Below, piece after piece: positions 1-32,346 of a stretch of 32,346 bases of DNA. The notes beneath the pieces were generated by a model that saw only the letters and a list, made by a program, of their open reading frames with translations, had not been told where the DNA came from and did not search any database. Both the position numbers and the translations under genes were made by a program. Positions within the stretch are counted from its first letter, which is position 1. Every line of letters starts with the position of its first letter. The DNA is from Verrucomicrobiales bacterium (GTDB lineage: Bacteria > Verrucomicrobiota > Verrucomicrobiia > Limisphaerales > UBA9464), in contig JAIXUV010000193.1 of assembly GCA_027483345.1 (NCBI GenBank), forward strand, positions 1-32,346. The letters are read 5' to 3'.

Positions 1-1376
1 CCGTAGGCCGAGCCGCCCTGGCCGCGGGACATGCTGTTGAAGCGGCTTTGGAAGGAACCGGTGTTGACCGCGGAGCCGGCCTGGTTGGCGCCGCCCAGCT
101 GCTGCTGGTTGACGCGGTTCGCGGTGCCGAAGCGGTTGTTGCCACCCAGTTGGCCGCCTGCCCCGAACTGGTTGACCCCGGAGTTCATCCCGTTCAGGCC
201 GCCCGCACCGCCGACGCCGGAGCGACGCGAGCCGCTGATTCCGCCAGCGCCTCCGATGCCACCGGCACCGGCAGCACCTCCGCCGGGGGTACCGCTGACG
301 CCGCCGCCGCCGATGACGCTGGTCAGGGTCGAATAGATCTCGTCCACCTTGCCATAGCGGATGGGGATCACCTCCAGGATGTAGTCCTCCTCCACCTCGA
401 CATCGATCTTGGCGAGGACCTCGAGCATGCGCTTTACGTTGATCGCGTAGTCCCGCAGCACGAGGGTCTTGGTGCTGGCAAGGGCGACGATGCCCTGGGC
501 GTTCTTGGCGAACGGCGTGATGGTGGGAACCGCCTCCTCGATGGGCACATGCTTCAGCTGGACGACATGCGTCACGAACTGGCTGGCCTCGGGATACTTG
601 TCGGCGGTCTGGTCCGAGAAGGCCGCACCCTCCTGCATCGCCTGCGCCACGGGAACCGCGGTGACGAACTTCTCGCCGGTCGGGATCATGGTGATGCCGT
701 TGAGCGCGAGGATCGTGTCGTACATCTGGACCAGCTCGGCGTCGTCGAGCTCGCTCTGGGTGTTGACGCTGATCTGGACCTGGGGAAGGCCTTGGGCGCG
801 GAGGATCGTACGGCCGACGGTGGGGCCGTAGACCTGGTCGAAGAACTGGTTGAGGTCCTGGTTCTTGAAGACGATGCGGAAGTCCTTGGCCGCGGCGTTG
901 GTGCCGCGCTGTTCGCGGAGCGCCTTCAACGTGGATTCGTTCAGGGCCTTGTCCTCCTCGCTGGCCTTGCCGGGCTGCACCGGTGAAGGCGGGCCGGCCT
1001 TGGCAGGGCCGCCGGGACGTCCAGCGGTGGTTGCGGGAGTCGTGGCCGGAGTCGTCGTCGGGGCCGGCGCAGCAGGACGCGGAAACCCCTTGGGAAGGGC
1101 CGAGGGGAGGTTGGTCGACACGACCACGTTGGTGGAGCGGCGGCGGGTCGGAAGCTCAGGAAGGGCCGGAAATGGGCTTCCCGCAGCCGGTGCGCCCCCT
1201 GCCGGCGTCGTTCCGGGTCCGGCCGCGGGCGCCGCACCCACGGTTCCGGGGAGCACGCCGGGCGGGAGGTTCGGGAGATTCGGACGGGCGTCCGGGCTGT
1301 CCTGGGCAACCAGGCCGTTCACCGCCAGGGCGGCGACCACCGCGAGATGAATGAGGCGCGAGTTCACGGAAATCAT
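1..1376 (-). CDS. gspD: Type II secretion/type IV pilus-like secretin, 3' end outside window
   Basis: Outer-membrane secretin that would form the exit pore of the secretion machine encoded by the upstream genes. The first 458 codons are present; the C-terminal beta-barrel domain lies beyond the window edge. Residues 1-25 look like a signal peptide. Residues 28-135 are a Pro/Ala/Thr/Gly linker. An N0-like domain spans about 165-240, an N1-like domain about 265-327, and a second N-type domain begins near 331 (YILEVIPIRYGKVDEIYSTL) before running into a Gly/Asn/Gln-rich stretch from about 356 to the edge. The start overlaps the stop of the preceding gene by ATGA, so translation is probably coupled. 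Secretin N-domain repeats and gene order support the call; without the barrel domain, the exact subfamily (GspD versus PilQ) is inference. Confidence 0.82.
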   Translation of the reverse strand, partial: MISVNSRLIHLAVVAALAVNGLVAQDSPDARPNLPNLPPGVLPGTVGAAPAAGPGTTPAGGAPAAGSPFPALPELPTRRRSTNVVVSTNLPSALPKGFPRPAAPAPTTTPATTPATTAGRPGGPAKAGPPSPVQPGKASEEDKALNESTLKALREQRGTNAAAKDFRIVFKNQDLNQFFDQVYGPTVGRTILRAQGLPQVQISVNTQSELDDAELVQMYDTILALNGITMIPTGEKFVTAVPVAQAMQEGAAFSDQTADKYPEASQFVTHVVQLKHVPIEEAVPTITPFAKNAQGIVALASTKTLVLRDYAINVKRMLEVLAKIDVEVEEDYILEVIPIRYGKVDEIYSTLTSVIGGGGVSGTPGGGAAGAGGIGGAGGISGSRRSGVGGAGGLNGMNSGVNQFGAGGQLGGNNRFGTANRVNQQQLGGANQAGSAVNTGSFQSRFNSMSRGQGGSAY

Positions 1377-2098
1377 TTCTTGGATGTCGCGTTGGTGACG
1401 GAGGCCTTCGGCCCGGAATCCCCGGGGGTTCCCTTGGCGCCCGAGGCACCACGAGTCCCCTTCGCACCCGGCATGGCCGGAGGCGGGTTCGTGGAGCCCG
1501 CTGCGGACTGCGTTGGCGTCGGCTTGTTCGGCTTGTTGGCCTTCTGGAAGCTGGCGACGAAAGTGACATCGGCCTCGAGATTCTGTCCCGAGGTGTCGAG
1601 GCGCAGACCGGACATCTCACGGACGCGGATCATCGAGTCGCTGGAACCGAGCGAATGAAGAAATGAGACGAGTCCCTGTTCCTTGGCGTTGAGCTTCACC
1701 ATCACGACCTGTTCGTCGAAGAAGTTGGTGTCTTTCGAGGCCGAGGTGCGGAGGGTGGCCAACTGAGGCGTGATCCTGATGATGTTCACCCCATTGGTGC
1801 CGGCGGCGGCGACGATGCTGCTCTGAACCGTGTTGGCCTGGTCTTGCGGCATCACCTGGGCGCCGGAACCCTCAAGTTCGTTGAGGCGACGCTGGTAGGC
1901 AGCCTTCTGGCCGACTTCCTTGAAGTAGATCCCTTTTTGGCCGGCGAGCTTGTCCCACTCGCGCTCCACTTGGCCCCACTCGGAGAAGTAGGGCCAGATC
2001 AGCCAGTAGTTGAGCAACAGTGCGAACAGGCAGGCGCCGGCGATGGCGACGCGCCGTTCGGAAGGACCGAGGTTCAACTTGTCGAACCAGCGCATCAT
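1373..2098 (-). CDS. GspM/PilO-like inner-membrane assembly protein with collagen-like tail
   Basis: A 241-residue bitopic protein with a short cytoplasmic N-terminus, one membrane segment at about residues 15-37, a coiled-coil-prone stretch (about 40-75) and a periplasmic domain that fits the ferredoxin-like fold of GspM/PilO proteins. These proteins bridge the cytoplasmic ATPase/GspL platform to the secretin. The start at 2098 gives an ATGA overlap with the upstream GspL-like stop; longer in-frame extensions read through the upstream gene and are not needed. The C-terminus is unusual: about 35 residues rich in Pro, Gly, Ala and Lys, including seven consecutive Gly-X-Y triplets (1406-1468). 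Assignment rests on size, topology and position between a GspL-like gene and a secretin; sequence similarity in this family is weak, so PilO versus GspM is not decided. Confidence 0.65.
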   Translation of the reverse strand: MMRWFDKLNLGPSERRVAIAGACLFALLLNYWLIWPYFSEWGQVEREWDKLAGQKGIYFKEVGQKAAYQRRLNELEGSGAQVMPQDQANTVQSSIVAAAGTNGVNIIRITPQLATLRTSASKDTNFFDEQVVMVKLNAKEQGLVSFLHSLGSSDSMIRVREMSGLRLDTSGQNLEADVTFVASFQKANKPNKPTPTQSAAGSTNPPPAMPGAKGTRGASGAKGTPGDSGPKASVTNATSKK

Positions 2099-3474
2099 GG
2101 CATGGAGTCCTCCCGCCGAAGCTCGGCATCGAACCGCCATTGCAGCTGCGCTCCCCTGAGCTGGGTTGACGCTGGCTTCACTTCGGAAAACAGGGGCTTG
2201 CCGTCGATCATCACCATCTTGAGTTCCGAATTGAACCGGGTGACGTCCGCGCGGTTCTCGTCCATCGCAGTGCCGTCCAAGGACAAGGTCCGGCCGCCCT
2301 TGAAGTCCATCTTGGTCAGGTTGAGCGTCTCAGGCAGCCTTTCGGCGACCGCGTTCCAGCAGTCGAGGGCGGCGAACCGCAGCGCCACCTGCTCCTGCAA
2401 CACACGCACCCGGGCCTTCAGCTGCAGGGTGTTCGTGTACTGCACGGCCATCCCGCGGGTTTCGTCCCTCAACGTGTCGAGACGCGACTTCTGCACGGTC
2501 AAAACGGCGAGGTAGACGAACACGCAGGCGAGGTAGGTCATGGCGAGGCCGGTCAATCCCTTGACCCAGAGCGTATCGACGAACTGCCGGCGCTGGCGCT
2601 CGCGCACCTCGTCGGCCACCATCGTCGGCGCGCCTCCCTTGAGCGCATGGCGGGCCGTCCGGGCCGCCAGCTCGGGCATCGGCACACGGCTCTCGCACGC
2701 GACCGACGTGCCGGACCATTCCTGGAGCGCAAGCCGCAGCGGCTCCAAACCCACCGCCTCGCCGAAGAGCCGGATCGGCGGAAGAGTGGTCAGCCAGCCT
2801 TCGGCCTCAGCCGCCCAAGCGGCCTTCTGAATCTGTTGGACGAGCGCGTCCGCCGGGTTGGCTCCGGGAAGGTGCAGGAAGGCGACTTCCCGCAAGATCC
2901 CAGCGGTCCACCAGGCGACAAGGGCACCGGGCACCGCAGCCGTGGTTTCGGCCAATATGTGCAGGCCTTCGCGGGGCGCCGGCGAATCCAACAACTCGCG
3001 GAGCAGCGGGTTCACCAGGGCGTCGACCACGTAACCGCCGGATTCCAGCTCCCCGATGAAGGCGTCGACACCCGAACGGGCGGCGAGTGTCACCACCGCG
3101 GTCTGCCCGCCACCGTCCGCATGCGGAACGGTCTCGACCGTCCACACCACCTGGGCCGGCGGCATCGGGGAGATCCGCTCAATCTGGAACTCCACCATCC
3201 CGGCCACCTCGGCCGGATCGCAGGCGGGAAGCTCCACGGTCCGGATGAACACGGTGTCCATCGGCAGCCAGGCCAGGTCCAGGCGCGGACGCAACAGGAA
3301 GCGCCAGTCGCGTCCCACCGCCTTCTCGGGAAGCGCGGCGCCCTCGGCGACGGCCAAGTCGCCCGCGGGTTCCGGACGTCCCTTGGAAACCTGGAACTGG
3401 AAGAGTCGACGGCTCGCCCCGTGGACCACCAGCAGGTTGCAGCCGCTCGGGGCGGACTTCCGGGAACCGCTCAT
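2095..3474 (-). CDS. gspL: GspL-like assembly platform protein (PilM-like plus PilN-like halves)
   Basis: A 459-residue protein with a cytoplasmic actin-like (PilM/GspL-type) region at about residues 10-260, a linker, one membrane segment at about 307-327, a coiled coil at about 330-375 and a small periplasmic domain to the end (PilN/GspL-C type). In type II secretion this protein recruits the GspE ATPase to the inner membrane. A segment near 92-104 (MVEFQIERISPMP) matches the short motif usually seen where PilM/GspL proteins describe the membrane-side lobe. The start at 3474 overlaps the gspE stop by ATGA, and the stop overlaps the next gene in the same way, so the four genes are one coupled operon. 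The joined PilM-PilN layout is what separates GspL from the split pilus proteins. The family call is from architecture and context, not from strong residue identity. Confidence 0.75.
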   Translation of the reverse strand: MSGSRKSAPSGCNLLVVHGASRRLFQFQVSKGRPEPAGDLAVAEGAALPEKAVGRDWRFLLRPRLDLAWLPMDTVFIRTVELPACDPAEVAGMVEFQIERISPMPPAQVVWTVETVPHADGGGQTAVVTLAARSGVDAFIGELESGGYVVDALVNPLLRELLDSPAPREGLHILAETTAAVPGALVAWWTAGILREVAFLHLPGANPADALVQQIQKAAWAAEAEGWLTTLPPIRLFGEAVGLEPLRLALQEWSGTSVACESRVPMPELAARTARHALKGGAPTMVADEVRERQRRQFVDTLWVKGLTGLAMTYLACVFVYLAVLTVQKSRLDTLRDETRGMAVQYTNTLQLKARVRVLQEQVALRFAALDCWNAVAERLPETLNLTKMDFKGGRTLSLDGTAMDENRADVTRFNSELKMVMIDGKPLFSEVKPASTQLRGAQLQWRFDAELRREDSMP

Positions 3475-5216
3475 GGAACCACCGCCTTGTCGTCGCCGAT
3501 CAGGCCCTTCACGTGCTCCTCGGTCTGGGTCACACGGAGGACCTCCTCCACCGTGGTCACGCCCGCCTTCACCTTCCGCCAACCATCCTGGCGCAACGTC
3601 CGCATGCCCTGACGCCGGGCCACGTCGCCGATGGCCGCGGCCGAAGCCCGGTTCATCACCAGCGGCCGGATGGCCTCGGTCACCACCAGCAGCTCATGGA
3701 TGCCCGTGCGGCCCTGGTAGCCGAGTTGCCGGCATTGCTCGCAGCCCACGCCCTTGCGGAAGTCGGTCGAATCGATCTCGTCCTCCGGGAACCCGACCTT
3801 CAAGAGGTACTCGCGGTCGATCTTCTGCGGCCGACTGCAGTGCGGGCAGATGGTCCGGACGAGGCGCTGGGCCATGATCGCTTCCACCGACGAGGCGACG
3901 AGGAACGGCTCGATGCCCATGTCGATGAGCCGCGTGAACGCGCTGGACGCGTCGTTTGTGTGCAGGGTGCTGAAGACGAGATGCCCGGTCAGCGACGCGC
4001 GGATCGCGATCTCCGCGGTCTCGGAGTCGCGGATCTCGCCGACCATGACCACGTTCGGGTCCTGGCGGAGGATGTGCCGCAGTCCCACGGCGAAGGTGAG
4101 CCCGATGTCCGAACGGACCGGGATCTGGTTGATGCCCTTGAGCTCGTATTCGACGGGTTCCTCGATGGTGATGATCCGCTTGGTCACCGAGTTGATCGTC
4201 GAGAGGAACGCGTAGAGCGACGTCGACTTGCCGGATCCGGTCGGACCGGTGACCAGCACGATGCCGTGCGGCTTCACGATCAGCTCCCGGATCACCGCGT
4301 CCTCGTCCGCACCGAACCCCAGCTTCTCGAGGCTGAAGAAGATCTTCCCGCGCAAGAGGAGGCGGAGCGACACCGACTCGCCCCAAACGGTCGGCACCGT
4401 CGACACGCGGATGTCGATCTCCTCGCCCTTGATGCGGACGTTGATGCGGCCGTCCTGCGGCAGGCGCTTCTCCGCGATGTTCATCCCGGCCATCACCTTG
4501 ATGCGCGAGATCAACGCCGCCTGGTAGCGCTTGATCTGCGGCGGCAAAGGGGTCTGGTGGAGGATGCCGTCGATGCGGTACCGGATGCGGAGCTCGTCCT
4601 CGGAGGGTTCGAAATGGATGTCCGTCGCGCGGTCCTTGAAGGCCTCCCAGATCACCTGGTTGACGAACTTGATGACGCTCGCGTCCTGGTCGTCGCCGGT
4701 GATCTCGCGGCCGCCGTCGATCTCCAACTCGATCGCGTCGTCGTCCTCGGCCATCTCGTCCAGCGTCTCCGCGCCGACGCCGTAGTACTTCTTCAGCGCC
4801 TTCTCGATCTCGGCCGCCGGGGCGAGTGCGAGGACCACCGGTCCCCGCGCGTCGTACTGCACACCGGAAAGCATCGCGCCGTCGAACGGGTCGGACACCG
4901 CCACCACCAGCGAACCGGATTCCTCGGCCAACGGGATCACGTTGTGCTGGAAGGCGACCTTCGTGCTGATGCGCTTGCGGGCTTCCGGCGGGATCGTGGC
5001 CTTGGCCAGGTCGACGTAACTGCAACCGAGGGCCGGGGCCAGCTTCTGGAGGAAGGCCTCCTCCGAGGCGCCGGATTCACGGGCGAAGAACGCGAGCCGC
5101 GTTCCCGTGCCGCCGGACTCCCTTGAACCCCGCCATGCCGTGTTCCAATGATCGAACTGCGCCGGGGTGAGCAACCCGGCGCGTTCCAAGACCGTCTTGA
5201 GGGGAGTGAAGGACAT
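3471..5216 (-). CDS. gspE: Secretion/pilus assembly ATPase GspE (PilB family)
   Basis: Hexameric cytoplasmic ATPase that powers pseudopilus or pilus assembly. The 581-residue protein has the MshEN-type N-terminal domain (about 1-145), an N2 domain, and the RecA-like ATPase core. Walker A is GPTGSGKST at 324-332, the Asp box is IITIEEPVEY at 348-357, Walker B is near 389-400 (VVMVGEIRDSET) and the His box is HLVFSTLHTND at 412-422. The zinc-binding CX2C pairs are C457/C460 and C492/C495. Length and motifs are normal for GspE/PilB, so it looks intact. It is the first gene of the minus-strand operon and is coupled to the GspL-like gene by an ATGA overlap. No gspF or pseudopilin gene is in this cluster, so the rest of the machine must be encoded elsewhere. 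Confidence 0.95.
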   Translation of the reverse strand: MSFTPLKTVLERAGLLTPAQFDHWNTAWRGSRESGGTGTRLAFFARESGASEEAFLQKLAPALGCSYVDLAKATIPPEARKRISTKVAFQHNVIPLAEESGSLVVAVSDPFDGAMLSGVQYDARGPVVLALAPAAEIEKALKKYYGVGAETLDEMAEDDDAIELEIDGGREITGDDQDASVIKFVNQVIWEAFKDRATDIHFEPSEDELRIRYRIDGILHQTPLPPQIKRYQAALISRIKVMAGMNIAEKRLPQDGRINVRIKGEEIDIRVSTVPTVWGESVSLRLLLRGKIFFSLEKLGFGADEDAVIRELIVKPHGIVLVTGPTGSGKSTSLYAFLSTINSVTKRIITIEEPVEYELKGINQIPVRSDIGLTFAVGLRHILRQDPNVVMVGEIRDSETAEIAIRASLTGHLVFSTLHTNDASSAFTRLIDMGIEPFLVASSVEAIMAQRLVRTICPHCSRPQKIDREYLLKVGFPEDEIDSTDFRKGVGCEQCRQLGYQGRTGIHELLVVTEAIRPLVMNRASAAAIGDVARRQGMRTLRQDGWRKVKAGVTTVEEVLRVTQTEEHVKGLIGDDKAVVP

Positions 5217-5225
5217 CGGCGTGAC

Positions 5226-5242
5226 GACGTTGGTACAACGTC
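5226..5242. promoter_or_regulatory. Perfect inverted repeat upstream of gspE, possible operator
   Basis: GACGTTG at 5226-5232 and CAACGTC at 5236-5242 form a perfect 7-bp inverted repeat around GTA. The right-hand end for gspE is only 9 bases before its start codon at 5216, inside the 179-bp region shared with the divergent radical SAM gene. It could be a dimeric repressor site or a 5' UTR hairpin controlling gspE translation. No matching site was seen elsewhere in the window, and no promoter boxes are convincing. Confidence 0.4.
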
Positions 5243-5395
5243 ATCCGCCCCGAAAAGTTGCGACGGAACTCGTACGCGAGTCCACCCCGGAGTTTCCCGC
5301 CGCAGACGGCGGCCGAGCATCGCCTCCGCAGCAACACGCGCCTGTCGGCGTTTGAAGGTGTCGGGCCCGCACGGATCCCCTTCAATCGGCACGTC

Positions 5396-6370
5396 ATGCC
5401 GGAGCCCTATCCCCTCACCTCCCGGGAACGCACCCGCTGGATCCTCGACCGTCGTCAGGGCATCGCGCGGGACGCCGGCCTGTCCCCGGGACGGGTCTCC
5501 CACAGCCTGAGGGAAACCGAGCCCGACGGTGTGGGCGGTTTCGCCTCGATTCTCACCCTCTTCCTGACGAACCGCGAGTGCCCCTGGCGTTGCCTGATGT
5601 GCGATCTCTGGCGGCACACCCTTGAACGCCCACTCCGGCCTGGGGACGTCCTCAGGCAGATCGACGACGCCCTGGCGGCGGATTCCGCGTCGGAACCGGA
5701 GCGGCCCGACTGGCTCAAGCTCTACAACGCCGGCTCGTTCTTCGATTCCGGAGCCATTCCCCGAGAGGACCTCGACGGAATCGCCCGTCGCGCCTCGTCC
5801 TTCCGGCGTCTGGTCGTGGAATGCCATCCGACGCTCGTCGGTCCACGCATCCTCCCCTTCCGGGACGCCTTGGGCGGTGCGACACGGCTTGAGGTTGCGA
5901 TGGGATTGGAGACGGCCCATCCGGAGGTTCTCGACCGGCTCAACAAGGGATTCGGGCTGCCGGAATTCGCCAGCGCCTGCGGACTCCTGAAACGCGAAGG
6001 CATCGACGTCCGTGTTTTCGTGCTGCTCCGGCCACCCTTCATGGACGAGCCGACGGGTCTCGAATGGGCGGTCCTTTCGACCCGGTATGCCTTCGAGTGT
6101 GGGGCGGACGTTGTGACGTTGATCCCGACCCGCGATGGAAACGGCGCGATGGAGGCGCTGCGGGCGTCCGGAGACTACGCACCGCCGCAGCTAGCGTCGC
6201 TTGAGACGGCGCTGCGCGCGGGTTTGGAGCTGCGGAGGGGACGGGTCTTCGCCGACACGTGGGACCTTGGACGGTTCTGCGACAACGCCAAAGAAGTGGA
6301 GGAATCGAAGGCCAGGCTTGAACGCTGGAACCGGCTCCAGGTCGCGGATCCGCCGGAACCCGGGCATTGA
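5396..6370 (+). CDS. Radical SAM protein, COG1244/TIGR01210 (RaSEA-like) family
   Basis: A 324-residue radical SAM enzyme. The cluster motif CX3CX2C is C62, C66 and C69 (ECPWRCLMCDLW), which would bind a 4Fe-4S cluster and S-adenosylmethionine. Downstream features such as an ECHP segment, a VAMGLETAHPEVLDRLNKGF-type strand and an LLRPPFMDE segment fit the COG1244/TIGR01210 family, which contains the archaeal archaeosine synthase partner RaSEA. That assignment is from remembered motif style, so the family is moderately sure and the substrate is unknown. The start at 5396 is chosen because the residues before it (from 5258) look like translated leader with no conservation features. It is divergent from gspE (179-bp gap) and lies 38 bp upstream of the Phe/Tyr leader peptide, so a transcript could run from it into the DAHP synthase gene. 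Confidence 0.75.
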   Translation: MPEPYPLTSRERTRWILDRRQGIARDAGLSPGRVSHSLRETEPDGVGGFASILTLFLTNRECPWRCLMCDLWRHTLERPLRPGDVLRQIDDALAADSASEPERPDWLKLYNAGSFFDSGAIPREDLDGIARRASSFRRLVVECHPTLVGPRILPFRDALGGATRLEVAMGLETAHPEVLDRLNKGFGLPEFASACGLLKREGIDVRVFVLLRPPFMDEPTGLEWAVLSTRYAFECGADVVTLIPTRDGNGAMEALRASGDYAPPQLASLETALRAGLELRRGRVFADTWDLGRFCDNAKEVEESKARLERWNRLQVADPPEPGH

Positions 6371-6408
6371 CGGGACCCTTCACTTGCGGTTTTTTCCCAT
6401 CACGTCAC

Positions 6409-6486
6409 ATGAACTTCCGCAGCAGATACTTTTTTGGATACGGATACTTTTACGGGATCCGGCTCTGCGGCCGTGTCATGGAATGA
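6409..6486 (+). CDS. Phe/Tyr-rich attenuator leader peptide
   Basis: A 25-codon open frame starting ATG at 6409 and ending TGA at 6484-6486. Eight of its 25 residues are Phe or Tyr: F3, Y7, F8, F9, Y11, Y13, F14 and Y15, with the run YFFGYGYFY at residues 7-15 (6427-6453). It sits directly ahead of DAHP synthase, the first enzyme of Phe/Tyr/Trp synthesis, and is followed by two mutually exclusive hairpins. This is the layout of a classical amino-acid attenuator such as pheA or pheST leaders. No clear ribosome binding site precedes the ATG, which is also true of many genes in this window. A TTGACG hexamer at 6367-6372 could be a -35 box, but no good -10 follows. Function is inferred from composition, position and RNA pairing. 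Confidence 0.75.
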   Translation: MNFRSRYFFGYGYFYGIRLCGRVME

Positions 6487-6527
6487 CCGTTTCCTGAACA
6501 CCAAAAGCCGCAGGCCACCGCCTGCGG
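6464..6527 (+). promoter_or_regulatory. Transcription attenuator: competing antiterminator and terminator-like hairpins
   Basis: The terminator-like stem is CCGCAGGC (6508-6515) with GCCTGCGG (6520-6527), 8 perfect pairs around a 4-base loop. The same left arm (6507-6514) can instead pair with TCTGCGGC at 6464-6471 inside the leader peptide, giving 7 Watson-Crick pairs plus one G-U. A ribosome stalled on the Phe/Tyr codons (6427-6453) would leave 6464-6471 mostly free and favour the antiterminator. A ribosome reaching the stop at 6484 would cover it and favour the downstream hairpin. The weak point is the tail: only TTCCC follows the hairpin rather than a T run, so termination may be inefficient or need a factor. 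Confidence 0.6.
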
Positions 6528-6574
6528 TTCCCATCAGGACCGGAGGCGATGAAGCGCGGAACACCACGCACCTC

Positions 6575-7591
6575 ATGATCATCGTACTCAAGCCCCAGAC
6601 CCGCCGCACCGACGAGACCGCCGTCCTCAAGGAGATCCGCCGACTCGGCTACAAGCCGCACGTGATGCGCGGGGTATCCCGCACCGTCATCGGCGCCATC
6701 GGCGACGAGGCCAGTCAGCCTTCCCTGGAATCCCTGCGCGCCTGGCCGCAGGTGGAATCCGTCACGCCGGTCCAGAAGCGCTTCAAGCTGGTCAGCCGCG
6801 AGGCCCATCCCGCAAACAGCACCATCCGCGTCGGCAAGGACGTCGTGATCGGCGGCCCCGAGGTGGTCGTGATGGCAGGTCCATGCTCGGTGGAAGGCGA
6901 GAAGCAGCTGATGACCACGGCCGAGGCGGTGGCCAAGGCCGGAGCCAAGGTCCTGCGCGGCGGGGCGTTCAAGCCGCGGACCTCGCCCTACGAGTTCCAA
7001 GGTCTCGGCGAGAAAGGCCTGAAGCTCCTCGCCAAGGCCCGGAAGGCCACCGGACTGGCCGTCATCACCGAACTGCTCTCCGAAGACCATGTCGAGCTGG
7101 TGGCGGAATACGCCGACATCCTCCAGATCGGCGCCCGCAACGCACAGAACTTCCAGCTGCTGATCGCCGCGGCGAAGACCGGACTGCCGATCATGCTCAA
7201 GCGCGGCTTGAGCATGAAGATCGAGGAATGGCTGCTGGCCGGCGAGTACGTGCTCGCCAACGGCAACCGGAACGTCCTGTTCTGCGAGCGCGGAATCCGG
7301 ACTTTCGAAACCTACACCCGGAACACGCTGGACCTCTCGGCGGTTCCCATCGTGAAGAAGGAATCCCACCTGCCGGTGGTCATCGATCCCAGCCAGGGCG
7401 GCGGACGCGCCGACCTCGTGTCGGCGATGTGCAAGGGGGCCGTGGCGATGGGCGCGGACGCGCTCCTCGTCGAGGTGCATCCGAATCCGAAGGAAGCCTG
7501 GAGCGACGGCGCCCAACAGCTCTCGCTAGAAGGCTTCGCGAGGCTGATGGAGGAGATCCGGCCGCTGGTCCAGGCGGTGGGACGCCAGTAG
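6575..7591 (+). CDS. aroF: 3-deoxy-7-phosphoheptulonate (DAHP) synthase, type I-beta with N-terminal regulatory domain
   Basis: Condenses phosphoenolpyruvate and erythrose 4-phosphate to DAHP, the first step of the shikimate pathway, in the cytoplasm. Residues 1-75 form a ferredoxin-like regulatory domain of the Thermotoga maritima DAHP synthase kind, which senses Tyr/Phe. The TIM-barrel catalytic domain follows, with AGPCSVE at 101-107 (metal-ligand Cys104) and the substrate motif FKPRTSPYEFQG near 132-143; a second ligand region is IDPSQGGG. Length is 338 residues, normal for this subgroup. The start at 6575 (MIIVLKPQ) matches the family; the frame stays open upstream to 6434, but that stretch covers the leader and hairpins. 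Expression probably depends on the attenuator just upstream, so the enzyme would be controlled by both allostery and attenuation. It converges with fabH, 27 bp away. Confidence 0.95.
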   Translation: MIIVLKPQTRRTDETAVLKEIRRLGYKPHVMRGVSRTVIGAIGDEASQPSLESLRAWPQVESVTPVQKRFKLVSREAHPANSTIRVGKDVVIGGPEVVVMAGPCSVEGEKQLMTTAEAVAKAGAKVLRGGAFKPRTSPYEFQGLGEKGLKLLAKARKATGLAVITELLSEDHVELVAEYADILQIGARNAQNFQLLIAAAKTGLPIMLKRGLSMKIEEWLLAGEYVLANGNRNVLFCERGIRTFETYTRNTLDLSAVPIVKKESHLPVVIDPSQGGGRADLVSAMCKGAVAMGADALLVEVHPNPKEAWSDGAQQLSLEGFARLMEEIRPLVQAVGRQ

Positions 7592-7608
7592 GCGAAACGG
7601 CCGCCGGC

Positions 7609-7642
7609 GGTGCCGTCGTCACCACTCGATGACGGCGGCACC
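7609..7642. terminator. Stem-loop between convergent aroF and fabH, possible bidirectional terminator
   Basis: GGTGCCGTCGTCA (7609-7621) pairs with TGACGGCGGCACC (7630-7642): 13 positions with one G-U type pair and an 8-base loop. It covers the last codons and the stop of fabH and lies just past the aroF stop. No T run follows on either strand, so it may be a roadblock or RNA-stability hairpin rather than a strong intrinsic terminator. Confidence 0.4.
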
Positions 7643-8629
7643 CCAGGTCAATCCGGCGCCGAAGACCACGAGCAGCACGAGGTCGCCCCGGGTGATGCGT
7701 CCCTCGCGGACCGCCTCATCCAACGCGATCCCGACGCTGGCGGCGCTGGTGTTGCCATAGCGGTCGACGTTGACGAACACCTGTTCCGGGGTCGCGCCAA
7801 GGCGTTCGCCGACCGCGGTGAGGATGCGCTGGTTCGCCTGGTGCGGGATGACGCAGCGGATCTGCCCGATCTCCAGTCCGCAACGGCCGAGCGCCTCGTT
7901 GGCGGCGGACACCATCGCGTTGACCGCGTTCTTGAAGGTCTCCTTGCCGTCCATGCGAAGGAAATGGAGACGCCGTGCCACGGTGTCGGCGGTCGCGGGA
8001 CAGGCGCTTCCCCCGCCCTGCATCTCGAGAAGTCCGGCCTTGCCGCCATCGGACCCGAGGCACGTCGTGAGCAGGCCGTGGGCGCTGGGTCGGTTCTGGA
8101 GGATCGCCGCACCCGCGCCGTCGCCAAACAGCACGCAGGTGTTGCGGTCGGTCCAGTCGACGACCGAACTCATCTTCTCGGCCCCGATCACGAGGACGGT
8201 GTCGTAGGTGTGGGACTGGACGAAATGGGAACCGACCTCGAGGGCGTAGACGAACCCGCTGCAGGCAGCCTCGATGTCGAAGGCGGCGGCGCGGAAGGCT
8301 CCCAGCTTGTGTTGGACGAGGCAGGCGGTGCTGGGGAAGAGGTGGTCCGGGGTGATGGTGGCGACGATGATCAGGTCGATCTGGTCGGCGGTGACCCCGG
8401 CGGCGGCCATGGCCTTGCGGGCGGCCTCGACGGCGAGGTCCGAGGTGGCCTCGCCCTCGGCGGCGATCCGCCGTTCCCGGATGCCGGTCCGGGTGCGGAT
8501 CCACTCGTCCGAGGTGTCCACCATGCGTTCGAGGTCGGCGTTCGAAAGCACGCGCGACGGGACATGGGAGCCGACGCCCGTGATCGAAACGGTGCGGAGA
8601 TGCGGGCGGTTGGCGCGGGGATGCTTCAA
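7619..8629 (-). CDS. fabH: 3-oxoacyl-[acyl-carrier-protein] synthase III
   Basis: Starts type II fatty acid synthesis by condensing acetyl-CoA with malonyl-ACP. The 336-residue thiolase-fold protein has the full catalytic triad: C123 (EAACSGF), H263 (PHQAN) and N293 (YGNTSAAS). The N-terminus (ITGVGSHVPSRVLSNADLE) and the C-terminal GAGLTWGAAVIEW are typical. The start at 8629 makes an ATGA overlap with the plsX stop, so it is translationally coupled to plsX. It is the last gene of the DUF177-rpmF-plsX-fabH block that is conserved across many bacteria, which ties acyl-chain initiation to phospholipid synthesis. The gene appears complete and unremarkable. Confidence 0.97.
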   Translation of the reverse strand: MKHPRANRPHLRTVSITGVGSHVPSRVLSNADLERMVDTSDEWIRTRTGIRERRIAAEGEATSDLAVEAARKAMAAAGVTADQIDLIIVATITPDHLFPSTACLVQHKLGAFRAAAFDIEAACSGFVYALEVGSHFVQSHTYDTVLVIGAEKMSSVVDWTDRNTCVLFGDGAGAAILQNRPSAHGLLTTCLGSDGGKAGLLEMQGGGSACPATADTVARRLHFLRMDGKETFKNAVNAMVSAANEALGRCGLEIGQIRCVIPHQANQRILTAVGERLGATPEQVFVNVDRYGNTSAASVGIALDEAVREGRITRGDLVLLVVFGAGLTWGAAVIEW

Positions 8630-9684
8630 TTTCGGGGAGTGCTGGAGGGAATCTCCGCCGTATCCGGCGCAGCCAGCGGCTTCCGGCTGGAAGCGGAGGC
8701 CATGTCACGCACCAGCGTCGCGTTCAACCCGAGTCCGACGAAGCGCACGGCCTGGTGCATGGCGTGCATCACGTTGCCCCGCTTCGCCCCGCCGTGGATC
8801 TTGATCACACATCCGTGGATGCCGAGCAGCGGCGCCCCGCCGTAGGCTTCGGGATTCATGCGGGTCCGGATGCCGGTGAGCCCGCCGCGCGCGATGAACG
8901 CGCCGAGCATCCGCAGCGGGTTCGCCTTCAGTTCCTCACGCAGCATCGAACCTACCGCCTTGCCGAGGCTTTCGGCGGACTTCAGCACGATGTTGCCGAC
9001 GAAGCCGTCGCAGACGCAGACGTCGACTCCGTCCATGAAGAGGTCGTAGCCCTCGCAGTAGCCCATCGAGTTGAGTCCGGATGCGCGGATGAGTGCGACG
9101 GCGGCGCGGGTGAGTTCGGTGCCCTTGGATTCCTCGGAACCGTTGCTCAGCACCCCGACCCGGGGCGAAGCGACACCGAGCATGGCCTTGGAATAGGCCG
9201 AACCCATGATCGCGAACTGGAGCAGGTTCTCCGGGGTGCACTCCGGATTGGCGCCGCCGTCCACGAGCACCCAGGCACCGGCCTTCGAAGGCATGATGCA
9301 GGCGATGGTGGGGCGTTCGATCCCGTCGAGGGTGCGCAACCGGATTGTGGCGGCGGCGACGATGCCTCCGGTGTTGCCGGACGAGATGACCGCGTCGGCA
9401 TGGCCGTCGCGGACGAGTTCCACGGCGCGGAGGATGGAGCAGTCCTTCTTCCGGCGGAGGCCTTGGACCGGCTTGTCCTCCATGGTGAGGACCTCGCTCG
9501 CGTGACGGATCCGGACCCGGGGGTCGGAACAGCCGATCCGTTCCAGGATGCGTCGCAACTCGTCCTCAGGGCCGACGACGTGGACCTCCTGGACGGCCGA
9601 CTCGGCGGCCAAGCCGAGCTTCACGCCCTGGAGGAGTTCCTCCGGGCCGTGGTCGCCACCCATGACGTCCACTGCCAGGCGCAT
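8626..9684 (-). CDS. plsX: Phosphate acyltransferase PlsX
   Basis: Peripheral membrane enzyme that turns acyl-ACP plus phosphate into acyl-phosphate for the PlsY/PlsC route to phosphatidic acid. The 352-residue protein opens with the family signature MRLAVDVMGGDHGPEE, keeps the SSGNTGG segment (about 121) and the SNGSEESKGTEL and CDGFVGNIVLKS motifs, so it is a normal full-length PlsX. The C-terminal 25 residues after the conserved core are Ser/Pro-rich and poorly conserved in kind. It lies 51 bp downstream of rpmF across a strong hairpin (9695-9724) and overlaps fabH by ATGA. PlsC is encoded separately at 25297-25920 in this same window. Confidence 0.97.
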   Translation of the reverse strand: MRLAVDVMGGDHGPEELLQGVKLGLAAESAVQEVHVVGPEDELRRILERIGCSDPRVRIRHASEVLTMEDKPVQGLRRKKDCSILRAVELVRDGHADAVISSGNTGGIVAAATIRLRTLDGIERPTIACIMPSKAGAWVLVDGGANPECTPENLLQFAIMGSAYSKAMLGVASPRVGVLSNGSEESKGTELTRAAVALIRASGLNSMGYCEGYDLFMDGVDVCVCDGFVGNIVLKSAESLGKAVGSMLREELKANPLRMLGAFIARGGLTGIRTRMNPEAYGGAPLLGIHGCVIKIHGGAKRGNVMHAMHQAVRFVGLGLNATLVRDMASASSRKPLAAPDTAEIPSSTPRN

Positions 9685-9694
9685 GAAAGCAAAT

Positions 9695-9724
9695 GCGCCG
9701 ACCCCGCGGAAACAGGGTCGGCGC
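9695..9724 (-). terminator. Strong intercistronic hairpin between rpmF and plsX
   Basis: GCGCCGACCC (9695-9704) and GGGTCGGCGC (9715-9724) form a perfect 10-bp stem with a 10-base loop. Read on the minus strand it is followed by ATTTGCTTTC, only mildly T-rich, and ends 10 bases before the plsX start codon. It may reduce read-through from rpmF into plsX, stabilise the rpmF message or affect plsX translation. The terminator label is tentative. Confidence 0.5.
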
Positions 9725-9735
9725 AGGGAAAAGGA

Positions 9736-9924
9736 TCAGGCGACAGCGCTGACGTTGATCACCTGGCGCCCGTTGTAGTAGCCGCACTCGCCGCACACGC
9801 GGTGCGGAAGGTTCGGCGAGGCGCACTGGGGACAGGTGGAGAGCTGCGGCAGCGTGAGAACGCTGTTGTAAGCCCGGCGCATGCGCTGACGGCTGCGCGA
9901 CGGTTTGCGTTTGGGAACGCCCAT
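9736..9924 (-). CDS. rpmF: 50S ribosomal protein L32
   Basis: A 62-residue basic ribosomal protein. It opens with MGVPKRKPSRSRQRMRRA, typical of L32, and carries the zinc-ribbon cysteines C31, C34, C44 and C47 (CPQC and CGEC), so this is the zinc-binding form rather than the Cys-less paralog. It follows the DUF177 gene by 11 bp, an order found in very many bacteria, and precedes plsX. The short gap suggests co-transcription with DUF177. Confidence 0.97.
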   Translation of the reverse strand: MGVPKRKPSRSRQRMRRAYNSVLTLPQLSTCPQCASPNLPHRVCGECGYYNGRQVINVSAVA

Positions 9925-9935
9925 ATTCTATTCGG

Positions 9936-10421
9936 TTACAGTTTCAACTTGTCGAGGGCGCTCCAGGCACTTGCCGAGGACGACTCCCCCAAATGAAGAT
10001 CGCGGGCTTCGGTCTTCGGCTTCAGCCCGCGACAATCAAGACTGCACAACGGACTCGTTGGCAGGACGAGCAAAATGTCCTCTCGGACGACAGGGGTCAA
10101 GTCCGCAAAATCACCATCGATCACCGTCATCTCTTCGCCCTCGACCTTTTCGAAGGGGATCAGGGCGGCAAACTCCGGCAGTTCGAGCGGCAGGATGAAG
10201 GTCTTCAGGCAACGGGCGCAGTCGCATTCAAGCCGGGTCGCCAGACGGCCGGTGACCAGAAGTCCATCGGACTGGCGTTCCACCTTCAGCTCGTAATCCA
10301 CGGGATGCACCAGGCGGACCAGTTCGTCCTGGAAATCCGGCACCAACTCGGGAGCCGGGATCGAGTCGTCCAACTCGACCGGTCCGTTCTCGAGGTGCTT
10401 GAGGTTCACCTTCAGCGACAT
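9936..10421 (-). CDS. yceD: DUF177/YceD family protein
   Basis: A 161-residue protein of the YceD/DUF177 family, encoded next to rpmF as in most bacteria and linked by others to 23S rRNA accumulation or ribosome assembly; its exact biochemical role is not settled. The conserved core is visible as LECDCARCLKTF (about residues 85-96), followed by an acidic stretch and a second Cys-containing segment (PTSPLCSLDCRGL). It starts the DUF177-rpmF-plsX-fabH block. The upstream 147 bp to the MFS stop contain the MFS terminator at 10512-10549, so the promoter of this block most likely lies between 10422 and 10510. Confidence 0.87.
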   Translation of the reverse strand: MSLKVNLKHLENGPVELDDSIPAPELVPDFQDELVRLVHPVDYELKVERQSDGLLVTGRLATRLECDCARCLKTFILPLELPEFAALIPFEKVEGEEMTVIDGDFADLTPVVREDILLVLPTSPLCSLDCRGLKPKTEARDLHLGESSSASAWSALDKLKL

Positions 10422-10511
10422 GGGTGGAGCTTCGGCGAACGGCGCCCCGCTGGCAACCGACGGTTCTGCTTTCCCGAGGTCGGGGCCGAGGGGACGGACG
10501 AGGGGAACCGA

Positions 10512-10549
10512 GAAAACAAAAGGCGGGCTCCGTTTCGGGAGCCCGCCTT
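10512..10549 (-). terminator. Intrinsic terminator of the MFS transporter gene
   Basis: AGGCGGGCTCC (10521-10531) pairs perfectly with GGAGCCCGCCT (10538-10548), extended by one A-T pair, around a 6-base loop. On the minus strand it is followed by TTTTGTTTT (10520-10512). It lies 20 bp past the transporter stop codon and insulates the DUF177-rpmF-plsX-fabH block from it. Confidence 0.9.
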
Positions 10550-10568
10550 CGTGATTCGGGAACGGCGA

Positions 10569-12224
10569 TCAGGCCGCCTTCGCGTCGGCGATCGTGATCG
10601 GCCGGTAGCCGCCGATGGCCTTGAAGTAGAAGAGCAACAGCAGATAGATGACGGCCATTCCGACCGGGAGTGCGGCATCCGCCTTGAGCGTCTGACGGGC
10701 ACCCGCGATGTTGGCCTCAACCATAGCTTTCTGATCCGCGGTCAGCTGCGACTTTTCGGTAGAGACGTTCTCGTGCTTCTCCTTCTCGGCCAGCTTTTTC
10801 GCGGCCTCCATTTTCGCTCCATCCAAGGCAGCGACCTCCTTGAAGATCCCAAGCAGGCCTGACGGTTTCTCGGCCTTGTTGGCAATGAGGACGGCCTGCT
10901 GCCCCTTGGCCTCCAAATGCTCGGCAGTGAAGCGATCCTTGGCATAGCCGAGTCCGGGGCCACCGATCTGGCCCACGGAAAGCATGCCGATTCCGCCCAT
11001 GATGGACATCGCCACCGCACCCGACCGCGGGAAACGGTCTCCCACGACCGCAAGCATGGTCGGCCAGAAGAACGTCTTGCCGATGCTGTAGAGCAGCACG
11101 GCACCGAAGGCCACCGTGAGGGTGGTCACGGAAGAGCAGGCCAGCAATCCGACGATGGCAAAGATCGAGCATGTGAACAGGATCGCGATCGGGGAGAGCT
11201 TGAGGCGCGACTCGATCCAGTGGCTGGAGAACCGCAGGGCGAACATCATCGCGGATGCGAAGATGAAGAGGATCGTGCCCTGTTTCGCTGTCAGGATGCT
11301 GCCGTTGATGTTCTCGATCCAAGAGTCGGTGCCCAGCTCGAGCGAACCCAGGATGGCATGGGCGATGAAGAGGGTGAAAATCATCCAGTGCCCCAGCGCA
11401 AACTTGGTGATGACAGCAACCCAGGCGACAAAACCGAGCGCGACGAGAGCCGAAACGGTGACCCAGGCTTGGGACGTGAAGAATCCGCTGCCCGTGATGG
11501 CTCCAATGATGCCGCCCAGCGAGTCGCGGAAGAACAAGAAGAGCAGCACACCCACGATGCTCGCTCCAAGCATTCCGACATCCTTCATCATCTCTCCCAA
11601 GGAAAGTCCCTTGGAGGAGGCTTCCGATTTCGGGAATTTCTGACCCAAGAACAAGAAGCCGTAGATCGCGGTAGGGATGAGGTACAGCCCCAACTTCACC
11701 TTCCAAGGAAGGGAGTCACCCACGAAAAGGGTGACGAAGGCGCCGAGGATCATTCCCGCAGGCCAGCTCGCGTGCAGGATGTTCAGGTAATGGGTGCGAT
11801 TCTTGGGGTAGATGGTCGCAATCAGTGGATTGGCAACGGCCTCAAGGGTGCCGTTCGCCAACGAGAAGATGAACGAGCCGCAAAAGAGCAGGTTGAAGGC
11901 GGTCGCCTGGGTCACGTCCGGGGCAGGAGAGAGCGTGACGACGGCAGACAGCACATGGAGCAGAAAGGCTGCGCCCACCAGTTTTCCGTAGCCGATCTTG
12001 TCCACCACGATGCCGCCGAAAATGATGCCGAAACAGAAACCCGAAAACCCGGCTCCGCCGATGAGGCCAACCTGACCGTCTGTGAAGCGGAAGAGCGATT
12101 TCCACTCTCCGGTGAGGCCGTTTCGCAAAGCGAATCCGATGCCGGCCGCCAAGATCGCCATGAATCCGGCGAAAAGCAGCCGCTTTGCGTTGGGCGCGAT
12201 GCCCTCGTTACTTCCGTTGCTCAT
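10569..12224 (-). CDS. MFS transporter with large hydrophilic loop before last membrane segment
   Basis: A 551-residue inner-membrane permease of the major facilitator superfamily, with about 12 predicted membrane segments. Segment 1 follows a short N-terminus (RLLFAGFMAILAAGIGFALR), and the loop after segment 2 carries a VVDKIGYGKLVG motif that fits the MFS loop 2-3 signature. Between the eleventh and twelfth segments is a charged Lys/Glu/Ala-rich insert of about 94 residues (10665-10946), longer than usual for the family. Substrate cannot be read from the sequence; a sugar-type role is possible because of general resemblance to sugar permeases and an adjacent polyol-type dehydrogenase, but that is inference. 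The start at 12224 is preferred to 12290 because the extra 22 residues are Ser/Thr-rich and lack features. A clear terminator follows. Confidence 0.85.
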   Translation of the reverse strand: MSNGSNEGIAPNAKRLLFAGFMAILAAGIGFALRNGLTGEWKSLFRFTDGQVGLIGGAGFSGFCFGIIFGGIVVDKIGYGKLVGAAFLLHVLSAVVTLSPAPDVTQATAFNLLFCGSFIFSLANGTLEAVANPLIATIYPKNRTHYLNILHASWPAGMILGAFVTLFVGDSLPWKVKLGLYLIPTAIYGFLFLGQKFPKSEASSKGLSLGEMMKDVGMLGASIVGVLLFLFFRDSLGGIIGAITGSGFFTSQAWVTVSALVALGFVAWVAVITKFALGHWMIFTLFIAHAILGSLELGTDSWIENINGSILTAKQGTILFIFASAMMFALRFSSHWIESRLKLSPIAILFTCSIFAIVGLLACSSVTTLTVAFGAVLLYSIGKTFFWPTMLAVVGDRFPRSGAVAMSIMGGIGMLSVGQIGGPGLGYAKDRFTAEHLEAKGQQAVLIANKAEKPSGLLGIFKEVAALDGAKMEAAKKLAEKEKHENVSTEKSQLTADQKAMVEANIAGARQTLKADAALPVGMAVIYLLLLFYFKAIGGYRPITIADAKAA

Positions 12225-12581
12225 AGTGGTTCGTGGATGGGTACTGAAGGATGACAGATGCTGTGTGGTGACGGACGTGGGACGAGCCATTTAACCGTTT
12301 CGACACTCGACCTGTCCATTCCTTGCTTTCGGATTGTGGGGTACGGTCACGGTCGAGGGCAGGTTCCTCATTCGCCCCGCCCCATCCCCGTCGCGTCCGA
12401 GTCCGTTTCATCGGAACGAATCCGGACCTCACTCAAAAACGCGACGACGCCACGGCAACGTGGAGTTGGATCCGAAGCCCGAATGGACTCCAGCGAAAGG
12501 GGGTGCTGTTCCACCATCTCCAACCCGCTGTTCCCTTCTCGGCTTGGCCGCTTGCGGTGAGAGTCCCCACCAACTCGCGGC
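12225..12581. other. Gene-free region upstream of the MFS transporter gene
   Basis: 357 bp between the dehydrogenase stop and the transporter start, both minus strand. It should carry the transporter promoter, but I see no convincing boxes. It contains one copy of the dispersed repeat (12425-12469). Open frames here are short, lack family features and read through the repeat. Confidence 0.6.
12425..12469 (+). repeat. Dispersed intergenic repeat, copy 1 (divergent)
   Basis: Begins GACCTCACTCAAAAACGCGA and shares the GACCTCAC-CAA-CGCGA-CGC-ACGG skeleton with the copies at 18505 and 25964. The similarity may run on for about 10 bases (TGGATCCGAAG here, TGGACCCGAAA in copy 2). It is the most diverged of the three. 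Confidence 0.5.
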
Positions 12582-13610
12582 TCAGGGCCGAATCAGCGTC
12601 TTCACCGCCCGGTTGCCCGACGCCATCGAGCGGAAAAGCTCGGGCAACTCGTCCAGTCCGGCCTGTCCGTCGACGAAGTCCGCCGATCGGATGACTCCGG
12701 TTTCGATCAGTTCCAGCGCCCGTCGGATGGTCCTCGGCGTGTGGTGGAACGAGGCAAGCAGGGTCAGGTTGGAATAGTGGATCAGGCCGGTGTCGAACTG
12801 GACCGAAGTGCCGCCGGGGCAACCGCCGAAGAAGTTGACCCGCCCACCCTTCCGCACCAGGCGGGACGCGGACTCCCAAGCCGAAGGTTTACCCACCGCC
12901 TCGAAGACCACGTCGAACTCCGACCGGGGCAGCGCGTCGCGGATCGCCGCCTCCAGATCCTCCCTTCCCTGCATGTCCACGACCGACGCCGCGCCCAACC
13001 GGCCGCCAAGGGCCAGGCGGGCCTCGCCTCGGCCGGCCGCGGAAACGATGCAACCCGCGTGGTGCGCCAAGGCCACGGCGAAGAGGCCGATCGGTCCCGC
13101 ACCCAGCACGAGGACCCGCTCACCCGCCGCCAATTTCAGGTCGTCGATACCCTGGACCACACAGGCGAGCGGTTCGGTGAGCGCCCCGGACTCGAACTCG
13201 GTGGTCGGACGCAGCCGGAGCAGGTTCTTCTCCGCCAGACGCGCCGGAACCACGATGGACTCCGCGTAGGCGCCGTTCAGGAAGAGGAGATCGTCGCAGA
13301 GGTTCTCCTGTCCGCGTCGACAGGATGGACACCCTCCGCAAGGCGCCGAGTTGGCGCAGACGACACGGTCCCCAACAGACCAGCCAAGGGTCTCCGGATG
13401 CACCTCGCCGACGGTGCCCGCCAACTCGTGTCCGAAGACGCACGGCGGCTTCAACATCCGTGCATGGTACCCGCGGCGGAAGACCTTCAGGTCCGTGCCG
13501 CAGGTCAACGCCGCGCCGATGCGGACGCGGACCTCGCCCGGCTGGAGCGGAAGCTCCGGGACATCCTCGATGCGGACGTCTTCGCGTCCATGCAACACGG
13601 CGGCCTTCAT
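12582..13610 (-). CDS. Zinc-dependent medium-chain alcohol/polyol dehydrogenase
   Basis: A 342-residue MDR-superfamily oxidoreductase that would oxidise a secondary alcohol (polyol, threonine or similar) with NAD(P). Catalytic zinc ligands fit C37, H61 and E62 (FGHELAG), with E146 nearby. The structural zinc cysteines C91, C94, C97 and C105 are all present. The Rossmann fold motif GAGPIG is at 170-175. The start at 13610 (MKAAVLHG) is the family start; the longer frame adds 53 residues without features. Pattern is closest to sorbitol/threonine dehydrogenase-like enzymes, but substrate is not decidable here. The MFS gene lies 357 bp downstream on the same strand, and a shared transport-and-oxidation role is possible but unproven. 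Confidence 0.9.
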   Translation of the reverse strand: MKAAVLHGREDVRIEDVPELPLQPGEVRVRIGAALTCGTDLKVFRRGYHARMLKPPCVFGHELAGTVGEVHPETLGWSVGDRVVCANSAPCGGCPSCRRGQENLCDDLLFLNGAYAESIVVPARLAEKNLLRLRPTTEFESGALTEPLACVVQGIDDLKLAAGERVLVLGAGPIGLFAVALAHHAGCIVSAAGRGEARLALGGRLGAASVVDMQGREDLEAAIRDALPRSEFDVVFEAVGKPSAWESASRLVRKGGRVNFFGGCPGGTSVQFDTGLIHYSNLTLLASFHHTPRTIRRALELIETGVIRSADFVDGQAGLDELPELFRSMASGNRAVKTLIRP

Positions 13611-13804
13611 GGATCTCGTTGCGGCAAAATAGAAAACCGGCCCGGCGGCGGTCACTTGTCCACTCGGACGGAGTTGGCCGGAACCCGGGCCGTCGGACCG
13701 ATACCACGCCGGGGATACGGACCAAAGGGAAAGCTGTTCCGGCTCTTCGAGCTTGGATGGAAGACCCAAGCGAACTTCAAGCCGATACCATCATCGCCGG
13801 CGGC

Positions 13805-14287
13805 TCACCGGTTCCGGCGCCGCGACTCATCCCTAATCCGCTTCTCGGCGGCCTTCTGCATCATCCTCGAATGAGCCGTCTTCTCGTGTTCCGCGGCGAA
13901 CCGGTCGGCCAGCTCACGGAAACCGGGTCGCGAAAGATACCAGGCGCAAAGCAGGTTCGCCGTGATGAAGGTCACGTAGCCCCTGGGGTAGAGCGGAAGC
14001 TTCACTGACGGACCGCCCAGCAACGCGGTCAGGCTCCAAATGAGATGGAGGGTACAGACGCAGAAGAATCCGACGGCGACCCGCCGGTGGAAGCGCCTCA
14101 TGTTCACCAGGCCGACGATCAGCCAGATCATCAGGACAAGAGATGCCGCCGGGAGAAACGGTGTGAATAGGGTCGCTTGCGCAGGGGCATTCTTCCGGTC
14201 TGCGAGTCGGAAAAGTGGGGACAGTTGAATGATGAGGGAGAAGGCGTACCAAGCCGCCACCAGGAGGAAAACGCGTGGACGCTTCAT
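13805..14287 (-). CDS. Small four-helix membrane protein, function unknown
   Basis: A 160-residue hydrophobic protein I do not recognise. Likely membrane segments are at about residues 6-23, 40-62, 72-94 and 103-121, followed by a charged, Arg/Lys-rich C-terminal tail (AEHEKTAHSRMMQKAAEKRI) that should be cytoplasmic under the positive-inside rule. The start at 14287 (MKRPRVFLLVAAWYAF) is chosen because the 67 upstream in-frame residues are Arg/Pro-rich and look non-coding. It stands alone, 194 bp upstream of the dehydrogenase start and downstream of the tRNA terminator. Codon use is like its neighbours, and topology gives no function. Confidence 0.65.
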   Translation of the reverse strand: MKRPRVFLLVAAWYAFSLIIQLSPLFRLADRKNAPAQATLFTPFLPAASLVLMIWLIVGLVNMRRFHRRVAVGFFCVCTLHLIWSLTALLGGPSVKLPLYPRGYVTFITANLLCAWYLSRPGFRELADRFAAEHEKTAHSRMMQKAAEKRIRDESRRRNR

Positions 14288-14501
14288 GATTCCCGAACGA
14301 CCTCGGCCGAAAGGATGGGATTCTCTCCCAGCGGACGCAATGCCTTCCGAAGAACGCGCAGGATCAGGCCTGGGGTCCGTCCGGATGGTCCGATTCGGTC
14401 CGGCCGAGCCGGAAGGAATCCGACTCCCGGAACGATTCCGACAAGTCACCCCAAAGGTTCGATCGGAAGGGTGTTTCGCCCCGGTCACTCCACCAGCCCA
14501 A

Positions 14502-14528
14502 CAAAAAACCCGCAGTTGCCTGCGGGTT
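14502..14528 (-). terminator. Intrinsic terminator of tRNA-Ala
   Basis: AACCCGCAG (14507-14515) pairs with CTGCGGGTT (14520-14528) around TTGC. On the minus strand the stem is followed by TTTTTTGTTG reading down from the hairpin. It lies 33 bp past the 3' end of the tRNA gene. Confidence 0.9.
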
Positions 14529-14561
14529 CCCAGTCGTTTGCCGACCGCCTCCGGGCTGAAG

Positions 14562-14637
14562 TGGTGGAGCCGAGGAGATTCGAACTCCTGACCCCCACAA
14601 TGCCATTGTGGTGCTCTACCAACTGAGCTACGACCCC
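14562..14637 (-). tRNA. tRNA-Ala, anticodon GGC
   Basis: A 76-base cloverleaf with CCA encoded. The acceptor stem is GGGGTCG with CGGCTCC and carries the G3:U70 pair that identifies alanine tRNAs. The D arm is AGCTCAGTTGGTAGAGC, the anticodon stem is CCACA/TGTGG and the anticodon GGC is at 14604-14602. The T arm contains GTTCGAATC. It reads GCC and GCU codons, of which GCC is very common in this GC-rich DNA. Confidence 0.98.
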
Positions 14638-14843
14638 ACTAGGCCCGAAAGCGGCGCGCACTTTAGGAAGGTGGGACGAAGTGTCAAAGCGCATTTGAAA
14701 AAAGTTTTGTGGGAGAGCCTCGGCGGCTCTTGGGAATCCGCCCCGCACCGGGCCCGGCTTCCAGCCCATTCGGCCCGGAATCGATCGTTCCGCCCCGGAT
14801 TCACGATGGGCAACCGAAGCGGGTCGCCCTACCGTCTCCGGCG

Positions 14844-17800
14844 ATGAGCGATCCGACCCTCGACGCCTCGGAGTTCCCTCCCGGGGGCGCGTTCGACGAT
14901 CTGGCGAATCTGGCGGCGCAGGTCAGCTTCACGCCGGCCGCCTTCATCGCCCTCGGACCGCCGCGTCAACTCCATCCGTCCGGACACGCGGGTTGTGAGC
15001 GCATCCTCTTCCAGTCCGTCGGGGAAGCCGTCTCGGAGCTGGCGGCCGGCACCGAGGACTGGCGGGAGATCCGCGACCCGGGACGTCTCCCGGGTGAATG
15101 GCGTTGGCTGGCCTGCATCCCGGTCCGTTCCTACGTCGGGGAACAGTTCGGCGTCGTCGTCCTGCTCGACCGATCTCCCCGCCGTCTCAATGCGGGCCAA
15201 CGGGCGGGCCTTCAGACCTTGGCCCACCAGGTGGCCAGCCACATCGAGCTGCGTCGGAACGAGTCGCGCCTCGCGGCCACGACCGCACAGCACCGACAGG
15301 CCGAGTCCCTCCTCCGCGACAACGAGGCATTCTTCCAGTCGCTCGTCGAGTCGCTTCCGCAGAACATCTTCCGCAAGGACCTCACCGGCCGCTTCACCTT
15401 CGTCAACCGCGCCTTCTGCCGCACGCTCGGCCGTTCCCGCGAACAGCTTCTCGGCCGGACCGACTTCGACATCTTCCGGCAGGATCTCGCGGAGAAGTAC
15501 GTCGCCGACGACCGCCGCGTGGTGTCCACCGGCGAGGTGGTCGAGGGAACGGAATACAACGTCACCCCGGACGGCGGACGCCACTGGTTCCACGTGGTGA
15601 AGACGCCGCTGTTGGACGCCAACGGCCAGCCCGTGGGCGTGCAGGGGTCGTTCTGGGAGGTCACCCAGGAGAAGCTCTTCGAGGAACAGCTGGCGCACGA
15701 GAGGGACCTTCTCCATGCCCTGCTCGAGAGCGCGCCGGACGCGATCTACTTCAAGGACCGGAATTCCCGGATCACCCGCGCCAGCCGCGCGTTGGCGCGT
15801 CGGGTGGGGCTCGAGGATCCCGCGCAGCTGGTCGGCAAGACCGACCACGACTTCTTCGACCTGGTGCACGCGGACGCCGCGCGTGCCGACGAGGTGCAGA
15901 TCCTGCGGACCGGCCAACCGATCCTCGGGAAGCTGGAGAAGGAGACCCGCCGCGACGGCCGAGTCACCTGGAGCCTGACCAGCAAGATCGTCCTCCGCGA
16001 CCCGGCCGGGGAGATCATCGGAACGTGCGGCATTTCGCGGGACATCACCGAGCTCAAGGAGGCGCAGGAGAAGCTGGAGAAGACCGAGGCCAACTACCGC
16101 GGGCTCGTGCAGAACGCGGTGGACGGCATCTTCCAGACCAGCCCCGATGGCAAGTACATCAACGCCAACCTCGCGCTGGCCCGGATGTACGGGTTCGAGA
16201 GCGTCGAGGAGCTCACCCGGAGCCGCACCGACATCGAGCACCAGCTCTACGTGGACCCGCGGCAACGGGACCGATTCCGTTCCCTTCTCGCCGAGCACGA
16301 CAAGATCGAGCACTTCGAGAGCGAGGTGTACCGCAAGGACGGCCGGAAGATCTGGATCAGCGAGAACGCCCGGGCCGTGCGCGACTCCGCCGGGGTCCTG
16401 CGGTTCTACGAGGGCACCGTCGAGGACATCACCCAGCGCAAGCAGGCCGAGAAGGCGCTGCACGACGCCAACGTGGCGTTGGCCGCGGCGCGCGACGAGG
16501 CGTTGGAATCGGCACGGGCCAAGTCGCGGTTCCTCGCGAACACCTCCCACGAGATCCGGACGCCGATGAACGGCATCATCGGATTCGCCAACGTGCTGCT
16601 CGACACGCCGCTGACCCCGGAGCAGCGCGAGTACGCGAGCACCATGCTCCACAGCGCGCAGAACCTGCTCAAGGTGCTGAACGACATCCTCGACTTCTCG
16701 AAGGTCGAGAGCGGGAAGCTGACCTTCGAGTCGATCGACTTCGACTACCGGGCCCTGGTGGAGGACACCGTCGAGCTTCTCGTCGAACTCGCGCACGGCA
16801 AGGGCGTGGAGGTCACCACCCGGATCGACCACCGCCTGCCCCTGCTGCTCCGGGGCGACCCGGGACGCGTGCGGCAGATCATCACCAACCTCATCGGCAA
16901 CGCGATCAAGTTCACCACCGCGGGCGAGGTCGCGGTCGTCGTCGACGTGACGCCCATCGACGCGGGCCACGCCCGCATCGACTGCCGGGTCCGGGACACC
17001 GGCATCGGCATCCGCGAATCCGAGATCTCGAGGATCTTCCAGGAGTTCACGCAGGCGGACGGCTCGACCACGCGCCGGTTCGGCGGAACGGGCCTGGGAC
17101 TCTCGATCTCACGCAGCCTCGCCCGGCGGATGGGAGGCGAGATCCACGTCGAGAGCCGCGAGGGCCACGGGTCCACGTTCACCCTGTCGGCCCCGTTCGA
17201 GATTGTGACACCTGCTGCGGCACCGCCGTCCCTCCCGCCGATCCGGATTCTCTTCGCCGACGACCATCCCGGCACCGGCGAATGCTTCCTCCACGAGGTC
17301 GGGCCGCTCGGCGTCCGGGCGCAGGCCGTCGGCTCGGCCGGCGAGGCCCTGGACGCCCTGAGGAGGGCGGCCGCCGAGGGCGAACCGTTCGACGCGACGT
17401 TCCTGGACCTGCAGTTGCCGGACATGGACGCCCTGACCCTCGCGCATGACATCCACGCCGAGGATTCCATCGCCCGGGTGAAGATCGTCCTGGTGGCGCC
17501 GGTCTCCCAAAGGCCGGACCCCGCGCTGCTCCGGACCGTCGGCATCGAGGGGCACCTCATCAAACCCTTCAAGCAGGCCCGTCTGCGCGAGGCCCTCCGC
17601 GCCTTGGCCGCCGGCGAAAGCCTCATCGCGACGACCAACGTCGTGGAGGCGGTCCCGCAGCGGCCGGCCCCGCAGGGACGTCCGCTCCGCATCCTGCTGG
17701 CCGAGGACAACGTGGTGAACCAGAAGCTGGCGGTGATCCAGCTGAAGCGGCTCGGCCACTCGGTGGTCGTCGCCTCCAACGGGCGCCAAACCCTGGAGGC

Positions 17801-18464
17801 CCTGGCACGGGACCCGTACGACGCGGTGTTCCTCGACTGCCAGATGCCGGAGCTGGACGGCTACGAGACCGCCCGTGAGATCCGGCGCATGGAGGCCGAC
17901 CGCCGGTTCGGAAGCCGTCCACCGGCCTTCCTGATCGCCCTGACGGCCAATGCGATGACCGGCGACCGGGAACGCTGCCTCGCGGCGGGCATGGACGAGT
18001 TCCTGACCAAGCCGTTGGACCATGCCCAGCTGCCGCTGGTGCTCCGGCGCGCCGTTGGCGAGGCCGCGGGCTCTGCGCCGGCGCCAGGGCCGGCCGTGCC
18101 GGCAGAGCCGGACGTTACCCGGCTGGATCCAGCGCTGCTGGATACGCTGCGTGGCCTGAGGGTCCCCGGCGAACCGGATCCCGTCGTCGAGATCCTCGAC
18201 GTCTTCTGCCGCGACACCCCGCTGCGGCTGCGGGAGGCGGTCGAGGCCGCCGGGAGCCATGATGCGGAGCCGTTGCGGATCGCGGCCCACACGCTCAAGG
18301 GAAGCGCCAACAACCTCGGCGCCCGGAGGCTGGGAATCGTTGCCGGTACGCTGGAGAACGCCGCGCGCGTCGGCGATTGGGAAACCATCGGAAAGCGGAT
18401 TCCGGAGCTGACCGGGGAGTACGCCGCGCTCGAAGCCCTCCTCGCCGACGAGCGGCATCGCTGA
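14844..18464 (+). CDS. Soluble hybrid histidine kinase: GAF-PAS3-HisKA-HATPase-REC-REC-HPt
   Basis: A 1206-residue multi-step phosphorelay sensor. There is a GAF-like domain at about 20-135, three PAS domains at about 160-280, 285-405 and 415-535, a coiled-coil linker, a HisKA domain with phospho-His569 (SHEIRTPMNG), and an HATPase_c domain with N box NLIGNAIKF (682-690), G1 DTGIGI (718-723) and G2 GGTGLGLSI (747-755). The first receiver (about 800-920) has D855 and K907 but Ala-Pro where the usual Thr/Ser sits. The second (about 948-1070) is complete, with D998, T1034 and K1056. The HPt domain carries H1149 (AAHTLKGSANNLG). No membrane segment is visible, so it should sense cytoplasmic signals. 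The start at 14844 (MSDPTLDA) is chosen because upstream in-frame sequence overlaps the non-coding tRNA flank. No response regulator with an output domain is adjacent. Confidence 0.95.
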   Translation: MSDPTLDASEFPPGGAFDDLANLAAQVSFTPAAFIALGPPRQLHPSGHAGCERILFQSVGEAVSELAAGTEDWREIRDPGRLPGEWRWLACIPVRSYVGEQFGVVVLLDRSPRRLNAGQRAGLQTLAHQVASHIELRRNESRLAATTAQHRQAESLLRDNEAFFQSLVESLPQNIFRKDLTGRFTFVNRAFCRTLGRSREQLLGRTDFDIFRQDLAEKYVADDRRVVSTGEVVEGTEYNVTPDGGRHWFHVVKTPLLDANGQPVGVQGSFWEVTQEKLFEEQLAHERDLLHALLESAPDAIYFKDRNSRITRASRALARRVGLEDPAQLVGKTDHDFFDLVHADAARADEVQILRTGQPILGKLEKETRRDGRVTWSLTSKIVLRDPAGEIIGTCGISRDITELKEAQEKLEKTEANYRGLVQNAVDGIFQTSPDGKYINANLALARMYGFESVEELTRSRTDIEHQLYVDPRQRDRFRSLLAEHDKIEHFESEVYRKDGRKIWISENARAVRDSAGVLRFYEGTVEDITQRKQAEKALHDANVALAAARDEALESARAKSRFLANTSHEIRTPMNGIIGFANVLLDTPLTPEQREYASTMLHSAQNLLKVLNDILDFSKVESGKLTFESIDFDYRALVEDTVELLVELAHGKGVEVTTRIDHRLPLLLRGDPGRVRQIITNLIGNAIKFTTAGEVAVVVDVTPIDAGHARIDCRVRDTGIGIRESEISRIFQEFTQADGSTTRRFGGTGLGLSISRSLARRMGGEIHVESREGHGSTFTLSAPFEIVTPAAAPPSLPPIRILFADDHPGTGECFLHEVGPLGVRAQAVGSAGEALDALRRAAAEGEPFDATFLDLQLPDMDALTLAHDIHAEDSIARVKIVLVAPVSQRPDPALLRTVGIEGHLIKPFKQARLREALRALAAGESLIATTNVVEAVPQRPAPQGRPLRILLAEDNVVNQKLAVIQLKRLGHSVVVASNGRQTLEALARDPYDAVFLDCQMPELDGYETAREIRRMEADRRFGSRPPAFLIALTANAMTGDRERCLAAGMDEFLTKPLDHAQLPLVLRRAVGEAAGSAPAPGPAVPAEPDVTRLDPALLDTLRGLRVPGEPDPVVEILDVFCRDTPLRLREAVEAAGSHDAEPLRIAAHTLKGSANNLGARRLGIVAGTLENAARVGDWETIGKRIPELTGEYAALEALLADERHR

Positions 18465-18504
18465 TCCCGACCGGCCGATGTCCCACGGCACGGGAGCGTA
18501 GACA

Positions 18505-18550
18505 GACCTCACGCAAGTACGCGAAGCCGCCAACGGGGAACCGGAAATGG
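18505..18550 (+). repeat. Dispersed intergenic repeat, copy 2
   Basis: Begins GACCTCACGCAAGTACGCGA and matches copy 3 (25964-26009) at 34 of 46 positions by ungapped alignment. It lies between the convergent kinase and FIST genes. Confidence 0.65.
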
Positions 18551-18662
18551 ACCCGAAAAGGAAACTCCGTGCGGGTGATCGGTTCACTCACCGGGAAATC
18601 CCCTTCCCCTTCCCATACTCCCGCGACTTCGCAGCCATGCGTGGGGGTCCCGTTCGAGCGGA

Positions 18663-19865
18663 TCAACCTGGATCCGCGTCACGGGAGACGAACAGGCCGA
18701 TGACGGCGGTGTAGCCGTGCAGGAAATTGGCGTCGCCCACGGGACCGATCTCGCCGTTTCCGAAGAAGCCCGCCATGGGAAGCGGTCCCAGTTGCTCCTG
18801 CACCAGGGCGGCATCCGGATCCGGCCGGCCGAACATCCGCGCCCCACGTCCGAGGCAGAGGCACATCAGTCCGCCGTGGACCGTCCGACCGCGGAGACGT
18901 TCGCGAAGGCCTCCGAGCAGCCGCCCCAGCTCCTGCCCAGCGGCCGCGGCGTCGCGCCGATGGAACTGGAGCGTCTGGCCGGTCCGCGGATAGGCGCCGA
19001 CCGCGAGGACCCCACTGCCCGGATCGGCCCCGAGGAGGTTCCGGATCAGGAAATCCCCGGCCTGGAACTCCTCATGGTATTCGTTGTTGGCGAGGCCGAT
19101 GAAGAGGTTGTTCTGGCTGCGGGCCTGTTCCTCCGGGGTCAGGCCGTTGAAGGTGTCCACCAGCACCGAGTAGGCGGGCCGGTTGCCGAGGCCGAGGATG
19201 AAGTTCCGGTCGGAGCGGGTGATCAGCCAGGACTGTCCGATCGGCATGCACCCCTGTGAGACAAGCGGTTCGATCGTGACGTCGCCACCGACCGCCAGAG
19301 CCACGAGGCCTTCCTCGTGGACCTCACCATCGAGGTAGAGCTGGACCGCGAGCGGGGCGGCCGTGCCGCTCGCCAACCCACCGAGGGCGGGCACGCCCGG
19401 AAAGGCGGCGTTCCAACGGCGGACCCAGGCCTCCCCCGGCAACCCGGACGGCGAGCCGAGGATCATCCAGGCGTTCGGCGGGGAATCCGACACACCGAGG
19501 CCCTTCCTCAAATCGGCGGGGTCGGAAAGTTCCTCGAGGTCCGCAAGGGTCAGGTAGCTTGCCTTCAACCGGGCTCCTGGAAGGTGGTGGAGGGCGAGGA
19601 CGATTCCGGGCTCCCCTTCACGCTCCTCGCCGTCGCAGACCAGTCCGGATCCAGAACAGCCGACCAGCAGTGGAATCCGGGCGTGGAGGCGCAGCACCTC
19701 GAGGACCTCGGCGGCGCGTTCGAAATGGTCCGGGCTGAGATAGACCTGCCCGAGGGTGACCGTCGGCGCCGCGAGTCGACGCCGGAGGCCGGCGGCCCAA
19801 TGGGCGACGCCCGCCTCGTCCCAGGCGCCCTTCCAACAACCGGTCACCGCGTTCGCGACCTGCAT
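18663..19865 (-). CDS. FIST domain protein (FIST-N plus FIST-C)
   Basis: A 400-residue predicted cytoplasmic sensor. FIST domains are found in signal-transduction proteins and are thought to bind small ligands such as amino acids. The N-terminal FIST half covers about 1-180 (IPLLVGCSGSGLVCDGEERE is a typical segment), and the FIST-C half covers about 220-390 (GHLP-like strands, GDFLIRNLLGADPGSGVLAVG, then MCLCLGRGARMFG and PMAGFFGNGEIGPVG). The FIST-C end motif GxFxNGEIGP is clear. The start at 19865 (MQVANAV) fits the family; an alternative at 19982 adds 39 residues and would overlap the divergent TPR gene start. It converges with the hybrid kinase and diverges from the TPR gene; a sensory link to the kinase is only suggested by proximity. 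Confidence 0.85.
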   Translation of the reverse strand: MQVANAVTGCWKGAWDEAGVAHWAAGLRRRLAAPTVTLGQVYLSPDHFERAAEVLEVLRLHARIPLLVGCSGSGLVCDGEEREGEPGIVLALHHLPGARLKASYLTLADLEELSDPADLRKGLGVSDSPPNAWMILGSPSGLPGEAWVRRWNAAFPGVPALGGLASGTAAPLAVQLYLDGEVHEEGLVALAVGGDVTIEPLVSQGCMPIGQSWLITRSDRNFILGLGNRPAYSVLVDTFNGLTPEEQARSQNNLFIGLANNEYHEEFQAGDFLIRNLLGADPGSGVLAVGAYPRTGQTLQFHRRDAAAAGQELGRLLGGLRERLRGRTVHGGLMCLCLGRGARMFGRPDPDAALVQEQLGPLPMAGFFGNGEIGPVGDANFLHGYTAVIGLFVSRDADPG

Positions 19866-19980
19866 GACGGAAAGGCTATGCGGGACGAACTGGGAGGCAA
19901 GGCACGCGTGGAAAAGCTGTGCCCCCCAGGCGGGATCTCCGGCGCTTGCCCCGCCGTGTCCGCCACGGGACACTCCGGCC

Positions 19981-22584
19981 ATGCTGAACCGGAGACGTCG
20001 GAACTGGCGGTGGCTTTTGGCCATCGTGGTCGCCGCCGTGTGCCCGGCCATGTCGAGGGCGGTCGCGGCGGACGCCGCGGAGCAGAACGCCTACGATGCC
20101 GCGCTCCGCGCATTCGTCGCGGGTTCCCATGCCCGCGCGGCCGGGGAGTTCGGCGAGTTCACCAACCGTTTCCCGAACTCGACGCTGCGACCGGGAGCCG
20201 TCCGCCGCGCGCTCTTCGCCCGAGGCGAGGCCGATCTAGAGCGCGGCGACAACGCCGGAGCGGCCGCCGTCTTCGCGGCGTTCCAGGCCGCCTTTCCGGA
20301 GGGCGAGCTCTCCGCGGACGCGGCGCTGCGCGAGGCCGGGGCCTGGCTGGCCGCCGGCGATCCGGCCCGTGCCGCCGCGACGCTGGACCGCGCCGACGGG
20401 CCGTTCCGACGGGCCATGGCGGCCAAAGAGCCACGCGCGGTGCTGTTCTCGGGACTTCTCCTCGGGGCCGAGGCGAGACTGGCCTTGAAGGACCCGGCCG
20501 CCGCGCGCAAGTCGGCCCAGGAATCGGCCGTTTTCGCACGGACACCCGTCGAGAACTGGCGTCGGATCCGGATGGAACTGCGGGCGGTCGAACTGCTCGG
20601 GGACCGCGAAGCCGCCGTGGCCACCGCCGCCGAACTGAGACGGCTGGCGGACGAACCGACCCTGGCCAACCAACGACCCGAGTCCTCGGCCCTCCTGGGA
20701 AGGCTGCTTTTCGATGCCGGGCAACCGGGGCAGGCCACGACGGCCCTGGAGGAGAACCTTGCGCCCGGGGTCCCGGCACCCTGGCGGCTGGAGGCGATCG
20801 AGCGGCTGTCGGACTGGTGGATCCGCGGTGGCGAGCTCGCCCGGGCGCGGGAACAACTGGAACGGGCGATCGCAGGAACGGCCTTGGAGACGGAGGCGGC
20901 TCCCGTCCGGATCCGGCTTGCCCAGGTCCTGCTGCGGCAGTTCCAGGGGCTGCGCGGAACGAACACCCCGGGACCGGAAGGCCTCGCGTTGTTGACCTCG
21001 GCCTCCGCGCAACTGGACCGAGCCGCGACCAACGCCCTTCCCGATGCCTTGGCCGGCCCCTGGAACCTCGCACGCGCCTGGTGTTGGTGGGAGGAAGGCG
21101 TCGCATCCGGTTCGCGGGCGGCGTTGACCAACGCCCTTGCCGGGTTCAGCAGCGCCGTCACAAGACTTCCAGCGAACGCCGACCGGGTGGTGGCCCAGTT
21201 CAAGGCGGCGGACACGGCGGCAGCCCTCGGCGATTCCGCAACGGCGCTCGCAGGCTATCTCGCGGTGGCCGATTCCGACGTGGCGGATCCGGTGGTGCGG
21301 GAGGAACTGATTCCCGCCGCCCTGGAACAGTCCGTGGTCAACGCCCTGGTCGCCACCAACGCCACCGCCGGCGAGAAGTCCCTCCGCCGCCTGCTGGCGC
21401 TGCCGAACGCCGCGGTCGTCGCAGGGCGCAGCGCCCTGCTCCTGGGTGGCACGCTGGCCCGGCGGGGGGCCGGCGACGCCGGACGGGGGCTTCTCCTGGA
21501 GTTCCTCGGCCGCTTCACCAACAGCCCGGTCCGACCCGAGGTGGAGCTGGAACTCGCCGCGATCTCCCTGCACGAGGAACGGTGGACCAACGCCGTGGCC
21601 GACCTGAGGCGCTGGATCGGCACGTACACCAACCATCCTTCCGGCGTCCGGGCCGGATTCCACCTCGCGTACGCGCTCGCCCGGTCCGGCGACCCCACGG
21701 CGGCGATGGACCAGTTCTCGCGGTTGGCCGCGGCGCATCCCGAGGATCCCGAGGCGCTGACCGCACAACTGTGGCTGGCGGGGAACTTCTTCGAGCGGCA
21801 GGACTTCCTCCGTGCCGGGCAGGCCTGTGCGGCCATCCTGACCAACGCCAACGCAAGGGTCGGCACCTCGGGCACCTGGCATCGTGCGAAGCTCTGGGCC
21901 GCCGAGGCCGGCCGGAAGCTCCAGAACTACGACTCCGCCGCCGACCAGTTCCGCGAACTGCTCAACGACAAGTCCACCCCACCCGACCTCCAGGCCGCCG
22001 CGTACTTCCATTACGGCGAGATGCTCCTCGAGAAGCCGCCGGCCCCCGGCGCCGAGCCGCTCGCGGGTTTCCGGCTGGCGCTGGAGGCGTTCTCCCGCGT
22101 GCCCGAGTTCACCAACAGCCCCTACGCCACGCCGGCGCTGGGGATGATGGCCAACTGCCATTTCCAGCTGGGGACGCTCAACCCGGCCAACTACGACCGC
22201 GCCGCCGAACTCTACCGCCGCGCCACCTCCGCCCCCGGCGCCGGGATCGTGACCCGGTCGCAGGCCCAACTCGGCCTCGCCGAGGTGCTGAGGAAGCAGG
22301 CCGAACTGCGGTCCGGGGCGGAGTCGACCGAACTGCTCGACCGGGCCATCCGGGTGTACGAGGACATCGCCTACGGTCGCGTGCTCGAACCCGGCGAGAC
22401 GCTTCCCCCGACCACCCTCGCCGAGGCCTCACGCCTCGGTGGCGAGGTGCTGGAACGATTGGGCCGCACGCGTCAGGCGGCCGGCCTCTACGAGAACGCC
22501 GCCCGCGAACTGCCCTCGGCGGCGGCCCCTTGGAACGAACGCGCCCGCCGACTCCGCGAGGCGATCGCGGAACGCCCAAGGTAG
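19981..22584 (+). CDS. Secreted TPR-repeat protein
   Basis: An 867-residue protein with an Arg-rich N-terminus, a hydrophobic segment at about 11-27 and a likely cleavage after SRAVAA, so it should be exported. The rest is almost entirely helical TPR-type repeats. A recurring hinge of the form TN-(R/S/H)-(F)P-x-S-x-x-R appears at TNRFPNSTLRPGA, TNSPVRPEVEL, TNHPSGVRAGF and TNSPYATPALG, which is the loop pattern of YbgF/BamD-type tetratricopeptide repeats. Such proteins act as periplasmic scaffolds, but the partner is unknown. It lacks a lipobox Cys after the signal. It is divergent from the FIST gene with 115 bp between starts and converges with recN. It is probably full length, since the C-terminal repeats end cleanly before the stop. 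Confidence 0.83.
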   Translation: MLNRRRRNWRWLLAIVVAAVCPAMSRAVAADAAEQNAYDAALRAFVAGSHARAAGEFGEFTNRFPNSTLRPGAVRRALFARGEADLERGDNAGAAAVFAAFQAAFPEGELSADAALREAGAWLAAGDPARAAATLDRADGPFRRAMAAKEPRAVLFSGLLLGAEARLALKDPAAARKSAQESAVFARTPVENWRRIRMELRAVELLGDREAAVATAAELRRLADEPTLANQRPESSALLGRLLFDAGQPGQATTALEENLAPGVPAPWRLEAIERLSDWWIRGGELARAREQLERAIAGTALETEAAPVRIRLAQVLLRQFQGLRGTNTPGPEGLALLTSASAQLDRAATNALPDALAGPWNLARAWCWWEEGVASGSRAALTNALAGFSSAVTRLPANADRVVAQFKAADTAAALGDSATALAGYLAVADSDVADPVVREELIPAALEQSVVNALVATNATAGEKSLRRLLALPNAAVVAGRSALLLGGTLARRGAGDAGRGLLLEFLGRFTNSPVRPEVELELAAISLHEERWTNAVADLRRWIGTYTNHPSGVRAGFHLAYALARSGDPTAAMDQFSRLAAAHPEDPEALTAQLWLAGNFFERQDFLRAGQACAAILTNANARVGTSGTWHRAKLWAAEAGRKLQNYDSAADQFRELLNDKSTPPDLQAAAYFHYGEMLLEKPPAPGAEPLAGFRLALEAFSRVPEFTNSPYATPALGMMANCHFQLGTLNPANYDRAAELYRRATSAPGAGIVTRSQAQLGLAEVLRKQAELRSGAESTELLDRAIRVYEDIAYGRVLEPGETLPPTTLAEASRLGGEVLERLGRTRQAAGLYENAARELPSAAAPWNERARRLREAIAERPR

Positions 22585-22619
22585 TCCCGGACGTAGCCGG
22601 ATCCCGACGGGCAGGCCTG

Positions 22620-24311
22620 TCAATTCTTCCCCTTGGGACGTCCCGTTGCCAGGCGCAGGAGCTCCGAAGCGTGGTTCCGCGCGGCCTCGCCGCCTCCCAG
22701 CATCCGGGCCAACTCGTCGACCCGGGCCTCCCCTTCGACCGCCTCGATCCGGGACTCCGTCCGTCCTCCGCGCGTCTCCTTCGAGACCACCTGGTGCGCC
22801 GACGCCTGAGCCGCCACCGGCGCGAGATGGGTGATGCACAGAACCTGATGCCGCTTCGCGATGCGCGCCATGCTCGCCCCCACGGCGTGCGCGGTCTCTC
22901 CGCCCACGTTCGCGTCGACCTCGTCGAAGACCAGCACCGGGACCTCGTCCTGGTCCGCGAGCACCGTCTTCACCGCCAGCATCACCCGCGCAAGCTCGCC
23001 GCTCGAGGCGATGGCCCGGAGCGGACGGCCGGGTTCGCCCGGGTTCGGTGCGAACTGGAACTCCACCCGGTCGAAGCCGCTCGGATCGGGGACGTCCACG
23101 GGTTCCGCGGTGACCATCCCGACCTCGAACCGGCTCTGTCGGAATCCGAGCGACCGCAGCTCCCGGCACACGGCCGCATCCAGCCGCGGCAACAGCTCCC
23201 GGCGTCCCGCCGAAAGGGCCCGCCCCGCCTCGAGGATCTCTCGGTTCACGCCGGCGATGGCCGACCGCAGCCGTTCCAACTCGCCATCGCGCCCCTCGAG
23301 TTGCGCCAGCCGCTCCGACGCCTCAGCGCCGAACCGGAGCACCACGTCCAAGGTCCCGCCGTATTTCCGTTTCAGGGATTGCAGCAGGTTGAGGCGTTCC
23401 TCGAGCTCCGCCAGCCGGGCCGGATCCAGCTCGATGCGGTCCGCCTGCCGCGAGAGGCCCGTCTGGAGTTCCCGCAACAGCGCGACCGCCTGGGAATGGG
23501 TCTCGACGAGTCCCTCCGCCGACGGGTCGATGCGCGCCAGTTCGTGTAGCGGCCTTCCAACGGCCCCCAGCACGGTGAGCGCGGCCCCCTCCCCTTCGCC
23601 CAAGGCCTCGAGCGCCGCCCCGGAAAGCTCCAGCAACCGCGCGGCGTTCGCGGCTCGGCGATGCTCCGCCATGACCTCGTCCTCCTCGCCTGCCCGCAGC
23701 CGCGCTCCCTGGATCTCCCGCACCTGGTGCCGGAGCAGGTCCAGCTGCTGGGCATAGGTCCGCTCGTCCACCACCAACGCCGCCACCTCGGCCACGAGTT
23801 CCGCCCGGCGACGCACCTTCGCCGCGTACGACTCCCGCAACCCCTCGAGGCCGCCGTAGGCGTCCAGGATGTCCAACTGACGCGCGGTCTGGAGCAGCGA
23901 GCGGTGGTCGTTCGGACCATGGAGGTCCACGAGACGTCCCCCGAGTTCCGCCAGCGTTGAGAGCGTGGTGGGGGAACCGTTGACGAACTGACGGTTGGTT
24001 CCCGCCCCGGTGAAGGCCCGCTTCAGGACCAGCTGCCCGCCGTCACAGGGCTCCAGCCCACGCTCCTCGAGGAAGGCGTCGAGCGGCGGACGGAGCGACC
24101 TCACGTCGAAGACCGCCTCCACCGTGCAGGAGTCCTCACCGGACCGGATCATTCCCCGGTCGGCCCTGCGCCCGAGCACCAGGTTCAACGCACCGAGGAT
24201 GACCGACTTGCCGGCACCGGTCTCGCCGGTGACCGCGACATACCCCGCGGGCAGCTCCAACGTGAGGTCCGCCACGAGCGCCAGGTTCTTGATCCGAAGC
24301 GTGCTGAGCAC
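22620..24311 (-). CDS. recN: DNA repair protein RecN
   Basis: SMC-like ATPase for recombinational repair of double-strand breaks. The 563-residue protein has Walker A GETGAGKS at 29-36, a long coiled-coil centre (about 155-375), the ABC signature [11 protein letters not shown] at 435-445 and Walker [11 protein letters not shown] at 457-466, followed by the [11 protein letters not shown] segment. All are in the right order for RecN. The start is GTG at 24311 ([13 protein letters not shown]), which matches the family N-terminus; upstream in-frame residues to 25217 cross the divergent hydrolase gene and are not real. No LexA-type box was identified. It converges with the TPR gene, with 35 bp between stops, and diverges from the MBL gene. 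Confidence 0.97.
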
Positions 24312-24506
24312 CGGAAGAGCAGAATGGGCGCGCGGGAAAAGGGGAACAGGAAACCGCGGCCCGCCCGACGGGGCTCTCTTCCGGGGTGCCCTCCAACGCC
24401 GAAGCGGGTTCCGGCGGACGAAGGGCGACGCCGCACCGGAATCCCCTTCGACAGCCGTTCGCCGGACCCTTTGACATCGGTTCCCCCGCCCTCGCAGTCT
24501 TCGCCC

Positions 24507-25289
24507 ATGTCGTTCGAGTTCCGATTCCTGGGCACCGGCACCTCCCAGGGGGTGCCGATCATCGGGAAGGAGCATCCGCCGGAGTACCTCGCCAACCCGC
24601 GCAACCACCGCCTCCGCTCGTCCATCTACGTCCAGACCCCGACCACGCGGATCGTCGTCGACACCACGCCGGACTTCCGCACGCAGATGCTCCGCGAGGG
24701 CCTCGGCTTCCTGGACGCGATCATCATCACCCACGCCCATGCGGACCACATCATGGGACTCGATGACAGCCGGCGCGTCTGCGACCTCCGGGGAAGCGCG
24801 CTTCCGATCCACGCCACTGAGGAGACGATGTCCCACCTGCGGAGGATCTACGTGTACGCCTTCGACGGGCGTCCGATCCCGACCAGCTACTTCAACCCGC
24901 TTCCCCGGGTGTTCGACGGACCCTTCGAGATCGGGGACCTGCGCATCACGCCCCATCAGCTGCCGCACGGCCGGATCACGACCAGCGGGTTGGTCTTCGA
25001 GCAAGATGGCGTAAAGCGGCTGGCATACTTCAGCGATTGCAAGGAGGTGACCGAAACCGCCGTCGAGCATGCGCGCGGGGTGCAGGTCGCGGTGTTGGAC
25101 GCCCTGCGGCCGGAACCGCATCCCACCCACATGTGCCTCGACGAGGCGCTCACGACGGCCCGTCGCATCGGGGCCGACCGGACCTACCTGACGCACCTCA
25201 CCCACCACTACGACCACGACCGCGACCAGGCGGAGATGCCCGCGGGGGTCGAGTTGGCCTGGGACGGACTCCGCGTGGTCTGTCCCTGA
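24507..25289 (+). CDS. Metallo-beta-lactamase-fold hydrolase, PhnP-like
   Basis: A 260-residue MBL-fold metal hydrolase. The metal motif HAHADH is at 76-81 ([14 protein letters not shown]), and further ligand candidates are H154 in QLPHG, D177 in YFSDC and H230-H233 in the [10 protein letters not shown] segment. The [10 protein letters not shown] opening and the GLDD after the motif resemble the PhnP cyclic phosphodiesterase subgroup, but the substrate is not certain and this gene is not beside phosphonate genes. The start at 24507 gives the family N-terminus ([17 protein letters not shown]). It is divergent from recN, with 195 bp between starts, and plsC follows after 7 bp, so the two are likely co-transcribed. 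Confidence 0.9.
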
Positions 25290-25296
25290 ACCGCCG

Positions 25297-25920
25297 ATGA
25301 CTCCGACCTATCGACTCACCTGGATCGTGCTCGGGACGTTCGCCAAGGTCTGGTTCCGGGCCCGCGCCGTGGACGCGCACCATGTCCCCCTGACCGGACC
25401 GGTGATCCTCGCGTCGAACCACGCGAGCTTCGCCGATCCGCCTCTCGTCGGGACGTCCGTCGACCGGGAGATCAGCTACCTCGCCCGCGACACCCTGTTC
25501 TCCAAGCCGTTCCTCGGTTCCTACATCCGGCGGCTGAACGCCGTGCCGGTCAACCGCGAGGGCGGCGGCGGCCCGGGATTGAAGGCCATCCTCGACCGGC
25601 TCAACTCGGGCGGAGGCATCATCCTTTTCCCGGAAGGCACCCGAACCCACGACGGGAAACTCCAGCCCGCGAAGTCCGGAATCGGCCTGATCGTGGCCAA
25701 GTCCACCGCCCCGGTTGTGCCGGTGCACATCCACGGTTCGTACGAGGCCTGGGGACGCCACCACGCCCTGCCGCGTCCACGGAAGATCACCGTCCGCTTC
25801 GGTGCGCCAAGGGACTTCGCCGAACTCCGTGCGGAACTCGCCAACGCGGAGAAATCGCGCGTGAAGGCGATCTACCAGGAAATCGCCAACCGGATCATGG
25901 CCGACATCGCCGCCCTCTGA
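25297..25920 (+). CDS. plsC: 1-acyl-sn-glycerol-3-phosphate acyltransferase (PlsC)
   Basis: Inner-membrane-associated acyltransferase that makes phosphatidic acid from lysophosphatidic acid, completing the lipid route begun by PlsX in this window. The 207-residue protein has the catalytic NHX4D motif at residues 41-47 (NHASFAD), FPEGTR at 111-116 and a PVVPVHIHG-type motif IV. An N-terminal hydrophobic stretch (about 5-20) should anchor it at the membrane. Length is short but normal for the compact form. It follows the MBL hydrolase by 7 bp and ends in a 192-bp gene-free convergent region. Confidence 0.95.
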   Translation: MTPTYRLTWIVLGTFAKVWFRARAVDAHHVPLTGPVILASNHASFADPPLVGTSVDREISYLARDTLFSKPFLGSYIRRLNAVPVNREGGGGPGLKAILDRLNSGGGIILFPEGTRTHDGKLQPAKSGIGLIVAKSTAPVVPVHIHGSYEAWGRHHALPRPRKITVRFGAPRDFAELRAELANAEKSRVKAIYQEIANRIMADIAAL

Positions 25921-25963
25921 TCCGCCGACGCCGGGGCCAGATCGGATCCGAGGGAGCAGTTGT

Positions 25964-26009
25964 GACCTCACGCAAACTCGCGAAGGCGCAAACGGGAAGC
26001 AGAGGCTGG
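25964..26009 (+). repeat. Dispersed intergenic repeat, copy 3
   Basis: Begins GACCTCACGCAAACTCGCGA. It is in a 192-bp region between the convergent plsC and ferredoxin genes and is the copy closest to the CGCAAA(G)-rich repeats known from intergenic DNA of other bacteria. No terminator-like stem is visible with it. Confidence 0.65.
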
Positions 26010-26112
26010 GGCCCAGAAGACCACCCACGACAGTGATCTGCTTCCCAACCGCAGGACCCGCGATTCGTTACCATCGCCTCACGGCCTGGAGTGCCGGCCC
26101 CTTCCGTATGGT

Positions 26113-26400
26113 TCAGTGTCCGGCCCGCAGCGTGCAGGCGCCGCGGAGCAGCCGGACGCAGCAGGTGAGCCGGAACTTCTCCGGGTCCTTGTTCCACTGG
26201 TCGAGCACGTCCAATTCCTCCGGGGTCGCCTCGGAGAGGTTTTCCATGCCGGAAACCACCTCCGCCACGCAGGTGCCACAGGAGCAGTTGAAGCAGCCGG
26301 CCTCCATCTCGACGCCGGCAACCTCGCCCGCCTCGACCAGCAGTTCGCCGTCGGGCACTTCCGCGGTGGCATTGGAGGGCAGGATCGTGATGGTGGCCAT
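26113..26400 (-). CDS. 2Fe-2S ferredoxin
   Basis: A 95-residue plant-type [2Fe-2S] ferredoxin, an electron carrier. The cluster cysteines fit CX4CX2C plus a distant Cys: C36, C41, C44 and C80. Two additional cysteines lie inside or next to them, C39 and C81 (GCFNCSCGTC and LTCCVRL), which is unusual. The family RxGxCG glycine/arginine pattern is replaced by FNCSCGTC. It follows rsmA by 51 bp on the same strand, so it may be the last gene of the queE-aminotransferase-rsmA operon. It could supply electrons to the radical SAM enzyme QueE or to another enzyme, but no partner is shown by the sequence. Confidence 0.9.
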   Translation of the reverse strand: MATITILPSNATAEVPDGELLVEAGEVAGVEMEAGCFNCSCGTCVAEVVSGMENLSEATPEELDVLDQWNKDPEKFRLTCCVRLLRGACTLRAGH

Positions 26401-26451
26401 GGAATCGGGGATCGGACGGACGACTGAGCAATACCGGCGGCGGCGACGAAG

Positions 26452-27339
26452 TCAACCCGGCGGAACCCCGGCGGCGGCAGGCGCGTCGCGGAGCCGCCGC
26501 GTCAGGGCGACGAAGGTCTCGACCGGCAGCTTCTCGGCCCGCTCGCCCGCCGGAATCCCGCACGCCGCAAAGGCCTCTTCCAGCAAGGGCGCCGGCCAGC
26601 GGGTCTTCAGCAGCTTCATCATCATCTTGCGGCGTTGCGAGAAGGCCAGCTTGACCAGCTGGGTGAAGACGCGTCCGCCTTCCGCATCGAGAAGCGGCTC
26701 CTTCCGACGGACCAGGGTCACGCAGGCCGAATCGACGTCCGGCGCCGGATGGAAGCACCCGCGCGGGATGCCGAAGCTCTCCTTCACCGTGTACCGCAGT
26801 CCCAGCAACAGCGTCAGCAGGCCGTAGTCGTCGGTGTCGGGCCGGGCGGCGATCCGGCGGACCACCTCGGTCTGCAACGTCGCCACCAACCGATCGGGCG
26901 GGACCGGCGCCTCGGCCAGTTCCACGAGGATCGGGGAACCGACCGAGTACGGCAGGTTCGCCACCAGCTTCCAGCCACTCCAGTCGCGCGGGTTGTCCTG
27001 CAGCCATTCCAAGGCGTCTGTATGCAGCAGTTCCCCGGCGGTGCCACCCGCCGCGCCATCGCCGGTCGGGACGGCGAATGCCGGGAACCGTTCCCGAAGC
27101 ACCGCCACCAGACGTGCGTCCTTCTCGATCGCGAGCACCCCGGCCGCCTTCTCCAACAACAGCGCGGTCAACGGCCCCAATCCGGGTCCGATCTCCAGCA
27201 CGCGGTCCGTGGGTTCCACCGCGCCCGCTGCCACAATGCGACGGAGTTGGTTGCCGTCGTGGAGGAAGTTCTGCCCGAGGGATTTCGTGAGCTGGATGTC
27301 CCGCGACTCCAGCAGTTGGCGCATCTCGGTCAGCGTCAT
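26452..27339 (-). CDS. rsmA: 16S rRNA (adenine1518-N6/adenine1519-N6) dimethyltransferase
   Basis: Dimethylates two adjacent adenines near the 3' end of 16S rRNA during small-subunit assembly, using S-adenosylmethionine. The 295-residue protein has the KSLGQNFLHD signature (19-28), the SAM-binding EIGPGLGPLT (49-58) and the catalytic NLPY at 128-131. The C-terminal domain has the FSQRRKMMMKLLK segment typical of the family. A Gly-rich short insert (GDGAAGGTAGE near 93-103) sits between the Rossmann strands. The start at 27339 is set by the ATGA overlap with the aminotransferase stop, so it is coupled to that gene. Confidence 0.97.
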   Translation of the reverse strand: MTLTEMRQLLESRDIQLTKSLGQNFLHDGNQLRRIVAAGAVEPTDRVLEIGPGLGPLTALLLEKAAGVLAIEKDARLVAVLRERFPAFAVPTGDGAAGGTAGELLHTDALEWLQDNPRDWSGWKLVANLPYSVGSPILVELAEAPVPPDRLVATLQTEVVRRIAARPDTDDYGLLTLLLGLRYTVKESFGIPRGCFHPAPDVDSACVTLVRRKEPLLDAEGGRVFTQLVKLAFSQRRKMMMKLLKTRWPAPLLEEAFAACGIPAGERAEKLPVETFVALTRRLRDAPAAAGVPPG

Positions 27340-28724
27340 GGTCTCCCCTTCCCCGCGGTCTTCACTCGACGCCGCACTTTCGCAGCATTCCTCTTCCGCG
27401 GCGCCGACGTCGACGCCACGAGCCCCCGCACCGAGTCCGCCAAGGCGTCCAAGGCACGACCGAGCTGGTCTTCGCCGATGGTCAGCGGTGGCGTGAATCC
27501 GATCACCTCGGCGGCCGCCCCTTCGGGCAGAACGATGAATCCCCGATCCAGGAGGTTCCGCATCACTCCCAGGGAAAGCGTCGTGCCCGGACCGCCGTCC
27601 TCCGTGCGGAACTCGATCCCACCCATCAGGCCGGAGACGGACACACGACGGACCACGCCCGGGAACTCCGCGGCCACGGCCTCCAGGCCGGCCTGCAGCG
27701 CTTTCCCGAGCCGATTGGACCGGGCCGGCAGCCGCAACCGTTCCAGCTCGGCGATCTGCGCCAGCGCCATCGCACAGCCGACGGGGTGCCCCAGGAACGT
27801 GCTGGTGTGCACCGCCTCGCCGTCCGACGGAGGCCACGCGTCCATGACCCGGGCCCGTCCGACGCAGGCGCTCAGCGGGAAGCCTCCGGTGAGCGCCTTG
27901 CCGAGGCAGATCAGGTCCGGGACCACCGCCTCGTGTTCGCAGGCGAACCACGCCCCGGTCCGGCCGAAGCCGGTGTAGATCTCGTCGAGGATCAACAGGC
28001 GTCCGGAGGCGTCGGCCAAGCGTCGCAGCATCCGGAGGAATCCCGGCGGCGGAATGCGGATTCCGCCGCGCGCCTGCATCGGTTCGACGAGCAACGCGCC
28101 GACCGCATCGTCGGCCAGCTTCTCGGCAAGCAACGGCTCCAAGGCATCGAGGTCCGCCGCGGTCCCGGGGAACGGAAGGAACCGGCCGAACCCGCGCAAC
28201 TGGTCGCGGAACGGTTCCCGGAAATGGGCCCGCTCGGTTCCGTTCAAGGCGCCGTATCCCAAGCCATGGTAGCCGCCCTCGAAAGCGATGATGCCGGGGC
28301 GTCCCGTTGCAAGCCGCGCGGTCTTCAACGCCGCCTCCACCGCCTCGAAACCCGAGGATCCGAAGATCACCTTCCCGGTCTCCCGACCGCCGTCCCGCCG
28401 CGACCAGCGTCCATAGGTCAGGCGGCTCAGCTCCGTGGCGAGTCGGGCCTTGCCCGGATGCGGATGCACGTCGCCCATCGCATGGACGAGGCGGCCCAGT
28501 TGGTTCCGGGCCGCGCGGACCACGGCCGGGTTCGCATGCCCCGACGCCGCCACGCCGAACGCCGCGGTCAGGTCGAGGAAACGCCGGCCCTCGAGATCGA
28601 CCACCTGACAGCCCTTCGCCCGGTCCCAGACGATCGGGCCGGTGCCGTCCGGCTCGGTGAAGAGGATGTTCCTCGACTCGTGCCGGCGGAGCTGTCCGAG
28701 GACCTTTTCGGAGGCGTTCGGCAT
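27336..28724 (-). CDS. Class III pyridoxal-phosphate aminotransferase
   Basis: A 462-residue PLP enzyme of the omega-amino acid/4-aminobutyrate/ornithine group. The Schiff-base lysine fits K276 (LICLGKALTGGFPLSA), and the PLP-contacting aspartate is D247 (LILDEIYTGFGRTG). The phosphate-binding GSSGFEAVEAALK segment is near 122. The last 25 residues are very basic (APRKRNAAKVRRRVK), an extension outside the catalytic fold. It overlaps the queE stop by one base (TGATG) and rsmA by ATGA, so it sits in the middle of a coupled operon. The sequence does not fix the substrate: GABA, acetylornithine, diaminopelargonate and lysine types remain possible. No role in queuosine synthesis is known for such enzymes. 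Confidence 0.92.
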   Translation of the reverse strand: MPNASEKVLGQLRRHESRNILFTEPDGTGPIVWDRAKGCQVVDLEGRRFLDLTAAFGVAASGHANPAVVRAARNQLGRLVHAMGDVHPHPGKARLATELSRLTYGRWSRRDGGRETGKVIFGSSGFEAVEAALKTARLATGRPGIIAFEGGYHGLGYGALNGTERAHFREPFRDQLRGFGRFLPFPGTAADLDALEPLLAEKLADDAVGALLVEPMQARGGIRIPPPGFLRMLRRLADASGRLLILDEIYTGFGRTGAWFACEHEAVVPDLICLGKALTGGFPLSACVGRARVMDAWPPSDGEAVHTSTFLGHPVGCAMALAQIAELERLRLPARSNRLGKALQAGLEAVAAEFPGVVRRVSVSGLMGGIEFRTEDGGPGTTLSLGVMRNLLDRGFIVLPEGAAAEVIGFTPPLTIGEDQLGRALDALADSVRGLVASTSAPRKRNAAKVRRRVKTAGKGRP

Positions 28725-29500
28725 CACACTCCCCGTTCGTCGGGCGGCCAGATGAACTTGTGCATCTGCAACTGGAACCGCGCCGGCACCTGGTCCTTCA
28801 CCATCGCCTCCACGAGTTCCCGGCGCGTGATGGGCCGATGGCCCGGCGGCACCGGCTTGAGCGAGGCGTCCCGCTGCGCCTCGGACAACGGCGCAACCCA
28901 CGAGAACAGCACCGGACAACGCTGGTCGATCCGGCGGTCCAAAACCGTCCGACGCGCCCAGTCGTAGTCCTCCCAGGATCCGATCACGAACTTCACCTCG
29001 TCCGTCGCACGCAGATGCCCGATGTTCTCCCACCGGTTGCGGGCCGACTCGCCGCTGCCCGGACACTTGAGGTCCATGATCCGGCGGATGCGCGGATCGA
29101 GGTGCGAGATGTCATGGGCCCCGCTCGTCTCGACCAGGACCGTGAAGCAGTCGTCGGCCAGACGGCGCATCAGCTTCGCGGCATTCGGCTGGAGAAGCGG
29201 TTCCCCCCCGGTGAATTCCACCAACGGCAGCTTGTGCTGGGCGGAGGCGTCACCCGCGTTGACCACCGGCGGGAAGTGGGCCCGATCCAGCTTCTGGTAC
29301 GGCTCGGCCAACTTCAGGATCTCGTCGCGCACCTCGGACATCGGACGCCGCTTCCCCTGGGTGAAGGCGTAGGCGGTGTCGCAGTAGGAACAGCGGAGAT
29401 TGCAGGCCGTCAGGCGCACGAAGATGCAGGGCAGGCCCGCGAAGGTGCTCTCGCCCTGGAGGCTGATGTAGATTTCGTTGACGTTGAGTGAATCCGGCAC
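28724..29500 (-). CDS. queE: 7-carboxy-7-deazaguanine synthase (QueE)
   Basis: Radical SAM enzyme that converts 6-carboxytetrahydropterin to 7-carboxy-7-deazaguanine on the way to preQ0 and queuosine. The cluster cysteines are C33, C37 and C40 (CNLRCSYC), the CX3CX2C pattern. The N-terminus NEIYISLQGESTFAGLPC and the VEFTGGEPLLQ segment are diagnostic of QueE. The start is put at a GTG at 29500 because it directly precedes the conserved VNEIYISLQGES; an ATG at 29602 would add 34 Ser-rich residues. No queC, queD or folE is in the window. The aminotransferase follows with a one-base overlap. Length of 258 residues is normal for the longer QueE form. Confidence 0.9.
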   Translation of the reverse strand: MPDSLNVNEIYISLQGESTFAGLPCIFVRLTACNLRCSYCDTAYAFTQGKRRPMSEVRDEILKLAEPYQKLDRAHFPPVVNAGDASAQHKLPLVEFTGGEPLLQPNAAKLMRRLADDCFTVLVETSGAHDISHLDPRIRRIMDLKCPGSGESARNRWENIGHLRATDEVKFVIGSWEDYDWARRTVLDRRIDQRCPVLFSWVAPLSEAQRDASLKPVPPGHRPITRRELVEAMVKDQVPARFQLQMHKFIWPPDERGV

Positions 29501-29817
29501 GGGCGGGACGATAGCAGCGGAGCCGCGGAAGACAGAGAGATTTGCGGAAGCGGTGCGCCACGTGGAATCGAGCTGCGCCAAGCTGCCGCTCGAAGACCCC
29601 ATTCCCGCTTGTGCCCCATGGAGCCGAAGGCGCGACCAAACCGGAGATTCGGAATCTGAAGCGTCAGTGTCCTGCCGGAACGCGATAACGTCACGGAGGA
29701 GGCGAGATCCTTTTCGAACTCCGGTACCGCAGGCACCTGGGTTTCACGACGCTTCAAGGCGGCTGTGGAGAGGAAACCTCGTTGCCCGTATGCCCCATCG
29801 ACAACCGAGCCGGCGGA
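29501..29817. other. Gene-free region upstream of queE
   Basis: 317 bp between the queE start and the DUF5069 stop, both minus strand. Minus-strand frames beginning at 29757 and 29602 read into queE but lack family features. I looked for a preQ1 or SAM riboswitch on the minus strand and saw none. Confidence 0.5.
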
Positions 29818-30243
29818 TCAATTTCTTCGGCCCTCATCAAAATCATAGAAGTCGAACAGAGTCTGGATCTCCTCGCGATCTCCCAGGCCGATGCTTTCCT
29901 TCTCCGCTTGGACCAAGGCGCTGTCGTCGTCACGCCAACCCCGCTTCTCCATGAACAGATTCCAGATGAAGACCTCCTCGTCGTTGGGGCGCCTTCCATG
30001 GAGATAACACCAGGCCAGGATTTCTTCGTCGGATCGATTCTCCACAATCAACTCCTTGATGTCGGAATACTCGACCGCCAGGAAACGGCAGCATCGGCCG
30101 TCGAATCCCACTCCGAGAAACTCACGGTAGGATTCCGGCAAAACGCCTCGGAGCATCAGCCTGGCCTTGCTGCACATCCGGGCGAAGTAGACCAACCGTT
30201 CGGTCCTCTGATAGCCGCTGACGGGAAGATCCTGACTCATCAT
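29818..30243 (-). CDS. DUF5069 family protein
   Basis: A 141-residue acidic soluble protein of the DUF5069 family, which is common in Verrucomicrobiota and related phyla and has no known function. The core is visible as LVYFARMCSKARLMLRG, then GFDGRCCRFLAVEYSDIKEL and a Trp-containing segment near WNLFMEKRGW. The start is placed at 30243 (MMSQDLPVSGY); a start at 30240 is equally possible, and an extension to 30300 adds 19 basic residues without conservation features. It appears monocistronic, with about 317 bp downstream and 497 bp upstream lacking genes. Confidence 0.8.
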   Translation of the reverse strand: MMSQDLPVSGYQRTERLVYFARMCSKARLMLRGVLPESYREFLGVGFDGRCCRFLAVEYSDIKELIVENRSDEEILAWCYLHGRRPNDEEVFIWNLFMEKRGWRDDDSALVQAEKESIGLGDREEIQTLFDFYDFDEGRRN

Positions 30244-30740
30244 TTTCCGCGAAGGGTTTTGGGGCGCACCGATTCCGTCGGTCTTGAATTCCTTCCGCAC
30301 GCTACGGCTTTGATCCGGGCTGGCAAGAAGGTGGAGTGGCCACGGGCGACCTGTGTCGGGAACAAGCGGTCGCCTTCCTCCCGGGCGACCGCCGCCCCGG
30401 GATGCCCCACATCAAGCGATCGCCGAGGAACATGGGCCATGGGGTTCTTGCCATCGTCCGTTTGCCCGACCTTCTCGCCCAGCCCCAACGGCTATGCCCA
30501 CCCGGGAGACGTCGGCTCCTACCGCGACTTCAGGGAGGAATGTCGCTCCCAAGGAGGTCGGACTGGTCACGCAGGATCTCCGACGCGGCCAGGCTGAGGA
30601 CAAGCGCCCGCGTGCCGGAGACCTGCCTTTCCCAGAAACCATCCAGTGGAGGCAATCGGTGGCAGGACATTCAACGCCTTCCTGGTTTCTCCACCCGAAC
30701 CGAGCGGCCAACGCCGCGGACCGCCGCGTCGACCGGAGGA
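30244..30740. other. Gene-free region between DUF5069 and cytochrome genes
   Basis: 497 bp with only short, overlapping open frames in several directions, none with a recognisable family. It holds an imperfect tandem repeat at 30504-30553 and should contain the DUF5069 promoter, which I cannot locate. Confidence 0.5.
30504..30553. repeat. Imperfect tandem duplication, about 29-bp period
   Basis: GGGAGACGTCGGCTCCTAC (30504-30522) and GGGAGGAATGTCGCTCCCAAG (30533-30553) share a GGGAG...GTCGgCTCC pattern. Each unit is itself partly self-complementary (GGGAG/CTCC), so each could form a small stem-loop. Confidence 0.4.
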
Positions 30741-32346
30741 TCAGTCCTTCCGGAACGCCCTGTGGTTCGGGTCGCCACCCGAAAGTAGGTAGGCCATCAG
30801 GTCCATCAGCTCGTCCCGGTTCATCCCGGAAATCATGCCTGGAGGCATCGGGGAGACGTTCGAGAACTCGATGCTCGCCACGTTCGTGGAGGAAGCCTTC
30901 GTGACCTGGTTCAAATCGAACGGATTCGACGCCACACCGACTTCTTTCTCATTCCGGAGGATCAATCGCCCATAGAGGCTGCCTCCATCCTTCAGCTTCA
31001 CCCGGCTCGCCATGTACTGCTCGGAGATCGAGGCGCTGGGCTCGCAGATGGCCACGAGGATGTCGCGGACGGAAAAACGTGAACCCACCGAACCCAGGTC
31101 GGGCCCGGAGATGCCTCCTTCACCGCCAAAGCGATGGCAGGCGATGCACTTCCCGGCCGAGAACATCTTCCGGCCGTTCCCGAAGTCCCTGCCGGAAAGC
31201 GCCGTTGAGAAATGCTCCATCGCGGTGTCCACCTTCCAGGCCACGGACGGCCCCTTCGGTCTCGGCAGCTTGGACAGGTCGGTGGCGGGGAAGTCCCCGA
31301 GCATTCCGACCATCAGCTCGACGTCCTGGGTCTCCAACCGGTCGATGGCCTCCTTCCGAATGGCACGGATGTATCCCGAGAAGCTCTTTCCACCATCCTT
31401 GGTCAGGGCCTCGTTCAACCATCCGAAGAAGTACCTCCGATCCTCGGGAGTCCACCCACTCCGGACGACCCGCAGGCAGTAGGCGTAGTGGATGTTCCGC
31501 GTGTTCGGCGTGTTGGCCATCATCTTCAGGATGGCCCCGCCGTACTCATGGCGTCCCAGCATCGCCTTGTCGTAGTCCACCGTCGCCGCTTTCGTGGATC
31601 TCATCAGCCCGAGGGTCTTCCGCACGACCGTCGGTGAATCCAGATAGGAAAGGACCCGGCAGAGCTCGGCGTTCACCGTGTCGTCCGCATCGGGGAAATG
31701 GGGGTCCAACCGGGCGATGACGTCGGCCGCCTGACCGCCCTCGGGCCGTCCCATCCGCAGGAAGCAAAGCGCGTAGGCCCGGAGCAGCGCCAGGCGGTCC
31801 TCCTTCTCCAAGGTGCCGAAGGGAATCTCGCCGAGCTTGCCGAGCAGCCGTCCGGAAAGGGACTTGTCGCCATGGCGGCTCAAGGCGATGGCCGCGCGGA
31901 TCGCCGCCCGCGGATTCTTCTCCGCGAAGACCTTCTCCCGCCACAGCCCCACATCCTGGTTCTCGACGGCCATACGTGCCGCGTGGCGGAGGCTGCGGTC
32001 GGAATGCGCAAGATGCGGCCACGCCTGCTCGACGGCCGTCGCGCCGCCCTGGCCGCGGACGTGGAACTCCTCCAGCGAGCGGCGCAGGGCCCGCAGTCCG
32101 CTGTTGGCGACCAACTGTCTTGGCACGCCCGTCGTCTTCGGACCGGTGTGCCGGACGCGATAGAGCCGCGAGGCCGTGGTGCGACCGCCGGTGACGAAGT
32201 ACATCGCCCCATCCGGACCGAATCGCATCGCGGCGATGTTCAACGGACTGCCATGCAGGAACTCCGTCTTTGTGCCGGTGTAGCTGGAGCCGCTTTCCTG
32301 CAACTCCACGGTGAAGATCGTCCCGAACGTCCAGTCGCAGATGAAG
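30741..32346 (-). CDS. PVC-type membrane-bound dehydrogenase/cytochrome c, 5' end outside window
   Basis: The C-terminal 534 residues of a large exported redox protein. The visible start is the end of a beta-propeller (PQQ/NHL-like) domain (NIAAMRFGPDGAMYFVTGG), followed by a HEAT-like alpha-solenoid (about 80-350 of the visible part) and a C-terminal cytochrome c-type domain with the haem site CIACH (31134-31148) in GKCIACHRFGG. A later Met in PMPPGMISGMNRDELMDLMAYL is a candidate axial ligand. This order matches the propeller-HEAT-haem proteins that are characteristic of Planctomycetota and Verrucomicrobiota (TIGR02604/TIGR02603). They are thought to oxidise sugars or polyols in the periplasm, but the substrate is unknown. 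The frame is open to the window edge; a GTG at 32309 is internal. Confidence 0.9.
   Translation of the reverse strand, partial: FICDWTFGTIFTVELQESGSSYTGTKTEFLHGSPLNIAAMRFGPDGAMYFVTGGRTTASRLYRVRHTGPKTTGVPRQLVANSGLRALRRSLEEFHVRGQGGATAVEQAWPHLAHSDRSLRHAARMAVENQDVGLWREKVFAEKNPRAAIRAAIALSRHGDKSLSGRLLGKLGEIPFGTLEKEDRLALLRAYALCFLRMGRPEGGQAADVIARLDPHFPDADDTVNAELCRVLSYLDSPTVVRKTLGLMRSTKAATVDYDKAMLGRHEYGGAILKMMANTPNTRNIHYAYCLRVVRSGWTPEDRRYFFGWLNEALTKDGGKSFSGYIRAIRKEAIDRLETQDVELMVGMLGDFPATDLSKLPRPKGPSVAWKVDTAMEHFSTALSGRDFGNGRKMFSAGKCIACHRFGGEGGISGPDLGSVGSRFSVRDILVAICEPSASISEQYMASRVKLKDGGSLYGRLILRNEKEVGVASNPFDLNQVTKASSTNVASIEFSNVSPMPPGMISGMNRDELMDLMAYLLSGGDPNHRAFRKD

Follow-up and report, generated by a model that had tools for sequence, protein, structure and literature searches.

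Introduction

In Escherichia coli, the attenuators pheL-pheA and trpL switch between pairing of regions 2:3 and of regions 3:4, with stalling at codons for the product amino acid. An attenuator at aroR-aroF of Corynebacterium glutamicum was reportedly described by Neshat in 2014. According to passages of PMC11802643 and PMC4046766, aroR of C. glutamicum is a Phe-Tyr-Phe leader in front of a DAHP synthase gene, and limitation for Phe leads to read-through; passages of the former source (PMC11802643) also name pheL and trpL and state that Tyr is without effect. Upstream of aroF in Acholeplasma lies the uORFC-13-1 motif, for which part of PMC8632094 gives 24 unique sequences and a predicted Phe-dependent leader beside a terminator. 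Several leader peptides of Streptomyces lividans are transcribed leaderless, and some have no U-rich stretch 3′ of the hairpin, as set out in sections of PMC8079986. Term searches found no aroF in a survey of Actinobacteria (PMC1262725) or in a 50-genome survey (PMC11109978), the latter of which does not name Verrucomicrobia.

Here we describe a region directly upstream of a DAHP synthase gene in the window (the whole stretch of DNA that was analyzed, 32,346 nucleotides), which is very probably a ribosome-mediated transcription attenuator of that gene. With pheL and trpL it shares the 2:3 versus 3:4 switch and the codons for product amino acids; it differs from them in its target gene, as the leader here precedes the shared first step, in mixing codons for Phe, Tyr and, mostly, Trp, and in that 0 of 66 leaders are preceded by a 5-nt Shine-Dalgarno match. 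The position before the shared first step and the Trp codons in most leaders set it apart from leaders that read a single amino acid. Compared by description, as far as the cited passages go, aroR-aroF is alike in having a short aromatic leader peptide before a DAHP synthase gene and differs in belonging to another phylum, the leaders here having about six aromatic codons on average and, in 52 of 66, Trp. On the same footing, uORFC-13-1 is alike in its predicted leader beside a terminator upstream of a DAHP synthase gene and differs in phylum and in being a prediction only, while the S. lividans leaders, as described in those sections, are leaderless, as we predict ours to be, and some, like the window, miss a U-rich stretch; they differ in that the leaderless starts come from RNA-seq there and from promoter position alone here, and in the amino acids and genes concerned. 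As far as we have seen, the kind of attenuator is known and the phylum is new to it: an earlier reading made from the letters alone (the sequence-only reading) knew of no such leader in the phylum, and our own searches of an open-access library turned up no account of attenuation by a leader peptide in Verrucomicrobiota or Pedosphaera, nor did broader searches among the titles listed.

A Phe/Tyr-rich leader ORF precedes DAHP synthase in the window

The features of the locus, in order of position, are as follows.

5258–6370, + strand: radical-SAM-like upstream ORF, ending 38 nt before the leader
6367–6372, + strand: TTGACG, −35 box of the promoter predicted for the leader, overlapping the stop codon of the radical-SAM ORF
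6390–6395, + strand: position of the −10 box, TTTTTT, a poor match; 17-nt spacer, 13 nt before the ATG
6409–6486, + strand: leader peptide ORF of 25 codons, 8 of them Phe/Tyr; ATG 6409, TGA 6486
6417–6422, + strand: candidate region 1, CCGCAG, able to pair with CTGCGG at 6465–6470 in a fold of 6412–6474
6441–6461, + strand: hairpin P1 around the last Tyr/Phe codons (predicted fold)
6462–6471, + strand: region 2, predicted antiterminator strand, pairing with region 3
6506–6515, + strand: region 3, left arm of the terminator-like stem (predicted pairing)
6520–6529, + strand: region 4, right arm, followed by CCCATC where a U run is expected
6575–7591, + strand: type I-beta DAHP synthase with an N-terminal ferredoxin-like domain, by family and domain matches

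The leader peptide, MNFRSRYFFGYGYFYGIRLCGRVME, carries eight aromatic residues within codons 1–15 (F3, Y7, F8, F9, Y11, Y13, F14 and Y15), just as the sequence-only reading had counted them. This density is unique among the 526 small ORFs of the window (12–45 codons; ATG, GTG or TTG starts; both strands; the leader counted twice via an upstream TTG), the runner-up having five, and none of 100 dinucleotide shuffles of the leader's upstream region reached eight F/Y/W codons. The stem that had been placed at 6508–6527 is found there (6508–6515 with 6520–6527) and extends by two further pairs, A6506-T6529 and G6507-T6528, for −18.8 kcal/mol. The alternative pairing of its left arm with the leader is slightly longer than had been noted: 7 bp run uninterrupted between 6465–6471 and 6507–6513, and 2 bp continue between 6462–6463 and 6514–6515 across the bulged T6464. 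A U run is absent 3′ of the stem (CCTGCGG-TTCCCATC, of which the best 7 nt hold 3 T); with 3 T in 7, CCTGCGGTTCCCATC falls short of the U run of an intrinsic terminator, and a simple terminator scan at this stem gave its sole terminator-like match on the minus strand.

Matches to NF006421 and TIGR01361 identify the enzyme as DAHP synthase. The ferredoxin-like domain that the sequence-only reading had recognized in it corresponds to PF18152 at residues 1–68, and suggests that the enzyme may be under allosteric control as well. The upstream ORF at 5258–6370 has a sub-threshold match to TIGR01210 (RaSEA; 95 bits against a cut-off of 212).

The arrangement is conserved upstream of DAHP synthase genes of one order

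Searching genome contigs for the enzyme yielded 236 relatives, the best 80 of which were retained (the named set; 81 loci including the window). Among these 80 best relatives, 74 are labeled as Verrucomicrobiota or a member of that phylum, several being Limisphaerales or Pedosphaera. Most of the upstream regions follow a common plan: a TTGACG box, a short ORF packed with codons for Phe, Tyr and frequently Trp whose end is CTGCG-rich, and a stem with a T run; an example of the stem is GCCGCAGG...CCTGCGGC, with the T run directly after it. The best ORF before the terminator has a mean of 6.08 F/Y/W codons in 74 of the 81 loci, compared with 1.08 in shuffles, seven loci being left out of the count for short upstream sequence or lack of a hairpin. 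Phe occurs in all of 66 leaders, Tyr in 63 and Trp in 52.

We then surveyed the order, probably Limisphaerales. Of 293 genomes searched, 150 had the enzyme, and 60 loci from 49 families were taken: a single locus for each of 48 families plus 12 loci of the family to which the window belongs, among them one from G007, a close neighbor of the window. A locus passed in full if it had a stem, at least 4 T in 7 nt, an ORF that contains four or more aromatic codons and terminates close to the stem, and leader pairing of −8 kcal/mol or lower. With these criteria, which were fixed after the named loci had been viewed (36 of the 60 survey loci are identical with those) and which leave a free choice among ORFs and hairpins, 49 of the 60 DAHP synthase loci passed in full. 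When the U-run rule was waived, 52 passed, in 42 of the 49 families, and 8 loci and 7 families failed. The same test was passed in full by 1 of 2040 control windows, and by 14 of 2040 with the U run waived, these controls being flanks of named loci on both strands that overlap one another. Of the 24 loci unseen when the criteria were set, 22 passed in full, and dropping the U-run rule raised this to 23.

In the named set, 57 of 78 loci passed in full and 62 with the U run waived (3 of the 81 were excluded for short sequence); the 16 failures include six with a stem and three aromatic codons, and others without a stem or without a leader. Outside the order, one of 29 tested loci, drawn from 206 genomes with a match, passed all criteria. 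This locus, L158, belongs to a genome (G022) of the same phylum outside the class and has a leader with YFWFFYF and a terminator; it could reflect either a deeper origin of the element or convergence.

Upstream of other genes of aromatic amino acid synthesis, a scan with looser rules than the 60-locus test, with approximate gene starts taken from the edge of the family match and with at least two clipped loci (L235 and L264) read at the wrong offset, gave 0 of 30 for pheA and 3 of 30 (F/Y/W ≥4) or 2 of 30 (Trp ≥2) for trpE. The attenuator thus far appears specific to the DAHP synthase gene.

Several loci depart from the plan. The U run is also absent in L104 and L203. In L076, the leader and the GCCGCAGGC arm are kept, and a T run lies 3′ of a different hairpin (GCCCCGAA/TTCGGGGC) just downstream, an apparent replacement of the terminator. 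L046 and L051 keep the stem and T run upstream of DAHP synthase and have no aromatic leader ORF by our scan. The genome of the window also contains, on contig C285, a DAHP synthase-like PF00793 gene (L001), its best match to that family, which we take to resemble the I-alpha kind of DAHP synthase; read by eye, the region upstream of it has no leader with aromatic codons.

A covariance model (R1) built from alignment A2 was tried as evidence of distribution and rejected. Its best matches in the window's own genome outside the window lie after an ORF that is presumably ribosomal-protein-like and after another ORF, and in the phylum it matched 102 of 387 genomes at E ≤0.01. Because R1 behaves as a general terminator detector, the regions upstream of DAHP synthase genes were tested instead, as above.

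A promoter motif suggests a leaderless leader mRNA

In 63 of 66 loci, a TTGAC motif is located 25–75 nt (median 37) upstream of the leader's start codon, compared with 140 of 3300 (4%) shuffles. A −10 box of the form TAnnnT was found in 49 of the 66, with a 16-nt spacer in 44 of those 49. The full pattern of TTGAC, TAnnnT and a gap of 6–11 nt to the leader start is present in 41 loci and in 0 of 1980 shuffles; it is missing in the other 25, and in the window the gap is 13 nt and the −10 box is poor. Transcription from a promoter at this position would begin on the first codon of the leader or only a few bases away, and we predict from it that the leader mRNA is leaderless. A 5-nt Shine-Dalgarno match is absent before all 66 leaders, which is a weak argument because the enzyme genes seldom have one either (3 of 66).

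Competing pairings exceed chance and change in concert

The structural sets omit loci without a leader or terminator and, in part, near-duplicates, and hence describe loci that bear the element, how often it occurs being given by the 60-locus survey and the named set (A1, 65 sequences; A2, 60; permutation tests, 61; spacing, folding and nascent-RNA model, 60; promoter, 66). We compared each leader with 100 permutations in which codons were shuffled within that leader, so that the composition of the peptide was kept. The pairing of leader with stem (2:3) averages −14.0 kcal/mol, versus −9.85 (sd 0.28) in codon-permuted leaders (n = 61), and the P1 hairpin, scored as a hairpin ending 40–58 nt before the stem, averages 15.6 versus 11.3 (sd 0.44; n = 61). 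The best hairpin in the P1 region holds 3.1 aromatic codons on average. P1 is weak at the level of single loci (p ≤0.05 in 13 of 65), and in the window by itself the strongest hairpin is another than P1 (p 0.49).

In the RNAalifold consensus of A1, the terminator is the sole consensus stem, and for 6 of its 9 pairs at least one sequence has both partners replaced. The informative difference is a stem variant, CCGCAGG to CCGCCGG, that amounts to a change from A-U to C-G. For all nine leaders that precede a CCGCCGG stem, the best pairing partner is their own arm type; this holds for only 35 of 55 leaders with a CCGCAGG stem, and the leader of the one CCCCGAC stem (L055) does not pair best with its own arm. 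In a FastTree phylogeny of the enzyme, the CCGCCGG loci fall into one clade together with loci of the CCGCAGG type, which include the window. Parsimony would read this as one concerted change of stem and leader, or as two should a branch supported at 0.73 be correct.

Spacing fits a stalled ribosome and folding points to a kinetic switch

Region 2 lies a median 13 nt after the last aromatic codon, counted from the first base of that codon (n = 60; 11 in the window), and region 3 a median 24 nt after the stop codon (IQR 23–26, n = 60; 24 in the window). The spacings of the window are 11, 13 and 24 nt. Such distances are what is required if a stalled ribosome is to leave region 2 exposed and one at the stop codon is to occlude it. 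The ribosome footprint was assumed rather than fitted, as 18 nt ahead of the first base of the A-site codon and 12 nt beyond it.

We next modeled the nascent RNA with a transcript that ends before region 4, taking a mean probability above 0.5 as capture of region 3 by the leader. With the ribosome on some aromatic codon, region 3 is captured in 58 of 60 loci, versus 58% of permuted leaders (n = 297). A ribosome on the last of these codons allows capture in only 35 of 60 (permuted, 23%), and one that has reached the stop codon does so in 5 of 60 (permuted, 19%). The corresponding values for the window are 0.99, 0.94 and 0.12. When region 4 is included, equilibrium folding prefers 3:4 in 58 of 60 loci even if the ribosome occupies the last aromatic codon; in the window it does so for each of the stall positions modeled. 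Because equilibrium favors the terminator, the switch must be kinetic, set by the order of events. Classical attenuators likewise depend on the order of events.

Proposed mechanism

The features expected of an attenuator were found in this family: a short ORF rich in the product amino acids, exclusive 2:3 and 3:4 pairings beyond chance, the spacing, and a terminator with a U run in the relatives. The computations show a conserved leader, its codon bias, the competing pairings, their spacing, the U run of the relatives and the promoter motif, and from these we infer ribosome stalling and termination of transcription. RNA polymerase would start just before the leader start codon, with a ribosome trailing it through the leader. 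If charged Phe or Tyr tRNA (in relatives also Trp tRNA) were scarce, the ribosome would stall on the aromatic codons and leave region 2 free to pair with region 3, which would block 3:4 pairing and let transcription continue into the DAHP synthase gene. With charged tRNAs abundant, the ribosome would reach the stop codon and cover region 2, and regions 3 and 4 could then form the terminator.

Our confidence in attenuation is high for the family and moderate for the window's own copy. The sequence-only reading had already interpreted the region as attenuation by a stalling ribosome. The check it named, comparison upstream of the relatives' DAHP synthase genes, speaks for that interpretation: the aromatic leader codons and the competing pairing are conserved, leader and stem have changed together, and most relatives tested have the U run. 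That reading had not noted the Trp codons found in relatives, the hairpin that encloses the aromatic codons, or the motif of a promoter that probably makes the leader leaderless.

A fuller account, which we advance tentatively and hold at slightly under an even chance, is that an order-wide leaderless leader reads the charging of Phe, Tyr and Trp tRNAs and sets the first step of the shikimate pathway, that a codon-bearing hairpin abuts the antiterminator, that this is the first ribosome-mediated attenuator described in the phylum and a new RNA family, and that the lineage of the window lost the U run and kept the leader and its pairing. The result is a concrete regulatory RNA whose codons, pairings and promoter can be tested, and which is present in 42 of the 49 families sampled from one order. 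Should the mechanism operate as outlined, transcription would have to be coupled to translation in these bacteria, at least at DAHP synthase.

The window's own copy and alternative explanations

The sequence-only reading had left the termination step open for want of a T run, a caution that was right for the window and holds equally for L026 and L007, two loci of the same genus, which share with it the missing U run and the degenerate −10 box. Ten of the 11 other sampled loci of the window's family (L175–L185) pass the full test. Within the genus, 3 of 19 genomes have the I-beta enzyme, at 99–100% identity; among the remaining 16, 14 have only matches of 28–33% identity and two have none, and the I-beta DAHP synthase gene seems to have been lost or replaced in most of the genus. 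The 10 of 11 family loci that pass and the few genus genomes with a close enzyme make the loss of the U run look recent.

It is possible, though we lean against it, that the family is an attenuator and the copy in the window is decaying, its stem no longer stopping polymerase and the gene being expressed without control. The degenerate U run and −10 box, set against the passing family loci, and the scarcity of close enzyme matches in the genus agree with decay, as do differences in the leader among the three loci: Tyr codon 7 is altered in L026 (TAC to TGC at 6428) and Tyr codon 13 in L026 and L007 (TAC to TCC at 6446). However, neither the stem's paired bases nor the 7-bp core of the 2:3 pairing differ among the three genomes, although the stem loop varies in L007, and the spacing in the window is still typical; the three genomes are too close for this to be a strong test.

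Attenuation is the reading that we prefer for the window, where, as in its two closest genomes, loss of the U run may leave the terminator weak or in need of a helper such as Rho. A stronger version, in which the leader of this lineage acts without intrinsic termination, through Rho or through translation, we consider unlikely. It would account for the missing U run, and the window does contain a GGAGG (6542–6546) followed by a 9-codon ORF (6549–6578), the stop of which overlaps the DAHP synthase start as ATGA, so that translational coupling via this ORF is possible in the close genomes. The ORF is intact in the window, L026 and L007, but its conservation says little because 6530–6574 differs at only 0–1 of 45 positions among the three; moreover, by our scan, a small ORF with a Shine-Dalgarno-like site and an ATGA overlap occurs in only 2 of 81 upstream regions, those of the window and L026.

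That a short Phe/Tyr-rich ORF came by chance to lie beside the terminator of the upstream gene, as the radical-SAM ORF ending 38 nt before the leader and the minus-strand-only terminator match might suggest, is contradicted by the conservation, the permutation tests and the controls and is very improbable. Equally hard to credit is a riboswitch or T-box, in which the RNA would bind a metabolite or a tRNA directly: an element that acts in cis and has a terminator, ahead of a gene for amino acid synthesis, would suit it, but there is no Rfam match, conservation lies in the codons, the leader strand and the terminator, and RNAalifold finds the terminator stem alone (A1). The Rfam search (release 15, 4227 families, gathering score) covered the window and 18 of the 80 named relatives and gave no match apart from tRNAs; below threshold, 6340–6600 has only two matches, both weak. 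The window's only match at the gathering score is a tRNA gene at 14565–14637 on the minus strand.
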